Below are positions 1 to 64,000 of a stretch of 64,000 nucleotides of DNA, one piece after another. Both the position numbers and the translations under genes were made by a program. The notes beneath the pieces are model-generated. The model saw only the letters and a list, made by a program, of their open reading frames with translations, made no database searches and was not told the DNA's origin. Within the stretch, counting starts at the first letter, position 1; every line of letters begins with the position of its first letter. The DNA is taken from the NCBI GenBank assembly GCA_018402085.1, contig JAGYJM010000002.1, forward strand, positions 2,371,501 to 2,435,500, read 5' to 3'. The DNA is from Flavobacteriales bacterium. GTDB taxonomy: Bacteria > Bacteroidota > Bacteroidia > Flavobacteriales_D > Sanyastnellaceae.

Positions 1-46
1 CACTGACCGCAAGGCTCACGCAGAGAAGTAACCAAAAGCGGATCAT
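1..46 (-). CDS. N-terminus of an exported protein, cut by the window edge
   Basis: Only about 15 codons are visible: a start followed by a hydrophobic signal-like stretch (MIRFWLLLCVSLAVS). Its ATG shares one base with the TGA stop of the preceding gene, so it is the next gene of the same minus-strand operon and is probably translationally coupled. Function cannot be judged from the signal peptide alone. In context it is likely another exported or outer-membrane component of the DUF1501 cluster. Confidence 0.6.
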   Translation of the reverse strand, partial: MIRFWLLLCVSLAVS

Positions 47-495
47 CAGAGGGTATCGCGTATGGTGATCACCGGTGTTTGGATACTGTTGCTCCAGTTG
101 CCGGCACGATCACGCAGTTGGAGGGTAAGCGTTGTGGTTTCTTCTTGAGTGCTTCCCAGGAGAAAAAGCGGGTTCATAAAAACGCCAATGGCACCTTCTA
201 CTTTGAGTTCTTCAAGATCAGGGGTAACGGGTGGGATGTGGTAATAATCGGGGTTTTCAAGACGCGCGTCTTTCACAGACAAACAGATGGCATCCGGATC
301 TTGCTCTCCGATGTCACCATTGCGGTCTTTGTAGCGAAAAACAACTTCAATGGAGTTGCTAAACTCTTCAACTTGACTTGCTGACATGCTCACGAATTCA
401 ATTTCCGGCACATCGGTCCCCTCCTCTTCTTTGCGGCAAGCGGAGAATACCAGTACAAGCGTAAGAACAGCCAGAATGGATTTCAGTTGGGTCAT
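46..495 (-). CDS. small lipoprotein of the DUF1501 operon
   Basis: A protein of about 149 residues with a typical lipoprotein signal: hydrophobic segment, then FSAC with the acylated Cys near residue 20, followed by a charged RKEEE linker. The rest is probably a beta-rich extracytoplasmic domain containing a YKDRNGDIGE segment that may bind calcium or act as a turn. I do not recognise the family. I chose the ATG at 495; a TTG two codons upstream is possible. It begins 2 nt after the stop of the CX4CH lipoprotein gene and ends on the start of the next gene, so it is part of the operon. Confidence 0.75.
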   Translation of the reverse strand: MTQLKSILAVLTLVLVFSACRKEEEGTDVPEIEFVSMSASQVEEFSNSIEVVFRYKDRNGDIGEQDPDAICLSVKDARLENPDYYHIPPVTPDLEELKVEGAIGVFMNPLFLLGSTQEETTTLTLQLRDRAGNWSNSIQTPVITIRDTL

Positions 496-497
496 GC

Positions 498-1454
498 TCA
501 AGGTACTTTCAGGCTGAAGATGGCATTTACAATTGGGCTCGAGCCTTCATTCGGGATGGTTACCGCTTCAGGCTGCACGTTGTCATCGAGCACACAACGC
601 AGGTAAAAGTGATCTCCGGGCTGGGCCTCTGAAAAATCGATCGTTGCTTTCCAGATGTAAGGTACGTTTTGCCCGCCCAGCGACACTCCTGTCAACTGCG
701 GCTGTTGCGACATGGTATAACTGGTGGCTTCGGAGAAATCGCTCAGGCTCTCCGAAAGCATCACGACCGGCGGCACCATAGAAGACTGAGCGGTGTTATC
801 ATCTTCAATATAGATCCACACATCGACCGGGGCAGATTCAATTTCTATAGGTGTAATACCGGCTTCTTCGGGATCGCGTTGGTACGGGTTGGTGGTATTG
901 CCTTCAGGAAACGCCAACAATCCTTCAACGCCCGGCGGGAAATCTGCACCGGCGGGGGGAGCAGGGGTGCCGAACATATCGGGTGCGCCGGCGGCAATCC
1001 AGTCGTAGATGAGTGAGCGATAATAGGCTTGTTGATCCGGCCAGTCGCTTCCTGCGTCAACGGTAAGGGGCATGATGCCCGAGCTGTTGGGCAAGTCAAC
1101 AGTCATGCGCGCCCACAGCAGTGAATTATCGGGGTCTCCCGGAACGACACGATGTTCGTATGAGTTTTCAAGGTCATTTGATATACCGGGATGATTGACC
1201 AATGAATTGTAAGATGAGCTGATACCGGTAAATGCGGGTTCGAAGGTTCCGTCATGGCAGCCGGAGTTGGCGCAAGTGGGCCTGAACACCTTTTCGTGCA
1301 GGTAAGCAAAATTTCCGGGTTGCAGCGCGCTAAGATCAGCGGTCACCTCAGGAAATTCGTATACGACCTGTTCATAGGGATTTTCAGGTTGCTCCTTTTC
1401 ACATGCGGTCATCACCGCCATTATCATCGCTATGGTCAAGAGAACATTTCTCAT
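498..1454 (-). CDS. cytochrome c-like lipoprotein with CX4CH motif
   Basis: A lipoprotein of 318 residues (lipobox MTAC, Cys18). Near residues 61-67 it has CANSGCH, a CX4CH motif in the context RPTCANSGCHDG, as in the planctomycete-type PSCyt1 cytochrome domain; CX4CH is an atypical haem-binding spacing. Motifs such as SGIMPL and DWIAAGAPD further on also fit PSCyt1-like domains. The C-terminal half looks like a beta-sandwich. The gene overlaps the DUF1501 gene by 4 nt (ATGA). Inference: an outer-membrane-anchored, possibly haem-binding partner of the DUF1501 protein. Haem attachment is not proven. Confidence 0.75.
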   Translation of the reverse strand: MRNVLLTIAMIMAVMTACEKEQPENPYEQVVYEFPEVTADLSALQPGNFAYLHEKVFRPTCANSGCHDGTFEPAFTGISSSYNSLVNHPGISNDLENSYEHRVVPGDPDNSLLWARMTVDLPNSSGIMPLTVDAGSDWPDQQAYYRSLIYDWIAAGAPDMFGTPAPPAGADFPPGVEGLLAFPEGNTTNPYQRDPEEAGITPIEIESAPVDVWIYIEDDNTAQSSMVPPVVMLSESLSDFSEATSYTMSQQPQLTGVSLGGQNVPYIWKATIDFSEAQPGDHFYLRCVLDDNVQPEAVTIPNEGSSPIVNAIFSLKVP

Positions 1455-2785
1455 ATCTGATCAAGTAGCGACATGGTTCCTGGCGATACCGTTCCGGCAG
1501 CTTGTACTTCGGGTTTCACGCCAAGTAAATCAGCTACTGTCATCATTGTATCGCTGATTCGCCCAACGGGATTGTCTTCGTTGCCCACCATCAGGTTAGA
1601 CGGAATAGTTGGTCCGGCCATCAGAGAGAATATGCGTAAAGCGTTTTCATCAGAGTGGTCATAAGCTCTCCATTCGTTGGTGTCGAGAATTGGGTTTGGA
1701 TCACTGTTGCGACCACATTCGGGGGTGCAGATGATGGCCGTGTTGTTGGCCATATCCGGAACCTGTGACTGGATGTAATTCCAGATATGCCCTACAGCGT
1801 GATCAGCGCGGTGGAGGGCGGCGAGATATCCCGTAAAGTTTGAGTGGCATTGATCTACCGCACCAAGATTGACTACGGTGAGTGCCGGACGGAACCAATT
1901 CATGAGTTCACAGGCATAGCCAACGGTGCGGAGGTCACCGTTATCGCTGACAGCAGGGTGTGCGATACTATTGTTCAAGGTCTTGGCGAACATTTCGTCC
2001 ATGAAAAGCTTGATGCTCTGCTTTTCTTCTTCGGTATTACCGAGTGTTTCGAGTCGGCTGCCGTATTGCTCGAAGGTATTATCGAGGAAATACTTGAGTT
2101 TATACATCGGTGAGAGCTCATTCTCGGGGTGGTACACCTTGGCATCAGCGAGAAATTCTTGTCCGTTCTCCCCAAAAGTCACCAAGGGAGCAAAAAAGTT
2201 AGCCCCATACTGTGCACCATAATCGGGGTGTGCAGAGTAATTGAGCAGGGGAGTTGAGTTTCCGATGCCGTTTCCGACGAACCAGATATCGGTGGCACTA
2301 TACCCACCGTGTCTACGCAGAAATTCAAAGATAGTTGGGTTGACCGGTTTCTGTTTGAGTCCTTGTGTGGTGACTGTACTCCCCTGTAAAATGGAGTTCA
2401 GTCCTCCGTAATGCCCGGCAGAAAAAGCGCTCACCTCGGGAAACAGCGTACCCTGGCTTTGCAATGTGGAATTCAGAAGAGATGGGATGGGGTTGATTCC
2501 TCCTTCGCCCGTGCCGAAAACAATTTTTTGCTCAGGCGGAGCCCCATTGAGCATATTGTACATGATATTGCCGGGATAAGGCTCATTCTCCTGGCTTCCG
2601 TCAAGGTATTGCTGCAGCACCGACTCTTGCTGGCGAACGCCCCCGGCGAACATGACCAGAACAACGTGCTGCACCAGCTGGCTGCCGGTAGGGGCAAAAA
2701 GCCTTCCGCTGGGTAGGATGTATGGTGCAGCGAAGGCTCCGGCGGTCGAAATCGATGTTTTCTTAAGAAAGTCTCTTCTTTTCAT
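1451..2785 (-). CDS. Tat-exported DUF1501 family protein
   Basis: About 444 residues beginning MKRRDFLKK, a twin-arginine signal followed by an Ala-rich hydrophobic stretch. The body matches the DUF1501 (sulfatase/alkaline phosphatase-like fold) pattern: an early LVMFAGGVRQQE segment, HYGGLNS, and late TPECGRNSDPNP and DHSDENA motifs that resemble the metal-site region of the family. DUF1501 proteins are exported, and their genes usually pair with DUF1800 or PSCyt/DUF1553 genes. I chose the ATG at 2785; a TTG three codons earlier exists. It sits mid-operon, 5 nt after one lipoprotein gene and overlapping the next by 4 nt. The substrate is unknown. Confidence 0.85.
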   Translation of the reverse strand: MKRRDFLKKTSISTAGAFAAPYILPSGRLFAPTGSQLVQHVVLVMFAGGVRQQESVLQQYLDGSQENEPYPGNIMYNMLNGAPPEQKIVFGTGEGGINPIPSLLNSTLQSQGTLFPEVSAFSAGHYGGLNSILQGSTVTTQGLKQKPVNPTIFEFLRRHGGYSATDIWFVGNGIGNSTPLLNYSAHPDYGAQYGANFFAPLVTFGENGQEFLADAKVYHPENELSPMYKLKYFLDNTFEQYGSRLETLGNTEEEKQSIKLFMDEMFAKTLNNSIAHPAVSDNGDLRTVGYACELMNWFRPALTVVNLGAVDQCHSNFTGYLAALHRADHAVGHIWNYIQSQVPDMANNTAIICTPECGRNSDPNPILDTNEWRAYDHSDENALRIFSLMAGPTIPSNLMVGNEDNPVGRISDTMMTVADLLGVKPEVQAAGTVSPGTMSLLDQI

Positions 2786-2790
2786 ACGGA

Positions 2791-3291
2791 TCAATAGTAC
2801 ATGTACTCATTCGAGAGAGCGAAAGAGAAGTAAATCAATTCAGGTGTCATGTAGGGGTCTGTCTCGATGGTATTTCGGAGATAGGTGCGTTCTGCTTCGG
2901 AGGGTCTTCGGACGAGGAAACGCACGTAGGTATCTTGAATGAACTGATCGGGGTCGGCTTGCATTTCTTCAATGGTAGGCAGTAACACGTCAGGGTCATT
3001 CATGAAGTTACTGATGATAACCTCACGAGCGAGTTCCTTATCGCCAATAGACTCTATGCAATTATTGACGTCGAAAATATCATTGGGTGAGAGTGCAGCC
3101 TGAAACAGGTTGGTGAACAGAATAGCCACGTATTGTTCATTTGATTTAAGCTTGGTTTTTCCGGCACCGGACGGGTAAAGCTCTACTTCGTTCAACACAA
3201 AAGTTGGCGGGGGGTCTTTCCGGCATGCGGTCGCACTGAGTAAGACCACCAGAAGCACTATGGAGGATTGTTTAAAAGCCTGCATATTCAT
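2791..3291 (-). CDS. lipoprotein with PSD1-like module
   Basis: About 166 residues with a lipoprotein signal (LLSATAC, then RKDPPP). The C-terminal half contains YVRFLVRRPSEAER followed by a helix and LSNEYMYY. This resembles the RxPTxxE...SxEY module seen in planctomycete DUF1553/PSD1 proteins and also in the C-terminus of the upstream lipoprotein. Alternative starts are a GTG at 3294 and an ATG at 3285. The start lies inside the 3' end of the upstream gene (overlap of about 20 nt), so translation is coupled. Function unknown; the homology is a by-eye impression. Confidence 0.65.
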   Translation of the reverse strand: MNMQAFKQSSIVLLVVLLSATACRKDPPPTFVLNEVELYPSGAGKTKLKSNEQYVAILFTNLFQAALSPNDIFDVNNCIESIGDKELAREVIISNFMNDPDVLLPTIEEMQADPDQFIQDTYVRFLVRRPSEAERTYLRNTIETDPYMTPELIYFSFALSNEYMYY

Positions 3292-4180
3292 CACTGATCA
3301 TTATAGAGCGCTGCACGATCTGCAAATCGCCCGAAGTGTAGAAGGTATTTCCGAAGTTGAAGGCCTCTTGTGAAGTTGGGTTGCGCGACAGGAGGGCGTT
3401 GGTGGCCCAGATGACTACACCCTCGGCGCATTCACTGTTATTGAGTAAGACCTGCATATATTCGAATTCATTTGCCGCAACCTGACCAAAGAGCATTTGA
3501 GGAGCATTGTTCTCGATGATCTCAAAAGATACCTGAAACTCCGATTCGGTCGGAAAGCGGTAGTAGAGGTCATCAAAGGTGGCATTTACGAAGTTGAATG
3601 ACCCCATATTGATCTCATCATAGATAGCATTGTCTGTCATTCTTCGGTACATCTCCAGCAAGTCAATGAGCCCCTCACGATACTCAATGCGCGCATCAAC
3701 CACTGCCAATAGTTTATTGGCCTCGAGCATTTTTTGCTCATAGCCCTGCATGTCACCGTTGAGGCTATCAATGACAGCGCCATTGCGAATAATACCATAG
3801 CGCTGATTCAGTTCAGCGTCGCTGGCTCCTTCTACAAATCGCGCCTTACTGTCTTCGTAGACCTTAAAATGGTATGCGTGGTAATAGCTGCTGTCGCCTT
3901 CAATAAAAGTCTGATCTGTCATGAGCTTGTTGATCAGCTGGGTGCGTGCTTCAACGCTCAGGTTATTCTCTTCGAGGAAAACCGTTTCAGCCTCCATTTC
4001 GAGGTCTGTTGGCTCTCTGCCGATCAGATCAATAAAGGTGCGGTTGATATAGTTTTGCACCAATACGGTCGGAACTCCGCTGTATGGCGGAATTTCATTG
4101 TTCTCGAAGACCGTTTCTTCTTTCTTACAAGAAGCCAGTCCGAGAAACAGTAAGAACATTGACATTAGAAATAGTCGCAT
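3272..4180 (-). CDS. lipoprotein with PSCyt2/PSD1-like segments, first gene of the DUF1501 operon
   Basis: About 302 residues starting MRLFLMSMFLL with lipobox GLASC. An ATG 18 codons upstream (4234) would add a charged leader, so I prefer 4180, which puts the signal peptide at the N-terminus. Near the N-terminus is FIDLIGREPTDLEME, like the DLTGxxPTxxE motif of DUF1549. Near the C-terminus are LLSRNPTSQEA and MISDEYAGF, like the PSD1 end module. It is the first gene of a six-gene minus-strand operon and diverges from the lipoprotein at 4334. Role inferred only: a cell-surface component working with the DUF1501 protein. Confidence 0.7.
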   Translation of the reverse strand: MRLFLMSMFLLFLGLASCKKEETVFENNEIPPYSGVPTVLVQNYINRTFIDLIGREPTDLEMEAETVFLEENNLSVEARTQLINKLMTDQTFIEGDSSYYHAYHFKVYEDSKARFVEGASDAELNQRYGIIRNGAVIDSLNGDMQGYEQKMLEANKLLAVVDARIEYREGLIDLLEMYRRMTDNAIYDEINMGSFNFVNATFDDLYYRFPTESEFQVSFEIIENNAPQMLFGQVAANEFEYMQVLLNNSECAEGVVIWATNALLSRNPTSQEAFNFGNTFYTSGDLQIVQRSIMISDEYAGF

Positions 4181-4333
4181 GGCTTCATCTAGTCTCGCCT
4201 TAAAGATACGAAACGAAACCGTTGACGGTTGCATGATACCGATCTTAACAGTATCGCAATGTTTGGGCTCAAACCGTTTGGTTGGTCGAATACCTCGTGC
4301 GCGCCACTCCCACTTTGTTTAGTATTGGCATCT

Positions 4334-4975
4334 ATGAGAAGAAAAAACGTTTACCGACACCTGCCTGCAAGCGTTTTACTATGCGTTCTCTGGGCTTGTG
4401 GTACAGGGTCAGACCCTTGCGAAATCACCATTGATCTCGACTACGGGTACGATGAGATTTACCTGTTCAACTCGAGTTGCAACTGCTATGAGCTCGATAC
4501 GGCAGACTACAATGAAACGTTTGCCATTGAATTCAAAGGAGAACAAAAAGTCTCTGACTCGGACGAATTGACCTCCGAATTTCTATCTGATTTCACCCGG
4601 ATTTATCTTGAAACGAACAACCCCGACACCACCCTCGTGCTCTGGCGCCGAAAGCTCACTGATGAAAGAGAGATGAAAACCTTTGACGACGTTCTGGATG
4701 TGGAATACAGAAAGGTTGATTCTTTGACTCCGGAAGCCGAACACGACAGCACTCAATTACTGGTGATAACGGAAGAAGGATTGAAAAGATGGTCAAGATG
4801 GTGGGTTGACATTTTCCAAATCAGAAAAAGCTACCTCGGATTCACGAGCATAAATGTACAAGCAGATGTGGCGAAAGATACTATTCGAATCACAGGAGAT
4901 ACACTTCACCGGTTCTCAAGTGGTAACTCACATTTTAGCATTTCAGGTATCCTTTCAGATTCATACTGCCAATAA
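4334..4975 (+). CDS. lipoprotein of unknown function
   Basis: About 213 residues. I chose the ATG at 4334 because it puts a lipoprotein signal (LLCVLWAC) at the N-terminus; upstream in-frame sequence is open but lacks signal-like character. The mature part is acidic and Ser/Thr-rich with two early Cys residues (SCNCYELD). No family was recognised. It is monocistronic, divergent from the DUF1501 operon, and closed by a strong terminator directly at its stop codon. Confidence 0.65.
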   Translation: MRRKNVYRHLPASVLLCVLWACGTGSDPCEITIDLDYGYDEIYLFNSSCNCYELDTADYNETFAIEFKGEQKVSDSDELTSEFLSDFTRIYLETNNPDTTLVLWRRKLTDEREMKTFDDVLDVEYRKVDSLTPEAEHDSTQLLVITEEGLKRWSRWWVDIFQIRKSYLGFTSINVQADVAKDTIRITGDTLHRFSSGNSHFSISGILSDSYCQ

Positions 4976-5006
4976 AAAAGGGAACCCTCGATAGAGTTCC
5001 CTTTTT
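4975..5006. terminator. rho-independent terminator
   Basis: An 11-bp inverted repeat (AAAAAGGGAAC / GTTCCCTTTTT) with a 10-nt loop directly after the stop of the lipoprotein gene. It is A-rich on one side and T-rich on the other, so it can act in both directions. It would also stop transcription of the minus-strand tRNA-Ala that ends at 5008. Confidence 0.85.
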
Positions 5007-5007
5007 G

Positions 5008-5081
5008 TGGAGCATATCAGATTCGAACTGATGACCCCCACGCTGCCAGCGTGGTGCTCTAGCCAACTGAGCTAATGCCCC
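5008..5081 (-). tRNA. tRNA-Ala (anticodon GGC)
   Basis: A minus-strand cloverleaf. The acceptor arm is GGGGCAT with ATGCTCC, allowing one G-T pair. The D arm is present (TAGCTCAGTTGG). The anticodon stem CCACG/CGTGG encloses loop CTGGCAG with anticodon GGC. The T arm contains TTCGAAT. The discriminator is A and CCA is not encoded. It reads GCC/GCT alanine codons. Confidence 0.95.
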
Positions 5082-5140
5082 GAACATTCCGCCCTTGCGG
5101 ATGGCAAAAATAGCTTTTTTCGGATTACCAGCAATCGGTC

Positions 5141-5172
5141 TGCTGTCAGCCGTCTGCGGTCTGCGGTCTGAG
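5141..5172. repeat. 7-bp tandem repeat, (CTGCSGT)n type
   Basis: Short head-to-tail units of the form GTCTGCG. The reverse complement, CAGACSG, recurs at 50566-50610 and 52884-52935. Confidence 0.6.
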
Positions 5173-5229
5173 ACCCCAGCCGAATGCTGCTTCGCGGCTT
5201 CGGGAGCTCTCCTGATTATAGGGGAGCCT
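5172..5229. repeat. nested-hairpin intergenic element, degenerate copy
   Basis: It keeps the general plan of the family: an outer imperfect stem around GCTTCGCGGC, then GAGCTCTCCT and AGGGGAGCC as inner arms. It is the most diverged copy in the window. Confidence 0.45.
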
Positions 5230-5410
5230 TTAAGTGAGTTGTCTATCCCGAAGGAGTCCCGAATTTCAACAGACCGGCGGCAATAGCCGCCGCCATACTG
5301 GATTCGCCTTTTGATATTGGCAGCGCAATTATGCGCTGCCCGCCTAACCCCTAACCCCTGCCGCCTAACCCAAAGGTGTCCTGAAAGCGTCCCGAAGGAG
5401 TCTCACTTAT

Positions 5411-5418
5411 TACCTTTG
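5411..5418 (+). promoter_or_regulatory. -7 element TACCTTTG
   Basis: An exact match to the Bacteroidota TAnnTTTG -7 consensus, ending 15 nt before the ATG of the hydratase gene. No clear TTG -33 element was found. Confidence 0.5.
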
Positions 5419-5433
5419 TCTAAAAGAAATCCC

Positions 5434-6210
5434 ATGAAAACCATCCAGACCCAGATTGATGGCGGTGTGATGACCATCCGCTTTGACCGGCCAAAAGTGT
5501 TCAATAGCTTCAATGAGCAGATGGCAAAGGAAGTGCAGCAGGCCCTCGATGCGGCTCGCGACGATGCGTCAGTGCGCTGTGTTGTTCTCACCGGAGAGGG
5601 TAAGGCGTTTTGTGCCGGACAGGATCTCGCCGAGGTAATGGACGAAAACGGTCCGGAGTTGACCTCTATCGTTCGCGAACACTACAACCCGATTATCAGG
5701 CGCATACGTGCGATTGAAAAACCTGTAGTGGCCGCCGTTAATGGTGTCGCCGCCGGTGCCGGGGCGAATATCGCCCTCGCCTGCGACATCTGTATCGCTA
5801 CCGAAAGCGCTAGCTTTATTCAGGCTTTCTCAAAAATCGGACTGATTCCTGACAGCGGTGGCACCTGGTTTCTGTCGCGGATTGTCGGTTTCCAGAAGGC
5901 TTCTGCCCTTGCCATGCTCGGTGATAAGGTCAGTGCTGAAGAGGCTGAACGTCTGGGTATGATCTATAAGTGGTTCGCTGACGACGCTTTTGAAAACGCC
6001 GTTAAGGAAATCTCCGTGAAACTCGCTGAGATGCCAACGAAGGGTCTCGGCCTGACCAAACGCGCTTTCAATCTCGGACTCACCAATGACCTCGATAACC
6101 AGCTCAAAGTAGAAGAGCAACTCCAAACGGCAGCAGGTCAAACCTATGATTACAATGAAGGGGTTAACGCTTTTCTCGAAAAGCGCAAACCCAACTTCAA
6201 AGGGGAATAG
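5434..6210 (+). CDS. paaG: enoyl-CoA hydratase/isomerase, PaaG-like
   Basis: 258 residues, the usual length for the crotonase family. FCAGQDL and the oxyanion-hole segment NGVAAGAGANIALACD are followed by FSKIGLIPDSGGTWFL, which is typical of PaaG-like isomerases (2-(1,2-epoxy-1,2-dihydrophenyl)acetyl-CoA isomerase of the phenylacetate pathway). I chose the ATG at 5434 because homology begins there and a -7 element lies 15 nt upstream. No other phenylacetate genes are nearby, so the physiological substrate is uncertain. A general enoyl-CoA hydratase of fatty-acid or amino-acid catabolism is the alternative. Confidence 0.85.
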   Translation: MKTIQTQIDGGVMTIRFDRPKVFNSFNEQMAKEVQQALDAARDDASVRCVVLTGEGKAFCAGQDLAEVMDENGPELTSIVREHYNPIIRRIRAIEKPVVAAVNGVAAGAGANIALACDICIATESASFIQAFSKIGLIPDSGGTWFLSRIVGFQKASALAMLGDKVSAEEAERLGMIYKWFADDAFENAVKEISVKLAEMPTKGLGLTKRAFNLGLTNDLDNQLKVEEQLQTAAGQTYDYNEGVNAFLEKRKPNFKGE

Positions 6211-6297
6211 TCCACATCGCACTCTTCATAACCCATCCTGCGCTTTTGCGCAGTGAAGCGTACCTGCGACTAACTTGAACATTCAAAGCTAGTCGCC

Positions 6298-6702
6298 ATG
6301 CACTCTCCATACCGCAACATTGTGTTAATCGATGATGACGCGATCAACAACTTGCTGAACAGGCAATTTCTCACATTTTGTCTACCACAAAGTCACATTC
6401 AGACCTTTCAGGATGCCCGCCTTGTGGTACGTTACCTGGCAGAAAGAAAAATTACGGTGCCCGACCTGATTTTGCTAGACGTCAATATGCCTGAGATGGA
6501 TGCGTGGGAATTTTTATACCATTTTGATCAACTACAGGTGCAGACGGATGTTGTAATTTTGAGCTCATCTATGCACTTTGATGATGTAGAGCGCGCCAAA
6601 CGCTACGATGCCGTGCGGTGTTACATACATAAGCCGCTGACAGAAGAGAAAATTAAGCATTACCTGATCGACCATCGCTTTGACGAAATTGAAGTGGATT
6701 GA
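6298..6702 (+). CDS. single-domain response regulator (CheY-like receiver)
   Basis: 134 residues forming one receiver domain. The acidic pocket is IDDD (residues 11-14), the phospho-acceptor is D61 in LLLDVNMPEMD, the switch residue is S89/S90 in VILSSS, and the conserved Lys is K112 in IHKPL. There is no output domain. Lone receivers of this type in Bacteroidota usually act in phosphorelays or on partner proteins. No histidine kinase gene is nearby. Its 3' end overlaps the start of the next small gene, so the two are probably co-translated. Confidence 0.88.
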   Translation: MHSPYRNIVLIDDDAINNLLNRQFLTFCLPQSHIQTFQDARLVVRYLAERKITVPDLILLDVNMPEMDAWEFLYHFDQLQVQTDVVILSSSMHFDDVERAKRYDAVRCYIHKPLTEEKIKHYLIDHRFDEIEVD

Positions 6703-6955
6703 CATTCAAGAAGAGCTACCTGCGCATGAGCAGCGGGTGCTTGCCTATATTCCTGAAAACAAAGTATTTCTGCCCGGCAAAGACCTCCAGTTTGAGATCC
6801 GCGAAGTGATTGTACTGCGCTTTTTGGAGAATTTCTACGAAGAACGACCTGATAAAGCGGAGAAGCACGGGCTTCACTTCTGGCAAGGCGAAGGAAACAG
6901 CAATCATTTTTTTTCCGACGTTAGCCACTGGATGCCCATTCCGGAAAAGCCATGA
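6680..6955 (+). CDS. DUF551-like small protein, non-ATG start
   Basis: About 91 residues. WIDIQEELP near the N-terminus, RVLAYIPE, and VSHWMPIPEKP at the C-terminus match the DUF551 layout of phage and bacterial proteins (W-I-x-x-x-x-L-P ... H-W-M-P-L-P). No ATG lies near the N-terminus; a TTG at 6680 or 6689 is the likely start, inside the receiver gene. This suggests coupling to the upstream gene or a missed start. Function unknown. Confidence 0.65.
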   Translation: MTKLKWIDIQEELPAHEQRVLAYIPENKVFLPGKDLQFEIREVIVLRFLENFYEERPDKAEKHGLHFWQGEGNSNHFFSDVSHWMPIPEKP

Positions 6956-6960
6956 ACCGT

Positions 6961-7284
6961 CTATTTCAGTGCGAGGGGCTGGTCCTGTTGTAGCGGAATG
7001 AACCGGGTACCAATGCCGATGTACCGATAGTCACCATCGACCACCGGGATCTCGTAGAGCGAAAAGAGCAGAAAATTCTTCCGCTCGGTCATGTGTTCCG
7101 CAATGCCTTCTGCAAGCTGCACTCTCTGATTTCCCCACGATTCCTTTTCTGCCAGTGCACCTACATTTTGTTCGATGGCACCCATTAGGTGATCGGCTAC
7201 AAATGTGCTGAAGTCATCGCGATCCGGATTGGTGACGAACAATGCCGCCAACATCAATGCCAGAATCAGCAGATGGCGTTTCAT
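6961..7284 (-). CDS. small exported DUF4359-like protein
   Basis: 107 residues with an N-terminal hydrophobic segment (LLILALMLAALFV) directly followed by TNPDRDDF, the hallmark TNPxxxxF/Y start of DUF4359 proteins. The C-terminus, YIGIGTRFIPL, also fits the family. Probably anchored in or exported across the inner membrane. Function unknown. It lies downstream of rsmE on the same strand, 41 nt away, and converges with the DUF551-like gene. Confidence 0.65.
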   Translation of the reverse strand: MKRHLLILALMLAALFVTNPDRDDFSTFVADHLMGAIEQNVGALAEKESWGNQRVQLAEGIAEHMTERKNFLLFSLYEIPVVDGDYRYIGIGTRFIPLQQDQPLALK

Positions 7285-7325
7285 AGGGTGGTGTTTGCTG
7301 CAAGGTAAGCAAATTGCTTTACTCC

Positions 7326-8039
7326 TTAATCTTCAGCCTTTTGATCAATTATGTTGGCCCAGGAAGCAACGGCTATCCCGGCGGTTTCAGTGCGTAAGCG
7401 GTAATGTCCGAGGCTTACGGCTTTCCAGTTCCGCGCAAAAGCGCGGGATGCTTCGTCTGTCGAGAAATCACCTTCGGGACCTACCGCCACAAGTGTTCGC
7501 CTACCCGGGCGATAAGCTTCAGTGAATGGCTCAGAGGGTTGGTCTTCTCCGAGCCATGCAATGAGTTTATCGGCATCTTCGTTGCGCGCAATGAAGTCAT
7601 CAAAGTCTACCGGTGCGGAAATTTGGGGCTTAAAAAGGTGAAGGCTCTGCTTCATGGCGGCAATGGCTATTTTCTCCCAGCGGTCGGTACGCGCGTTTTT
7701 ACGCTCGCTGCGTTCGCACCAAAGTGGCTGGATCTCAGTGCAGCCAAATTCAACAGCCTTCTCTATAAACCACTCAAAGCGATCGCGGTTTTTCGTAGGT
7801 GCAATGCCAATGACCACGTCAGGCGTATCTCTTGCTCTGCGTTCTATCAATTCAAGGTTTACGCGCACTTCACGGGCGGCAGCCTCAAAGATCTCCCCTT
7901 CGTACAAACTGCCATGTCCGTCTGTCACAAAAATTCGATCACCCGCTCGTCTGCGCAAAACCTTAACAAGGTGTTGCGATTCATCTTCGGGCAGGAGGGC
8001 CATTCCCTCAGCGATCTGATCAGTGTAAAAAAGTTGCAT
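7326..8039 (-). CDS. rsmE: 16S rRNA m3U1498 methyltransferase RsmE
   Basis: 237 residues, normal for RsmE, which uses SAM to methylate N3 of U1498 in 16S rRNA. The N-terminal PUA-like part contains HLVKVLRRRAGD. The SPOUT knot contains VGPEGDFSTDEA (canonical GPEGGFS) and LGHYRLRTETAG (canonical LGxRILRxETA). The start is ATG, close to TTTAATTTGG, a possible -7 element 5 nt upstream. It lies downstream of pckA but behind that gene's terminator, so it is probably transcribed separately. Confidence 0.95.
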   Translation of the reverse strand: MQLFYTDQIAEGMALLPEDESQHLVKVLRRRAGDRIFVTDGHGSLYEGEIFEAAAREVRVNLELIERRARDTPDVVIGIAPTKNRDRFEWFIEKAVEFGCTEIQPLWCERSERKNARTDRWEKIAIAAMKQSLHLFKPQISAPVDFDDFIARNEDADKLIAWLGEDQPSEPFTEAYRPGRRTLVAVGPEGDFSTDEASRAFARNWKAVSLGHYRLRTETAGIAVASWANIIDQKAED

Positions 8040-8051
8040 AGCGCCAAATTA

Positions 8052-8081
8052 AAAAGAGCCGGCGATATGGCCGGCTCTTTT
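8052..8081. terminator. terminator downstream of pckA
   Basis: A perfect 12-bp inverted repeat (AAAAGAGCCGGC / GCCGGCTCTTTT) with a 6-nt loop between pckA and rsmE. It is symmetric, so it would end pckA mRNA before rsmE. Confidence 0.9.
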
Positions 8082-8099
8082 GACATCATTATCTACTGC

Positions 8100-9713
8100 C
8101 TACACCTTAGCTTCAACCGAAGGAGCCGCGGCGAGGATTTCTTCGTTCGCATACTCGCTGAACTTTTCAAAGTTCGAATTGAACTGCTGAGCGAGGTCTG
8201 CCGCTTTGCTGTCGTAAGCCGCCAGATCATTCCACGTATTGCGTGGATCGAGCAGTTCGGCGGGTACATTTTCGCAGGAGACGGGCATTTCAAGACCGAA
8301 CACCTTGTGCGTTTTGTACTCAACCTTATCAAGCTTTCCTTCAAGCGCAGCCGTAATCATTGCGCGGGTGTATTTCAGGCGGATGCGCTCTCCAACGCCA
8401 TATCCACCGCCGCTCCAACCGGTATTCACCAGCCATACATTCACTTCGTGAGCATCCATCTTCTCACCGAGCATCTCTGCATATTTCGTTGGGTGAAGTG
8501 GAAGGAAGGGCGAACCGAAACAGGCAGAAAATGCTGTTTGCGGCTCGTCAATACCCGCCTCTGTACCGGCTACTTTCGCCGTGTAGCCACTGATAAAGTG
8601 GTACATCGCCTGCCCTTTCGTCAGACGACTAATCGGAGGCAATACCCCGAACGCATCGCAGGTGAGGAAGAAAATGTTCCTGGGAAGACCGCCGCTTGAC
8701 GGCTCCATGATATTGTCAATGTGATGAATTGGATAGGAGACCCGGGTATTCTCAGTCTTGGAGCTGTCGTGAAAATCGGGTGTGCTGCCATCATCCTGAA
8801 AACCAATATTCTCCAAGATAGCGCCAAACTTGATCGCATTCCAGATTTGCGGTTCTTTCTCTTCTGACAGATCAATGCATTTGGCATAGCATCCGCCTTC
8901 AAAGTTGAAAATTCTATCGTCAGACCAACCGTGCTCATCATCACCGATCAGACGGCGGTTCGGATCACTTGAAAGAGTGGTCTTACCTGTGCCTGACAGT
9001 CCGAAGAAAATGGCCGTATCTCCTTGCTCACCAACGTTTGCCGAGCAGTGCATTGAAAGCACCTTGCGATCGTGTGGCAGCACAAAGTTCAGCACTGAAA
9101 AAATACCTTTCTTGATCTCGCCGGTGTAAGCCGTGCCTCCAATGATGATCATCTTCTCGGTGAAATTCAGGATCGCAAAATTGTGTTGACGTGTTCCGTC
9201 AATCTCCGGATCAGCATGAAAGCCCGGAGCGCATACAATATGCCATTCGGGATCAAAAGCCTCTATCTCTTCTGCAGTCGGACGCAGAAACATGTTGTTT
9301 GCGAACATGTTTGACCATGGGTACTCAGTGACCACCCGAATATTCAGCCTGAATTCCGGGTCTGCGCATGCATAAGCATCGCGCACATAAACATCACGAT
9401 TGGCCAGATAAGCTTTCATACGGTTGTATATGGCATGAAACTTATCTGCATCAAATTTATGGTTCACCGGCCCCCACCATACGCTGTCACGTGTGGTGTC
9501 ATCCTCTACCACGAAGCGGTCTTTGGGGGAGCGCCCGGTGAACTCTCCCGTATCTACGGCAAGTGCTCCGGTGTTCGTCAACATCCCTTGTCCGGCCATG
9601 ATGGTTTCTTCCACCAGCTCCGCTGGTGTGAGGTTCCAATAGGCGTTTGCGACCTTCTCCAAACCGAGGGTTTCGAGGCTGGCCTTTTCGGCTTTTCTTC
9701 CGAAATGATTCAT
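8100..9713 (-). CDS. pckA: phosphoenolpyruvate carboxykinase (ATP)
   Basis: 537 residues, the normal length. It converts oxaloacetate plus ATP to PEP plus CO2 in gluconeogenesis. Visible motifs: TGRSPKDRF near residue 60, IIGGTAYTGEIKKG near 190-202, the kinase P-loop GLSGTGKTTLS at 238-248, then LIGDDEHGW and FEGGCYAKCI. All active-site motifs are intact. The ATG sits 32 nt after a TAATTTTG element. It is monocistronic and bounded by its own terminator. Together with mdh at 14625 it indicates active C4 metabolism. Confidence 0.98.
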   Translation of the reverse strand: MNHFGRKAEKASLETLGLEKVANAYWNLTPAELVEETIMAGQGMLTNTGALAVDTGEFTGRSPKDRFVVEDDTTRDSVWWGPVNHKFDADKFHAIYNRMKAYLANRDVYVRDAYACADPEFRLNIRVVTEYPWSNMFANNMFLRPTAEEIEAFDPEWHIVCAPGFHADPEIDGTRQHNFAILNFTEKMIIIGGTAYTGEIKKGIFSVLNFVLPHDRKVLSMHCSANVGEQGDTAIFFGLSGTGKTTLSSDPNRRLIGDDEHGWSDDRIFNFEGGCYAKCIDLSEEKEPQIWNAIKFGAILENIGFQDDGSTPDFHDSSKTENTRVSYPIHHIDNIMEPSSGGLPRNIFFLTCDAFGVLPPISRLTKGQAMYHFISGYTAKVAGTEAGIDEPQTAFSACFGSPFLPLHPTKYAEMLGEKMDAHEVNVWLVNTGWSGGGYGVGERIRLKYTRAMITAALEGKLDKVEYKTHKVFGLEMPVSCENVPAELLDPRNTWNDLAAYDSKAADLAQQFNSNFEKFSEYANEEILAAAPSVEAKV

Positions 9714-9745
9714 AAGAACTGCTTTGATTTCTGCTTAGCGATGAA

Positions 9746-9753
9746 CAAAATTA
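9746..9753 (-). promoter_or_regulatory. -7 element TAATTTTG of pckA
   Basis: An exact TAnnTTTG on the minus strand 32 nt before the pckA ATG. A TTG lies about 24 nt further upstream as a possible -33 element. Confidence 0.55.
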
Positions 9754-9825
9754 GGCCTTTTCAGGGTGACCTCTTTACAATCTCCAACGAATCTTTCCAC
9801 GAAAACCTAACGCGTAGTGGGTAAA

Positions 9826-10236
9826 TTATTGTGAATCGTTCGCCCTACGGCGCAATACGCCGATAAATACCAGCGTCCAGGCTGCAACGAGAAGCACACC
9901 TCCGAGCGGGGTAACCGGCCCCAACAAACTTCGTATTCCGAGTTCTTGTGGCAGTAGTACGAGCAAGTAGATGCTGCCGCTGAAAAAGATGGTGCCCAAT
10001 ATCAGCAAGAGCGACGCTAGTCTCGCGTCATTCAGTGCACCTTGCCTCCAGGCAAGTTGAAGCATGAAGAGCCCGGTAGCCATCCACATTTGATAACGGA
10101 CAGCCGTCTGGTATGATTCGAGGCGGTCCGGAGTGAGCACTTCTTCGAGCGCATGCGCTCCGAGTGCCCCAAAAATCACTCCCGAAGCCAAAAACAAGGC
10201 CGCGACAGCAAGAAAGGTCTTTTGTACTTTGTGCAT
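9826..10236 (-). CDS. DUF423 (YgdD-like) inner-membrane protein
   Basis: 136 residues with four hydrophobic segments. The first contains SGVIFGALGAHALEE, the strongly conserved GAxGAH motif of DUF423, followed by YQTAVRYQMW. Family members are small integral inner-membrane proteins without a firmly assigned function. It is divergent from the fasciclin lipoprotein; the 33-bp gap holds promoter elements for one or both genes. Confidence 0.9.
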   Translation of the reverse strand: MHKVQKTFLAVAALFLASGVIFGALGAHALEEVLTPDRLESYQTAVRYQMWMATGLFMLQLAWRQGALNDARLASLLLILGTIFFSGSIYLLVLLPQELGIRSLLGPVTPLGGVLLVAAWTLVFIGVLRRRANDSQ

Positions 10237-10255
10237 AAAGCAGATTATCTTTCGG

Positions 10256-10263
10256 CAAATTTA
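10256..10263 (-). promoter_or_regulatory. -7 element TAAATTTG of the DUF423 gene
   Basis: An exact TAnnTTTG on the minus strand, 19 nt before the DUF423 ATG and within the short divergent spacer. Confidence 0.5.
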
Positions 10264-10269
10264 GAACCA

Positions 10270-10920
10270 ATGAAGAAGCAAGGCTTGATCTATTTAACCC
10301 TTTGTGCGCTATCCATTTTTATGCTGGCATGCGGGGGTGAAACAAAAAGCGAAGCAACAGCACTCAGTGGTGGTGAAGAACCAGCTTCTCAAGAGCAGGC
10401 ATCAACTTCACAAACTGACAGCCTGACGGAAGTAAAGGCCGAACAGCAGCGGCTCAAAAACAAAGCCATACGCGAAGAGATTGCTGAGCAAAAGGCAAAG
10501 GTGACACAAGCCGTTGGCAATACCCTGAGCCCTTATCGCTACGTGGTCAGTACCCCCGAATTTGAAAACTTCGCCAAAATTCTCAAGAAAAGCTCACTCA
10601 GTAAACACATTCATAATGCCGGAGTCACCCTACTGGCACCCACAAATGAAGCCCTTGAAAACGCAGGCAATTTTCGCGGACTCGCCCAGAATGGCACAAC
10701 CGAGGAGATCGATGAATTTGTTGCACAATATGTGATTGATCAAATCATTCTCAGAAAGAAAATAGAAGAAACAGGTGTTCTTACTAATCACGCCGGCGTC
10801 ACCTTAAAAGTAAGTCGCAATGAAGACCTGCTCGTAGAAATGGTCAAGCTCGGTGAAGATGAAATCGTAACCGAAAATGGCGTGGTGATTCCGCTTGAAG
10901 GGCTCTACCACAATCCGTAA
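10270..10920 (+). CDS. fasciclin (FAS1) domain lipoprotein
   Basis: 216 residues. The lipoprotein signal (IFMLACGG, Cys near residue 21) is followed by a Ser/Glu/Gln-rich linker and a charged helix. A single FAS1-like domain starts about residue 95, with FAKILKKSSL and the typical TLLAPTNEALE, then NHAGVTLKV. FAS1 domains mediate adhesion or protein-protein contacts at the cell surface. I chose the ATG at 10270 because it gives a correct signal peptide. No partner is evident. Confidence 0.85.
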   Translation: MKKQGLIYLTLCALSIFMLACGGETKSEATALSGGEEPASQEQASTSQTDSLTEVKAEQQRLKNKAIREEIAEQKAKVTQAVGNTLSPYRYVVSTPEFENFAKILKKSSLSKHIHNAGVTLLAPTNEALENAGNFRGLAQNGTTEEIDEFVAQYVIDQIILRKKIEETGVLTNHAGVTLKVSRNEDLLVEMVKLGEDEIVTENGVVIPLEGLYHNP

Positions 10921-10973
10921 GCAGGTCAGATCTTAGTAGTTACCCCTTTTTCCGATTTCCCCTGATTCCGCAT

Positions 10974-11020
10974 CCCTCAGTCCCTCTCATGCGGGACAGC
11001 TCCCCTAGGTGGAGGGGAGC
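10974..11020 (+). repeat. nested-hairpin intergenic element
   Basis: CCCTCAGTCCC, then a short outer stem around CATGCGGGAC, then AGCTCCCC, loop TAGGTGGA, and GGGGAGC. It matches the two-hairpin plan of the other copies, with an imperfect outer stem. Confidence 0.7.
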
Positions 11021-11120
11021 ACCTGATACATTTCTGATTGCCGAGTGATGATTTAAGCGAACGTTCAGTCGATGCAGGTATGCCTGCGGCTTGAATCGTT
11101 GTCGATCGCGCAACAGATTC

Positions 11121-11160
11121 AACAATCAAACATTCGAGCAATCGAACAATCAAACCTTTG
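11121..11160. repeat. 8-bp tandem repeat (AACAATCR)5
   Basis: Five consecutive octamers: AACAATCA, AACATTCG, AGCAATCG, AACAATCA, AACCTTTG. They have the same 8-bp period as several other intergenic repeats in the window, with a different sequence. Confidence 0.65.
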
Positions 11161-11371
11161 AAGTGGCTCAGAACCATTTGTCAGCGCATACTTGCGCTGC
11201 TCGAACTACCTCGCATACCTTGAGAGGACAGCATATTGCCATCAGAAGAGAATACTGCTCCAACAGGCGAATCAACCTCCCTGTCCCGCAGCGCATCGCT
11301 AATTTCTGATTGCCGAGTGCCGAGTGATTTATTATTCACTGATTATTATTCAGTAATCATTATTTCTCCAG

Positions 11372-11893
11372 CTACATCTTATCCTGCGCCTCCTTCTTGA
11401 GCAAACCCAGGGCCTGCTGAAGGCTTTCATTGCCCGTTCTTTGCTCAAGATCAAAGATGATTTTACTCAAACTCATGGCTGAAGCGTCGGGCGCACTCTT
11501 AGAAGCTGCTATCTTTATGAGCCGAACGCATTCGTCTTTGGCGGTGCGGGTCAGTTCCCACGCTGAACGGCTGACGTACATCTGCATGCTGATGTTATGC
11601 TCAAACTCTTCACGGATGGCCTTGAGCAACTCCAATTGTAGTTGAGCGCTGTTCATAGAACCCGAATTTACCCGCATTACAAGGGTACCCGGCGTGATGC
11701 GTTCAAGCATAATAATCAGTCGCTCGTAAGCCTTTAGCTGCAGCGGCAGGCTGTGTTTGCGTTCTTCAAGACGGATGAGCATGCGTTGAAAATCGCGCTG
11801 ATCATTGCGCATCTTGTTGAAAAACAACCAGGCAGTCAGAAAAACCAATCCGGCCGGAATGAGAAGGGTAAGAAGCTCGAAAACTGTATCCAT
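11372..11893 (-). CDS. single-pass membrane protein, unknown function
   Basis: 173 residues. One transmembrane helix at the N-terminus (LLIPAGLVFLTAWLFF) is followed by a long mostly helical cytoplasmic part, including a segment ERLIIMLERITPGTLVMRV and a C-terminal QQALGLLKKEAQ. I recall similar short proteins as conserved in Flavobacteriia, without assigned function. The gene is monocistronic and divergent from the FG-GAP protein. Confidence 0.7.
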   Translation of the reverse strand: MDTVFELLTLLIPAGLVFLTAWLFFNKMRNDQRDFQRMLIRLEERKHSLPLQLKAYERLIIMLERITPGTLVMRVNSGSMNSAQLQLELLKAIREEFEHNISMQMYVSRSAWELTRTAKDECVRLIKIAASKSAPDASAMSLSKIIFDLEQRTGNESLQQALGLLKKEAQDKM

Positions 11894-11949
11894 GGTGGGC
11901 AGGTTAAATGATCGCGAAATGTATGACCTTAAAACAAATCACTAAAGAA

Positions 11950-14247
11950 ATGAAAATCCCTCAGCCACTCTTAAAAGTCAGCCTTCTGACCAACGTCTTT
12001 TTGCTCTTCACCATTGCCCTGCACGCGCAATTCCCCTATGAATTGCAGCGTGACCTTACATTGCCCGTCTTCGAAAATGGCGAATTGTTAAAAAGCGCAT
12101 GGGCGGGCGGACTCTCCGCTCCGCAATTTTCGCGAATTGACGTAGACTTGGACGGCGATCAGGATCTCTTTCTGTTCGATCGCGACGGAAATCGAACGCT
12201 GGTTTTCCTAAACGAAAACCCGGAACCCGGCGAAATTGACTACGTCTATTCAGCAGAATACTCGGCTCAATTTCCGGAAATGCGCGACTGGGTGCTGCTT
12301 CGCGACTACAACTGCGATGGTAAGCCGGATATTTTCACCAGCTTTCAAAGCTCCATTCGCGTGTACAAAAATGTTTCTACACCTGAAGACGGTCTTGCCT
12401 GGGAAATGGCCTCAGAACAGCTCATGGCCGAATATGACTTCGGCGGCGGCCCGAATATCCTTCCCGCCATTTGCCTGTCCATTGATCTGCCAAGCATCAC
12501 CGACTACGATGGAGACGGCGACCTCGATATTGTAACCTTCACCGAGACGGCAATGACCATGTACTTTTTCGAATGCCAGAGCGCTGACAACGACGATTGC
12601 GAATCACTCGAATACGTCTGCACAAACCGTTGTTACGGCATGGCTGCCGAAGGTTCTGAAAGCAACCTATGGACCATTGAACCCGAATTTGAATGTTCAT
12701 TCAACGTGGCTGATCCGCGTGAAAACGCGGGAAGCGGCGGTGAGCCGGATAACGAACGTTTCCTCCGTCATACCGGCAGTACCCTGTGCAGCATCGACTT
12801 CGATCAGAACGGACTCCTTGACCTGGTCATCGGGGATATCGACTCTGAAACCCTCGCTGGGCTGTACATGGAAGATGCTATTGACGGGCAAGACAGCACC
12901 GTGTTTGTAGACATGACCTTTCCGGAGTCGCTTAACAACATCCCCGTATTCCTTCATCGTTTTCCCGCAGCTTACTACGAAGACGTTAATAATGACGGTG
13001 TCAACGACCTCATCGTGGCCTCAAACGCCAAGTTCAATCATGACGATGATCGCGCTGTCTGGCTCTACATCAACAACGGCCTGAATGACCTGCCTGATTT
13101 CGAACTGATCACCAAAGACTTTCTGCAAAATGACATGATCGAGGTCGGCCGCGGCGCCTACCCAGTGATGTTTGATCATAATGGTGACGGCCTCCGTGAC
13201 CTGGTAGTGGCCAATAAAGAGTTCAATATGGCTAATGAAGACTTTTACCCTAGCCAGCTCGCCTTGTTCGAGAACACCGGTACCGCAGACTTCCCTGAAT
13301 TCACCCTGATTGATACCAACTACGTTTCCATTACGAACGCCATGCTGGAGAGCATCACCGCTACCTTCGGCGACCTCGACGGCGACGGCGATAGCGACCT
13401 CATCGTTGGTGAAGAAAACGGCTACATGTTTTGGTACGAAAACATTGCTGAAGCCGGCCAGCCAGCCTCCTTTACTGAACTCCCGGTAGACACCCTTCGC
13501 AATGCTGACGGTGAGGTCATTGACATTGGGCAGTTTGCCACACCGCAACTGACTGACGTAGACGGTGACGGCTTGCTCGATTTATGTATTGGCGAAAAGC
13601 TCGGCATTGTGAATTATTTCCGCAATACCGGAGCAGCGAACGACTTCAGTTTTGTGCAGCAGCAAGGACAAGCCGGAGACTCACTTGGAGGAGTGTGGGC
13701 TGACAGTCAGTTTGGCATTAACGGCCACAGCGTTCCGCAGCTATACACCGCTCCAAATGATTGCAGGTACCTGCTACTGGCCAATGAGATTGGAACGATC
13801 CAGATGTTTGACAACATCGACGATAACATCGACGGCTATTTCAATGAGTTCGAAGCCGCCTTTCTGGGCCTGCAGGAAAGTTCCCGCGCCGGAGTATGGA
13901 TGGAAGACATCAACAACGATGATATCCCTGATTTGTTTTACGGTATCAACAATGGAGGTCTCTTGTTCTTCAAAGGTGTTGATCCCGACGGTATCAGCGA
14001 GCCGGTCGAAGACCCGGCTATGGTCATCTACCCTAACCCTGCAAATGATGTTGTTTCCATATCGTTCCGTTCAGTTACAGACGGTGAACTGACCGTGATC
14101 GATTCCCGCGGGCGAATTGTTGACACGCGTCAACTCAACGCATGCCTCAATCTGCGCTTGCCGGTTGATCAGTATGCTACCGGGATGTACATCATTGAGG
14201 TACGGGGTATTTCGGAACGCCTCACGGCTCCGTTGATTGTCAGGTAG
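11950..14247 (+). CDS. FG-GAP/VCBS repeat protein with T9SS sorting domain
   Basis: About 765 residues. A signal peptide ends near LHAQ. The body has repeated Asp-rich loops such as DVDLDGDQDLFLFD, DYDGDGDLDIV, DVNNDGVNDLIV and DLDGDGDSDLIVG, typical of FG-GAP/VCBS beta-propeller repeats that bind calcium. The C-terminus starts with VIYPNPANDVVSIS and ends in a GMYIIEV strand, a type A T9SS signal that directs export across the outer membrane. I chose the ATG at 11950 as the codon giving the shortest proper signal peptide; upstream in-frame ATGs exist. Likely a cell-surface or released adhesion-type protein. Confidence 0.88.
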   Translation: MKIPQPLLKVSLLTNVFLLFTIALHAQFPYELQRDLTLPVFENGELLKSAWAGGLSAPQFSRIDVDLDGDQDLFLFDRDGNRTLVFLNENPEPGEIDYVYSAEYSAQFPEMRDWVLLRDYNCDGKPDIFTSFQSSIRVYKNVSTPEDGLAWEMASEQLMAEYDFGGGPNILPAICLSIDLPSITDYDGDGDLDIVTFTETAMTMYFFECQSADNDDCESLEYVCTNRCYGMAAEGSESNLWTIEPEFECSFNVADPRENAGSGGEPDNERFLRHTGSTLCSIDFDQNGLLDLVIGDIDSETLAGLYMEDAIDGQDSTVFVDMTFPESLNNIPVFLHRFPAAYYEDVNNDGVNDLIVASNAKFNHDDDRAVWLYINNGLNDLPDFELITKDFLQNDMIEVGRGAYPVMFDHNGDGLRDLVVANKEFNMANEDFYPSQLALFENTGTADFPEFTLIDTNYVSITNAMLESITATFGDLDGDGDSDLIVGEENGYMFWYENIAEAGQPASFTELPVDTLRNADGEVIDIGQFATPQLTDVDGDGLLDLCIGEKLGIVNYFRNTGAANDFSFVQQQGQAGDSLGGVWADSQFGINGHSVPQLYTAPNDCRYLLLANEIGTIQMFDNIDDNIDGYFNEFEAAFLGLQESSRAGVWMEDINNDDIPDLFYGINNGGLLFFKGVDPDGISEPVEDPAMVIYPNPANDVVSISFRSVTDGELTVIDSRGRIVDTRQLNACLNLRLPVDQYATGMYIIEVRGISERLTAPLIVR

Positions 14248-14294
14248 TTTCGAACATTCATTCGGCGATGCTGTTTTACAGCAAAGCACTAAGG

Positions 14295-14543
14295 ATGAAT
14301 GAATTGAAAAACCCCATTCTGTCAAGCACTATTTATGTGCTATTGATGGTTCTATCACCACTGCTGGGTAATTTAAAGATCACCATGATTTTGGTGCTCG
14401 GTCTGCCTTTTGTTATGGTGTGGCTGGTCGTCAGGATTCTGAAAACCGGGAAACCAAGCGGTCGCAACTTCGAAGAGTATTTTTATGACGACCGTGAAAT
14501 GGTGCGCGTGCGGAGCAATGAAAAGCGAGACCCGCTGAATTGA
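14295..14543 (+). CDS. small membrane protein
   Basis: About 82 residues with two hydrophobic segments (TIYVLLMVLSPLLG and MILVLGLPFVMVWLVV) and a basic/acidic C-terminal tail with EEYFYDDRE. It follows the FG-GAP gene by 47 nt on the same strand and ends before a bidirectional terminator. An in-frame ATG at 14268 is an alternative start. No function recognised. Confidence 0.6.
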   Translation: MNELKNPILSSTIYVLLMVLSPLLGNLKITMILVLGLPFVMVWLVVRILKTGKPSGRNFEEYFYDDREMVRVRSNEKRDPLN

Positions 14544-14570
14544 AAAATCAAACGCAATAAATATCAATAG

Positions 14571-14596
14571 AAAACGCCCGCAAATGCGGGCGTTTT
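14571..14596. terminator. bidirectional terminator between convergent genes
   Basis: An 11-bp perfect inverted repeat (AAAACGCCCGC / GCGGGCGTTTT) with a 4-nt loop and T-runs in both directions. It serves the small membrane gene and mdh. Confidence 0.92.
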
Positions 14597-14624
14597 TCTT
14601 ATCGGGTCTCTCAACTCAGTTTCC

Positions 14625-15566
14625 TTATGCGTTCACTGAGTTCATGTTGTCAAGAACGTCCATCACTTCGCGAACCGCCTTCGCAGAGGTATCGAGAAGG
14701 GCTTTCTCAGCATCGTTAAGCTGAAGCTCGACGATCTCTTCGATACCATTTTTACCGAGTTTCACCGGCACACCGAGGTAGATGTTTTCGAGTCCGTACT
14801 CGCCGGTTAACCAGGCACAAACCGGGAAGATGCGCTTCTGGTCGCGCACAATCGCCTCTACCATTTGCGCAGCCGCAGCACCCGGCGCATACCATGCCGA
14901 AGTACCCAGCAGGTTTACGATTTCGCCACCACCCTTCTTGGTGCGCTCTACAATCGCATTCAGTTTCTCTTCGTCAATCATTTCAGTCACAGGAATACCA
15001 CCTACGGTCGTATAGCGAGGTAGTGGCACCATCGTGTCACCGTGTCCGCCCATCAATACCGCCTGAATATCTTTCGGAGAAACGTCAAGCGCCTCAGCGA
15101 GAAACGCACGGTAACGAGCCGTATCAAGGATACCGGCCATCCCGAAGACTTTGCTACTGTCCATGTTCGCATTGAGATACGCACAGTAGGTCATCACGTC
15201 AAGCGGGTTTGACACCACAATAATCTTCGCATCCGGAGAGTGCTTAATTACATTCTCGGTAACCGTTTTCACGATACCTGCATTGGTCGCGATCAAGTCG
15301 TCTCGGCTCATCCCCGGCTTACGTGGCAGACCGGATGTGATGACCACAACCTCCGATCCTGCTGTTTTGGCGTAATCATTGGTTGACCCAACGGTGCGGG
15401 TATCGTAGAGGTTGATGGGAGCTGTCTCCCAGATATCAAGGGCCTTACCCTCTGCGTATCCCTCTTTAATGTCGAGCAATACGACTTCATTTGCCACTTC
15501 CCGTGTGGCCAGTACGTTGGCACAAGTGGCTCCCACATTGCCGGCTCCGACTACTGTAACTTTCAT
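14625..15566 (-). CDS. mdh: malate dehydrogenase
   Basis: 313 residues. The Rossmann NAD motif VVGAGNVGATCA is at the N-terminus, followed by substrate-binding GLPRKPGMSRDDL, NPLDVMTY, and catalytic His in GGHGDTMVPL. It interconverts malate and oxaloacetate in the TCA cycle. The LDH-like type of MDH is usual in Bacteroidota. I chose the ATG at 15566 because the family starts MKVTVVGAG; 27 extra upstream codons are open but not homologous. A TAATTTTG element lies 65 nt upstream, so this gene has a true 5' leader. Confidence 0.97.
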   Translation of the reverse strand: MKVTVVGAGNVGATCANVLATREVANEVVLLDIKEGYAEGKALDIWETAPINLYDTRTVGSTNDYAKTAGSEVVVITSGLPRKPGMSRDDLIATNAGIVKTVTENVIKHSPDAKIIVVSNPLDVMTYCAYLNANMDSSKVFGMAGILDTARYRAFLAEALDVSPKDIQAVLMGGHGDTMVPLPRYTTVGGIPVTEMIDEEKLNAIVERTKKGGGEIVNLLGTSAWYAPGAAAAQMVEAIVRDQKRIFPVCAWLTGEYGLENIYLGVPVKLGKNGIEEIVELQLNDAEKALLDTSAKAVREVMDVLDNMNSVNA

Positions 15567-15631
15567 CCGTTCTGATGTTTTTAAATTCGCTTTAGAATGC
15601 CTGAATTCATTGGCAATCTGAAATTTCACGT

Positions 15632-15639
15632 CAAAATTA
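15632..15639 (-). promoter_or_regulatory. -7 element TAATTTTG of mdh
   Basis: An exact TAnnTTTG on the minus strand, 65 nt before the mdh ATG, in the divergent spacer shared with the MORN-repeat gene. Confidence 0.5.
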
Positions 15640-15699
15640 CAAAACAATTTTGTTCAGAACGGGTCGTTGATTAAGCACAGACGACCTCACAAAATTCCC

Positions 15700-15707
15700 T
15701 ATTTTCG
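15700..15707 (+). promoter_or_regulatory. -7 element TATTTTCG six nt before the ATG
   Basis: A TAnnTTYG element ending 6 nt before the ATG of the MORN gene. If used as a -7 box, the transcript would start at or next to the start codon. Confidence 0.5.
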
Positions 15708-15713
15708 AGCCTG

Positions 15714-16775
15714 ATGAAACCTGCGTTGTATATCCTTCTCATACTGCTGTTCGCAAGCAGCAGTCTCTTTGCACAGCCTGACCCCTCGATGCCCGAAGGC
15801 GACTTCGGTGTTGATTACAATGCCGTTGACCAAGATGGACTGCGAACAGGCCCGTGGATTCGCGTGCACCAGAACGGCAGGATGTACTACAAAGGACAGT
15901 TCGAAGCCGGTACGCCGACGGGCACCTTTTGGTTCTGGTATGAGTCAGGTGAACCCATGAGTAAAGTAGAACACCTCGATGGCACGACGCACATGGAAGC
16001 GGTGAATTACCATAAGACCGGCTTCCCAATGTCTAAAGGCACCTACCGCGAATACATCTCGCAAGACACTACGCTAAAGGTCAAAGACGGAGAATGGGAA
16101 TTCTTTACCGAAGAAGGCTACCTTAAGACCCGCGAGCAGTACGATATGGGTAAGCGAAACGGTAATTCCGTTACCTACTTCGACACCGGTGACATACTCC
16201 GCAAAGAAGAATATGTTAACGATGTCAAAGAAGGACCGTGGCAAGAGTTCTACCGCAGCGGACAACTTCGGGGCTCAGGAACGTATCGCAAAGGAGAGTA
16301 CCACGGAAAGTTCGAACTCTACCAGGAAAACGGGCGCCCGATTGTCAAGGGGCAATATGTTGGCGGATTAAAAGACGGTGTATGGATACACTTTAACGCC
16401 GATGGCAGTATCCACATCACCACTAAATTTGAGATGGGCCAGGAACTTACCACCCGTCGCGAAAACGGAGAATTCACCGATTATTACGATTCAGGCATCC
16501 CAAAAGCAACCTATTTGTATGAAAACGGTGTTAAAAGTGGCCCCTTCACTGAATGGTATGACCTCGGAGAGTGGGTGAAAGTGCCTCTTGACGAACCCCA
16601 GCCCGGCGGTGGCATCCAGTACAAAGAGAAGCTGCAAGGCACTCAGGTGAAACGAGAAGGAGATTTCCTCGATGGTGAACTTGAAGGGGAAGTAACCTAT
16701 TTCAACGAAGAAGGACGAATCGTGAAGACCGAATATTACGCTCAAGGCGAATTGGAATCGACAGAAGAAAAATGA
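15714..16775 (+). CDS. exported MORN-repeat (YwqK-like) protein
   Basis: 353 residues with a signal peptide (ending SSSLFAQ). About ten MORN-type repeats of the G-x-W-x-x-Y/F-x-x-G type follow, for example RTGPWIRVHQNGRMYYKG, KEGPWQEFYRSGQLRG and GEYHGKFELYQENGR. Such proteins are often labelled YwqK-family antitoxin, but that name is not informative here. The last bases overlap the next gene (ATGA), which in turn overlaps a subtilase gene (TAATG), so the three form one coupled unit. Probably periplasmic or outer-membrane associated. Confidence 0.85.
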   Translation: MKPALYILLILLFASSSLFAQPDPSMPEGDFGVDYNAVDQDGLRTGPWIRVHQNGRMYYKGQFEAGTPTGTFWFWYESGEPMSKVEHLDGTTHMEAVNYHKTGFPMSKGTYREYISQDTTLKVKDGEWEFFTEEGYLKTREQYDMGKRNGNSVTYFDTGDILRKEEYVNDVKEGPWQEFYRSGQLRGSGTYRKGEYHGKFELYQENGRPIVKGQYVGGLKDGVWIHFNADGSIHITTKFEMGQELTTRRENGEFTDYYDSGIPKATYLYENGVKSGPFTEWYDLGEWVKVPLDEPQPGGGIQYKEKLQGTQVKREGDFLDGELEGEVTYFNEEGRIVKTEYYAQGELESTEEK

Positions 16776-17437
16776 AACAACTGCTACCCTACCTCCTGAT
16801 CGGCGCGTTGCTCCCGATCAGTGCATGCAAAAAAGAAGTAGACTACGAAGCCATCGATATGGGATACGAGTATTTCCCCAATCGCGTTGGAGCCTACATT
16901 GACTACGAAGTCGACAGCATCCACTACGGAATCACCGTCGATACCACACAGTTTTTCCTCCGGGAAATCATCGCAGAAGATTTCATTGACCAGGAAGGAA
17001 ACCTCGCTGTTCAGGTTGAACGATACAAAAAGTTCTCAATGGGTGCTGAATATGAACTGACCGATGTATGGGTGCAGTTACGTACCTCTACCACCGGTGA
17101 ACGCGTTGAAGAAAACCAGCGATTTGTGCGGATGGTCTTCCCGATGGATGCTGATGCGAACTGGGACGGTAATGCCTACAATACACTTGATGAATGGACG
17201 CACACCTATGGAAGCATTGGGGGCTCGTACTCCTTACCGCCATTAAGCTTCACCGATGTGGTCAGGGTCAATCAGCGAAACAACGTCAACCTCGTCGACC
17301 AGGAAGAAGCCTGGGAGGTTTACGCACGAGGCATAGGGTTGATTCACAAGCGGTTCAAAGACATTGAATTCCAGAACTTCGAAATCACCGGTGTAGATGT
17401 GGAAATGAAAGCCATTGCCTACGGAAGTATCCAATAA
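16772..17437 (+). CDS. lipoprotein, middle gene of the MORN-subtilase operon
   Basis: 221 residues with lipobox LPISAC followed by KKEVDYE. The mature part begins YEYFPNRVGAYIDYEVDSI and looks beta-rich, like Bacteroidota surface lipoproteins. No catalytic motif was seen. The start overlaps the MORN stop by 4 nt, and the stop codon shares its last base with the ATG of the subtilase gene, so the three proteins are likely made in fixed ratio and may act together at the surface. Confidence 0.8.
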   Translation: MKQLLPYLLIGALLPISACKKEVDYEAIDMGYEYFPNRVGAYIDYEVDSIHYGITVDTTQFFLREIIAEDFIDQEGNLAVQVERYKKFSMGAEYELTDVWVQLRTSTTGERVEENQRFVRMVFPMDADANWDGNAYNTLDEWTHTYGSIGGSYSLPPLSFTDVVRVNQRNNVNLVDQEEAWEVYARGIGLIHKRFKDIEFQNFEITGVDVEMKAIAYGSIQ

Positions 17438-19101
17438 TGAAAAGCTTATCGGCTGTATTACTACTGCCGGCAGTGTGGCTGTCGGTTCTCGCCTCTGCGC
17501 AAGGGGTGGCGCCCGATAAGTACTGGATTCGTTTTACGGATAAAGCAACTACCCCTTTCAGCATCGATGCTCCTGAAGCTTTTCTCAGTGAACGAGCACT
17601 GGAGCGCCGAAATCGCCAGCAAATAGCCATTACGCAAGAAGACCTTCCTGTCGATCCTGCATACGTACAGGCCGTGCTTGACCTCGGTGATATCAACCTC
17701 ATCCACCAAAGCAAGTGGTTCAATGCCGTTACGGTCTTCTTCACTGACAGCACCCTCCTCGAATCGATACAAGCCCTGCCTTTCGTAGCAGAGACTCGCA
17801 GCATCCGCCGTTTTTACGGCGATAAACCAACCAATACACAAAAAGTAAACACGAAGACGGTGTTTGACAGCTCCCTCTATGGCCCGTCTTTCAGACAGAT
17901 TGAGATGCTGAACGGACATCAACTTCATGCGCTTGGGCATACCGGTGAAGGCATGCACATTGCCGTTCTTGATGCAGGATTCAGGCATGTAAATGAGCTG
18001 CCAGTGTTTGAAAAGGCGCGGCAAGACGGACGATTGCACGAGGCAAATGACCTGGTAAACTGGTGGACGACCTCCGTGAGTGCGCACCACAATCACGGCA
18101 CCTATGTGCTGAGCACGATGGCAGGGGTGCTGCAAGACAGCCTGACAGGCACGGCACCCGATGCGCAATACTGGCTTTTTCGCACCGAGAACGGCGAGTC
18201 TGAACTGATCATTGAAGAACATAACTGGGTGGCAGCGGCTGAACAGGCTGACAGCATCGGCGTGGATCTCATCAATACTTCGCTCGGCTACAGCACCTTT
18301 GACTTCCCGGAGATGGATCACAGCTACGATGACCTCGACGGTGAAACCACCTTTATCACCCGCGCCTCAACCATCGCAGCTTCGAAGGGCATGCTGTTGT
18401 GCACTTCAGCCGGAAATAAGGGCCAGAGTGCATGGCGCTATATCACGGCACCGGCCGATGCGCGTGACGTGCTCACGGTGGGTGCGGTGAATCCATACGC
18501 GCAGCACGCGCCCTTCAGTAGTTTTGGCCCCTCTGCAGATGGCAGAGTCAAGCCCGACGTGATGGCCATGGGGCAAGATGCCGTTTTCGCCGATACCGAC
18601 AGCACCATTCGCATTGGCAATGGCACGAGTTTCTCGTCTCCCATTCTGTGCGGACTTGCGGCGTGTTTGTGGCAGGCGCATCCCAATCGCACGGCCGAAG
18701 AGATTCGTACCGCCATCATTGAGAGTGCGCATCTGTACAGCCAGCCGAACGACTCTATGGGCTACGGCATCCCTGATTTCTGGCAAGCGCATTTGCGTTT
18801 GCGGGGCAGTGATTTCGCCGCAGAAGCGGCGGATGCTACAGTCTACCCGAATCCGGCGAGCAATGTGTTATTCGTTGAATGGAACACCCCAACATCAGAC
18901 CTCGCAGACCCGGTGTACCGTTTGTATGCTGTTAACGGACAGTTAATGGCTGAAGGCCTGCTGAACACCACCCCAGACCGCGTACTCGGACGTATCGATC
19001 TGGGAGGTAGAGCCTTGATCGGACTGCACATCCTCGAACTCGAATACGCCGGGCGGCGCAGCACACAGCAGGTGGTTTTTGTACGCGAAGCTGATCAGTA
19101 A
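17437..19101 (+). CDS. secreted subtilisin-like serine protease (S8) with T9SS domain
   Basis: 554 residues. A signal peptide ends near ASAQG. A prodomain-like region (about 25-140) precedes the catalytic domain, with Asp179 in IAVLDAGF, His220 in HHNHGTYV, the oxyanion-region Asn in TSAGNKG, and Ser398 in NGTSFSSP. The full triad is present. A type A sorting domain begins at ATVYPNPASNV. It should be exported by T9SS and digest extracellular protein or process surface proteins. Third gene of an overlapping operon. Its 3' end overlaps rarA, on the other strand, by 7 nt. Confidence 0.93.
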   Translation: MKSLSAVLLLPAVWLSVLASAQGVAPDKYWIRFTDKATTPFSIDAPEAFLSERALERRNRQQIAITQEDLPVDPAYVQAVLDLGDINLIHQSKWFNAVTVFFTDSTLLESIQALPFVAETRSIRRFYGDKPTNTQKVNTKTVFDSSLYGPSFRQIEMLNGHQLHALGHTGEGMHIAVLDAGFRHVNELPVFEKARQDGRLHEANDLVNWWTTSVSAHHNHGTYVLSTMAGVLQDSLTGTAPDAQYWLFRTENGESELIIEEHNWVAAAEQADSIGVDLINTSLGYSTFDFPEMDHSYDDLDGETTFITRASTIAASKGMLLCTSAGNKGQSAWRYITAPADARDVLTVGAVNPYAQHAPFSSFGPSADGRVKPDVMAMGQDAVFADTDSTIRIGNGTSFSSPILCGLAACLWQAHPNRTAEEIRTAIIESAHLYSQPNDSMGYGIPDFWQAHLRLRGSDFAAEAADATVYPNPASNVLFVEWNTPTSDLADPVYRLYAVNGQLMAEGLLNTTPDRVLGRIDLGGRALIGLHILELEYAGRRSTQQVVFVREADQ

Positions 19102-20372
19102 CCGTATTTCTGTTTCCAGAGGTTTCGGAGATGTTCGCGCATTTGCCGTTCGCGGGCATTGTCTCCCGGTTTGTAGAACACCGTTCCACTGATGGCCTTA
19201 GGCAAATACTCCTGGGCAGCAAAATTACCCGGATTCTCGTGGCTGTAATTATAATCCTTACCGTAGCCGAGATCTTTCATCATGTCCGTTGGCGCGTTGC
19301 GAATGTGCATCGGCACCGACAGATTTCCTGTTTGACGCACCGTTTGCTGAGCCATTCCGATGGCCTCATAGGCCGCATTCGATTTGGGCGAAGATGCCAG
19401 GTACGTAGCGCATTGAGAAAGAATGATACGCGACTCGGGGTAGCCGATGCGTTCAACCGCCTGAAAGGTGGTGGTGGCCATGACCAGGGCAGTTGGGTTG
19501 GCATTGCCAATGTCTTCGCTTGCAGCGATCAGCATACGGCGCGCAATGAACTTGGGGTCTTCTCCGCCTTCGATCATGCGCGCGAGGTAGTAAACAGCCG
19601 CATTCGGATCGCTTCCCCGAATACTTTTGATGAAGGCCGAAGCGATGTCGTAATGCATCTCCCCTGCTTTGTCATACATCGTCGGGTTGGCCTCAACTAC
19701 TTTATGAACCAGTTCATCCGTGACAACGAGCTTACCCTGCGGCCCCGAGTTCACTACGAGCTCGAACACATTAAGCAGACGTCTGCCATCACCGCCGCTC
19801 AGCCGCAGCAAGGCCCCTGTTTCTTTAACCTCAATGGCGCGCTGCTTGAGCACCTCATCTTCATTTACTGCACGGTGAATCAGGGCCTGAAGCTGTTCTT
19901 CCGTGAAGGGTTTCAGCACATAGACCTGGCAGCGTGACAGCAAGGCCGGAATCACCTCAAAGGATGGGTTCTCGGTAGTTGCACCAATCAGTGTGATATC
20001 TCCTTTCTCAACAGCACCCAGCAGACTGTCTTGTTGCGACTTTGAAAAGCGGTGTATTTCATCAATGAAAAGCACGGCATTGCCGCGAAACAATCCGGCG
20101 CCTTGCGCCTTAGCTATCACTTCACGTACATCTTTCACCCCACTGTTGATCGCTGAAAGTGTGTAAAAGGGACGATCAAGAGTCTCAGAAATGATGGTAG
20201 CCAGGGTGGTTTTCCCTACTCCGGGTGGCCCCCAAAGAATCATTGAAGGTATTTGTCCGCTTTTAATTACACGCCCCAGCAAAGCCTCCTCGCCTACGAG
20301 GTGACCTTGTCCGACATAGTCTTCAAGCGTCTTCGGACGCATCCTTTCGGCGAGCGGCTGGCTTTGGTTCAT
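19095..20372 (-). CDS. rarA: replication-associated recombination protein RarA (MgsA)
   Basis: 425 residues. An AAA+ clamp-loader-like ATPase acting at stalled replication forks. Walker A is GPPGVGKTT (48-56), Walker B is FIDEIHRF (about 102-109), and sensor 1 is IGATTENPSFEV. The C-terminal tetramerisation region includes YYLARMIEGGEDPKFIAR. The family signature near the N-terminus, RPKTLEDYVGQ, supports the chosen ATG. A TATATTCG element ends only 4 nt before the ATG. Divergent from the gene at 20414 with a 41-bp gap. Confidence 0.96.
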   Translation of the reverse strand: MNQSQPLAERMRPKTLEDYVGQGHLVGEEALLGRVIKSGQIPSMILWGPPGVGKTTLATIISETLDRPFYTLSAINSGVKDVREVIAKAQGAGLFRGNAVLFIDEIHRFSKSQQDSLLGAVEKGDITLIGATTENPSFEVIPALLSRCQVYVLKPFTEEQLQALIHRAVNEDEVLKQRAIEVKETGALLRLSGGDGRRLLNVFELVVNSGPQGKLVVTDELVHKVVEANPTMYDKAGEMHYDIASAFIKSIRGSDPNAAVYYLARMIEGGEDPKFIARRMLIAASEDIGNANPTALVMATTTFQAVERIGYPESRIILSQCATYLASSPKSNAAYEAIGMAQQTVRQTGNLSVPMHIRNAPTDMMKDLGYGKDYNYSHENPGNFAAQEYLPKAISGTVFYKPGDNARERQMREHLRNLWKQKYGY

Positions 20373-20376
20373 AGCA

Positions 20377-20384
20377 CGAATATA
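20377..20384 (-). promoter_or_regulatory. -7 element TATATTCG four nt before the rarA ATG
   Basis: A minus-strand TAnnTTYG element followed by TGCT and the ATG. The spacing suggests a leaderless transcript. Confidence 0.5.
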
Positions 20385-20400
20385 GGAAGCTGCAGTTGCT

Positions 20401-20408
20401 TACCTTCG
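20401..20408 (+). promoter_or_regulatory. -7 element TACCTTCG five nt before the ATG at 20414
   Basis: A plus-strand TAnnTTYG element followed by TTCAC and the ATG. It is separated by 16 bp from the rarA element on the other strand. Confidence 0.5.
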
Positions 20409-20413
20409 TTCAC

Positions 20414-21181
20414 ATGAAACGATTCCTGCGCATCTTTTTTATCATCATCGCTGCACTAATGGTACTTGCCATCGTTGGCGGGGTTTACTATTACTACCGG
20501 AATGATGAGCCTCTTCCGGAAGGTGTTGAGGGGCCAAAAGCCGAGCAGCTCGCAGATAAGATGCTGTCTGCATTGAACCATACGGCCTGGGAACAGACGG
20601 GGGCGCTGAAGTGGTCATTCAGAGGGGCACACCATTACCTCTGGGACCGCAATGCTCCGAATGGAGGAGCGGTAGAAGTCAAGTGGGATGCCAACGTGGT
20701 GCAGTTCTACACGGAAAAATACCATGAGGGCATCGCAAAGGTGCAAGGTGAAGCAGTGACCGGCGAAGCCGCCAAAGAATTGATTGAAACGGCATGGGGC
20801 TACTTCTGCAACGACTCATTCTGGCTGATTGCCCCCTTCAAAGTGCGTGACCCGGGTACAACACGTGAATGGATTGACCTTGGAAACAGTGAAGAAGGCC
20901 TGCTGGTCACCTATGATTCAGGCGGTGTCACCCCGGGCGACAGCTACCTCTGGTTGCTTGATGAAGATGGCACGCCAAAGGCGTGGAAAATGTGGGTGAA
21001 CATCATTCCGGTGGGGGGTGTACAAGCCACCTGGGAGAATTACATAACCGCTCAGAGCAGCATCCGGCTGGCCACCGAGCACAAGATGGCGGCCTTTACG
21101 CTGGAACTGACCAACATTGCAGCGGGTACTGATCTTCAACGTATCGGAGTAAGTAAAAATCACTTTAGTGAGCTGAAGTAA
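20414..21181 (+). CDS. membrane-anchored protein of unknown function
   Basis: 255 residues. An N-terminal transmembrane segment (FLRIFFIIIAALMVLAIVGG) is followed by YYYYRNDEPLPEG and a globular exported domain containing HYLWDRNAPNGGAVEVKWD and DSYLWLLDEDGTPKAWKMW. The pattern (outer-membrane-like beta protein with many Trp/Tyr) recurs in Bacteroidota, but I cannot name a family. I chose the ATG at 20414 (MKRFLRIFF); an in-frame ATG six codons earlier lies upstream of the -7 element and is unlikely. Confidence 0.7.
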   Translation: MKRFLRIFFIIIAALMVLAIVGGVYYYYRNDEPLPEGVEGPKAEQLADKMLSALNHTAWEQTGALKWSFRGAHHYLWDRNAPNGGAVEVKWDANVVQFYTEKYHEGIAKVQGEAVTGEAAKELIETAWGYFCNDSFWLIAPFKVRDPGTTREWIDLGNSEEGLLVTYDSGGVTPGDSYLWLLDEDGTPKAWKMWVNIIPVGGVQATWENYITAQSSIRLATEHKMAAFTLELTNIAAGTDLQRIGVSKNHFSELK

Positions 21182-21531
21182 ACTATGCTGGTATGCACTG
21201 GCGCATAGCACCAATTATGTATGGTAACATGCCTCCGGAAACTTTCGCTCTATGCATGCCTTTTCGAGCTTCACAAAGTTCGACCACCTGATCTTTTGTA
21301 CTACCTTAGGAAAGCTCTTGGCACTGGCCGCAGACTCAATGGGCAGAAGCCATTGCGTGGTGTGTGACTCCTGGATCTTTCAATGGTTTGCCGGTCAGGC
21401 TTACCGTGCTGACAGCAGACCAGCAGAAAGAACGGCAGCCATAGCCTGAGCAACATTTATCTGTTTGAGCCCGCAGCGAGTCAAACCCTGTGGCCTCGTC
21501 AGAAACAATGCGAGCACTAAAACAACGAACG
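21182..21531. other. intergenic region without recognisable features
   Basis: A 350-bp spacer between two plus-strand genes. A short stretch could encode CVTPGSFNGLPVRLTVLTAD in one frame and looks protein-like, so a relic of a coding sequence is possible. No hairpin, repeat family or promoter stood out. Confidence 0.4.
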
Positions 21532-22974
21532 ATGAAACCTCTTACCCTCATCTTATCGATACTTTTTCTTCAATCTTCATTGGTCTACTCCCAGCAATGG
21601 GTTGACAAAACCTTCGAATATGACAGCCTTGTCAACATTACTTACGGAACCTCGATCAATTTCAATGGCAGCATTGACTCATTGCAAATGGATGTATTCA
21701 TACCCGAGTGCACTAACATCAACCAAAGGCACCCCTTGTTGATGTGGATTCACGGAGGAGGATTTCTGGGAGGTGACAAAAGTGATCCCAGCATACAACT
21801 CATGTGCAGGGAGTTTGCGAAGCGAGGGTACGTGACGGCGAGTATCGACTATCGTCTTGGACTGATCTCAGATGAGTTGCTATGGCAATGCAACTATCCG
21901 AATTACGAATGTCTCTTTGCGGCAGATAGTGCTGAATTGCCAAGAGCCTACTACAGAGCTGTACAAGATGCGAAAGGTGCGGTAAGATTCTTAATCAACA
22001 GACATGAAGAATACAAGATCGATACCAGCAACGTTTTTGTGGCAGGTGAAAGTGCCGGCGCATTAACTGCCTTAGGTGTTGGACTACTCGACATGAATTC
22101 TGAGCGCCCTGTTCAAACATTTGCGCTCGAAGATGTCTCGTCGCCCAACCCCAACACATTCGGCTGCATCCAGAATATGGGCGAAAACTTTGATGGAAAC
22201 ACAATCACCAGGCCTGATTTAGGGGGTATTGATGGAGAGATTGAACCAACCAACATTGATTTCACCATTAAAGGTATCGGGAATATTTATGGGGCAATGC
22301 TGAGCGACTTATTGGCGGGCATCCCTGACAACAAGCCAAAACCGGCCATATATTCATTTCATCAGCCTTGTGACATTATCGTCCCTATTGACAGCAACAC
22401 TGTCTACTGGGGTCTGTCATGGTGCTTCACAAATGGTTACAATTGCTACGGTATCAGCAATAACGAGACGATGTTGTACGGTAGCAGGGCATTTAGCAAC
22501 TGGAATTCAACCTACGCTTATGGCTATGACATACAAGACGAGTTTACAGAAGTGGTGTTTCCATTCAACTTTTTTTTCGGATCAGGCAGTTGCCTCGATC
22601 AAGTGGAAAACCCCTGTCACGACTACGACAACAGAGCTTTAAGGGAAAACAATATGGCCGTCTTTTTTGCGGGCAATATTACAAGCGAAGCATGTGATTC
22701 CACCAACGGAATTGCACCTCAAGAAAAATGGCTCAACGAATTAAACGTTTATCCAAATCCCACCAAATCTGCACTTCACATAAGCGGAAATCACCTGGAA
22801 AGGCTTAGCGTCATTCACCTCGTTGATATGCTCGGAAAAAAAATCCCGCTCACCACGAAACTTAATGCGAACTCAATAACTTTAGACCTGTCAGGCTTGA
22901 AAAATGGACTCTACATTTTACAGCTCGTAACGTCAGCAAGTACCACAAAAAACATCAAGATTGTAAAGAACTAA
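21532..22974 (+). CDS. secreted alpha/beta-hydrolase (carboxylesterase-like) with T9SS domain
   Basis: 480 residues. The signal peptide ends near LVYSQQ. The oxyanion-hole motif is HGGGF (residues 74-78), the nucleophile elbow is GESAG (172-176, Ser174), and YSFHQPCDIIVP carries a likely acid/base region. The layout is that of HSL/type B carboxylesterases. The C-terminal sorting domain starts LNVYPNPTKSAL and ends in KNGLYILQLV. It should hydrolyse an ester outside the cell after T9SS export; the substrate is unknown. I chose the ATG at 21532 (MKPLTLILS). In-frame GTG at 21490 would extend the protein but weakens the signal peptide. Confidence 0.88.
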   Translation: MKPLTLILSILFLQSSLVYSQQWVDKTFEYDSLVNITYGTSINFNGSIDSLQMDVFIPECTNINQRHPLLMWIHGGGFLGGDKSDPSIQLMCREFAKRGYVTASIDYRLGLISDELLWQCNYPNYECLFAADSAELPRAYYRAVQDAKGAVRFLINRHEEYKIDTSNVFVAGESAGALTALGVGLLDMNSERPVQTFALEDVSSPNPNTFGCIQNMGENFDGNTITRPDLGGIDGEIEPTNIDFTIKGIGNIYGAMLSDLLAGIPDNKPKPAIYSFHQPCDIIVPIDSNTVYWGLSWCFTNGYNCYGISNNETMLYGSRAFSNWNSTYAYGYDIQDEFTEVVFPFNFFFGSGSCLDQVENPCHDYDNRALRENNMAVFFAGNITSEACDSTNGIAPQEKWLNELNVYPNPTKSALHISGNHLERLSVIHLVDMLGKKIPLTTKLNANSITLDLSGLKNGLYILQLVTSASTTKNIKIVKN

Positions 22975-23067
22975 TTATACACCGCACTGCTGCACCCCCT
23001 ACCTGCCTGCCTGACTGAAGAGACATCAGGCCATCAATACGGTACAGATTTTGTATGTTCATACCGT

Positions 23068-24138
23068 ATGAAGGTAATACTGCTTCTCTTGCTATTCTTT
23101 TGCACCCAGACCTTAAGCGCCTGTGAATGTGCATCCGTGCGCGGATTTCTGCCGAGCATTGACCGCTACACCGTGCTGGTAGAAGGCGAGATTGCCGGAA
23201 GGGAGATTACTGACGATGGCACGATTACAACGGTGCAGGTCAGTGAGTGGGTGTACAACGGACTCAAAGTTCAGCGCACTTCAACGGTCAAGGTACTCGC
23301 AATTGAAGAGTGTGAGGGCAGTCCGGTAGCTGAAGGAAGAGTCTTGCTGCTGATTCGTCAACATGAAAGCCGAAAGCACTTTTGGTCGATGCCCACCTGT
23401 GAGGCCGGTCTTGTCACGATTGATAATGACCGGGCGTCCGGTTCATTTATTGCGCCCACATACGGTGCGAATGGTCCGATCACACACCCTGTGGCCTACA
23501 GCTGGCTGCGATCAGCAATTGAATTTCTGACTGAGAACTCAAATCATTTTGGACTTTACGAAGCGATGCCACTCAGCTTCGACCAGCCGGCGCCGGAGGA
23601 TTCGTCAGTGTGGGAAACTCCCGGGCTCTACACCGCTGGCGGAAAAGGACCTTTTAAGGAAACGATGATTGTTGAGCGTTCACCTGACGGACTTGACCTT
23701 ACTATGCAGGATGGTTCACGCTACCCCTGGTCGAATCAGCCCGGAACCTACACGTTTGCACAAATCGGTCCGCAGCAATGGCGATTCAGAGGCGTAAGTG
23801 TTATTCATTCTGACAACAAGCTTGTGTTCTCTGAATTTACGCCGCTGATGCCGGGGGTATGGGAACGGTTCGGGGTGTATTGGTTTCTTATAGAGGAAAA
23901 AGGGTTCGCGCACTACACCTTCAGGCGTGTGGATCTACGCCCTGAAGTGCTCACAGACGAGCTAATGAAGTACCGCAACGAACTACCCGAGAATGCCTAC
24001 AAGCGGGATGGCGCAATAGATGCCATCTTGACGGGCGAAGACGAAACCGCGCCGGGACTTCTATATTACGGTCCGCGGCATGTCTTGCTCTTGCGGTCAA
24101 ATACCAGGGGGTGGTTCGCCCCACAAAAACGCTACTGA
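23068..24138 (+). CDS. exported protein of unknown function, possible NTR/TIMP-like domain
   Basis: 356 residues with an N-terminal signal (ILLLLLFFCTQTLSACEC). The mature N-terminus CECASV..., with VLVEGEIAG and later Cys residues (IEECEGS, MPTCEAG), recalls bacterial netrin/TIMP-like domains that begin CxC right after cleavage. Cys could alternatively be lipidated (LSAC). The C-terminal 200 residues hold a separate beta-rich domain with repeated Trp. The gene ends convergently, with a 7-nt overlap of the acyltransferase stop. The domain call is by-eye only. Confidence 0.6.
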   Translation: MKVILLLLLFFCTQTLSACECASVRGFLPSIDRYTVLVEGEIAGREITDDGTITTVQVSEWVYNGLKVQRTSTVKVLAIEECEGSPVAEGRVLLLIRQHESRKHFWSMPTCEAGLVTIDNDRASGSFIAPTYGANGPITHPVAYSWLRSAIEFLTENSNHFGLYEAMPLSFDQPAPEDSSVWETPGLYTAGGKGPFKETMIVERSPDGLDLTMQDGSRYPWSNQPGTYTFAQIGPQQWRFRGVSVIHSDNKLVFSEFTPLMPGVWERFGVYWFLIEEKGFAHYTFRRVDLRPEVLTDELMKYRNELPENAYKRDGAIDAILTGEDETAPGLLYYGPRHVLLLRSNTRGWFAPQKRY

Positions 24139-25010
24139 AGTTCTTCAGGCATCTTATGCTTCCAGCGCTTATGTGACCAGAGCCAGAAGGCCGGCTGTTT
24201 GCGGATTTCCTCCTCGAGACGCTTGTTCAATTGTTGCATGATGGCGCCTTTCTCTGTTTCTTCTCCTACCTGCTCAGCGATCAGCTCGTAGCGAATCTCG
24301 TAATGCCCACGCTTCAGTTTCACAATCGAACCGTACACCACTGCCATGTCGTACTCACGGGCATGTTTCTCGGGGCCGAAGTATGTCGCGGTGGGGTGTC
24401 CGAAAAAATCAAGCCACAGCGACTTCTTCGGGTTGGCGGGTGATTGATCAAAGCCATAGATGATCACCGTAGGTTCATCTTTATGATCCTGCAGCCATTG
24501 TGACGACTCTATGGTAGGCACCATGATCAAGCCGAAACGGCCTCGGGTTTCACGCATTTTCGCATCAAACCACTTATTGCTGAGTCGTTTGTAAATGGCC
24601 ATTGCCTGACCTTCGTATTGTCCGGCCGCAGCCATGGCATAAAGCTCCCAGTTGTTCATGTGTCCGCCCCCCAGCACCACACTCCTGCCCTTCCTGAGCT
24701 GTGCGTTAATGACTTCTTCATTGACAGCTCGCATGCGCTTTCGCACTTGTTCTTCGGAGATCGAGAAGTTCTTGAAGCTCTCTATAAAGATGTCTGCCAC
24801 GTGGCTGTAGAACTGACGTAGTAGCTGTTTCCGTTCGCTTTCAGACTTTTGCGGAAAGCACCTTTCGAGGTTGGAAAGGATGACCTTTTTCCGGTAAGGA
24901 AATACGGTCATGAAGATCAGCGCCACGAAGTCACTCACGCGGTATAGCAGGAAATAAGGCAAAAGCGAAATCGGCTTCAGCAACAGGTAATATGCAAGTC
25001 GGGCTCCCAT
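24132..25010 (-). CDS. LpxL/HtrB-like lysophospholipid acyltransferase
   Basis: 292 residues. N-terminal membrane segments (YYLLLKPISLLPYFLLYRVS) are followed by FPYRKKVILSNLERCFP, the usual entry to the LpxL/HtrB fold. The catalytic HxxxxE/D-type motif appears as GGHMNNWE, and the C-terminus ends in a WLWSHKRWKH motif typical of the family. It would add a secondary acyl chain to lipid A or another lipid at the inner membrane. I chose the ATG at 25010 (MGARLAYYLL); an ATG 13 codons earlier exists. The minisatellite lies just upstream. Confidence 0.92.
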   Translation of the reverse strand: MGARLAYYLLLKPISLLPYFLLYRVSDFVALIFMTVFPYRKKVILSNLERCFPQKSESERKQLLRQFYSHVADIFIESFKNFSISEEQVRKRMRAVNEEVINAQLRKGRSVVLGGGHMNNWELYAMAAAGQYEGQAMAIYKRLSNKWFDAKMRETRGRFGLIMVPTIESSQWLQDHKDEPTVIIYGFDQSPANPKKSLWLDFFGHPTATYFGPEKHAREYDMAVVYGSIVKLKRGHYEIRYELIAEQVGEETEKGAIMQQLNKRLEEEIRKQPAFWLWSHKRWKHKMPEELQ

Positions 25011-25062
25011 AGCGGCGGTAAATGTCGGAAATAAGGGGATATACCCCACAGTGCACCGTTGG

Positions 25063-25107
25063 ACCCCTCAGTCCACCGCAAGCGGTGGACAGCTCCCCTT
25101 GGCAAGG
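25063..25107 (+). repeat. nested-hairpin element, left flank of the minisatellite
   Basis: ACCCCTCA, then the outer stem GTCCACCGC / GCGGTGGAC, then AGCTCCCCTTGGCAAGG. The right arm of the inner hairpin is replaced by the first minisatellite unit, so the copy merges into the array. Confidence 0.75.
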
Positions 25108-25653
25108 CAAGCAGTTTTTTCCCGGGCTTCCTTTCCCAAAATTGCTCCCCAGGCAAGGCAAGCAGTTCTTTCCCGGGCTTCCTTTCCCAAAATTGCTCCC
25201 CAGGCAAGGCAAGCAGTTCTTCCGGCTTCCTTTCCCAAATTGCTCCCGGCAAGGCAAGCAGTTTTTTCCCGGGCTTCCTTTCCCAAAATTGCTCCCCAGG
25301 CAAGGCAAGCAGTTCTTTCCCGGGCTTCCTTTCCCAAAACTGCTCCCCAGGCAAGGCAAGCAGTTTTTTCCCGGGCTTCCTTTCCCAAAATTGCTCCCCA
25401 GGCAAGGCAAGCAGTTTTTTCCCGGGCTTTCTTTCTAAAAATTGCTCCCCAGGCAAGGCAAGCAGTTCTTTCCCGGGCTTCCTTTCCCAAAATTGCTCCC
25501 AGTGCAAGGCAAGCAGTTTTTCCCGGGCTTCCTTTCCCAAAATTGCTCCCCAGGCAAGGCAAGCAGTTTTTTCCCGGGCTTCCTTTCCCAAAATTGCTCC
25601 CCAGGCAAGGCAAGCAGTTTTTTCCCGGGCTTCCTTTCCCAAAATTGCTCCCC
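25101..25653. repeat. 51-bp minisatellite, 11 copies
   Basis: Eleven head-to-tail units starting GGCAAGGCAAGCAG, with a central TTCCCGGGCTTCC and ending ATTGCTCCCCA. Unit starts are near 25101, 25152, 25203, 25248, 25299, 25350, 25401, 25452, 25503, 25553 and 25604. Most are 51 bp, one is 45 bp and one 50 bp. Because 51 is divisible by three and the unit lacks stops, several frames stay open on both strands; I do not regard these as genes. There are no unique spacers, so it is not a CRISPR array. The array is bounded by inverted nested-hairpin elements. Confidence 0.95.
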
Positions 25654-25695
25654 TTGCTAAGGGGAGCTGTCCCGCGAAAGCGGGACTGAGGGGTC
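25647..25695 (-). repeat. nested-hairpin element, right flank of the minisatellite
   Basis: The inverse orientation of the left flank: inner hairpin GCTCCCC-TTGCTAA-GGGGAGC intact, then outer stem GTCCCGC / GCGGGAC, then TGAGGGGTC. Confidence 0.85.
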
Positions 25696-25870
25696 TACAC
25701 CTGCCATCCCACGAAGCGAGACTGGCTGCGTAACACCACCCTGCGAACGACATTTCAGATAGGCAAGGGTGTATTAAATAGCGCCTACAGTATTGAAAAT
25801 CAATTTTCTCACGTGTTTTTCACATTTTTTCAACAAGACTACTATATTCGCAGCAACCTTTTGAATACCA
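25696..25870. other. intergenic tail of the minisatellite region
   Basis: Low-complexity AT-rich DNA with TACTATATTCG near 25850 as a possible -7 element for the small peptide gene at 25871. Nothing else was recognised. Confidence 0.4.
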
Positions 25871-25945
25871 ATGAAAAACGCAATCTTTCGCCGCATTACT
25901 GTTTTGCTGCTCGTGGCTCTGGGGTTTGTGCTTCTGCTTAGCTAA
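25871..25945 (+). CDS. possible 24-residue membrane micropeptide
   Basis: An ATG opens a 24-codon frame encoding MKNAIFRRITVLLLVALGFV and a short LLLS end: a basic N-terminus and one hydrophobic helix, the form expected of a small membrane peptide. A TATATTCG-like motif lies about 15 nt upstream. No ribosomal or comparative support was available, so this is a candidate only. Confidence 0.35.
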   Translation: MKNAIFRRITVLLLVALGFVLLLS

Positions 25946-26007
25946 TAAGTGAATAACTTTGTTGATAGAAGCATTGCACCTTTCATCGCCAGCCCTTGAC
26001 AGCCCGC

Positions 26008-26015
26008 TAACTTTG
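26008..26015 (+). promoter_or_regulatory. -7 element TAACTTTG
   Basis: An exact TAnnTTTG 31 nt before the ATG at 26047. A second TAACTTTG lies at 25954-25961. Confidence 0.5.
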
Positions 26016-26046
26016 ATCTACAAGAACCGTAATCCAGACGTCTTGT

Positions 26047-26586
26047 ATGATTACCCTTTTCGGTAAGAAAAAAGTCACTGACGAAAAAGTAGCCCGTCAC
26101 TTTGTATCCACCACCCTCGACGTGGTGGAAGAAGGATGGCCTGTGGTGTCCGGATTCATCAATGATAGCCCGGAGTTTGTCACTCGCCCCAAGCTCGACC
26201 CCGACGATTACGGGCGCTTTCTAATGATCGTGATCGCCGGTAACTTCAATTACATCCCGAAGAGTTTTGACGAAGGGCATGACAGCGAAATCATCAAAGG
26301 CTGCGTGCAACACTTTGCCCAAGTACTCGATGTGCCTGTCGCTGACCTCGCTGCGCGCATCAAATCGTACCGAACCTTTATCGCACGTATTAACCACCCA
26401 TCCAAAAACACGCTCTACGGGATGTCTCGCGCCATTTTCCACAAGTATGAGCTCAATGAACACCAAGAAGAATACTTCCGCAGTGTCAATACACCCAACC
26501 CGATCTTCCTGAAAAATATGAATGAGATCATGCAACACTTTCTGTGGGACTGGTCAGCGTTCAAAGAGCGGTTCAAAGTAGTGTAA
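26047..26586 (+). CDS. conserved cytosolic protein, unknown function
   Basis: 179 residues, no signal peptide or membrane segment. Helix-rich with motifs DEKVARHFVSTTLDVVEEGW, DYGRFLMIVIAGN and YGMSRAIFHKYELNEHQ. I do not recognise a named family. It has its own TAnnTTTG promoter. The OmpA-like gene follows 71 nt later with its own -7 element. Confidence 0.65.
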   Translation: MITLFGKKKVTDEKVARHFVSTTLDVVEEGWPVVSGFINDSPEFVTRPKLDPDDYGRFLMIVIAGNFNYIPKSFDEGHDSEIIKGCVQHFAQVLDVPVADLAARIKSYRTFIARINHPSKNTLYGMSRAIFHKYELNEHQEEYFRSVNTPNPIFLKNMNEIMQHFLWDWSAFKERFKVV

Positions 26587-26645
26587 TCCCACTTTCCCTG
26601 TCAAAAACTTCCTGCATTGCGCCTCATCCGTGCAATTTCTGCCTG

Positions 26646-26653
26646 TATTTTCG
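26646..26653 (+). promoter_or_regulatory. -7 element TATTTTCG four nt before the GTG at 26658
   Basis: A TAnnTTYG element followed by TTGC and the GTG start codon. It supports the choice of the GTG over the upstream ATG. Confidence 0.45.
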
Positions 26654-26657
26654 TTGC

Positions 26658-27941
26658 GTGAGGCAATGTATCCTGTCTATATGTATGCTCTTCTCACTGT
26701 TCGCGGCGGCGCAGCCGACGACGGTGATCAATCATTTTGAAGGCGATGCTCCGTCTTCAGATGATGCGTTTCATTACGTGCTGAAAAGCACGGATGCGCA
26801 CAGTGTCGTCATCAACTATTATGTGCCCGCTGCGGCAAGCGATGAAGAACGCCTCGCCGAATTGCTCAATGATGCGACCGGTTTCTACATCGATCGGACG
26901 GTTTTGTTTGACGGACAAGCGATCTCTCTACGTGACAGTGAGCGGGAGGTGCTGCGCGACCTCGAACACATCGTCAAGGACGCCATCAACTACTACCACT
27001 TCCGCGAACTCAGGCGCTTTGGCGGATTTTCGCAAGAAGTGGTTTCTGCCCTCGAACAGCTGAATGAAGCGGCCATCCCGGCCAACTGGTCACCGGAGGT
27101 GGAGGGCACCCTCCACACCGATAAGCGGCTGCTCTTTTTAGAGCAAGCAGTAAACACCCTCAAGCGTGCCGTACAATCTGACATCCGCCGCTTTTGCGGC
27201 GAAAACATGCTCATGCAAATCAAGAGCGAAGAACGTGAACTGGAAGCCGAGCAAGACTCGCTGCTCAGCGCCGTGCGGTCGTTCAAGAAGAACGATCCGC
27301 TTGCACCGATGGAGATCAGCTTTAGCAATGAAACACTTAACCTGCTCGCCGTTAACGATGATTTCACGCTGCCCACCTTCTCTGAAAATCCGCAACCGTC
27401 TTTCGATGGTGACCTGGCCGACCGTATCCTGCATTTGCTTGAAACCAACAGCCAACGCATCGACGACCTCACGCTGGAAGTCCGCGAACTGCAGGCACCC
27501 CGCAACGAAAACGCCGAACTGCGCGCTGAGATTCAAGAGCTACGCGCGATGCTATACGAATTACTGAACCGCGAAGGACAACCCGTCGCGCTGCCCTCCA
27601 CAACCGATGGCACCGTGGCTCCCCTCCAATTCGATCGCTTCAGCATCCGCTACCCCGTGGGCGGCACCCATCTTGATCTCAACGCGCAGCTGCAATTGTC
27701 TGAGCTGATCAACCTCCTCGCCCACCGAGAGGATATGCGCATCATGGTCACAGGCTACGCCGACCGCACGGGCAACCGCGAAGCCAACCTCCGGCTCAGC
27801 CAGCAACGGGCCAATAAAGTTCGCGATCAACTGCTCGACGCGGGCATCGCCCCACACCGCGTGCTGGTGAATTACTTCGGCGAAGAAAAGGCCACCGGCT
27901 CGCCGGATGATCGGAGGGTGGAGATTTCGTTTTTGCAGTAG
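26658..27941 (+). CDS. OmpA-family protein with coiled coil
   Basis: About 427 residues. I chose the GTG at 26658 because it gives a clean signal peptide (ILSICMLFSLFAAAQ). In-frame sequence upstream to an ATG at 26544 would overlap the previous gene and is not signal-like. The middle is helical (EERELEAEQDSLLSAV and LTLEVRELQ, likely coiled coil). The C-terminal domain is OmpA-like and peptidoglycan-binding: MVTGYADRTGNREANLRLSQ, RANKVRDQLL and DDRRVEISF. It probably links the outer membrane to the cell wall. Confidence 0.85.
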   Translation: MRQCILSICMLFSLFAAAQPTTVINHFEGDAPSSDDAFHYVLKSTDAHSVVINYYVPAAASDEERLAELLNDATGFYIDRTVLFDGQAISLRDSEREVLRDLEHIVKDAINYYHFRELRRFGGFSQEVVSALEQLNEAAIPANWSPEVEGTLHTDKRLLFLEQAVNTLKRAVQSDIRRFCGENMLMQIKSEERELEAEQDSLLSAVRSFKKNDPLAPMEISFSNETLNLLAVNDDFTLPTFSENPQPSFDGDLADRILHLLETNSQRIDDLTLEVRELQAPRNENAELRAEIQELRAMLYELLNREGQPVALPSTTDGTVAPLQFDRFSIRYPVGGTHLDLNAQLQLSELINLLAHREDMRIMVTGYADRTGNREANLRLSQQRANKVRDQLLDAGIAPHRVLVNYFGEEKATGSPDDRRVEISFLQ

Positions 27942-28170
27942 GCGCACACTGCAGTGTGCGCCTACATTTCGTTGGTTCAATGAAACGGGATGACCCGAAA
28001 ATCACCGGATGCCTGTGAGGCGTCCCTCTCTGTGAAAACCAGAATTGACGATACACGAAAATTCACGGACGCCTGGAAGGCGTCCCTATCGAAGGCCACC
28101 TTTAAACGAAAGCGCCGCAACGATGCGGCGCCATTTCAATTTCCATGCGCACACTGCGGTGAGCGCCTAC
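27941..28170. repeat. cluster of small GCG hairpins ending in CTAC
   Basis: Between the OmpA-like gene and the FAH gene. One is a perfect 20-bp palindrome (27942-27961), GCGCACACTG / CAGTGTGCGC followed by CTACA. Another is GGACGCC / GGCGTCC (28067-28085) followed by CTA. Two more imperfect copies lie at about 28002-28024 and 28145-28169, the last ending CGCCTAC. Similar hairpins occur at 32170 and 41831. Confidence 0.7.
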
Positions 28171-28178
28171 TATATTTG
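28171..28178 (+). promoter_or_regulatory. -7 element TATATTTG four nt before the ATG at 28183
   Basis: An exact TAnnTTTG followed by CGGT and the ATG. The mRNA start would coincide with the coding start. It directly follows the last hairpin of the preceding repeat cluster. Confidence 0.55.
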
Positions 28179-28182
28179 CGGT

Positions 28183-28797
28183 ATGAAAATCATTTGCATC
28201 GGGCGCAATTACGCAGATCATGCCAAAGAGTTGAAGAACGACGTGCCCACCGAGCCGCTTTTCTTTCTGAAACCTGACAGTGCGATTCTGCCGCCGCACA
28301 ATCCGCTGTTCATTCCGGAGTGGACGAACGACCTGCATTACGAATGTGAGCTTATCGTGAAAATCAACCGCCTCGGGAAGTACATCGATGAGCGCTTTGC
28401 GCACAAGTATTACGACCAAATCGGACTCGGTATTGATTTCACGGCGCGCGATATTCAGCAGCAGTGCAAAGAGAAAGGACACCCGTGGGAGAAGGCCAAG
28501 GCCTTTGACGGCTCGGCGGTGGTTTCGAAGAAATTCTTGCCGCTTTCTGAACTTGGCGCGATCAACGACCTCGGTTTCCGGATGGAGAAAAACGGTGAAG
28601 TGGTGCAGAGCGGACGTACCAAAGACATGCTCTTCAGCGTAGATCAGATCATCGCGCACGTCTCCCAATTTATGACCTTAAAGGTGGGCGACCTCATCTT
28701 CACAGGTACGCCTGCAGGTGTAGGTCCGGTCGCGATTGACGACGTACTCACCGGCTACCTTGAGGGCAACGAACTCTTCAGAACCAAGATCAAGTAA
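28183..28797 (+). CDS. fumarylacetoacetate hydrolase (FAH) family protein
   Basis: 204 residues, typical of short FAHD1/acylpyruvase-like members. The metal-binding acidic residues are in HYECELIVKI and GIDFTARD; TGTPAGVGP near the C-terminus is the family signature. It probably cleaves acylpyruvates or decarboxylates oxaloacetate in the cytosol; the substrate cannot be told. It begins a four-gene run (FAH, rlmD, TPMT-like, PRT), and its stop codon shares a base with the rlmD ATG. Confidence 0.92.
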   Translation: MKIICIGRNYADHAKELKNDVPTEPLFFLKPDSAILPPHNPLFIPEWTNDLHYECELIVKINRLGKYIDERFAHKYYDQIGLGIDFTARDIQQQCKEKGHPWEKAKAFDGSAVVSKKFLPLSELGAINDLGFRMEKNGEVVQSGRTKDMLFSVDQIIAHVSQFMTLKVGDLIFTGTPAGVGPVAIDDVLTGYLEGNELFRTKIK

Positions 28798-30242
28798 TGG
28801 GAAACCGACGTTTTCGCCGCTTCAAACGCGGTGAGGTCATTGAGGTCAGCATCGAGCGCATGGCCTTCGGTGGAAAAGGCATCGCGCTGATTCCGACCGA
28901 TGAAGGACAGTTCACGGTCTTCGTGCAAAACACCCTGCCGGGTCAGCAAGTGCTCGCCCGCATAGTGAAGTGCAAGAACCGCTATGCCGAGTGCAAGCTC
29001 GAAAAAGTGCTCGAGCGTGCGCCTGACGAGACCGACATCCCCTACCAGGAGATTCCCGGAGCGCCTTATGCGCAGCTCCCGATGGCGAAGCAGCTTGAGT
29101 ACAAAGAAGCGACCGCGCTTGACCTCTACCGCCGCATCGGCAAGGTTGAGCACCTCGACGCTGTGTACGAGGGCATCCAGGCGTCGCCGGCTGTCTGGCA
29201 TTACCGCAACAAGATGGAGTACTCGTTTTCGGCCATCGGTTTTGACCGCGAGAAAGAGAGCGACTACGACGGCTTTGCCCTCGGGTTCAAGCACCGCGGC
29301 ACCTGGTGGATGGTCGAGAACCTCGACGATGACAGCGGCCTATTTGATGCCGAGCTGGAGAGCAAGTTGCACCTCCTTCGCAAGTGGTTTGAAGCCACCG
29401 GTTTGCCGGCCTGGCATCCGCCGAAGCGCGAGGGCTTCTACCGCTTTTTCGTGGCGCGCAAGAGCTTTCACAGCGACCGATTGCTGTTGAACCTGGTGAC
29501 CACGAGCGATGATCTTGACCAGTTTGATCGTGCTGCTTTCGTCGCAAAAGCGACGGATGTATGGGGCGACCGCATCGCCGGAATTCTACATACCATCAAC
29601 GATGACACAGGCGAACGCGTGGAAGCCCGCAGCGGCAGCTCTACCGTGATTTACGGCGACGAGAAAATTGTGGAGCGCATCAACGGACTCGATTTTGCGA
29701 TTTCGATGTCGAGCTTCTTCCAGACCAATCCGCAAAGCGCTGAGAAACTCTACGACGGTGTGGTCGAGTACGCTGGTCAACCGGAGGGAGATGATCAGCT
29801 CTTGATGGACCTCTTCTGCGGCACAGGAACCATCGCGCAACTGCTGGCCAAAGGAACAGGCCGCGAAGTCATTGGCGTTGATATCGTCAAAAGTGCGATC
29901 GAGGATGCCCGCGAGAACGCCAGACGCAACGGCGTTGAAAACGTGACCTTCCACGCCGCGGATGCGGGGAAGTTCCTGCTCGAATTCCCGGAGTATGCCG
30001 ACCGCATTGATACCATCGTACTTGATCCGCCGCGTGCCGGAATCTCCCCGAAGACACTGCGGAAAGTGATCCGCCTGGGCGCGCGCCGCATCGTTTACGT
30101 CTCGTGCAATCCCGCCACGCAGGCGCGCGACACGCAGGTGCTCGCCGAAGCCGGTTATCGCCTCGACCGCCTCAAACTCGTTGATCAGTTCCCGCATACC
30201 TCACACGTTGAGGCCCTCGCCCAATTCAATCTGCAGCCATGA
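28797..30242 (+). CDS. rlmD: 23S rRNA m5U1939 methyltransferase, RlmD-like
   Basis: 481 residues. An N-terminal TRAM domain (IEVSIERMAFGGKGIALI) precedes the class I methyltransferase: MDLFCGTGTIAQLLA, then VLDPPRAGISPKTLRKVI and IVYVSCNPATQARD with the catalytic Cys. It methylates U1939 or a related uridine. Unusually, the four-Cys Fe-S cluster of classical RlmD is missing: the region after the TRAM domain reads IPGAPYAQLPMAKQLEY, with no CGGC motif. It overlaps the FAH gene by 1 nt and the next gene by 4 nt. It could instead be an RlmCD/TrmA relative. Confidence 0.9.
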   Translation: MGNRRFRRFKRGEVIEVSIERMAFGGKGIALIPTDEGQFTVFVQNTLPGQQVLARIVKCKNRYAECKLEKVLERAPDETDIPYQEIPGAPYAQLPMAKQLEYKEATALDLYRRIGKVEHLDAVYEGIQASPAVWHYRNKMEYSFSAIGFDREKESDYDGFALGFKHRGTWWMVENLDDDSGLFDAELESKLHLLRKWFEATGLPAWHPPKREGFYRFFVARKSFHSDRLLLNLVTTSDDLDQFDRAAFVAKATDVWGDRIAGILHTINDDTGERVEARSGSSTVIYGDEKIVERINGLDFAISMSSFFQTNPQSAEKLYDGVVEYAGQPEGDDQLLMDLFCGTGTIAQLLAKGTGREVIGVDIVKSAIEDARENARRNGVENVTFHAADAGKFLLEFPEYADRIDTIVLDPPRAGISPKTLRKVIRLGARRIVYVSCNPATQARDTQVLAEAGYRLDRLKLVDQFPHTSHVEALAQFNLQP

Positions 30243-30820
30243 AAACGCTTGACGAGAGTTACTGGAGCGCCCGCTACGCCGAAGGCAAAACCGGTTGGGA
30301 CATCGGACATGCCTCGCCCCATTTGATCGAGGCCGCGCATAGTGCGGCGAAAGACACACGCATTCTGATTCCGGGTTGCGGACTGGGATGGGAGGCCGAG
30401 CAGTTGTGGAAAGAAGGCTACTCGAATGTCTTCATTTGTGACATCAGCGGAAAACCGCTGAATGCCTTTGCAGAGCGGGTACACGATTTCCCGAAGTCGC
30501 AGCTCTTGCACACCGATTTCTTCTCGCTCAAAGCACGTTTTGAACTGATTCTGGAGCAGACCTTCTTCTGCGCCTTACCACCGTCTCGACGCGATGCATA
30601 CGTCAGCAAGATGCACGAACTACTGACACCCGGCGGAGCGCTGAAAGGACTCCTTTTTGATTTCCCGCTGACGGAAGAAGGTCCGCCATTTGGTGGTTCT
30701 GAAGCGGAGTACCGCGAACGTTTCACCGAGGTGTTTGATGACTTTACCATCGAGCGGGCGCAGCGATCGATACCACCGCGACAGGGAAGCGAGTTCTACT
30801 TCGAGGCGCTGAAAAAATAG
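30239..30820 (+). CDS. TPMT-family SAM-dependent methyltransferase
   Basis: 193 residues. It begins with YWSARYAEGKTGWDIG, which matches thiopurine methyltransferase-type enzymes, followed by the SAM motif ILIPGCGLGWEAE and EQTFFCALPPSRR. The family methylates thiols or halides; the substrate here is unknown. ATGA overlap with rlmD suggests co-translation. Confidence 0.9.
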   Translation: MKTLDESYWSARYAEGKTGWDIGHASPHLIEAAHSAAKDTRILIPGCGLGWEAEQLWKEGYSNVFICDISGKPLNAFAERVHDFPKSQLLHTDFFSLKARFELILEQTFFCALPPSRRDAYVSKMHELLTPGGALKGLLFDFPLTEEGPPFGGSEAEYRERFTEVFDDFTIERAQRSIPPRQGSEFYFEALKK

Positions 30821-30821
30821 C

Positions 30822-30829
30822 TACTTTCG
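30822..30829 (+). promoter_or_regulatory. -7 element TACTTTCG six nt before the ATG at 30836
   Basis: A TAnnTTYG element starting directly after the TPMT-like stop codon, followed by TACAGT and the ATG of the phosphoribosyltransferase gene. Confidence 0.45.
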
Positions 30830-30835
30830 TACAGT

Positions 30836-31345
30836 ATGGAAACAGCAGAACGCACACGCATCCTTGACCAATGGGAGGTGGAGCACAAGATCCGCCGCAT
30901 CGCCCATCAGATCCTTGAAGAAAACTACAAGGAGAAGGCGATTGTCATTGTCGGCGTCACCGGCGTGGGCGCCGAAGTCGCCCGTGAGCTGCACAATGAG
31001 TTCACCTCCATCAGTGATATTGAGAGCGTGTTCTGCGAACTCACACTGCAGAAAAATAAGCCACTTAAGGGTGAAATGACCTTCTCAGGCGACCTGAAAG
31101 ATCTCCGCAACAAGGTTGTTTTTCTGGTAGACGACGTTTTGAACAGCGGACGCACCCTCATCTTTGCCGCCCGTCATTTGCTGGGCGCTTCTCCAAAGAG
31201 TCTTCGTACGGTGGTACTCGTTGACCGCATCCACCGCAAGTTTCCCATCCGCGCTGACTACGTCGGCATGACCCTTTCAACCAACCTCAAAGAGCATGTT
31301 GCGGTAGAGAAAGAGGGTGATGGGTTTGTGGCGTATTTGGATTAG
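30836..31345 (+). CDS. phosphoribosyltransferase family protein (PyrR-like)
   Basis: 169 residues. The PRPP-binding loop is VFLVDDVLNSGRTL (acidic pair 99-100, SGRT 104-107). The N-terminus IRRIAHQILEEN resembles PyrR. In Bacteroidota this protein often lies next to shikimate kinase, as here. It could regulate pyrimidine genes or have uracil phosphoribosyltransferase activity; neither is shown. Confidence 0.88.
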   Translation: METAERTRILDQWEVEHKIRRIAHQILEENYKEKAIVIVGVTGVGAEVARELHNEFTSISDIESVFCELTLQKNKPLKGEMTFSGDLKDLRNKVVFLVDDVLNSGRTLIFAARHLLGASPKSLRTVVLVDRIHRKFPIRADYVGMTLSTNLKEHVAVEKEGDGFVAYLD

Positions 31346-31376
31346 AATCCAAATTGATCCCTATTTAAGTTTATTA

Positions 31377-31428
31377 CCCTTCAGTTCACCGCCTCGGCGG
31401 TGGACAGCTCCCCTTAGCAAGGGGAGCA
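31377..31428 (+). repeat. nested-hairpin element
   Basis: CCCTTCAGTT, outer stem CACCGCC / GGCGGTG, then GACAGCTCCCC, loop TTAGCAA, GGGGAGC. Both hairpins are intact. It faces the next copy at 31456 as an inverted pair. Confidence 0.85.
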
Positions 31429-31455
31429 ATAATGAATACGGACCAACCAAAAAGT

Positions 31456-31507
31456 GCTCCCCTTGCTAAGGGGAGCTGGATTCCGCGCAGCGGAAGACTG
31501 AGGGGTC
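31456..31507 (-). repeat. nested-hairpin element, inverted partner
   Basis: GCTCCCC, loop TTGCTAA, GGGGAGC, then an outer stem around CCGCGCAGCGG and GACTGAGGGGTC. With the copy at 31377 it forms an inverted pair about 27 bp apart. A partial outer arm (CCGCACAGCGGAAGTCTGAG) follows near 31526. Confidence 0.8.
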
Positions 31508-31549
31508 CAACCCAGCTACTCACCACCGCACAGCGGAAGTCTGAGGGGT

Positions 31550-32059
31550 TTACTTCAACACCCCCACCAACTTATCCAGCTTCGCGGCGCCCATGCCGAG
31601 TGCTTCGAATACGATGTCGGCGTCTTCATAGATTTCGCGGCGTTCTTCGAGGTGGCGCTTAATGAAATCACGCAGGTCATCTTCGCCGAGGTCTTTGATG
31701 AGCGGACGCTCACTTTTGCTGTGCATGAGGCGGTGAGCGAGTGAGCCGACATCCATTTTCAGGTAGACAGTGGTGCCTTGCTCTTTCATCACCTTCAGGT
31801 TGTCATAGAAGCAAGGTGTACCGCCACCGGTGGAGAGCACCATTCTGGGGTGGGTATCAATCATGCGCTGTAGGGTGTTGCGCTCCACACCTCGAAACCC
31901 GGCTTCGCCATTCCGTTCAAAGATGTCAGCTACACGCTGTCCTTCCGTCTCTTCAATCACCTTATCGAGGTCATAGAAAGGCAAGTCGAGCCGTTTCGCC
32001 AGTTGACGTCCGACGGCAGTCTTGCCGGCGCCCATGTACCCGATGAGGAAGATGCGCAT
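31550..32059 (-). CDS. aroK: shikimate kinase
   Basis: 169 residues. Walker A GYMGAGKTAVG (7-17), the shikimate-binding Asp in YDLDKVIEE, RNGEAGFRGVE with the conserved Arg, and STGGGTPC. It phosphorylates shikimate with ATP in chorismate synthesis. The C-terminal lid region RPLIKD is present. A TATCTTTG element ends 4 nt before the ATG. Convergent with the phosphoribosyltransferase gene; repeats fill the gap. Confidence 0.96.
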   Translation of the reverse strand: MRIFLIGYMGAGKTAVGRQLAKRLDLPFYDLDKVIEETEGQRVADIFERNGEAGFRGVERNTLQRMIDTHPRMVLSTGGGTPCFYDNLKVMKEQGTTVYLKMDVGSLAHRLMHSKSERPLIKDLGEDDLRDFIKRHLEERREIYEDADIVFEALGMGAAKLDKLVGVLK

Positions 32060-32063
32060 GGTG

Positions 32064-32071
32064 CAAAGATA
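32064..32071 (-). promoter_or_regulatory. -7 element TATCTTTG four nt before the aroK ATG
   Basis: An exact TAnnTTTG on the minus strand followed by CACC and the ATG. The best example of the close-spaced type. Confidence 0.6.
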
Positions 32072-32115
32072 GGCGGATGCATTGCCGATTGCAGATTCTA
32101 TGAGTGCTGATTTAT

Positions 32116-32238
32116 GATTAACTGCTCATGATTCAGCTTTATTATTCTCTCGGTTTCCCTGTTTCCCAGCGGACGCGATAAATCGCGTCCCTACAGGTGC
32201 CTATGTTCAACGATTTCCCGGTTTCCCAAATCGTCCAT
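32116..32238. repeat. 123-bp direct repeat, left copy
   Basis: From GATTAACTGCTCATG through TCGTCCAT; nearly identical to 41777-41900 in the same orientation (one T indel). It contains the hairpin GGACGCGAT / ATCGCGTCC followed by CTACAGG, and TTTCCC octamers. The two copies bracket the whole T9SS cluster. Confidence 0.9.
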
Positions 32239-32266
32239 GAGTCGATCGGTCTATGCGTCTGACGAT
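32205..32266. repeat. 8-bp unit array (GGTTTCCC then GTCNATNN)
   Basis: GATTTCCC, GGTTTCCC, then GTCCATGA, GTCGATCG, GTCTATGC, GTCTGACG. Octamer spacing is mostly kept between the two unit types. It lies directly downstream of the T9SS paralogue A stop. Confidence 0.65.
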
Positions 32267-32273
32267 TGGCACC

Positions 32274-33797
32274 TCACTCAATCACCACCCGCTCAGTAAC
32301 CACCACCTGCTCTGAGCGGTAGGAGAGCACATATACACCCGCGGGTAGGTCTTCGACATTAAACATGTAGGTGGTATTGCCAATAGCTTGGCTAACGTGT
32401 TTAACCTCTCTGCCTTGGAGGTCGGTGAGGGCGAGTTCGCCAACTTCTAGTGCAGCATCTGTAGCTAAGTATACGTTGAGGATGTTAGAGGCTGGATTGG
32501 GGTAGAGCTTGAATTGTGCGCTTACCCCTTGTTCTTCAATGCCGGTATGACAACCGGGTACCACGCAGCCATGTTCGTCTGTTTTCACCACCCATACGTC
32601 TGAACTTACATAGTCATCATTGGGCTCAGCATGACCTGTGGCGATCAGACCACCGTCAGGGGTGGGCTGCACATCTCTGAATTCACTGTCGGTGCCTGTT
32701 TCAAAAGCGTAGTGGCGTTTCCAGAGCAATTCGCCTTCGGAATCAGTGCGAAGGATATAACCATAGTAGGCCGGTGTTAGCGGGTCACCTGGTAGAGGCA
32801 ATAGTTCAGGCCCACAAACAACAATATCATTGTTTGGCATCTCAGCTACTCTGCGAACGACATACGAATGCCCCTCCTCGCCTACCGTTTTGGCCCATAT
32901 CAGTTCCCCGTCTTCGCTGTTGTACTTATGTATAACAACGATATTCTCAAAAGTTTGTGTCCCCTCTATTCGGTCGACCGTAGACATAAGCACATTTCCA
33001 TCTTCCGACATCTGTATATAGGCACTATTCGTATCGGTATCATTCTCAATAACGGTCCGCCACACCTCATTGCCCTCTACATCAATGCGCATGATGATCT
33101 TGTCGTCATTTTCGTTGATCCAGGGGTGCCATATGACCAGGCCTCCTACAATGGCTCCCCCATCGTCGGTAGGCGTTATGCTGTAGAAACTTGTGCTGTA
33201 ATCCTGCTGACAATACGTCTTCATCCATAAAAAATCACCTCCATTGTCGCACTTCATGATGTGACCACAATTATTTGCAATAAAGTTGTTGTCATCATTT
33301 AATCCAGAAGCCATAAAATCACCGTCACTCGTTTCACATATACCGGTGATATTTTGAAAAGTGCCGGGCGCACCAGGATATTCACACGTCCAAAGTGTAT
33401 CCAAGTTTTGATTAAACATGACAATGCAATTCACAGAAATCACTTCCGTATCAGAAGGATATACTTTCTTCCGGAAACACCCCACCAAATTTTCATCTGA
33501 AGTACCTCTAAGTGAACTTGCATAACCCGATTGTATCCGCACTGAATCAGGGTAGTATTGCCTTTCATCGATCAGCGACCCACTTTCAGATATTTTACCA
33601 AACCACAAAAATGGATTGAACGGCTCTACAGGATGGCGAGAATGACCCATTACATAATAATTCCCGTTCAGAGGCCAAATACTAGCGGAGGTTGAACCAA
33701 GTTCATACCCCATCGCGTCAAAGCGCACATTGAAGGTGGTTTGGGCAACACCTACCGTGGCAATCAGGTAAAAGATATGTATAAACAGCCACCTCAT
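32274..33797 (-). CDS. T9SS-exported repeat protein, paralogue A
   Basis: 507 residues. The signal peptide ends GVAQ. The middle has repeated beta-propeller-like units: PTDDGGAIVGG, MRIDVEGNEVWRTV, PTPDGGLIATGH and WVVKTDEHG. The type A sorting domain starts FKLYPNPASNILNVYL and ends YRSEQVVVTERVVIE. It is one of three tandem paralogues (A, B, C), of equal length (1524 nt including stop). Its N-terminal half is unique to A, while the 3' end and downstream DNA are nearly identical to C. The start overlaps an orphan stub by 4 nt. Likely surface-exposed or released; function unknown. Confidence 0.85.
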   Translation of the reverse strand: MRWLFIHIFYLIATVGVAQTTFNVRFDAMGYELGSTSASIWPLNGNYYVMGHSRHPVEPFNPFLWFGKISESGSLIDERQYYPDSVRIQSGYASSLRGTSDENLVGCFRKKVYPSDTEVISVNCIVMFNQNLDTLWTCEYPGAPGTFQNITGICETSDGDFMASGLNDDNNFIANNCGHIMKCDNGGDFLWMKTYCQQDYSTSFYSITPTDDGGAIVGGLVIWHPWINENDDKIIMRIDVEGNEVWRTVIENDTDTNSAYIQMSEDGNVLMSTVDRIEGTQTFENIVVIHKYNSEDGELIWAKTVGEEGHSYVVRRVAEMPNNDIVVCGPELLPLPGDPLTPAYYGYILRTDSEGELLWKRHYAFETGTDSEFRDVQPTPDGGLIATGHAEPNDDYVSSDVWVVKTDEHGCVVPGCHTGIEEQGVSAQFKLYPNPASNILNVYLATDAALEVGELALTDLQGREVKHVSQAIGNTTYMFNVEDLPAGVYVLSYRSEQVVVTERVVIE

Positions 33798-33994
33798 TTG
33801 CTTACCACGAGTTTGTGAGTTTCTACCTGTATTCCATCAAAGGATAGCAACATCAAATACATACCTGAAGGTAAGTCGTTTAGCGACACCAACTGAATAC
33901 CGTTGTTGACGTTGTTGTACTCCTGAAGCAACCGCACGATTGCTGATTTCAGATTCTGCGACTGCTGATTGATGATTTCGTATTTACTACGCAT
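33794..33994 (-). pseudogene. orphan T9SS C-terminal stub A
   Basis: 66 codons ending LPSGMYLMLLSFDGIQVETH and KLVVSK. This is only the end of a type A sorting domain, matching the C-terminus of the large gene at 37687 (YNNLNNGYQLLELNDL, FYIVLLSFDGVQV). It has no signal peptide or passenger. Inference: the 3' end of an upstream gene carried along when a block of 1950 bp was duplicated. It overlaps paralogue A by ATGA. Confidence 0.7.
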
Positions 33995-34060
33995 TATTCT
34001 GTACTTATTATTGTCCTAGTTTCCCGTGCTCCCAGACTGCCAATCTAACGAACGATCAAC

Positions 34061-34108
34061 CTCTCAGCCCCGCACCTGCGGGGCAGCTCTCCTCATCTGA
34101 GGAGAGCC
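34061..34108 (+). repeat. nested-hairpin element
   Basis: CTCTCA, outer stem GCCCCGC / GCGGGGC, then AGCTCTCCTC, loop ATCT, GAGGAGAGC. Both stems are well paired. The corresponding copy at 36012 differs in the outer stem. Confidence 0.75.
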
Positions 34109-34132
34109 TTAAAGCTAGGGGCACTTCAAAGT

Positions 34133-34217
34133 CTCCCAGTTTCCCGGTTTCCCGGTTTCCCGAATCGTCCATCGGTCGATGCGTCTATGAGTCAATCGGT
34201 CTATGCGTCTGACGATT
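34133..34217. repeat. 8-bp unit array (TTCCCGGT then NNGTCNAT)
   Basis: TTCCCGGT twice, TTCCCGAA, then TCGTCCAT, CGGTCGAT, GCGTCTAT, GAGTCAAT, CGGTCTAT, GCGTCTGA. The 8-bp phase is kept across the change of unit type. Confidence 0.75.
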
Positions 34218-34223
34218 TTCTTC

Positions 34224-35747
34224 TCAGTCAATCACCACCCTCTCGGTAACCACCACCTCTTCTGAGCGGTAGGTGAGCACATACACACCTGGGGTTAGGT
34301 CTTCGACATTAAACATGTAGGTGGTATTGCCAATAGCTTGGCTAACGTGTTTAACCTCTCTGCCTTGGAGGTCGGTGAGGGCGAGTTCGCCAACTTCTAG
34401 TGCAGCATCTGTAGCCAAGTATACGTTGAGGATATCAGAGGCAGGGTTGGGGTACAGCTTGAATTGTGCGCTTACCCCTTGTTCTTCAATGCCCGTATGA
34501 CAACCGGGTACCACGCAACCGTGTTCGTCTGTTTTCACCACCCATACGTCTGCACTCACGTGGTCATCATTGGGGTCTGCATGCCCTGTGGCAATCAGAG
34601 CCACCGTCAGGGGTGGGTTGTACATCTCTGAAGTCACTGTGGGTACCGGTTTCAAAAGCGTAGTGGCGCTTCCAGAGCAATTCGCCTTCGGAATCAGTGC
34701 GGATGATATAACCATAGAAAGCTGGGGTGAACTGGTCACCCGGTAGAGGGAGTACTTCAGGGCCGCAAATCACTAAATCACCATTAGCCGCTTCTGCGAT
34801 GCGTCGAACGACATAAGCATCACCTTCTTCTCCTACGGTTTTGGCCCAAATCAGCTCACCGTCTTCACTGTTGTACTTATGTATAACAACGATATTCTCG
34901 GAGGTTTGAGTCCCCTCTATTCGATCGACTGTAGACATAAGCACATTTCCATCTTCCGACATCTGTATATAGGCACTATTCGTATCGGTATCATTCTCAA
35001 TAACGGTCCGCCACACCTCATTGCCCTCTGCATCAATGCGCATGATGATCTTGTCGTCATTTTCGTTGATCCAGGGTGCCATTTGACCAGGCCTCCAACA
35101 ATGGCTCCACCATCTTCGGTAGGCGTGATGCTAGGAAAAAGAGTACCGTAGTCTTGCTGACAATATGTCTTGAACCAGAGGAGATTTCCTTCGGCATCAC
35201 ACTTCATAATGTGACCACAGTCGTTCGCTATGAAGTTGTTGTCAGTATTATTACCACAAGCCATAAAACTGCCGTCAGTGGTCTCACAGACCGAAGATAG
35301 CACCTGAAAAGTACCCGGCGCACCCGGATACTCACACGTCCAGAGCGAATCCAAATCCTCATTGAACTTTGCTATACAGTTTACAGCAATGACGTCTTCA
35401 TCCTGAGGGAAGATTTTCTTGCGAAAACACCCCACTAAATTACCATCAAAAGTACACCTCAGCGAACTCGCAAAACCCGCCTGAATACGCACTGAGTCAG
35501 GGCAATACTGTCTCTCATCGATGAGTATACCACTCTCCGATACTTTGCCTAACCATAAATAGCCGTTTTGTGGATTGGTTGGGTGACGAGCTTGAGCATA
35601 TACGTAGTAGTGCCCATTCAATGGCCATATACTCGTAGCATTTCCACCCAGCTCATTCCCCATCGCGTCAAAGCGCACATTGAAGGTGGTTTGGGCAACA
35701 CCTACTGTGGCAATCAGGTAAAAGATATGTATAAACAGCCACCTCAT
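34224..35747 (-). pseudogene. T9SS repeat protein paralogue B, two compensating frameshifts
   Basis: The same 1524-nt length as A and C, but read in three segments: N-terminal (to about 35075), middle, and C-terminal (from about 34597). A G is missing in the run at 35073-35076 (GGG where C has GGGG) and a G is added near 34597 (CAGAGCC where C has CAAGCC). As read, translation stops after about 276 codons. The N-terminus matches A (MRWLFIHIFYLIATVGVAQ), while the middle is nearly identical to C, and the 3' end is unique (YRSEEVVVTERVVID). Either a recent pseudogene or a place with sequence errors. Confidence 0.75.
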
Positions 35748-35944
35748 TTGCTTACCACGAGTTTGTGAGTTTCTACCTGTATGCCGTCAAAGGATAGCAA
35801 CATCAAGTACATACCTGAAGGTAAGTCGTTTAGCGACACCAACTGAATACCGTTGTTGACGTTGTTGTACTCCTGAAGCGACCGCACGATTGATGATTTC
35901 AGATTTTGCGACTGCTGATTGATGATTTCGTAATTACTACGCAT
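35744..35944 (-). pseudogene. orphan T9SS C-terminal stub B
   Basis: 66 codons, almost identical to stub A, exactly 1950 bp away and again overlapping the start of the downstream paralogue by ATGA. Same interpretation: a sorting-domain end left by tandem duplication. Confidence 0.7.
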
Positions 35945-36011
35945 TATTCTGTACTTATTATTGCCCTAGTTTCCCGTGCTCCCAGACTGCCAATCTAACA
36001 AACGATCAACT

Positions 36012-36060
36012 TCTCAGAGCCCCACTTCGCGGTGCCCAGCTCTCCTCATCTGAGGAGAGC
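36012..36060 (+). repeat. nested-hairpin element
   Basis: TCTCA, an outer stem variant around CCCCACTTCGCGGTGCCC, then AGCTCTCCTC, loop ATCT, GAGGAGAGC. Positional homologue of the copy at 34061; the inner hairpin is identical and the outer stem has changed. Confidence 0.7.
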
Positions 36061-36090
36061 CGTAAGGCCAGGGGCGCTTCAAAATCTCCC

Positions 36091-36146
36091 AGTTTCCCGG
36101 TTTCCCAAATCGTCCATGAGTCGATCGGTCTATGCGTCTGACGATT
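36091..36146. repeat. 8-bp unit array
   Basis: TTCCCGGT, TTCCCAAA, then GTCCATGA, GTCGATCG, GTCTATGC, GTCTGACG. Nearly identical to 32218-32266, downstream of paralogue C. Confidence 0.65.
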
Positions 36147-36152
36147 GGCACC

Positions 36153-37676
36153 TCACTCAATCACCACCCGCTCAGTAACCACCACCTGCTCTGAGCGGTA
36201 GGAGAGCACATATACACCCGCGGGTAGGTCTTCGACATTAAACATGTAGGTGGTATTGCCAATAGCTTGGCTAACGTGTTTAACCTCTCTGCCTTGGAGG
36301 TCGGTGAGGGCGAGTTCGCCAACTTCTAGTGCAGCATCTGTAGCCAAGTATACGTTGAGGATATCAGAGGCAGGGTTGGGGTACAGCTTGAATTGTGCGC
36401 TTACCCCTTGTTCTTCAATGCCCGTATGACAACCGGGTACCACGCAACCGTGTTCGTCTGTTTTCACCACCCATACGTCTGCACTCACGTGGTCATCATT
36501 GGGGTCTGCATGCCCCGTGGCAATCAAGCCACCGTCAGGGGTGGGTTGTACATCTCTGAAGTCACTGTGGGTACCGGTTTCAAAAGCGTAGTGGCGCTTC
36601 CAGAGCAATTCGCCTTCGGAATCAGTGCGGATGATATAACCATAGAAAGCTGGGGTGAACTGGTCACCCGGTAGAGGGAGTACTTCAGGGCCGCAAATCA
36701 CTAAATCACCATTAGCCGCTTCTGCGATGCGTCGAACGACATAAGCATCACCTTCTTCTCCTACGGTTTTGGCCCAAATCAGCTCACCGTCTTCACTGTT
36801 GTACTTATGTATAACAACGATATTCTCGGAGGTTTGAGTCCCCTCTATTCGATCGACTGTAGACATAAGCACATTTCCATCTTCCGACATCTGTATATAG
36901 GCACTATTCGTATCGGTATCATTCTCAATAACGGTCCGCCACACCTCATTGCCCTCTGCATCAATGCGCATGATGATCTTGTCGTCATTTTCGTTGATCC
37001 AGGGGTGCCATTTGACCAGGCCTCCAACAATGGCTCCACCATCTTCGGTAGGCGTGATGCTAGGAAAAAGAGTACCGTAGTCTTGCTGACAATATGTCTT
37101 GAACCAGAGGAGATTTCCTTCGGCATCACACTTCATAATGTGACCACAGTCGTTCGCTATGAAGTTGTTGTCAGTATTATTACCACAAGCCATAAAACTG
37201 CCGTCAGTGGTCTCACAGACCGAAGATAGCACCTGAAAAGTACCCGGCGCACCCGGATACTCACACGTCCAGAGCGAATCCAAATCCTCATTGAACTTTG
37301 CTATACAGTTTACAGCAATGACGTCTTCATCCTGAGGGAAGATTTTCTTGCGAAAACACCCCACTAAATTACCATCAAAAGTACACCTCAGCGAACTCGC
37401 AAAACCCGCCTGAATACGCACTGAGTCAGGGTAATACTGTCTCTCATCGATGAGCACACCACTCTCCGATACTTTGCCTAACCATAAGAAGCTATTAGAA
37501 GGATTGGATGGATGACGCGATTTGCCAAATACATAATAGTGATCATCAAGCGGCCATACACTGGTTGCACCAGCTCCAAGCTGCAAGCTCATTGGATCAT
37601 ATCGCAAATTAAACATCGTCTGAGCTCTGCCAACTACAAAAAACAAGCAGAACAAATTAAGCAATACTAACCTCAT
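36153..37676 (-). CDS. T9SS-exported repeat protein, paralogue C
   Basis: 507 residues. The signal peptide (MRLVLLNLFCLFFVVGRAQ) differs from A and B, while the propeller-like body is nearly identical to B and the last 25 residues to A. The sorting domain starts FKLYPNPASDILNVYL. I chose the ATG at 37676, homologous in position to A and B; an in-frame ATG at 37733 runs back into the upstream gene. It is probably the intact ancestor or donor in gene conversion with B. Confidence 0.85.
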   Translation of the reverse strand: MRLVLLNLFCLFFVVGRAQTMFNLRYDPMSLQLGAGATSVWPLDDHYYVFGKSRHPSNPSNSFLWLGKVSESGVLIDERQYYPDSVRIQAGFASSLRCTFDGNLVGCFRKKIFPQDEDVIAVNCIAKFNEDLDSLWTCEYPGAPGTFQVLSSVCETTDGSFMACGNNTDNNFIANDCGHIMKCDAEGNLLWFKTYCQQDYGTLFPSITPTEDGGAIVGGLVKWHPWINENDDKIIMRIDAEGNEVWRTVIENDTDTNSAYIQMSEDGNVLMSTVDRIEGTQTSENIVVIHKYNSEDGELIWAKTVGEEGDAYVVRRIAEAANGDLVICGPEVLPLPGDQFTPAFYGYIIRTDSEGELLWKRHYAFETGTHSDFRDVQPTPDGGLIATGHADPNDDHVSADVWVVKTDEHGCVVPGCHTGIEEQGVSAQFKLYPNPASDILNVYLATDAALEVGELALTDLQGREVKHVSQAIGNTTYMFNVEDLPAGVYVLSYRSEQVVVTERVVIE

Positions 37677-37686
37677 TTGTTTACGA

Positions 37687-38913
37687 TCATTTTTGTGACG
37701 ACACTTGCACACCATCGAACGACAATAATACAATGTAAAACCCTGATGATAAATCGTTTAATTCCAGCAGCTGATAACCATTATTGAGATTATTGTAGCT
37801 CTTAAGCAATCTACCGTTCATGTCAGATACAGTGAGAACCACATTCACACCTTCCCCGGGTGGAGTGAATGAAACCAAGGCCTCATTCTGAGCAGGGTTT
37901 GGAACTACCCTGAACAATGACTCTTCTTCAATAAGTGGTTCACTACGCGTTGACCTTTTTGAAGTAGGCAACAGTAGCGGCGTTTGATAAACCTCACCGG
38001 TGGTTCTGCGCAAGGCAGCTCGTGCCATTGAGCGACCTCCAGCAGTGGGGTCAGCAGCTAAGGTGCGAAGTATGGTTTCTTGCTGAGTTGTAAATCTTGG
38101 GCAATGTGCCGTATCTAAAAGCGTTTCGGCGATTGCCTTCAGCGCTTTTGCTTCAGTAGTCGTCGTTGGCAGACTTCCGATTAAAGAATCAGCCGTAGCC
38201 GTTTCTTTTGCAAAATAGTTCGCACCGATCTTGGCTCGAGGTGGAGCACCTTCTGCCTCCAGTCTTATTATTACTTCATCCCACTTGAGCGAATCTCCAT
38301 GCAAGTAGCTCAAACGCTTGTAATCCTGACGGGCGCGATCGAGCTTCAACTGAAGTGATGACATATCGGCTTCAAGAATAGATTTATGCGTTGGTCCGCC
38401 ATTCTGACCATTCAGAACCAGCTGCTGGTAATACGAGCTAAGTCCTGAGTTCAACATCATTTGCTTGACGCGCAAGCTCAGCGGTGAGTTTGCCAGCAAC
38501 ACCTGCGCCATGTGCCAAGGCGAAAGCTCTGGGACGCGGTCAAAGGTGAGCTGAAAAAGTGAATCGCTTACATATGGACTGCAATTGAGCAGCGCGTTGC
38601 GTACTTCAAGACTGCTTAAGGTAGGGTCATTCACAGCATCCACAGCGACCTGACGGTTACCGCAATCGAGTAAGCCACGGTAAATGGCTTCAGTTTCCGC
38701 CAAGATGTCTTCCAAATCATCGATTTCATTCAGCAGTTCTTGCTTGCTGTGGGTAAGTGAACCATCTGGCAGACATGGATTCTCAGACTGTTCGTCAAGA
38801 ATATTATTCACAAGATCCGACTTACAGATCGGCTCTTCATCCGGTGATTCATCACCGAAATAATAGAGTGAAACCCAATGCATCAATACCCAACACAATA
38901 TCAGATGGATCAT
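37687..38913 (-). CDS. C-terminal open segment of the broken gene: helical region and T9SS domain
   Basis: About 390 codons in one frame. Real homology probably starts near YYFGDESPDEEPICKSD; the codons before that are out-of-frame reading of the previous segment. A helical, Cys-containing region (LDCGNRQVAVDAVNDPTLS) precedes the type A sorting domain FRVVPNPAQNEALVSF. It stops at SSQK; adding one A in the run at about 37690-37694 would extend it by MIVNK and restore a normal sorting-domain end that overlaps paralogue C by ATGA, as in stubs A and B. Confidence 0.6.
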   Translation of the reverse strand: MIHLILCWVLMHWVSLYYFGDESPDEEPICKSDLVNNILDEQSENPCLPDGSLTHSKQELLNEIDDLEDILAETEAIYRGLLDCGNRQVAVDAVNDPTLSSLEVRNALLNCSPYVSDSLFQLTFDRVPELSPWHMAQVLLANSPLSLRVKQMMLNSGLSSYYQQLVLNGQNGGPTHKSILEADMSSLQLKLDRARQDYKRLSYLHGDSLKWDEVIIRLEAEGAPPRAKIGANYFAKETATADSLIGSLPTTTTEAKALKAIAETLLDTAHCPRFTTQQETILRTLAADPTAGGRSMARAALRRTTGEVYQTPLLLPTSKRSTRSEPLIEEESLFRVVPNPAQNEALVSFTPPGEGVNVVLTVSDMNGRLLKSYNNLNNGYQLLELNDLSSGFYIVLLSFDGVQVSSQK

Positions 38914-40378
38914 TCATGCCGGGGCATAAGTGCGAGAACTTATTGCCGGCGACAGCGTCATCTTCAGGTACACCTTGAATCAGATCTATCACTGAAAAAT
39001 TGGCAAGTACGATGTCACCAAAACTGTTATCTGTACTGCCACCAAACGTGTTACACGAGAACTCAAGCCCAGGTAAAAACGCATCGTTAAACCCTCCGTT
39101 GCGGCCTTGTGCAAAAGCTCCGGCATGGAGCGCATCAAACGTATTGAGGTAACACTCATTGGCTACAAGTGTATCAGTGTCAACAAAAGCAGCACCAATG
39201 AGTTGCTCTGTTCCTATGTGTCCATTTGGGAGACCAATGAACGTGTTCTCTTCTATTTCAAAGCCCTGGGTTTCTTCCATCTGTACTCCGGCGAGCGCCC
39301 AACCCTGGTTCAGTCCGGTATTGTTCACAGGCAGTGGCTTTAACTCAAATGTGTTGTACATGATTGAAGGACCGTTGTAAATGCCTTCTGCAAGAATGCC
39401 AACGGCGTTGCCTTCGAATGTAGCGTCATTGACTTTGAAAGAACTCGTACCAAACTCATCGCTGGCATGAATACCAAAGCGCAGGTTGCTGAAAACACTT
39501 GGTTGCCAACTGCCTCCTGAACAGGTGCCGTCTGTGCCCGGCATACCGCTGCACCATTGTAGCACCTCAAAACTGCTGGTGCGGGCATCAATACCCGTAC
39601 CCATGTTCTCTATACCATCGTCACCGTAATAGCTCTGATAGGTGCTGTCATTGGCTACCATATCTGTAAAGGTGCATCCTCTGAACGGTATTTTGACGAT
39701 TTCATTCAAGATGATGTGTGATCTGAACAGAAAATCACCATTGAGTGGTCGTGTTTGAATAAAGGTGACATCATCAAAGTAACTTACGTTGCGCGTGCTG
39801 TCACCCAACGCATTGGTCCAATGGTAAGGTGCATACTCCGCTCCGATGTAGCAATTGCGTATGGTTGAGCTTTCAGCATGCACGATACCGCCGCCTGAGC
39901 CTTGAACATAATCGCATAATTCATCGTTCTCACGCACCCAGATACCTGTATGAGCGTTTTCAATGACGGCATCTTTCAACTCTAGCGTACCTTGTTGAGA
40001 AGCGATTTGCGGTTGGCTTGCATCTCCCCAGACTTCAATGCCAATCCAGAGTCCGTCGCATTTCGTTGTAAAACATCCCTCCTCTACAATCAACTTACCT
40101 CCCGGCTCAATAATGACCCTACCGTCAAGGGGCATGTATACATGATTGCGCACTGTCAATTCAGCATTGGATCGTATGATCAGGTTACCTCTCACAATCT
40201 TCGCACTGCGCCATTCAACGGTCTCAAACGGATTGATCACAAGGTTGCATGCAGTGTCTAGGTCGCAGTAGTCTTGTTTGATAATATCAAACCGTTCTTC
40301 GTACACTGACCTGAACATACGACCTAACTGTTGCGGTGTGAGACTTACACCATAATCAGTGTCTCTGCAGTAGTCCAT
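38852..40378 (-). CDS. middle open segment of the broken gene: parallel beta-helix
   Basis: 508 codons. It starts MDYCRDTDYGVSLTPQQ, the end of the metallopeptidase-like domain. In-frame codons continue upstream (TDNQPNDDPPLEYVCSNNL) until a stop, so the first ATG is not a true start. The bulk has right-handed beta-helix character: VIIEPGGKLIVEEG, DAVIENAHTGIWV, STIRNCYIGAEY, FGIHASDEFGTSSF and MEETQGFEIEENTF. It ends in LGFTLLFR where the frame shifts to the next segment. Confidence 0.65.
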   Translation of the reverse strand: MDYCRDTDYGVSLTPQQLGRMFRSVYEERFDIIKQDYCDLDTACNLVINPFETVEWRSAKIVRGNLIIRSNAELTVRNHVYMPLDGRVIIEPGGKLIVEEGCFTTKCDGLWIGIEVWGDASQPQIASQQGTLELKDAVIENAHTGIWVRENDELCDYVQGSGGGIVHAESSTIRNCYIGAEYAPYHWTNALGDSTRNVSYFDDVTFIQTRPLNGDFLFRSHIILNEIVKIPFRGCTFTDMVANDSTYQSYYGDDGIENMGTGIDARTSSFEVLQWCSGMPGTDGTCSGGSWQPSVFSNLRFGIHASDEFGTSSFKVNDATFEGNAVGILAEGIYNGPSIMYNTFELKPLPVNNTGLNQGWALAGVQMEETQGFEIEENTFIGLPNGHIGTEQLIGAAFVDTDTLVANECYLNTFDALHAGAFAQGRNGGFNDAFLPGLEFSCNTFGGSTDNSFGDIVLANFSVIDLIQGVPEDDAVAGNKFSHLCPGMNDPSDIVLGIDALGFTLLFR

Positions 40379-41440
40379 TAAGTTGTTCGAGCATACATAT
40401 TCTAAAGGAGGGTCGTCATTGGGTTGATTATCTGTAGTAAGTTATACCAGCATGCAGTGCAGTCATACCCTACCATTGGAATCTCCATCTTGCAGGATGA
40501 AAGCCATTGAAAACGGTTAGCACCGTGTCGGTGAGTAGGCGTATCGGAGCAATAATCATCGATAGACAGAATCTAATAGCATAGTTTGACAAGGGAGGAT
40601 TCCATATTAGTGGATCATTATCTTCAGTGATATCTGACCGTCGGCTCGCATGATAATACATGACTCAAGTTCAAAATCGTGACCAAGTTCATGCCACAAG
40701 CAGTGTCGCTAATTCAGAAACTCGCCAGTCAAGCCATGCCTCAGGTGGAGTATTGAGCATCGCATCGCAATCAGAATAATTCTGAGTTTGAGCAGCGAAG
40801 TACTTGTAGTGATACCAAAAGTTCGCAGATGAATCCTATTGTCTGTAATCAGTTGGATGCGCACTACCTGTCCAAATGCACGAATTATCATACAATCTCG
40901 AGAAAGTCGTCAGGTCCACGTACATAAGTCGCTTATCGAAACTCTCGCCAATCTGCTGCAGACGTGGTATCGAATCATGCGGTGGTTCAGTGGATTGAAC
41001 AACTATATGCATAGCGTCTTCACTCAGTAAATATAGCAGTAGGATAATTGCTCCAAGGAAAGACCATGCTGATAGCTCGTCGGATGCACATGCTCATCCA
41101 GGTATTGGATAGTCAATACTAATCAACCTCAAACCGGATATTGAATGGAAGCAGTATCCAAATTCTGAATTCAGGGCCTCGGCTATTGTGAAAGGCTGGT
41201 TTCCGGAAGCCGATCATGTTGATCTTTGACACGTGTAGTTCTCAACGTGCTAATGGAATCACCAGTCATTCCTCGACATAGGATGGTATACTCCATCGCG
41301 TCCCATCAATACCATCGTCAGCATGCTGTGAAGTTGTTTGCTAACCGACACATACTGACCAAAATGCCATGCCAACTTGATGGTGATTGGCTTGTCGTAA
41401 GGTGTTGGCACGTAGTCATTACCCCAATCAGTGGTGCTTA

Positions 41441-41450
41441 CCCCCCCCCC
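41441..41450. repeat. homopolymer C10 (G10 on the coding strand)
   Basis: Ten C on the plus strand, within the codons for QGGGGV just after the signal peptide of the broken metallopeptidase gene. A tract of this length near a 5' end is a classic site for slipped-strand phase variation. Confidence 0.8.
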
Positions 41451-41691
41451 GCCTTGTACAACACAAGTCTGGGAAAGAGCAGTCGACGAGCAATAAACTG
41501 CATAAATACCAATAAAGAGGAGTCGAAGGAGCGGAGTTGAATTTGAGAGAGTCATAAGAATAATGTTAAGATTTGACGTGGGAATATAGGAATGAATGCC
41601 GAAGAATCAAATAACTCCTTCGTTTTTAACAGATTAGAAGAAACACCGTTACACAGGTCAACTGGTTTTGAAAATCCTCGTGCTTCAACAC

Positions 41692-41756
41692 CCCTCTCCC
41701 GATTGCCATCGGGATCCGCTGCGCGGAAGCCAGCTCCTCTCGGTGGAGGGGGGCAG
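41692..41756 (+). repeat. nested-hairpin element, expanded/degenerate
   Basis: ACCCCTCTCCCGAT, with GATTGCCATC-like and CCGCTGCGCGG stems, then CAGCTCCTCTCGGTGGAGGGG. The inner stem is kept but the outer part is longer than in other copies. Confidence 0.5.
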
Positions 41757-41776
41757 CCGATTTATTGCTGATTGCT

Positions 41777-41900
41777 GATTAACTGCTCATGATTCAGCTT
41801 TTATTATTCTCTCGGTTTCCCTGTTTCCCAGCGGACGCGATAAATCGCGTCCCTACAGGTGCCTATGTTCAACGATTTCCCGGTTTCCCAAATCGTCCAT
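41777..41900. repeat. 123-bp direct repeat, right copy
   Basis: 124 bp, matching 32116-32238 except for one extra T. The distance between copies is 9661 bp. Contains the GGACGCGAT / ATCGCGTCC hairpin followed by CTACAGG. Confidence 0.9.
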
Positions 41901-41957
41901 CGGTCGATGCGTCCATACGTCGATAAGTCGATAAGTCGATCGGTCGATAAGTCCATC
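41871..41957. repeat. 8-bp unit array
   Basis: GATTTCCC, GGTTTCCC, then GTCCATCG, GTCGATGC, GTCCATAC, GTCGATAA twice, GTCGATCG, GTCGATAA, GTCCATCC. Eight clean GTCNATNN octamers in phase. Confidence 0.75.
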
Positions 41958-42092
41958 CGCCGCTTTCGCGGCGTTCAAAACTGAAAATTCGGCAGTAAAA
42001 TTCAACTCAGACTGCCAGAATGACTTGATAGACGGTCGATTCAGGGATTGGTCAGAAATTTGACGAGTTGGAAGTGAAAACACGAAAACACT

Positions 42093-44717
42093 ATGGATCT
42101 CGGAAAATTCACTATAAAATCGCAAGAAGCGATACAGCAGGCGCAGAACATCGCGATGGGGAATAATCACCCTACGCTCGATAACCTTCATTTGCTGAAA
42201 GGTATACTGGAGGTTGACGAAAATGTCGCCCCATACCTGTTAAAGAAACTCGACGTCAACGTCGCCATTTTCACGAAGGCGCTCGAGCGCATGATTGAAG
42301 GCCTGCCGAAAGTTGAAGGCGGTGACCTGCACATGTCGCGCGACCTCAACAAGGTGCTCGTCAAATCGCAGAACCTGCTTAAAGACTTTAACGACGAATA
42401 CGTATCGATTGAACATTTGCTGCTCGCCATGGCTGAAGGGTCAGACCAGGCAGCGCGCCTATTGAAAGACAACGGCGTCGCGCCGAAGAACCTGAAAGCG
42501 GCGGTACTTGAGCTGCGTAAAGGCGGACGTGTCACCTCTGCTTCGCAGGAAGACACCTACAATTCACTGAACAAGTACGCGAAGAACCTAAACGAGCTTG
42601 TGAACGAAGGCAAGCTTGACCCGGTGATCGGACGCGATGATGAAATTCGACGTGTACTGCAGATTTTGAGTCGGCGTACAAAGAATAACCCGATTCTGAT
42701 AGGTGAGCCGGGCGTGGGTAAAACCGCTATCGCTGAGGGCATCGCCCACCGTATTGTGGACGGAGATATTCCGGAAAATCTGCAATCAAAAACCTTGTAC
42801 TCGCTCGATATGGGCGCACTTGTCGCCGGAGCGAAGTATAAAGGTGAATTTGAAGAACGCCTCAAGTCGGTCGTGAAGGAGGTGCAAAGCTCAGACGGAA
42901 ATGTGATTCTCTTCATTGACGAGATTCACACCCTTGTGGGCGCAGGTGGTGGTGAAGGCGCCATGGATGCAGCGAACATCCTGAAGCCGGCACTGGCGCG
43001 GGGTGAACTTCGCGCCATCGGTGCGACGACCCTAAATGAGTACCAGAAGTACTTTGAAAAAGACAAGGCACTGGAACGTCGCTTCCAGAAAGTGATGGTG
43101 GATGAGCCCGACCGCGACAGTGCCGTGAGTATTCTGCGCGGGATCAAAGAAAAGTACGAGAACCACCACAAGGTGCAGATCAAAGACGAAGCGATCATCG
43201 CGGCAGTTGAATTGTCGCAGCGCTACATCAGCGATCGCTTCTTGCCGGATAAAGCGATTGACCTCATCGATGAGGCCGCAAGTAAACTCCGCATGGAAAT
43301 CAATTCGAAGCCCGCTGAACTCGATGAGCTGGATCGTCGCATCATGCAGATTGAGATCGAGCGCGAGGCCATCAAACGTGAAGGCGACGAGCAGAAGATT
43401 GCCGAACTCGGCAAAGAACTCGCCGAGCTGAACAACCAGCGCGATGCCCTTCAAGCCCGTTGGCAAGCCGAGAAGGATGTGGTCGATCAAATCCAGAATG
43501 GTAAGAAAGAGATGGAGAACCTCAAGCTCGAAGCTGAACGTGCCGAACGCGAAGGTGATTACGGAAAAGTCGCTGAAATCCGCTACGGACGACTCAAGGA
43601 GCTTGAGCACAGCATCGAAGAAGGCAAGCACAAACTCGCCGAGATGCAGACGCAGAGCAAGATGATCAAAGAAGAGGTTGACTCTGAAGAGGTGGCTGAC
43701 GTCGTCTCAAACTGGACCGGAATACCGGTATCGAAAATGATCGAAAGCGAACGCTCGAAATTGCTCCGACTCGAAGACGAACTCGGTAAGCGGGTGGTTG
43801 GCCAACACGAAGCCATCATCGCCGTGTCGGATGCCGTGCGTCGCTCACGCAGCGGCCTTGCAGACGACAAAAAGCCGATCGGTAGTTTCATCTTCCTCGG
43901 TACGACCGGCGTGGGTAAAACTGAGTTGGCGAAAGCGCTCAGCGAGTTCCTCTTCAGCGATGAGAACGCCATGACGCGGATCGATATGAGCGAATACCAG
44001 GAACGCCACAGTGTGAGCCGTCTGGTGGGTGCACCTCCGGGGTATGTCGGCTACGATGAAGGCGGACAACTCACCGAAGCGGTACGTCGCAAGCCCTACA
44101 GCGTGGTGTTGCTCGATGAAATCGAGAAAGCCCACCCGGATGTCTTCAACATCCTGCTGCAGGTGCTTGACGACGGTCGCCTAACCGACAACAAAGGTCG
44201 CGTGGTGAACTTCAAGAACACCATCATCATCATGACTTCGAACACCGGTAGTCCCCTGATTCAGGAGAACTACGACAAGATGGCTCCTGGTGATGAAAAA
44301 GGCACCTTCAACCGCACAAAGATGGCCGTAATGGAGTTGCTCCGACAAGAAGTCCGTCCGGAATTCCTCAACCGGATCGACGAGACCATCATGTTCACGC
44401 CATTGACGCGAGAACAGATCAAAGACGTGGTACGTCTGCAACTCGCAGGATTGAAAGAACGCCTTGAAGCGGCGAACATCCAGCTGGTGGCCAGCCAGGA
44501 TGCCCTTGACTATCTCGCAGAGCGGGGTTACGATCCGCAGTTCGGTGCACGTCCGGTCAAGCGCGTCATTCAGAAGGAGGTCCTCAACGAGCTCTCAAAA
44601 GCGCTCTTGAGCAATACCGTTGACAAAAATGATCAGGTGGTACTTGATGTCTTTGACGGCAAGGTGGTGTTCAGGAAGAAGCTGGAAGAGGAGGACGTGG
44701 TTGAGATTATGGCGTGA
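42093..44717 (+). CDS. clpB: ATP-dependent disaggregase ClpB
   Basis: 874 residues. The N-terminal Clp-N repeat region is followed by AAA-1 with Walker A GEPGVGKT (about 207-214) and Walker [22 protein letters not shown] coiled-coil M domain runs about 400-530, which distinguishes ClpB from ClpA/ClpC. AAA-2 has [11 protein letters not shown] and the sensor region. It rescues aggregated proteins with DnaK/DnaJ in the cytosol. Preceded by long repeat-rich DNA; probably heat-inducible, but no proven operator is visible. Confidence 0.98.
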
Positions 44718-44719
44718 CC

Positions 44720-44760
44720 ATGGACTCATAGACTCATGGACTCATGGACCTATCGACTAT
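44720..44760. repeat. 8-bp unit array (ATNGACNN)5
   Basis: ATGGACTC, ATAGACTC, ATGGACTC, ATGGACCT, ATCGACTA directly after the clpB stop. These are the reverse complement of the GTCNAT unit found elsewhere. Confidence 0.75.
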
Positions 44761-44786
44761 TAGCGAGGTAGGTAGGAAGTGAGGTA

Positions 44787-44873
44787 GGGAAACTGGGAAA
44801 CTGGGAAACTGGGAAACTGGGAAACTGGGAAACTGGGAAACTGGGAAACTGGGAAACTGGGAAACTGGGAAAA
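44787..44873. repeat. 8-bp tandem repeat (GGGAAACT)10
   Basis: Ten perfect copies of GGGAAACT followed by GGGAAAA. The longest pure octamer array in the window, downstream of the ATNGAC array at 44720 in the same order seen at 51572. Confidence 0.95.
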
Positions 44874-44912
44874 AATTAATTCATGTACGTGAAATCAGCA
44901 ATTTCGACGGTT

Positions 44913-44970
44913 GCTCCCCTCGCTGAGGGGAGCTGTCGATTTTCACAAAGTGAAAGATCGACTGAGGGGT
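44913..44970 (-). repeat. nested-hairpin element
   Basis: GCTCCCCT, loop CGCTG, AGGGGAGC, then an outer stem around TCGATTTTCACAAAGTGAAA and GATCGACTGAGGGGT. Opposite in orientation to the copy at 45024. Confidence 0.8.
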
Positions 44971-45023
44971 ATGCGGGGCTCTGAGAGGTTGATTGCACTT
45001 GCTTTCAGAAGGACTCCTAAATA

Positions 45024-45073
45024 CCCCCCAGTCCCGCTTCAGCGGGACAGCCCCCCTAATTTCAGGGGGGGCT
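45024..45073 (+). repeat. nested-hairpin element
   Basis: ACCCCCCA, outer stem GTCCCGCT / AGCGGGAC, then AGCCCCCCT, loop AATTTC, AGGGGGGGCT. With the copy at 44913 it makes a pair whose outer stems face each other. Confidence 0.8.
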
Positions 45074-45225
45074 TATTCATATCTACAGCTAAAACATGGC
45101 GTCCCCTCATTGATGCCTGGGAAATTCAGTCGCGCGCGATAATGCGCTGACCTCCGATCACCGATCCACGATCCCCGATCCATCGAGGCAGGATGATTGA
45201 TCCTGGAGTGGGGGTGATTCAACAC

Positions 45226-45337
45226 AAACAACCGCCACAATGCTTCGCATTGTTGGCAGTTTTGTTTTTAGCCGCACCTGCAGGCAAGCCAGCGTGCGGC
45301 TAAAAACAAAACCGCCATCAGTTCTCTGATGGCGGTT
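45226..45337 (-). terminator. three stacked hairpins, terminator of the tRNA-Ser/tRNA-Pro unit
   Basis: On the minus strand, AACCGCCATCAG / CTGATGGCGGTT with a 4-nt loop (45310-45337) is followed by TTTTGTTTTT, a classic terminator. Behind it is a perfect 19-bp inverted repeat, GTTTTGTTTTTAGCCGCAC (45259-45277) and its complement (45294-45312), and an imperfect hairpin around AATGCTTCGCATT (45233-45253). Confidence 0.85.
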
Positions 45338-45346
45338 CTTGTGTTG

Positions 45347-45421
45347 TCGGGGCGGCAGGATTCGAACCTGCGACCCCCTGGTCCCAAACCAGGTGCGCTA
45401 ACCGGACTGCGCTACGCCCCG
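45347..45421 (-). tRNA. tRNA-Pro (anticodon TGG)
   Basis: Cloverleaf on the minus strand: acceptor CGGGGCG/CGCCCCG, D arm GCGCAGTCCGGTTAGCGC, anticodon stem CCTGG/CCAGG with loop TTTGGGA (anticodon TGG), T arm GCAGG-TTCGAAT-CCTGC, discriminator A. CCA is not encoded. Confidence 0.96.
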
Positions 45422-45465
45422 AACTACTATCTTTTATTCTCTTCGCCTCTCGGCTCGAGAGGTTG

Positions 45466-45549
45466 CGGAGAGACTGGGACTCGAACCCAGGGACCGAATA
45501 CTCGGTCACAGCTTAGCAGGCTGCTGCATTACCACTCTGCCACCTCTCC
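45466..45549 (-). tRNA. tRNA-Ser (anticodon GCT)
   Basis: A class II tRNA on the minus strand: acceptor GGAGAGG/TCTCTCC, anticodon loop CTGCTAA (anticodon GCT), long variable arm with GACCGA/TCGGTC pairing, T arm CTGGG-TTCGAGT-CCCAG, discriminator G. It is probably co-transcribed with tRNA-Pro 44 nt downstream; the gap holds a small CCTCTCG/CGAGAGG hairpin. Confidence 0.95.
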
Positions 45550-45624
45550 TTCGGCCTTTGCCGGGGTGCAAAAGTAAGGAATAGGCTTAAACTGACCATA
45601 GCCTGAATGAAATTTTTCAGCGTA

Positions 45625-47754
45625 TCAGTGGGGAGACGTTCCGGGGGCATCCGTGCTTTCCCTTTCCGGGTAGGCAATGCGGGCGTGATAGATATTCTTC
45701 AACTTCCTTCTGAAGACCTGCTTGACCGTGCTGATTTCGCGGAAAGTAATGGCCGCATTATCGAACTGCCCCATTTTTTCCTGATGGCGAATGATGCCTT
45801 CAACCAACTTTTCAATGCTCTCTTCGCTGTAATCTTTGAGGCTTCGCGAAGCGGCCTCCACACTGTCGGCCATCATCACTACTGCTGTTTCACGGCTGAA
45901 AGGTTTTGGTCCGGGGTAGGTGAAAGCTTCAGGATCTACCTGATCTTCTCCCCTTTCATTGATGGCGTTGCGGTAGAAGTATTCCACCCGCGTAGTACCG
46001 TGGTGGGTGCGAATGAAGTCTATGATTTCTTCGGGCAGCCGATTCTTCCGGGCCATCTCAATGCCCCGGATTACATGTCTGATGATAATCTTTGCGCTTT
46101 CTTCATCACTGATATCATCATGCGGATTGAAGGTGTACTGGTTCTCAGTAAAAAACTGCGGAGCCTCCATCTTTCCGATGTCATGGTACAGCGCACCAGC
46201 TCTGACCAGGAGGGCATTTCCGCCAATAGTGCGGATCGCTTCTTCAGCGAGGTTAGCCACCTGAAGCGTGTGCTGAAAGGTTCCGGGCGCCTTTTCACTC
46301 ATCTCGCGAAGCAACACGTTGTTGGAGTCGGATATTTCGAGCAGGCTCACCTCCGACACAAAGCCGAAGGAGCGCTCAAAGAAGTAGATGAGCGGAAAGG
46401 CCAGCATCGACAGCACGGCGTTGCCACCAAACCACGCGTAGGTATTCCAGTGAATGCCCTGAAAGCTTCCTTCCTGAATAATATTCAATCCGAGATAGGT
46501 AGCGGCATAGCTGATAAAGATGACCAGTGCCGCATTGAAAAACTGCGATCTCCTTGAAAGTGAGCGCATTCCGTACAGCAAAAGAATGCCGGCGAAGCTG
46601 TGCAGGAAAACGAACTCAAAGGCACTCGGCACAATAAATGCCAACATGAAAACGCTGACAATGTGCAGCAATAAGGCAAGTCTTGCATCATAAAAGGTAC
46701 GCACCACGATTGGCAGAATACAAAGTGGCGCTATATAAATGTTGAGTACGTCTACCTCCAATGCCAGTTTCACAGAGAGCGCCATCAACAGGATCAGCAC
46801 CAGCATAAAGGTGACCCTGCTTGGGTCATCGAGAATTTCGGGGCGCAGCATGCGCAGCACAATCACCACGGCCAGTAAGCCCAGCCCGATCAATAGTGCT
46901 TGTCCGAGCAGAATAATCCACCAGCTTCGCCCCTTCCCTGCGCGCTTTTCGAAGGTCGCTTCAACCGACTTCAGCTCGCGCATCTGCTCGAGGCCAATCT
47001 GTTCGCCTTTGCGAACAATCAGCTCACCGGCCTCTAATTTACCTGTAACCGTCTGGATGGCATTGAGCCTGCCGCGAATGAACCGTTCAGTGGCTTCACG
47101 ATCGTGAATCAGGTTATAACTGAGATGCTGCTGGAGAATGGGCTCGAGGAATTCGCGATCGACCCGACGCTCTTTTTCCAGTAGCTTACGCACTTCTTGT
47201 GCGGCCTCCGCGAGGGTCTTGAGATCTCTGCGCTCCAGTTCGGTCAGGTAAGCACCTTCCGAGACCCGAATGGCGGCTTCCGGCTCCATTCCTTCGTGCG
47301 CAGGAGCAAGGTCTATGATCCCGGCACGCAATACCGCATCCGCCGCTTTTGCGGCGCTTTCAACATGCCTTTCCAACCCCAGACTATCGGCACGATCACC
47401 CTTAAACAGGTCAGTCAAGCCTCCCTGCAGGCGGGTGTCCCACATGGTACGAATGGTCGATTCAATTCGCTCAAGCGCTATCCGGCTCACTGAAGTGTCT
47501 CGCAGATAAACAGGAGGAGCTTGCTCACGTATGGCCTGTTGCTCTTCTGCCACCTCGCTGTCGAGTTTCTCTACTTCGAGGTCAAAGGGCGCAAAAAAGT
47601 CTTCGTATTGCCATACGCGTCCTTCACTGAACTCATACTTAAACTGCCCTTCGCGCGGGTAGATGTAGAGCATAAGCGCCAGGCAGGCCGCAAAGAGCAG
47701 GCTTACGAGAATGACATTGTGTGCGTCGCGGATACGTTCAAACCATTGCTGCAT
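45625..47754 (-). CDS. 7TM-HD (PgpH-like) cyclic-di-AMP phosphodiesterase
   Basis: 709 residues. One N-terminal membrane helix (VILVSLLFAACLALMLYIY), a large extracytoplasmic 7TMR-HDED domain (to about 290), seven membrane helices, and a cytosolic HD domain with HTLQVANLAEEA, ALYHDIGKM, HPHDD-type NPHDDIS and IRTHHGTTR. The metal ligands look complete. PgpH-type enzymes hydrolyse c-di-AMP to pApA and affect osmolyte and wall homeostasis. I chose the ATG at 47754; a TACTTTCG element ends 4 nt upstream. An upstream in-frame ATG (47775) lies before this element. Confidence 0.93.
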   Translation of the reverse strand: MQQWFERIRDAHNVILVSLLFAACLALMLYIYPREGQFKYEFSEGRVWQYEDFFAPFDLEVEKLDSEVAEEQQAIREQAPPVYLRDTSVSRIALERIESTIRTMWDTRLQGGLTDLFKGDRADSLGLERHVESAAKAADAVLRAGIIDLAPAHEGMEPEAAIRVSEGAYLTELERRDLKTLAEAAQEVRKLLEKERRVDREFLEPILQQHLSYNLIHDREATERFIRGRLNAIQTVTGKLEAGELIVRKGEQIGLEQMRELKSVEATFEKRAGKGRSWWIILLGQALLIGLGLLAVVIVLRMLRPEILDDPSRVTFMLVLILLMALSVKLALEVDVLNIYIAPLCILPIVVRTFYDARLALLLHIVSVFMLAFIVPSAFEFVFLHSFAGILLLYGMRSLSRRSQFFNAALVIFISYAATYLGLNIIQEGSFQGIHWNTYAWFGGNAVLSMLAFPLIYFFERSFGFVSEVSLLEISDSNNVLLREMSEKAPGTFQHTLQVANLAEEAIRTIGGNALLVRAGALYHDIGKMEAPQFFTENQYTFNPHDDISDEESAKIIIRHVIRGIEMARKNRLPEEIIDFIRTHHGTTRVEYFYRNAINERGEDQVDPEAFTYPGPKPFSRETAVVMMADSVEAASRSLKDYSEESIEKLVEGIIRHQEKMGQFDNAAITFREISTVKQVFRRKLKNIYHARIAYPERESTDAPGTSPH

Positions 47755-47758
47755 AGGG

Positions 47759-47766
47759 CGAAAGTA
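47759..47766 (-). promoter_or_regulatory. -7 element TACTTTCG four nt before the ATG at 47754
   Basis: A minus-strand TAnnTTYG element followed by CCCT and the ATG of the 7TM-HD gene. It sits in the 25-nt gap after the DASS transporter stop. Confidence 0.5.
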
Positions 47767-47779
47767 CGGAATCAAAGGT

Positions 47780-49216
47780 TCAGAAGCTGTTCAGCCAGGG
47801 TTCAAGCAGGTACCAGCAGAACAGAGTCGCAAAGATGACTGCCACGAGGTTAAGCACCAATCCGGTGCGGGCCATTTGAGGTATTCGTATCTCTCCACTG
47901 GCGAACACGATTGCATTTGGTGGCGTGGCCATAGGAAGCATGAAGGCGCAACTTGCCGCCAGTGTAACCGGCACGGCGAACTGCAACGGCGCGATGTTCA
48001 TGCCTTCTGCAATTGCGCCAACTATAGGAACAAAGACCACAACCAACGCGAGGTTGCTCATCATCTCCGTGAGAAAAAGTGCTGCGAGTACGAGTAACAG
48101 GGTCAGCGCGAAAACGCCCAAAGCCTCCTGAGCAGCGAAACCATCGGCCACCCATTCAATCAGTCCGCTCTGCTTAAACCCATTTGCAATAGCCAGTCCG
48201 CCGCCAAATAGCAGTAAAATACCCCACGGCAGCTTCTCGGTATTCTCCCATTCGAGCAGCCGCTCATCTTTGCGATCGCCTGAAGGCACCAGAAATAGGG
48301 AAATACCACTCATCATGGCAATGCTGCTATCGTTGAGCTGTATCACATTCTGCAGGTCATTCAGCAGGCCTTTGAAAATCCACAGCGCGGCGGTCAGTCC
48401 GAAAATCCAAAGCACACGAAACTCGCTGTTGCGCAGTTTCCCGAGTTTAAGAAGCTCTTCATCTACGAGGTTTTTAGCCGCGCGAAAGCGCGGGATGCGC
48501 AGCGGATGCAGTACAAATGCAAGGAGAAAATACACGCTTGTCAGCATCAACACCGAGAAAGGAAGCCCGATCATCATCCATTGTCCGAAACCAATATCGA
48601 TACCGTAGGTTTCGCTAATGATTCCTGCCATCGCGGCATTCGGCGGTGTGCCTACGAGGGTTGCGATTCCGCCGCAGTTGGCGCTGTAGGCAATGCCGAG
48701 CAGCAGCACAAGGGCGAAGCGTCTCACCATTTTCGGATCTTCAATGTGATCGCGCAGCAGTGCGATGACACTTGTAGCAATGGGGAGCATCATCAGCGTA
48801 GTAGCCGTATTGCTGATCCACATACTCAGCAGGGCGGTGGCCAGCATGAATCCGAGCACGATGTGTTTGGCGCTGCTGCCCATAGCGGCAACGATCCGTA
48901 AGGCGATGCGCCGGTGGAGGTTCCATTTCTCCATGGCGAGGGCAACGAGAAATCCTCCCATGAAGAGAAAGACATATTTACTACCATAGGCTGTGGCAGT
49001 TTGATCCACGGGCATGACTCCGGTCAGGGGGTACAGCACAAGTGGAAGCACTGCAGTAACCGCGATGGGCACGGCTTCGGTGACCCACCAGATGAGCATC
49101 CACGCGGCCACGGCAAGCATTTGGGTGGCGTCTGTTGAAAGTACAGCACCTTCACTGAGCAGGAGCAAGGTGAACGCCAGGGGGCCCGATATAACTTTAA
49201 GAGCGCGGGGATTCAT
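47780..49216 (-). CDS. DASS/SLC13 family anion transporter
   Basis: 478 residues with about 11-12 membrane helices. Two SNT signatures mark the family: SNTATTLMMLPIA in the first half, and LTEMMSNLALVVVFVP in the second half, where SN is kept and Thr is replaced by Leu. WWVTEAVPIAVTAVLP near residue 45 is typical. Members move dicarboxylates, sulfate or phosphate with sodium. The substrate cannot be told. The start overlaps the stop of the EEP hydrolase gene by 4 nt. Confidence 0.92.
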   Translation of the reverse strand: MNPRALKVISGPLAFTLLLLSEGAVLSTDATQMLAVAAWMLIWWVTEAVPIAVTAVLPLVLYPLTGVMPVDQTATAYGSKYVFLFMGGFLVALAMEKWNLHRRIALRIVAAMGSSAKHIVLGFMLATALLSMWISNTATTLMMLPIATSVIALLRDHIEDPKMVRRFALVLLLGIAYSANCGGIATLVGTPPNAAMAGIISETYGIDIGFGQWMMIGLPFSVLMLTSVYFLLAFVLHPLRIPRFRAAKNLVDEELLKLGKLRNSEFRVLWIFGLTAALWIFKGLLNDLQNVIQLNDSSIAMMSGISLFLVPSGDRKDERLLEWENTEKLPWGILLLFGGGLAIANGFKQSGLIEWVADGFAAQEALGVFALTLLLVLAALFLTEMMSNLALVVVFVPIVGAIAEGMNIAPLQFAVPVTLAASCAFMLPMATPPNAIVFASGEIRIPQMARTGLVLNLVAVIFATLFCWYLLEPWLNSF

Positions 49217-50055
49217 TTCGCCTCAGCCGGAAGAATGATAAAGTAAGGCTGGTGATCCGAAAGGAAGAAACCGTACTTGATCTGTTCATTGATGCAAGCC
49301 CAAACGACCTCACCGGCGTTGGTGAAGATGTAATCAAGCCGCTTCATGTGAATATCATCCGGATCGAAAGAGGTGTAGGTTGCCAGCGTGGTTCTGCATC
49401 TGCGCTTTGCGCTGTCATGGCTATCGCTGAGAGGGGCTGCGTTCAGCAGTTTATAAGCTTCTTCGTCAGGCTCGGTGTTGAAGTCTCCCATGAGGAGCAC
49501 AACGTCTTGGTTGTTGCTGACGGCATATCCTCGGAGCAATCGCGCAGCCATTTGTTTTGCCGTTTCTCCGATGTGTGAAAAATGCGTGTTAATCACCCTG
49601 TAGGTTTGTCGGGTTTGCTTGTGTTGCAGGATCACAATCGTTGCGATGCGCGGCATTTGGGCATCCCAGCCGATGCTCCCTGTTTGTTTCGGGAAGGGCG
49701 ACAGCCAGATCGTTTCACCATGGATAAACTCAAACTCGAAGGTATTCCAGAACACCGGAGAGAATTCCCCCTTGCGCCTGCCGTCGTCTCGTCCGACCCC
49801 ATACCATTCATGATGGCTGAGCTTCCCTGCGATATAGTCGACCTGATGAGCGAGTGCCTCCTGTACGCCGATGATGTCATTGAACATGATCACCTCCGCA
49901 ACTTCATCACGGCGGTCTTCCCAGGGAAGAGGATCGGCAGGGTTGTCATAACGGATATTGTAGGTCATGACCTGCACTTCTGCATCCTGCGCTTTTGCGC
50001 AGAAAGCGAATAAAAAAGCAGCGACGAAGAAGCAAAGCTGGATGACCCGTATCAT
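49213..50055 (-). CDS. exported endonuclease/exonuclease/phosphatase (EEP) family protein
   Basis: 280 residues with a signal peptide (LCFFVAAFLFAFCAKAQ). EEP motifs: MTYNIRYDN, IGVQEALAHQ, NTHFSHIG, LLMGDFNTEPDE, RLDYIFTN and LSDHQPYF, giving the full metal/acid-base set. In Bacteroidota such exported proteins act on phosphate esters or nucleic acid outside the cytoplasm. A TATCTTCG element lies 16 nt upstream of the ATG; smpB ends 35 nt further up. Confidence 0.93.
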   Translation of the reverse strand: MIRVIQLCFFVAAFLFAFCAKAQDAEVQVMTYNIRYDNPADPLPWEDRRDEVAEVIMFNDIIGVQEALAHQVDYIAGKLSHHEWYGVGRDDGRRKGEFSPVFWNTFEFEFIHGETIWLSPFPKQTGSIGWDAQMPRIATIVILQHKQTRQTYRVINTHFSHIGETAKQMAARLLRGYAVSNNQDVVLLMGDFNTEPDEEAYKLLNAAPLSDSHDSAKRRCRTTLATYTSFDPDDIHMKRLDYIFTNAGEVVWACINEQIKYGFFLSDHQPYFIILPAEAK

Positions 50056-50071
50056 GTAGGAAAGATTCAGG

Positions 50072-50079
50072 CGAAGATA
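50072..50079 (-). promoter_or_regulatory. -7 element TATCTTCG of the EEP-DASS pair
   Basis: A minus-strand TAnnTTYG element 16 nt before the ATG at 50055, in the short gap after smpB. Confidence 0.4.
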
Positions 50080-50090
50080 AGAAACCCGTA

Positions 50091-50531
50091 TCAGCCGGTG
50101 CGGCGGTCGATTTCGCGTTTAAGATCTTTCTGCTTAAGTGATTCACGTTTATCATGCATTTTTTTACCCTTCGCGACGGCGATTTTCATTTTCGCGAGGC
50201 CTTTCTCATTGATGAATACTTCGAGGGGTACGATTGTAGAAGAATCGTCGCGCATTTTGCGCTCCAGCTTACTCAACTCGCTGCGGTTCAAAAGCAGCTT
50301 GCGGTCTCGCTTGGGCTTGTGGTTTGCGTAACTGCCCTGCTCATACTCAGCGATGTACATGTTCACCACAAACAATTCACCCTTTTTCATTTTGCAGAAG
50401 GCTTCGGTAATGCTTGCCTTTCCGGCTCGAATCGACTTGATTTCGGTTCCGGTCAGTTGAATTCCTGCTGTGAACTCATCATCAAGGAAGTAACGGTAGG
50501 AGGCTTTCTTATTTTTAATTTCAACGGGCAT
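50091..50531 (-). CDS. smpB: SsrA-binding protein SmpB
   Basis: 146 residues. It binds tmRNA and delivers it to stalled ribosomes. Typical motifs: [52 protein letters not shown], and the basic tail [17 protein letters not shown] chose the ATG at 50531; 29 extra upstream codons come from a CAGACSG repeat tract and are not homologous. A TACCTTCG element ends 4 nt before the ATG. Confidence 0.96.
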
Positions 50532-50535
50532 AGAA

Positions 50536-50543
50536 CGAAGGTA
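50536..50543 (-). promoter_or_regulatory. -7 element TACCTTCG four nt before the smpB ATG
   Basis: A minus-strand TAnnTTYG element followed by TTCT and the ATG. Confidence 0.5.
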
Positions 50544-50565
50544 CGGAATAGATCGCGGATCGGGG

Positions 50566-50610
50566 ATGGCAGACGGCAGACCGCAGACCGCAGACGGCAG
50601 ACCGACCTCG
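50566..50610. repeat. 7-bp tandem repeat (CAGACSG)5
   Basis: CAGACGG, CAGACCG, CAGACCG, CAGACGG, CAGACCG in direct succession between smpB and the CDF gene. Confidence 0.8.
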
Positions 50611-50650
50611 GGAAACACTATATTCGAAGTACAAACCCCACCCCTTGCGA

Positions 50651-50682
50651 CCGTAAGACCATCAGACCATCAGACCGTAAGC
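50651..50682. repeat. 8-bp tandem repeat (ACCRTMAG)4
   Basis: ACCGTAAG, ACCATCAG, ACCATCAG, ACCGTAAG, ending 7 nt before the ATG of the CDF gene. Confidence 0.7.
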
Positions 50683-50688
50683 CTTTCT

Positions 50689-51567
50689 ATGCATCAACCC
50701 TCGTCGAGCAATACCCGAAACCTGCGCCTGGCCTTCTTCCTGAACCTCGGCTTTGCCGTGCTCGAGTTATTTGGCGGACTCTATACCAACAGTCTGGCGA
50801 TTCTCTCGGATGCCTTTCATGACTTTGGTGATTCAGTGAGTCTCGGACTGGCGTGGTACTTTCAGCACCTGAGTGTGCGCGGACGCGATCACAATTACAC
50901 TTATGGATACCGCCGCTTTTCACTGATGGGAGCCTTGGTGAATAGTTTAATTCTTACTGCGGGTTCGATATTTATTATAGTGAAGGCTATTCCGCGCCTG
51001 CAGTCGCCGGAGGTAACCATGAGCGAAGGCATGGCCGCGCTGGCCGTGGTGGGCATCATCGTAAACTACATCGCTATGCGCATCTTACAGCGCGGACATA
51101 CACTCAACGAGCGGATCGTGAGTTTGCACCTGCTTGAAGATGTGCTAGGTTGGGTAGCGGTGCTTGTGGGTGCCATCCTCATCTACTTCACAGGATGGCA
51201 TGTTATTGATCCGATCCTTTCACTACTTATTGCGGGCATTATTCTTTTCAATGTGGTACGCAACCTTCGTGAAGCGATAGATATCATTCTTCAAAAGGTA
51301 CCGAAAGACATCGATGTCGATCAGTTAACGGCGGAGTTATCAGATATCAAATCAGTGCTGGATGTCTTCGACCTTCACGTCTGGACCTTAGACGGCGAAC
51401 GCATCATTTTGTCTGTCCACCTTGTCGTAGCCCCCGGCCTTGACCGTGAAGACCTTACCGAGATTAAGAACCGGGCTCGCGAGCGGGTACGTGCGCACGG
51501 CATTGGTCATTCTACGATTGAGATCAACTTGCCTGAAGAGGAGTATACCGACGAGCCGGATCGGTAA
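50689..51567 (+). CDS. CDF-family cation (zinc) efflux transporter
   Basis: 292 residues. Six predicted membrane helices with the metal motif SDAFHDFGDS (HxxxD) in helix 2 and a matching HLLEDVLGW (HxxxD) in helix 5. The C-terminal cytosolic domain contains SVLDVFDLHVWTLDG and GIGHSTIEIN, as in CzcD/ZitB proteins. It exports Zn2+ or a similar ion in exchange for protons. I chose the ATG at 50689 (MHQPSSSNTRNLR); the open frame further upstream is repeat DNA. Confidence 0.94.
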   Translation: MHQPSSSNTRNLRLAFFLNLGFAVLELFGGLYTNSLAILSDAFHDFGDSVSLGLAWYFQHLSVRGRDHNYTYGYRRFSLMGALVNSLILTAGSIFIIVKAIPRLQSPEVTMSEGMAALAVVGIIVNYIAMRILQRGHTLNERIVSLHLLEDVLGWVAVLVGAILIYFTGWHVIDPILSLLIAGIILFNVVRNLREAIDIILQKVPKDIDVDQLTAELSDIKSVLDVFDLHVWTLDGERIILSVHLVVAPGLDREDLTEIKNRARERVRAHGIGHSTIEINLPEEEYTDEPDR

Positions 51568-51872
51568 GACTGATAGACGTATGGACAGATGGACAAATGG
51601 ACAAATGGACAAATGGACAAATGGACAAATGGACAAATTTCGAGAAACCGGGAAACCGGGAAGAGGAATTAGTATTGAATAGTGAAGAGTAAATAATAAA
51701 TCATGAGTTTCGAGATTGTTCTCTCTCCGCTGCTGGGTGCGTAAACGCGGAGGTTGCAGGAACACGATTAATCGAATCCATCTGCAGCAGGCAGAGATGC
51801 GACCCTTACCCTCGCCTTTCAAAACAATTCACTGAGTCGTTTTGTATTTTTAAAGAGCGCAAATTTCTCGTT
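51568..51872. other. intergenic region with 8-bp arrays
   Basis: A 305-bp gap. The first part is the octamer array at 51572-51664. The rest (51665-51872) shows no gene; TTTTGTATTTTTA near 51840 may be the promoter region of the pirin gene. Confidence 0.5.
51572..51664. repeat. 8-bp unit array: (NATGGACA)n then (GAAACCGG)n
   Basis: GATAGACG, TATGGACA, GATGGACA, AATGGACA five times, AATTTCGA, GAAACCGG twice, GAAGAGGA. All units are 8 bp, and the phase is kept where the unit changes. Confidence 0.85.
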
Positions 51873-52835
51873 ATGCAACGACGACACTTCATCAAAGGAT
51901 CAGCCATTCTCGGTATGACACTGGTTACACGTCCACTCCTTGTGGGCGCTTCCGGCATGTTTCACGGCACCCGCCAGCGACAGGTATTTCGTATCCTGAA
52001 AGCCGATGAAGTCAATGTGGGCACCCTGCCCGTGTTGCGCGCCTTCGCCGGAAATCACATCGACCGCGTTTCCCCTTTCGTGCTGTTTGATGAGTTCGGT
52101 CCTGTCAACGTAACGCCCGGAAGTGACCCGCTCCGTGTGGATGCACATCCACACGCTGGTGTGACACCTACGACCTACTTCCTTGAAGGGTCAGGACACC
52201 ACAAAGACAGTCTCGACTACGATTTCCAGATTGGCAAAGGTGACTTTATGCTTTTCAGCTCCGGTCGCGGTGCGATTCACATGGAAGAATCCGGACAGTC
52301 GCTCTACGACAAAGGTGGCAATTACCACGGTTTCCAGATCTGGCTGAACACGCCTGCCCGTTACAAATTCGAGGCTCCGAGTACAACAGTATTCCGCTAC
52401 GCCGATATGGATCGTCTCCAAACCTCGAAGTACAGTGTCCGGGTGGTTCTCGGAGAGTTCAACGGCGCCAGGTCAAACATCGAAACGCACTCGCCCGCTT
52501 TCTATTACCATATCCACATGGAGCCGGATGCACGGATTGACATCCCCACCAACCCCACCCACAACGCATTTGTGTACCAGATCGAAGGAAGTTTAGAACT
52601 TGAAGGTCCGCGTCAGCTCGACAAGCACCAACTCGCATTGTACGAACGTGGTGCTGAGAACATCCAGATTTATGCTCGAAAGAAAGCTGAACTTCTTGTG
52701 CTGGGCGGACAACCGCTCGATGAGCCGGTATACAGTTATGGTCCGTTCGTCATGAACAATGAAGAGCAGATTCGCCAGTGCATGCGCAATTACCAGAGCG
52801 GAAAGATGGGGGATCCTGATTTGGTGAACCGGTAG
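51873..52835 (+). CDS. pirin family protein with Tat-type signal
   Basis: 320 residues. The N-terminus MQRRHFIKGSAILGMTLV is a twin-arginine-like signal, unusual because most pirins are cytosolic. The first cupin has metal ligands in VDAHPHAGVTP and GAIHMEES (canonical HxH ... H ... E). The second cupin includes HNAFVYQIEGSLELEG. Pirins are Fe-binding; some have quercetinase activity. If exported, it would act in the periplasm. The final Arg-rich tail is short. Function here unknown. Confidence 0.88.
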   Translation: MQRRHFIKGSAILGMTLVTRPLLVGASGMFHGTRQRQVFRILKADEVNVGTLPVLRAFAGNHIDRVSPFVLFDEFGPVNVTPGSDPLRVDAHPHAGVTPTTYFLEGSGHHKDSLDYDFQIGKGDFMLFSSGRGAIHMEESGQSLYDKGGNYHGFQIWLNTPARYKFEAPSTTVFRYADMDRLQTSKYSVRVVLGEFNGARSNIETHSPAFYYHIHMEPDARIDIPTNPTHNAFVYQIEGSLELEGPRQLDKHQLALYERGAENIQIYARKKAELLVLGGQPLDEPVYSYGPFVMNNEEQIRQCMRNYQSGKMGDPDLVNR

Positions 52836-52883
52836 TGATTTATGATTCATAATGCATGATGCATGATGAATGAGTTCCCCTCT

Positions 52884-52935
52884 GCCAGACGGCAGACCGC
52901 AGACAGCAGACGGCTGACGGCTGTCGGCAGACGGT
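52884..52935. repeat. 7-bp tandem repeat (CAGACSG type)
   Basis: CAGACGG, CAGACCG, CAGACAG, CAGACGG, CTGACGG, CTGTCGG, CAGACGG. Related to 50566 and 5141. A few ATGCATGATG-type repeats precede it. Confidence 0.75.
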
Positions 52936-52944
52936 CCTAAACAC

Positions 52945-53592
52945 TCACATGCCACTGAAATAATGAAGTAAATCGAGCTTAATCAGTTGCCACTCTTTTC
53001 CGCCTAAGCACAGAGGATCAAAGTCGTCATCAGCATTGTTGATATTGCGTATGCCTTGAACAACAGCTTCGACATCTGCTGAATAAGGATAACTTTTCTG
53101 GTAGTGCTGCATAAGCGACTCAAGTGAATTCAACTCCAATAATGCATGGAGGTCCCAAAAGTCTTTTTTACGACCACCTCTGCCAATCACATCTAACTTC
53201 ATCGCAGCCACATCCAGCAAAGACGCCATCCGGATTCCATCACCAACCACAACAGGGTCGACAAAAGGGTCACAGTAGTAGAGGTCAAGCTTAATGTTGT
53301 CTTTTTCATCTTCGCCTACAAAGAAAGACTTCCCGCCACCGGTATCCAGACCCTGAGTAGGGTTATCTACATATTCAAAGCGTTCACGAAGCAGACTCTC
53401 CAAAATGCCGAAATCAATAGCCCCATAATCAGCATCCGTAAACAGGTCGATATCTACCGAAATTCGGTGGCCGAGTTGCAAGCTCAATGAAGTGCCTCCG
53501 ACCAGCCGAAAAGGAGAAAAACACTCCTCCCGCATCAACAGTAAAAGAGTCTTCTTCAAGATTGGAGTCACTGTGTTGTAGTACAACTCCAT
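52945..53592 (-). CDS. AbiEii/AbiGii-type nucleotidyltransferase toxin
   Basis: 215 residues. The nucleotidyltransferase core has LVGGTSLSLQLGHR (GGT at 32-34) and SVDIDLFTD (DxD at 47-49), followed by a conserved RMASLLDVAAMKLDVIGRG and RGGRKKDFWDLHALL. These match the AbiEii/MenT-like toxin family, which modifies tRNA or other RNA and can cause abortive phage infection. It is encoded after an HTH protein, with a TGATG overlap, as expected of a toxin-antitoxin pair. Confidence 0.88.
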   Translation of the reverse strand: MELYYNTVTPILKKTLLLLMREECFSPFRLVGGTSLSLQLGHRISVDIDLFTDADYGAIDFGILESLLRERFEYVDNPTQGLDTGGGKSFFVGEDEKDNIKLDLYYCDPFVDPVVVGDGIRMASLLDVAAMKLDVIGRGGRKKDFWDLHALLELNSLESLMQHYQKSYPYSADVEAVVQGIRNINNADDDFDPLCLGGKEWQLIKLDLLHYFSGM

Positions 53593-54026
53593 CAGCTTCT
53601 CTCCAACGAACGATAGAAATCCTGCAAGGCCTTCTTCTCAAGCTCATTGCCATACCTCATCACCCGATCAACAATGTGTTTGCGTTGGCGATCCCAGTCG
53701 AGTTTTCGAATGTCCGTATCCCAGAACAATGACGACCTGAAATTCTTCAAATCCGGTTTTGGTGACTCTTTCCGCTTGTACTCACCAATGTCATAGAACA
53801 CCTGGAGACTCATCAAAAGGCCTTCATCAAGCTTTAAGGCGCATTCGATCTTCAGGGCAAGACCAACATTCATACGGCGCTTACCGTGAATCACTGCACT
53901 CAGAGTTTGCGGATAGGCACCTATTTCAAGGGCAAAGCGACCGTAAGCCTTCTGCTCTTTATCCAGTAAATGCTTCAGATAACTCCCCGGATGTAGCCCT
54001 TTTAGGGTTTGCAAATCAGCTGTCAT
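53592..54026 (-). CDS. HTH antitoxin paired with the AbiEii-type toxin
   Basis: 144 residues. A helix-turn-helix region lies near residues 25-65 (AYGRFALEIGAYPQTLSAVI, then MNVGLALKIECAL), of XRE/plasmid-maintenance type. The C-terminal half is helical with DRQRKHIVDRVMRYGN. It does not show the usual AbiEi winged-helix layout. I chose the ATG at 54026; a TTG two codons upstream overlaps the -7 element. TATTTTTG ends 3 nt upstream. Its stop shares a base with the toxin start, so expression is coupled. Probably autoregulatory. Confidence 0.8.
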   Translation of the reverse strand: MTADLQTLKGLHPGSYLKHLLDKEQKAYGRFALEIGAYPQTLSAVIHGKRRMNVGLALKIECALKLDEGLLMSLQVFYDIGEYKRKESPKPDLKNFRSSLFWDTDIRKLDWDRQRKHIVDRVMRYGNELEKKALQDFYRSLERS

Positions 54027-54029
54027 ACT

Positions 54030-54037
54030 CAAAAATA
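54030..54037 (-). promoter_or_regulatory. -7 element TATTTTTG three nt before the antitoxin ATG
   Basis: An exact TAnnTTTG on the minus strand followed by AGT and the ATG. Suggests a leaderless toxin-antitoxin mRNA. Confidence 0.5.
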
Positions 54038-54075
54038 AACAATTTTATTTACACATTTTTGCTTAGTAACGTGGA

Positions 54076-54156
54076 TCAGAGCTCCTCAGCGATTTATTTG
54101 GTGGAGTATCCTTCTGCGATGCACTTCAGTACATCGCGTTCTCGTTCGGTCAGTAA
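54076..54156 (-). pseudogene. relic of a LuxR-type HTH domain
   Basis: The minus strand reads LLTERERDVLKCIAEGYSTK, a stop, then IAEEL and another stop. A LuxR/NarL output domain would read STKEIAEEL at that place, so the first stop is a GAA-to-TAA change. The rest of the domain and the whole N-terminal part are missing. Not a functional gene. Confidence 0.75.
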
Positions 54157-54208
54157 GGATATAATTAGCAGGTAGATTACCACCTCTGACTCTATTGTTC
54201 TAAAACCA

Positions 54209-54240
54209 CAAGAAGCCATCCCCGTTGGGATGGCTTCTTG
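54209..54240. terminator. terminator downstream of the T9SS pseudo-esterase
   Basis: A 14-bp inverted repeat CAAGAAGCCATCCC / GGGATGGCTTCTTG with a 4-nt loop, 50 nt past the stop of the gene at 54291. Confidence 0.8.
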
Positions 54241-54290
54241 CTTTGACATTAGGGAAGTGCAGGCCAGGGGCCCTCCCTCACCCATACGCT

Positions 54291-55439
54291 TCAGTGCACG
54301 ATTAATCTTCGACGTAAACCATCGCTGCAAAGCACATACACGCCGGGTGAGAGTGTTGTAAGGTCGATTTGCTGGTGGGTAGTAGTCAGATGTCCTTGCC
54401 TGGCAATTTGCCCTGACAGGCTCATGATGCAGTAAGTTGACGGTTCAGCACTTTCTCGCACTACCGTGATCTTATCTTGGGCCGGCTGCGGATAAAGCAT
54501 CAAGGCTTTTGCTCGCTCACCGCTCACTTCCGCCACGCTCACAGGCTGACAGCTCGTGCCGTCTTCAAGCGAATACCCTGAAAAGAACGTCCACAGCGCT
54601 TCTGCAAACTCAAAATCAAAGTTACCAGAAGCGCCAGGCCAAGCATACCGACCTGCACCATTAACCCTATAGTGCACCACCTTCTGGCACTCCGTTTCGC
54701 CACTGTACGTAAACACCTCAACCGTAGAATTATCGGTATCACTTTGATTTTCGACGGCTTCAATCACAGGCTCAGTATTGCATTCATTGTGGGTAACCCA
54801 GTAATCAATCACATCGAGCGCCGAATTGTAGAACGTATCAATTTGATCGTAGTAAACCCAATCATCTTCTGTTCCATGCAATTGCAACACAGGGACCGGT
54901 CTTCCGGGATTGCAATCACCAAGCATTTCAAAGGTCATTGAACCTCCGGCTGAAGCCACCGCTGCGAACTTATGGCTCAACTGGCAGGCCGAAAGCAGGC
55001 TGAAGAATCCACCATTGCCCCTGCCGCACGCATAGAACCTTGTGTCATCAACGTTATAGTCTTCGATAACCTTGTTAACAACGGCATTGACATAACCGAC
55101 ATCATTCACGTCGCTATCTTGCGTAAAGCCGCCCACATTCCAATGAGTCAAATTGAAAAGCAGATCTCCTTCAGGATAACACACGATGAACTTGTGTTCT
55201 TCTGCAACTTCATTAAGGCCTGAATATCCGTAAATATTCGCTGCCAGTTCAGTCATGTCGTGAAAGGCAAAAACAACGGGTAAATTTTGTTCATCTTCAT
55301 AACCACTGGGTAGATAAAGTATATAAACCCGTTCTTCACCTTCAAAATACAAGGTTGAGTATTCCATTTGCTGTGCTTTTGTGAGCAAAGAAATCACTAA
55401 CAAAAGGCATAGGAGTATTCCTTTTTTCATAACATTCAT
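54291..55439 (-). CDS. T9SS-exported esterase-like protein with degraded catalytic site
   Basis: 382 residues. Signal peptide (LLCLLLVISLLTKAQ). The fold follows the PHB-depolymerase/feruloyl esterase (LpqC-like) type: VYILYLPSGYEDEQNLPVVF, FAFHDMTELA, LQLHGTEDDWVYYDQI, AWPG. However, the nucleophile elbow reads YACGRGNGGFF where the family has GxSNGG, so Ser is Gly (residue 141). The His-containing GGHxWPG is replaced by GAGRYAWPG. The type A sorting domain starts LMLYPQPAQDKITVV. Probably a binding protein or inactive esterase. Start could also be the ATG at 55430. Confidence 0.85.
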   Translation of the reverse strand: MNVMKKGILLCLLLVISLLTKAQQMEYSTLYFEGEERVYILYLPSGYEDEQNLPVVFAFHDMTELAANIYGYSGLNEVAEEHKFIVCYPEGDLLFNLTHWNVGGFTQDSDVNDVGYVNAVVNKVIEDYNVDDTRFYACGRGNGGFFSLLSACQLSHKFAAVASAGGSMTFEMLGDCNPGRPVPVLQLHGTEDDWVYYDQIDTFYNSALDVIDYWVTHNECNTEPVIEAVENQSDTDNSTVEVFTYSGETECQKVVHYRVNGAGRYAWPGASGNFDFEFAEALWTFFSGYSLEDGTSCQPVSVAEVSGERAKALMLYPQPAQDKITVVRESAEPSTYCIMSLSGQIARQGHLTTTHQQIDLTTLSPGVYVLCSDGLRRRLIVH

Positions 55440-55557
55440 TTGATTTCAACACCGCTAAATTACAGAATGACCACTGCGAGTCAACACTCATTTTACGGAT
55501 GGCAGGATCTATTTTACGGATGAAATCAAAAACATCCATTTACCTTGAAAAAGCAAC

Positions 55558-55585
55558 AAAAAAGCCGCATTTCTGCGGCTTTTTT
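55558..55585. terminator. terminator upstream of the T9SS gene, downstream of gerW
   Basis: AAAAAAGCCGCA / TGCGGCTTTTTT, 12-bp perfect inverted repeat with a 4-nt loop, 31 nt beyond the stop of the GerW-like gene. Confidence 0.92.
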
Positions 55586-55616
55586 CGAGCATTTACAGTT
55601 TTAGCATGCAGCTACC

Positions 55617-56012
55617 TCAGGCCTCGGTGGCTTCTTCATTCTTCTCTTTCTGTTTCATATCCATAAACTTCTCAATAAGTCCTGGAACCTTCTCAAAAGC
55701 CGCAGACAATCCTGAATTCTGCTTAGCGGGAATGAATGAAATCTGATCGTTTCGCGAAGCGAGGAATCCGATCGGTTCAATGCCCATTCCGGCTCCTGCA
55801 CCACCGCCTCCGCCGTGGCCTCCTTTCTTGCCTCCGTTACTTCCTTCTTGCCCTTCACCGCCACCGGTGCCAAAACCTAGCCCAACCCGTATGACCGGAA
55901 TGCAACTGAATTCTCCGAGTGTGAAGGGTTCGCCAATGACTGTCCGGGTATTGGCTTCATCTTTGATAAAGTCAGTGACCTTATCAAGCATTTCATTGAA
56001 TGGTACTTCCAT
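55617..56012 (-). CDS. GerW (YtfJ) family protein
   Basis: 131 residues. Typical layout: MLDKVTDFIKDEANTRTVIG then VIRVGLGFGTGG, a Gly-rich low-complexity loop (about 65-85), GMGIEPIGFL, and AFEKVPGLIEKF. In Bacillus, YtfJ/GerW is a germination protein encoded beside the DUF2953 gene ytfI. Here, too, a DUF2953-like gene lies directly upstream, although this organism does not sporulate. Role unknown; perhaps an envelope or polymer function. Confidence 0.9.
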   Translation of the reverse strand: MEVPFNEMLDKVTDFIKDEANTRTVIGEPFTLGEFSCIPVIRVGLGFGTGGGEGQEGSNGGKKGGHGGGGGAGAGMGIEPIGFLASRNDQISFIPAKQNSGLSAAFEKVPGLIEKFMDMKQKEKNEEATEA

Positions 56013-56033
56013 AGCGTAATAATTTAAGAGTGA

Positions 56034-56558
56034 TTATTTATTTGCAGTTAATGCCCAGGCCATTCGGCCTGCACTGTTGGTTACTTTCAAATCAATGTAA
56101 TTCTGACCTGTGAAGTTGATCCGGAAGCCGGATTGACGTACACGCAAAGCGTGGTGCAAGGTTTCAGCGAGAGGAAACAACCACGCATTCCAGATGACAT
56201 CGCCTGTATCAAGCGAAACATCAAGGCGCTCGACTTTAAATGAACCAAGCAATGCCTTCACCATGCGCCAACTAAAGCGCCCGCGCTTCTTCTTCTGCGC
56301 ATTGATTTTGTCAGCTTTCTCTTTTTGCACGCGCCTCTTTGCCAATATCTCTAATACTGACCACTGTTTCCTGAAAAAGAGGATTTGCCCGTCAATGATC
56401 AGGTCGTTATTTACAGGCAAGGCCTTTGCCCTGAACAAGTACCACCAGCTCACCTGGTATATTGAATGCCTCGAGTCAATTTCTAATGCCAGAGGAGCCC
56501 AAAGCAACAGTGTGACCAACAACACCAGAACGAAGAATATAATCAGCAGTGCAAGCAT
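56034..56558 (-). CDS. DUF2953-like membrane protein, partner of GerW
   Basis: 174 residues with one N-terminal membrane helix (LLIIFFVLVLLVTLLLWAPL) and EIDSRHSIYQVSWW, then a basic linker and a C-terminal part with VERLDVSLDTGDVIWNAWLF, which resembles DUF2953. It ends 21 nt before gerW. The assignment rests on this gene order and general layout more than on strong motifs. Confidence 0.65.
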   Translation of the reverse strand: MLALLIIFFVLVLLVTLLLWAPLALEIDSRHSIYQVSWWYLFRAKALPVNNDLIIDGQILFFRKQWSVLEILAKRRVQKEKADKINAQKKKRGRFSWRMVKALLGSFKVERLDVSLDTGDVIWNAWLFPLAETLHHALRVRQSGFRINFTGQNYIDLKVTNSAGRMAWALTANK

Positions 56559-56688
56559 GTTGTTTTCAGACTTTTAACACACCGAAGGTGGCGCTTAGTC
56601 TACTGATAAGAAATGACTTATGCGGGACTCCCTGGTGACCGAAGTCAGTTTCACGCCCGGGCTCAGCCAAAAGACGTTAACAACAAAA

Positions 56689-56711
56689 AAGGGGCGCGTA
56701 TCGCGCCCCTT
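56689..56711. terminator. terminator of the peroxiredoxin gene
   Basis: AAGGGGCGCG / CGCGCCCCTT inverted repeat with a 3-nt loop, 26 nt past the peroxiredoxin stop. Confidence 0.88.
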
Positions 56712-56736
56712 CTTCCTTAATAAAAGAAAAAATCTT

Positions 56737-57366
56737 TTAGTGGTTTGAAAGGTAAGCCGCAACGCCATCAAACGACTCTTCCATGGCGTCGTCACCTTCT
56801 TTCCAGTTGGCCGGACAAACCTCGCCTTTGGTTTCAAAGTGACGGAGCGCATCAACCACACGTAAAGCCTCCTCAACGTTACGTCCGAGCGGGAAATTAT
56901 TCACCAATTGGTGATGTACTACCCCGTCTTTGTCAAGAAGGAACAAACCGCGGTAAGCAATCATCGGACCATCAGCGACAAGCTCTCCCTGCTCATTGTA
57001 ATCGTACTCACCTGCAAGTACACCAAAGTTGGTAGAGATGGTTTTGTCTGTGTCTGCTACAATCGGGTATTTAACCCCATTGATACCACCATTCTCGCGT
57101 GCCATCTGCAGCCAGCTATAGTGTGATTCAGCAGTATCAGTTGAGCAACCAACCACTGCCACGTCGCGCGTCTCGAACTCTGCCATCTTCTCCTGGAAGG
57201 CGTGAAGCTCCGTTGGGCATACAAATGTGAAGTCTTTCGGGTAAAAGAAGAAAACGACATACTTCTTTCCGATGTACTGATCGAGTGAGAATTTGTCTAC
57301 GATTTCACCTCCGTCAATCACAGCAGATGCGCTGAAATGAGGTGCTTTTTTTCCTACGAGGGTCAT
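56737..57366 (-). CDS. 2-Cys peroxiredoxin (AhpC/Prx1 type)
   Basis: 209 residues. It reduces H2O2 and organic peroxides. The peroxidatic Cys is C50 in KDFTFVCPTE; the resolving Cys is in GEVCPANWKEGD near residue 172. The other active-site residues (Pro43, Thr47, Arg near IAYRGLFLLD) are present. I chose the ATG at 57366; the family starts MTLVGKKAP. A TATCTTTG element lies 39 nt upstream. Monocistronic. Confidence 0.96.
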   Translation of the reverse strand: MTLVGKKAPHFSASAVIDGGEIVDKFSLDQYIGKKYVVFFFYPKDFTFVCPTELHAFQEKMAEFETRDVAVVGCSTDTAESHYSWLQMARENGGINGVKYPIVADTDKTISTNFGVLAGEYDYNEQGELVADGPMIAYRGLFLLDKDGVVHHQLVNNFPLGRNVEEALRVVDALRHFETKGEVCPANWKEGDDAMEESFDGVAAYLSNH

Positions 57367-57405
57367 AATGAAGTGGTTTTTTAAGTGTTCAAAACTGTTT
57401 GCGAG

Positions 57406-57413
57406 CAAAGATA
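57406..57413 (-). promoter_or_regulatory. -7 element TATCTTTG of the peroxiredoxin gene
   Basis: An exact TAnnTTTG on the minus strand, 39 nt before the ATG, giving a normal 5' leader. Confidence 0.55.
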
Positions 57414-57596
57414 GACAGTCGCCGCAAGCAGCCCTCATAAAACATCCCAAAATCCCTGAAAGTTTGATGAAGAATATCTATACCATATAGACGCACTCTA
57501 TAGTCTTCTGCCCCTCTTTAAAGCCCGTATTCATTCGGTCGTTTCAGCGAAATCGATGGGTCATTGTGTACCTTTACACCTCAAAACACACCGCCT

Positions 57597-59660
57597 ATGC
57601 CGCTTAGCGATCATGAATTCATCAATCGGGAAATCAGTTGGCTCTCTTTCAACGAAAGGGTATTGCAAGAAGCACAAGACGAAACTGTACCGCTGGTTGA
57701 ACGAGTGCGCTTTCTTGGGATCTTCTCGAACAACCTTGATGAGTTCTTCAGGGTAAGGGTCGCAACCCTGCGACGCATGATCGCTTTCAATAAGCGGAGA
57801 ACCGGACTCAACTTCGACCCCGCAGCTACCCTTGTGGCGATCCGGGAGAAGGTTGTGGTGCTTCAGAAGGCCTACAATGACACCTTCATTCATATCGAAG
57901 AAGAGCTGCAGAAAGAAAGAATCTTTTTTGTCAATCACGAAGAATTGACCGATGCACAGCGCGATTTCGTCAGCTCCTACTTCAGAAATGAAGTGCGACC
58001 TAACCTCGTACCGATTATGCTCGGCAGTGGCAATAACTTTCCGGAACTGCGTGACCAGTCGATTTACCTCGCCGTTAGCATGACGATTCCGCGAAAGGGC
58101 GGCGACAAAATAAAGTATGCGCTCATCGAAGTGCCTAACCATCTGCCGCGCTTCGTTGTGCTCCCTGAAAACGATGGCAAAAGCTACGTGATGTTCCTCG
58201 AAGATGTTATCAGGCTCAGGCTTCGGAGGCTGTTTGCCATTTTCGACCCCAACGAAATCGCTGCGTGGACCATCAAAATCACGCGTGACGCGGAGCTCGA
58301 CATCGATGACGACATCGAAAAATCACTCGTTGAAAAGATGGAGAAAAGCCTCGACCGAAGAAAGAAAGGCGAATACGTGCGCTTTCTCTACGATACACGC
58401 ATACCCGCAGACCTGCTCAATTACCTTCAACGAAAAATGAAGGTCAAAGACAAAGAAAACATCATTCCCGGAGGCATCTACCACAATAAGCGAGACCTGA
58501 TGGATTTCCCGGATTTCGGCAGAGCTGATCTGTGTTTCAAACCGCTGCCGCCGCTGATTCACAAAGACCTTAAAAATCGCACCAGCCTGCTTGACCAGGT
58601 GAGTAAGCGCGACATCCTTCTGCACTACCCTTATCAGCAATTCACCTATGTGGTTGATCTCTTGCGCGAATCGGCCATCGATCCGAATGTCAAAAAGATC
58701 AAAATCAACATTTACCGGGTAGCCAGCAACTCACAAATCGTCAATGCACTGATCAACGCCGCCCGCAACGGAAAAGATGTCAAAGTCGTCATCGAGTTGC
58801 AGGCCCGTTTTGACGAAAAACACAACATTAAAGTATCTGAAGTCTTACAAGATGCCGGCGCAACCGTTGTTTTCGGGGTGCCAGGCCTGAAAGTGCACAG
58901 CAAACTATTGCTTATTACCCGTACTGAAGGGCGACGCACCGTGAACTACGTACACGTGGGAACGGGCAATTTTCACGGTAAAACGGCACTGATTTACGGT
59001 GACACCTCTCTTCTCACTGCAGACCCGCGGGTAGCTAACGAGGTGGCTAAGGTGTTTGAGTTCCTCGAAAATAACTACCAGCGCATGACCTATCGCCACC
59101 TGATCGTTTCCCCCTACAGCACGCGAAGGAGGTTTACTGAACTCATCAACCGGGAAATTAAAAATGCCCAAGCCGGTAAGAAAGCATGGATCATCATTAA
59201 ACTCAACAACCTGGTTGACGCCCAGATGATCCGTAAACTCTACGATGCAAGCAATGCAGGAGTCAAAGTAAAGTTGATCATCCGCGGTATCTGCTCACTC
59301 ATTCCGGGTGTGAAAGGTATGAGTGAAAATATTTCCGTGATCAGCATTGTCGGGAGATTTCTCGAACACTCCCGGATTCTCGTCTTTGCCAATGACGGTA
59401 ACCCCGAATATTACATCAGCAGCGCAGACTGGATGACCCGTAACCTCGACCACCGTGTTGAGGTGAGCGTGCCCATTTATGACCCTACCCTGCAGAGCGA
59501 ACTGACAGACTACCTCAATCTTCAGTTTAAAGACAATGTCAAAGCGCGCATCATTGACAAACAGCAGCGCAACCGGTATTTGACCGCCGGACGTGCAAAG
59601 CAGCCGGTAAATGCCCAAGAGGAGACCTACCGTTACTTCAAGCTGCGCTCTGAGAAGTAG
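57597..59660 (+). CDS. ppk1: polyphosphate kinase 1
   Basis: 687 residues. It makes polyphosphate from ATP. The N-terminal domain starts FINREISWLSFNERVLQEA, followed by the head domain. The catalytic part has KVHSKLLLITR (first conserved His, near residue 435) and a second PLD-like region SSADWMTRNLDHRVE. All expected motifs are visible. I chose the ATG at 57597. A TACCTTTA element lies 20 nt upstream. It is followed by ppx in the same direction, 58 nt away. Confidence 0.97.
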   Translation: MPLSDHEFINREISWLSFNERVLQEAQDETVPLVERVRFLGIFSNNLDEFFRVRVATLRRMIAFNKRRTGLNFDPAATLVAIREKVVVLQKAYNDTFIHIEEELQKERIFFVNHEELTDAQRDFVSSYFRNEVRPNLVPIMLGSGNNFPELRDQSIYLAVSMTIPRKGGDKIKYALIEVPNHLPRFVVLPENDGKSYVMFLEDVIRLRLRRLFAIFDPNEIAAWTIKITRDAELDIDDDIEKSLVEKMEKSLDRRKKGEYVRFLYDTRIPADLLNYLQRKMKVKDKENIIPGGIYHNKRDLMDFPDFGRADLCFKPLPPLIHKDLKNRTSLLDQVSKRDILLHYPYQQFTYVVDLLRESAIDPNVKKIKINIYRVASNSQIVNALINAARNGKDVKVVIELQARFDEKHNIKVSEVLQDAGATVVFGVPGLKVHSKLLLITRTEGRRTVNYVHVGTGNFHGKTALIYGDTSLLTADPRVANEVAKVFEFLENNYQRMTYRHLIVSPYSTRRRFTELINREIKNAQAGKKAWIIIKLNNLVDAQMIRKLYDASNAGVKVKLIIRGICSLIPGVKGMSENISVISIVGRFLEHSRILVFANDGNPEYYISSADWMTRNLDHRVEVSVPIYDPTLQSELTDYLNLQFKDNVKARIIDKQQRNRYLTAGRAKQPVNAQEETYRYFKLRSEK

Positions 59661-59718
59661 CCTTTAATGGCCAGACGAGCTTTTCTACTTTGTTTAACTT
59701 ACCCGGCAAATAGCGGAT

Positions 59719-60624
59719 TTGAAATTAGCAGCTATCGACATTGGATCTAACGCGGTGCGTTTATTGATCGCTGAGGTCTTTGAATCGTCAGAAGGATTCC
59801 ATAATCAGAAAATCTCGTTCACACGCATTCCGGTGCGATTGGGTGAAGATGTTTTTGAATACGGTGCCATCAGCCACCAGAAATCCATTCAACTGGTCAA
59901 GGTCATGAAGGCTTTCTGGTACCTCATGGATGTGCACAACATCGAGTTCTTCAGAGCATGCGCAACGAGCGCCATGCGCGAAGCTACCAACGGAAAAGAA
60001 ATCGTTGACCTCGTGATGAGAGAAGCCAATATCCCCATTGAACTTATCGATGGTGAAGTGGAAGCTGACCTGATTTTCTCCAATTTCTCCGTCCAGAAAA
60101 TCGACCACTCGAAAAGCTACCTCTACATCGATGTGGGTGGTGGATCAACAGAACTGACGCTGATTAAAAACGGCGAACGCGTCAAGTCGCGCTCGTTCAA
60201 AATCGGTACCGTTCGAATGCTCAAGCAAAAGGTGAAAGAGAATCAGTGGATACAAGCCCGAAGCTGGCTAAAAGACATTCGCGACGAAGAAGGCGAACTC
60301 ATCGGTATCGCCACCGGCGGCAACATCAACCGCCTGTACAAAATGAGCCGCCGCACTTTCGTTGAGCCCCTCCATTACGACGAACTCAATGAGATCTATG
60401 CCTTCATCAAAAGCTACAGTTATGAAGATCGCATGCACAAACTCGGACTCAAGCCTGACCGGGCGGATGTCATCATTCCAGCCGCTGAAATTCACATGCG
60501 CATGATGGTCAAAGCCGGTATCAAAGAGGTGATGGTGCCAAAAATCGGACTATCAGACGGTATCGTCCTCGGGCTCTACGAAGATTGGAAAAAACAGCAA
60601 ATAGACGGAAGCACAGCTGGTTAA
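59719..60624 (+). CDS. ppx: exopolyphosphatase/GppA family phosphatase
   Basis: 301 residues starting with TTG (MKLAAIDIGSNAVRLLIAEV). Actin-like ATPase-fold motifs: AAIDIGSNAVRLL, RACATSAMREA, YIDVGGGSTELTLI, GTVRMLK and IATGGNINRL. It hydrolyses polyphosphate or pppGpp. The short length (no C-terminal HD-like domain) is usual in Bacteroidota. With ppk it forms the polyphosphate cycle. No ATG fits the homology start, so the TTG is likely real. Confidence 0.93.
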   Translation: MKLAAIDIGSNAVRLLIAEVFESSEGFHNQKISFTRIPVRLGEDVFEYGAISHQKSIQLVKVMKAFWYLMDVHNIEFFRACATSAMREATNGKEIVDLVMREANIPIELIDGEVEADLIFSNFSVQKIDHSKSYLYIDVGGGSTELTLIKNGERVKSRSFKIGTVRMLKQKVKENQWIQARSWLKDIRDEEGELIGIATGGNINRLYKMSRRTFVEPLHYDELNEIYAFIKSYSYEDRMHKLGLKPDRADVIIPAAEIHMRMMVKAGIKEVMVPKIGLSDGIVLGLYEDWKKQQIDGSTAG

Positions 60625-61433
60625 GCGCTAGACGCTGACAATGCCTTGAGCAACAGAGACGGGTCGTCACTGACGAAATCCCTCACACCCATTTGATACA
60701 ATTGCCTTGCTTCGGCAACATCGTTCACCGTCCAGACCGACAGGTGAACCCCGTCATGTTCACATTGTCTGACCAGTGCTGCGTCTGCCAGATCAGCACG
60801 TACAGAAATCCCCTCAGGCCGCATCTTCAGCGCGGCAGTGATCGCTTCGCGCGTTTCTGCGAGATAGTGCAACGGCCATTGCGGACGTACCTTTCGCAGC
60901 TGGTTGATCAGTTCATGATCAAATGATTTAATTCGCCAGATTTCTGTCGTGACCTGTATTTGCTCTATTTCGGCGCAAAAGCGCCGGATGTAAGTGTCTG
61001 TTTCTAACTCAACCCCTCCGCCGGGTGCATCGTTCTTGAGTTCAAGATTCAGTCTCTTCCCGGTAAGTGCCGGGTCAGTGAGCAACTCGTGAAGGAGGGG
61101 AATCCTCATAGTTCGCAACTTCCCATCCGGCCCTTGCAGGTTCTGCTTCGGAAAGCCATCTGCGGCAAAGTGACCAAAAGTGATGCGCCGCACACGAGAT
61201 GATGGCGTAAAGAGGATCCTGTTCGCATCCTCGCCTTTTGGCGAGTGATAATAAGGAAGCCCTGCCACCGGATCATGCACCACCGCAAAATGCGCATCAG
61301 CCGTTGGACGCACATCCACTTCAACGGCGAAGGCGCCAAGGAGAACTGCCTCCCTGACGCCTTCAATACTGTTTTCAGGACATTGGGCGCGGCATCCGCG
61401 ATGGCCCTGAACAATCAGTTCATGGCCTGGCAT
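60621..61433 (-). CDS. glycerophosphodiester phosphodiesterase family protein
   Basis: 270 residues. GDPD signature: QGHRGCRAQCPENS (HR at 11-12, E20 N21), VEVDVRPTADAHFAVVHDP, RLNLELKN, and SVWTVNDVAEARQL near the C-terminus. It cleaves glycerophosphodiesters to glycerol-3-phosphate. No signal peptide is visible, so probably cytosolic. The start overlaps the stop of the TlpA-like gene by 1 nt (TAATG); the end overlaps ppx by 4 nt, convergently. Confidence 0.93.
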   Translation of the reverse strand: MPGHELIVQGHRGCRAQCPENSIEGVREAVLLGAFAVEVDVRPTADAHFAVVHDPVAGLPYYHSPKGEDANRILFTPSSRVRRITFGHFAADGFPKQNLQGPDGKLRTMRIPLLHELLTDPALTGKRLNLELKNDAPGGGVELETDTYIRRFCAEIEQIQVTTEIWRIKSFDHELINQLRKVRPQWPLHYLAETREAITAALKMRPEGISVRADLADAALVRQCEHDGVHLSVWTVNDVAEARQLYQMGVRDFVSDDPSLLLKALSASSA

Positions 61434-62890
61434 TACATGTTTTTACTGAGGAACTGCTCGACCTGGAAAATGCGCTTCGGCTTGTCTACAATCTGCCCTT
61501 CTTTGTTGAGCAGGAAGAGCGCAGGTGTGGCCGTGACACGGTAGTCTTTCGCTACCGGTGAATCCCACATCATGTACTGGCAAACGTTTGGCCACTCAAG
61601 TTCATTTTCTTCAACAGCCTTCACAAAAGCCGGTTTCTGATTATCAACAGAAACACCCACTACACCAAATCCGCGACTTTTGTAAGTGCTATACACATTC
61701 TTCAGTACCGGAATCTCCTGCTCACATTTGTGGCACCATGAAGCCCAAAACATGACGAGGGTGTACTCGTTGCTTTTGACCTCTTTCATCAGGTTTACAG
61801 TTTTACCGTCCCAGCTCTCGATTGTAAAATCAGGCGGTGTATTACCGATCTGCAGGTTGATGATACCCTGTGCCCGTTGCTTGATCACGTCACTCAGGTC
61901 AGCCGAGCAGTCTCCGTCAAGCACGTAATTATCGAGAATGTACATGGAGATATCTTCCATACTTGATTGGTAGAAACCATCCATCATAGTGTAAAGTGCG
62001 TGCTCCAGCACCACATTGTTCACCTCCGATTTTGTTTTAACCAAATCTATACAATTGAAGAATCCACTTTCTTGCCCGCCACTGTGCTTGCGCATAAAAT
62101 CCTGTATGCGGTCAGCCATTGCCGGGGTGCGTGTGATCGACTCATCATTGAAATCGATATCTTCCCAGTACCGTCCTTTCTCGCCCGGAAAAGGAGGGTT
62201 TTTCCATGTCAGGTATTTCGCTAAGAAAGTGTCTGGAAAGCGCTTGATGAAGTCGATTTGCGTTTGCTTTAGCTCTTGCTCTTTTTCAGCAATCTGCTGG
62301 TCAATTCGGTCTTTGAATGAACTACTGGAGCGCTGACGACGAAGCCCTTTAATTTCACGATCAAGCACCTGCTCTTGCTTGTAATATTGAAACCAGCCTT
62401 TGTTTTCGTTTGAATTTGACGAGGCGGGGTTCATGTTGAGGCGATTGGAGGTGAAATCGATATCGATCTCAGGCTCATCCGGGTTAATGATCACGGCCAT
62501 CATATTGTTGGGATCATTCCCCATCCCCAGCATGTAGAACCCGCGGTGCATTTCACGCGTACCAAAATCAAATTCAGTTCCGTTGATATCCACGCTGTCA
62601 GCGGCAAAATGGTTTTTCCCTTCTGTTTCGTAGAGGTAAATCTTTTTCCCGGGCATGGGCACACGAATGCTTCCGTAAAGGTGAACCGGCCCTACTTTAT
62701 CACCTGAATTCTTTTCAGTGATGCCGTTTACATAATCTGACGGTACCTGGGGTTGTGTTTGCTCTACCGGTGTTGCCTGAGCCACCTTTCCGTTCTCCTT
62801 CTGGTCACCACTCGCTTTCTCTTCACCGGATGGCGCACAACCTGCCAGGGTGAGGACACTGAAAATGGAGAGAATTAGTTGATTCATCAT
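61433..62890 (-). CDS. TlpA-like thioredoxin lipoprotein with DUF4369/DUF5106-like regions
   Basis: 485 residues. Lipobox TLAGC (near residue 18). The N-terminal part (about 60-160) is DUF4369-like, followed by a long helical region (about 165-360, DUF5106-like). The C-terminal thioredoxin domain has WASWCHKCEQEIP (CxxC), GVSVDNQ and cis-Pro in VTATPALFLL. A periplasm-facing thiol-disulfide oxidoreductase typical of Bacteroidota. It is encoded before the GDPD gene, with a 1-nt overlap. A TATATTTG element lies 22 nt upstream. Confidence 0.92.
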   Translation of the reverse strand: MMNQLILSIFSVLTLAGCAPSGEEKASGDQKENGKVAQATPVEQTQPQVPSDYVNGITEKNSGDKVGPVHLYGSIRVPMPGKKIYLYETEGKNHFAADSVDINGTEFDFGTREMHRGFYMLGMGNDPNNMMAVIINPDEPEIDIDFTSNRLNMNPASSNSNENKGWFQYYKQEQVLDREIKGLRRQRSSSSFKDRIDQQIAEKEQELKQTQIDFIKRFPDTFLAKYLTWKNPPFPGEKGRYWEDIDFNDESITRTPAMADRIQDFMRKHSGGQESGFFNCIDLVKTKSEVNNVVLEHALYTMMDGFYQSSMEDISMYILDNYVLDGDCSADLSDVIKQRAQGIINLQIGNTPPDFTIESWDGKTVNLMKEVKSNEYTLVMFWASWCHKCEQEIPVLKNVYSTYKSRGFGVVGVSVDNQKPAFVKAVEENELEWPNVCQYMMWDSPVAKDYRVTATPALFLLNKEGQIVDKPKRIFQVEQFLSKNM

Positions 62891-62912
62891 GGTTCATGGA
62901 ATTTTCGGATGT

Positions 62913-62920
62913 CAAATATA
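62913..62920 (-). promoter_or_regulatory. -7 element TATATTTG of the TlpA-like gene
   Basis: An exact TAnnTTTG on the minus strand, 22 nt before the ATG at 62890. Confidence 0.5.
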
Positions 62921-63012
62921 ACGAATCGCCTCGCGGCTCCACGATGCTTAACAATTCCTTTAGATTTCAAAAAGCCGAAGCGTTCTGCGACCTTCGCATC
63001 TGAATCACCGAG

Positions 63013-63579
63013 ATGAGACACGGATTGGCACTTGATATTCTTGACCTCCGGGCTGTTCCTGATGAGCGCGAGGTTTTCGAAGAACTGCTTGACGAGCTCG
63101 TTTTCGACGTGCGCGAGTATTTCCTTCGCCAGCCCGTCATAACCGAGCTCTATCGCAGCCGCATCCGTAAGCTGCAGCAATTCAATGAAGCAGCCGAGAC
63201 CCTGGGATTCCCTGAAGAAGGTGATCTACCGGTGCTTCCTGATGTTGATTTTCACAACGCGAAAGCGTTGGATGTCACGTTCGACCTACACCAGAAAAAA
63301 GTCAGTGAAATCCGCCTGATGATGTCTGGAACTCTCAAGCCACGAGCTCTTTCATTGCTTGCCGAACGATTGACCGAAGTGCAAGACGGCTATGAAGCAC
63401 GTCTCCTTGAACAGACTTCGTCATTCAAGACGGAAGAAGGATATGTAAAAGCAAACGAGGCGTCCGATAGTGGTCGCCTCGCCTGGTTATTAAAACATTC
63501 GCCCGATGAATTCACTCGGGCTCTGGCAAGAGAGAGACGGCGCATCAAACTTATTCATGAACGACGTGGTCTCCTCTGA
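63013..63579 (+). CDS. conserved cytosolic helical protein, unknown function
   Basis: 188 residues, no signal or membrane segment. The N-terminal half is acidic (VPDEREVFEELLDELVFDV), the C-terminal half is basic (RALARERRRIKLIHERRG). No motif was recognised. Divergent from the TlpA-like gene. Its last 29 bases overlap the end of the isoaspartyl peptidase gene, convergently. Confidence 0.6.
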   Translation: MRHGLALDILDLRAVPDEREVFEELLDELVFDVREYFLRQPVITELYRSRIRKLQQFNEAAETLGFPEEGDLPVLPDVDFHNAKALDVTFDLHQKKVSEIRLMMSGTLKPRALSLLAERLTEVQDGYEARLLEQTSSFKTEEGYVKANEASDSGRLAWLLKHSPDEFTRALARERRRIKLIHERRGLL

Positions 63580-64000
63580 AGATCGCTGTATTTACCGGCT
63601 TGCCGTCGAGTACCCACGCCCTATACATACCGCTTGAATTAAAAGGCATGACAACGTTGCCATGAAGATCGATGGCCACCATTCCTCCATCACCACCCAA
63701 CGGAAGAACCTCATCATTCAGTATCCAATCACAGGCCTCACCCAGGCTGCGCACACCAAACTCAACTGATGCCGCTACACGCGCGGCAACAGCTGAGCGA
63801 ATGAAAAATTCGCCATAGCCCGTTGTACTCAAAGCGCAACTGCGGTTATCAGCCCAGGTGCCCGAACCAATCAGCGCAGAATCACCGATGCGGCGGAACT
63901 GTTTGTTGGTCATACCCCCTGTGGAGGTAGCCGCAGCGAGGTTGCCGTTGCGGTCGCGCGCCACAACACCCACAGTGCCATACTTGTGGCGTTTATCACT
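63551..64000 (-). CDS. isoaspartyl peptidase/L-asparaginase (Ntn hydrolase), C-terminal part
   Basis: Only the C-terminal 149 codons are in the window. The sequence reads DKRHKYGTVGVVARD and then STGGMTNKQFRRIGDSALIG, GTWADN and STTGYGEFFIR. In this family the Thr of GTVG becomes the N-terminal nucleophile after self-cleavage, and it is present. These enzymes cleave isoaspartyl peptides or asparagine. The N-terminal (alpha) part lies beyond the window edge, so signal peptide and start are unknown. Confidence 0.92.
   Translation of the reverse strand, partial: SDKRHKYGTVGVVARDRNGNLAAATSTGGMTNKQFRRIGDSALIGSGTWADNRSCALSTTGYGEFFIRSAVAARVAASVEFGVRSLGEACDWILNDEVLPLGGDGGMVAIDLHGNVVMPFNSSGMYRAWVLDGKPVNTAIFRGDHVVHE

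Follow-up and report, generated by a model that had tools for sequence, protein, structure and literature searches.

The feature at 25063-25695 of the window, the 64,000-nucleotide stretch of Flavobacteriales DNA analysed here, is probably an enlarged form of a non-coding inverted hairpin pair, from a family that resembles REPINs and BIMEs. Judged from its sequence, the minisatellite would have arisen by slippage or unequal exchange between the two inner palindromes of such a pair. Its growth most likely had no selected function and was a by-product of repeat instability.

TRF was used to delimit the array, and placed it at 25092-25653 with a period of 51, 11.1 copies and 93% matches, the sole period-51 array in the window. 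Cutting at GCTCCC gave 11 units of 52, 51, 47, 49, 51, 51, 51, 51, 50, 51 and 51 bp, which fill 25092-25646 on the + strand, each a degenerate palindrome followed by a spacer. Both results bear out the initial annotation, which had described eleven units between two opposed hairpin elements; its 45-bp unit variant is wrong, and the variants are 47, 49, 50 and 52 bp long. The two ends also match what had been described: a left element ACCCCTCAGTCCACCGC..GCGGTGGACA at 25063-25091 and an inverse one on the right at 25668-25695. The left end element (+ strand) has a third-strand arm CCCCTC and a variable hairpin (GTCCACCGC..GCGGTGGAC), and its stretch reads ACCCCTCAGTCCACCGCAAGCGGTGGACA. The right end element (- strand) has the hairpin GTCCCGC..GCGGGAC and a third-strand arm that here reads TGAGGGG. 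Just inside it, at 25647-25667, is an intact inner palindrome of 21 bp (GCTCCCCTTGCTAAGGGGAGC), assigned to neither strand. The left inner palindrome (25092-25112, + strand) had been called cut. It is indeed altered, but it is degenerate instead, GCTCCCCTTGGCAAGGCAAGC versus GCTCCCCTTAGCAAGGGGAGC, with 18 of 21 positions identical to the intact form by eye.

The unit is confined to this array. A 31-base unit core, searched with up to 3 mismatches, had 9 matches in the window against 0.00 expected in shuffles, and in the whole 3.78 Mb genome it was found nowhere beyond those 9 places, all in the array. Copies of the same unit away from flanking elements, which had been named as evidence that would speak against the proposal, were thus not found. 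A plasmid search gave no match to the array, and in an Rfam scan of the window only three tRNAs reached the threshold, so that the array is not a known RNA. The units differ slightly among themselves. The first retains TTGG and reads GCTCCCCTTGGCAAGG; the other ten have lost it, and eight of these have AGG, one a shorter form and one AGTG. Unit 2 is identical to unit 8, and unit 6 to units 10 and 11. TRF also reported a higher period of 152 bp. Two 8-bp microsatellites lie elsewhere in the window, one at 44787-44872 (GGGAAACT, 10.8 copies, 100% matches) and one at 51581-51638 (ATGGACAA, 7.2 copies).

The initial annotation had proposed looking for further arrays between element pairs, and a genome search with the element core led to a 5-kb region, L043, which holds all three that were found. 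These composites, A1, A2 and A3, lie within 2.2 kb; their 2, 6 and 3 units, respectively, measure 48-53 bp and consist of a 21-bp palindrome followed by 27-32 bp of spacer, with an intact palindrome at the end of each array. The unit junction in the window had been read as a degenerate inner palindrome, and the junctions in the L043 arrays, which are still palindromes (GCTCCCCTTAGCAAGAGGAGC or GCTCCTATTAGCAAGAGGAGC), agree with that reading. All 8 internal palindromes of A1-A3 have GAGGAGC, whereas all 6 edge palindromes have the intact GGGGAGC, a pattern consistent with an altered inner copy having been duplicated. The window array, A1, A2, A3 and the pair at 31376 have one left-end stem in common, CACCGC/GCGGTG, and the right ends differ by site. 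Nor is this stem restricted to these five, as a pair at C2:122568 has it in its left element. Between the window array and L043, the spacers resemble each other little except at their ends (AGTTTTTT..AAAATT). Beside A1 and A3, at L043:1433-1532 and L043:3398-3556, are 34-bp arrays that repeat the end element's right half (GCGCAGCATGACTGAGGGGTCTAGAAACCTCCAC).

An inverted pair lacking an array had also been noted, and it is present at 31376-31507, with a single spacer of 28 bp, no assigned strand, and the layout of the window array: a left end (31376-31406), a palindrome (31407-31427), the spacer (31428-31455), a palindrome (31456-31476) and a right end (31477-31507). The sequence of left end, palindrome, spacer of about 28 bp, palindrome and right end is the common form of the inward-facing pairs counted. 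A relaxed pattern was run on stretches around the 52 places that match the exact pattern and on a random sample, a part of the genome; in the former it gave 111 matches, with overlapping stretches counted repeatedly, against 0 in the same stretches reversed. Around the 52 places there were 18 non-overlapping inward-facing pairs less than 1 kb apart, a count that omits one overlapping pair (C2:2048544). A single spacer of 26-62 bp, mostly 27-28, is found in 14 of the 18: ten have 26-28 bp, four of these ten being copies within one tandem array, and the others have 31, 33, 42 and 62 bp. The remaining four bear arrays and are A1, A2, A3 and the window array. Twelve pairs were read by sequence, one of them the omitted overlapping pair, and several of the remaining ones combine two different kinds of element. 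Two kinds also alternate at C2:2141677-2142810 (L198, and L228:1677-2810), with linkers of about 28 bp, a period of 161 bp and 7.1 copies.

The proposed mechanism follows from this layout. Because the palindrome is identical on both strands, its two copies in an inverted pair are at once inverted and direct repeats. Slippage at these inner palindromes, or unequal exchange between them, would duplicate exactly one palindrome and one spacer, and the end hairpins would remain outside the duplicated segment, as they do in the four arrays. The spacers within the units of A1-A3 (27-32 bp) are close to the 26-28 bp of ten of the 14 single-spacer pairs, which supports this account. So does the position of the elements, 23 of the 52 exact-pattern places being within 20 bp of a tandem array with a period of at least 30 bp. 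Once several units had arisen, exchange of whole units could proceed without a hairpin. In the window array the best stem of a unit is 4 bp, which 204 of 300 random genomic pieces match, and since the units are now without a strong hairpin, slippage at the hairpin would have been just the start. The identical but non-adjacent units and the 152-bp period point to block duplication or to exchange among units, and later growth of the array is better explained by unit-on-unit exchange. Copy numbers across the inward pairs are 1 (14 pairs), 2, 3, 6 and 11, so that one genome offers 14 single-spacer pairs and four arrays as possible steps. The number of independent origins may be as low as two, given that A1-A3 have units in common and are all found inside 2.2 kb. 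If the account is right, it would amount to a simple sequence rule for where bacterial minisatellites can arise: two palindromes in inverted elements, which are also direct repeats.

The initial annotation had the array growing inside an inverted pair. This stands as a description, as the array exactly fills an inward pair and single-spacer pairs are the common state; as a cause it is not supported, because tandem arrays also grow without the pair. Twenty stretches of 20 kb (400 kb) were taken at random from a 20-kb grid on contig C2 and run through TRF as a control. Tandem arrays with a period of at least 30 bp were found at 10 loci, and 9 of the 10 had no element within 50 bp by the exact or the relaxed pattern. 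The tenth is the 161-bp array of alternating elements. Array growth in this genome therefore does not need an inverted pair. Moreover, only 4 of the 18 inward pairs hold arrays, which counts against growth driven by the pair, as does the slight resemblance of the window and L043 spacers.

There is about an even chance that this genome is prone to tandem duplication of any stretch that bears a hairpin, with the pair incidental and the window array one minisatellite among dozens. The control arrays are consistent with such a tendency beyond their number. Eight of the ten are not of a 72-bp kind (L226 and L231, which we take to be coding), and in seven of these eight no more than 16 of 300 random pieces had a stem as long as the longest one of the unit; for the eighth the figure was 43 of 300. 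Also in line with it, five of seven same-direction clusters of exact-pattern elements sit in tandem arrays of element plus flank, the exceptions being 473513/473912 and 3032739/3033038. The exact-pattern elements form three outward pairs as well, none of them with an array. What general local duplication leaves unexplained is that at four sites the units between inward ends are bounded by palindromes, and that their spacers are near the length seen in single-spacer pairs. Tandem growth around hairpins being common in this genome, the pair would explain the borders of the array, not the tendency to grow. Hairpin-bearing minisatellites with no element nearby, of 60 bp (14 copies), 130 bp (8 copies) and 57 bp, lie at L229:2354-3197, L221:18055-19072, L228:8462-8593 and L232:14452-15824.

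It is rather unlikely that a transposase copied the composites, together with their arrays, as REPIN- or MITE-like mobile units. Copying of this kind would suit the many like-built pairs at scattered places and the different left flanks of A1, A2 and A3 within 2.2 kb, and the genome does have one open Y1_Tnp gene. However, the spread of A1-A3 over 2.2 kb also fits local recombination, no target duplication was seen at the borders of five copies whose flanks were read by eye, and the 3.3 kb around the Y1_Tnp gene held no element with one mismatch allowed per half. This gene, at L068:1387-1866, is an open frame and the genome's single match to Y1_Tnp (RAYT-like), the transposase family sought. 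A link of the elements to a RAYT was rejected, as this sole locus is without one.

The elements were sought in other genomes, with exact patterns that differed between searches and genome samples that overlap. They were not found in any of 59 other relatives, in any of 398 other genomes of an order sample, or in 393 of 394 other genomes of a phylum sample. The sole exception (G336), a distant member of Bacteroidota from another class, has 8 element places, and at L103:1-260 it has pairs that combine two types of element, about 110 bp long and in tandem. In IMG/VR, a collection that may include host DNA, the element core was found in 42 stretches. TRF on these placed an array no more than 60 bp from an element in three, and between an inward pair in none; in L116, L150 and L153 inward-facing elements are paired within about 350 bp, with no array of this sort. 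An exact-pattern element that is nearly absent from the sampled relatives yet present in one distant Bacteroidota genome and in a collection of viral contigs raises the question of how it spreads.

At the level of sequence, the end elements are mirror-symmetric in the manner of intrastrand-triplex motifs. A typical one reads CCCCTC-A-(variable hairpin)-A-GCTCCCC-loop-GGGGAGC, in which CCCCTC and CTCCCC are mirror images, arranged as in an intrastrand triplex according to the description of that class of motif in the available part of PMC4666352. The third strand mirrors the stem arm and changes with it at one position: across all 52 exact-pattern places there were 30 C/C, 22 T/T and no mixed cases, the exact pattern fixing every other position. 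Fisher's test of this agreement, on 41 distinct copies whose inner stem is intact, gave 9.7e-12 uncorrected for descent, a value that overstates the case because the copies share ancestry. Some degenerate copies, which the exact pattern does not cover, break the rule, such as CCCTTC with CTCCCC (31377) and CCACTC with CTCTCC (L020). In viral contigs it is weakened by 9 of 54 distinct copies that have inner C and third-strand T, next to 39 C/C, 5 T/T, none with inner T and third-strand C, and 1 other. In G336, 5 copies are C/C, and 1 has T in the third strand and C in the inner stem. CTTCCC stems were looked for as a further test of the third strand and gave 4 loci; one of these is element-like, and it has no matching change.

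Two further kinds of element were observed. The second, CCTCTCAG..CTCTCC/GGAGAG, has a third strand CCTCTC that changes with the stem and occurs at 34060-34107 of the window and in L019, L037 and L174-L202. The third, CCCCTCT..TCTCCCC/GGGGAGA, occurs in L178, L180, L198, L193, L234, L235 and L238, and in it the match to the longer stem extends to the base adjoining the third strand. The third strand cannot pair with its mirror arm by Watson-Crick rules, which would make these end elements an evolutionary test of intrastrand triplexes. We consider it an unlikely, speculative extension that triplex ends with a freely varying hairpin in the loop stall replication, that the interior palindromes are sites of template switching, and that the whole is a self-contained minisatellite generator whose unit number is set by the stall and which has spread horizontally over distant bacterial groups.

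The array lies between two divergent genes. A gene with a Lip_A_acyltrans domain (PF03279) occupies 24132-25010 on the - strand, and its likely ATG at 25010 would be 52 bp from the composite; on the + strand a gene at 26047-26586, with no Pfam family at E 0.001, reads away from the array. A near-palindrome of 13 bases, GGGGATATACCCC, lies at 25035-25047, between the array and the acyltransferase start. It is quite improbable that the array is a regulatory or structural device of these genes (a promoter, an attenuator or a supercoiling site) kept by selection. Its position so close to where a lipid A acyltransferase gene probably starts would suit such a role, as would the single-strand fold of the entire composite, which is better than that of every one of 20 shuffles (z -4.9). 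BrickBuilt segments, too, include promoter elements according to the part of PMC4596501 available. Conservation argues against it. The acyltransferase gene is present in all six relatives searched, with 48-61% identity, and no element or like array was found within 1.5 kb on either side of it in any of the six; near it were a short TTATAGA repeat just before the gene in one relative (G001) and a 14-bp repeat in another (G002). The gene at 26047 was not found beside the acyltransferase gene in those six, and a separate contig scan in the synteny search gave distant homologues alone, 23-45% identical. Also against a regulatory device are the absence of any other genomic copy of the unit and the like-built pair at 31376, which lies between convergent genes. 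Side effects of the array on the gene that starts about 52 bp away are possible.

A coding role has next to no probability and was rejected: although a majority of the units are 51 bp and six ORFs of at least 80 aa lie in or across the array, the units of 52, 47, 49 and 50 bp shift the frame, so that a repeat peptide would jump frames along it, and the two array ORFs that were scanned reached Pfam scores of 24 and 21.6 bits against curated cut-offs of 25 and 23.6. The initial annotation had reported no stop in any frame, which holds for most units, but over the whole of 25063-25695 just 2 of 6 frames are stop-free. It had also named membership of a conserved coding sequence as a finding that would count against it, and neither the Pfam scan nor the reading of frames gave any sign of one.

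No known family fits the composites on all points. A CRISPR array, which has different spacers between identical repeats, was considered and rejected, as in the window array the spacers duplicate one another. Neisserial NIME/dRS3 arrays are made up of 50-150 bp blocks of mixed kinds, with short inverted repeats in between. The array here is like them, by description alone, in having repeat blocks parted by short inverted repeats. For three element strings, the literature matches listed were on unrelated subjects, as far as their titles and abstract openings tell.

Regularly spaced alternating elements, as in BIMEs, were found in the 161-bp array at C2:2141677-2142810. The BIME-2 of Escherichia coli is likewise built of alternating elements with short linkers in tandem. 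Unlike a BIME, the window array has in its interior no alternating elements but just the symmetric inner palindrome. BIMEs in general are alternating REPs, in the words available from PMC2817692.

REPINs, as far as the accessible text of PMC3116915 goes, are alike in that an inverted pair of short hairpin repeats is the unit and tandem clusters occur. Here, too, the inverted hairpin pair is the common unit (18 inward pairs, 14 of them with a single spacer), and REP dimers have spacers of 20-100 bp in the portion of PMC3733652 consulted. REPIN clusters, in that account from PMC3116915, repeat whole REPINs with their flanks, as the 161-bp array does, whereas the window array repeats the palindrome and spacer alone. 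The GTAG/CGTC end tag of REPs and REPINs, as given in the same portion of PMC3733652, was absent by eye at the start of 27 element variants, and no RAYT flanked by repeats was found, the 3.3 kb around the sole Y1_Tnp locus being without an element.

The triplex motifs TM and TMECO share with the end elements a hairpin with a mirror-related third strand, inverted pairs, and a published link to local instability, as reported in the accessible portion of PMC4666352. The search described there used loops of 1-6 nt, whereas the loop between third strand and stem is here a hairpin of 14-31 nt with varied sequence, so that elements with a hairpin in the loop are probably not listed in that work, to judge from the portion available.

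BrickBuilt and MITE464/PgRS come from Porphyromonas gingivalis, also of Bacteroidota. They are intergenic minisatellites with a variable number of repeats (1 to 22.8), whose leader and tail have short inverted ends, in the available description (PMC4596501). Like the composites here, they have tandem units enclosed by inverted ends and a copy number that differs between loci. Their units are 23 bp long (41 bp in PgRS) and their inverted repeats (GAGACC..) are like those of the IS5 family, as that part of PMC4596501 gives them, whereas the units here are 47-53 bp, carry the ends' own palindrome, and lie between ends that are hairpin elements, ACCCCTCAG. Among the known systems, BrickBuilt/MITE464, so described, is the closest in anatomy to the window array.
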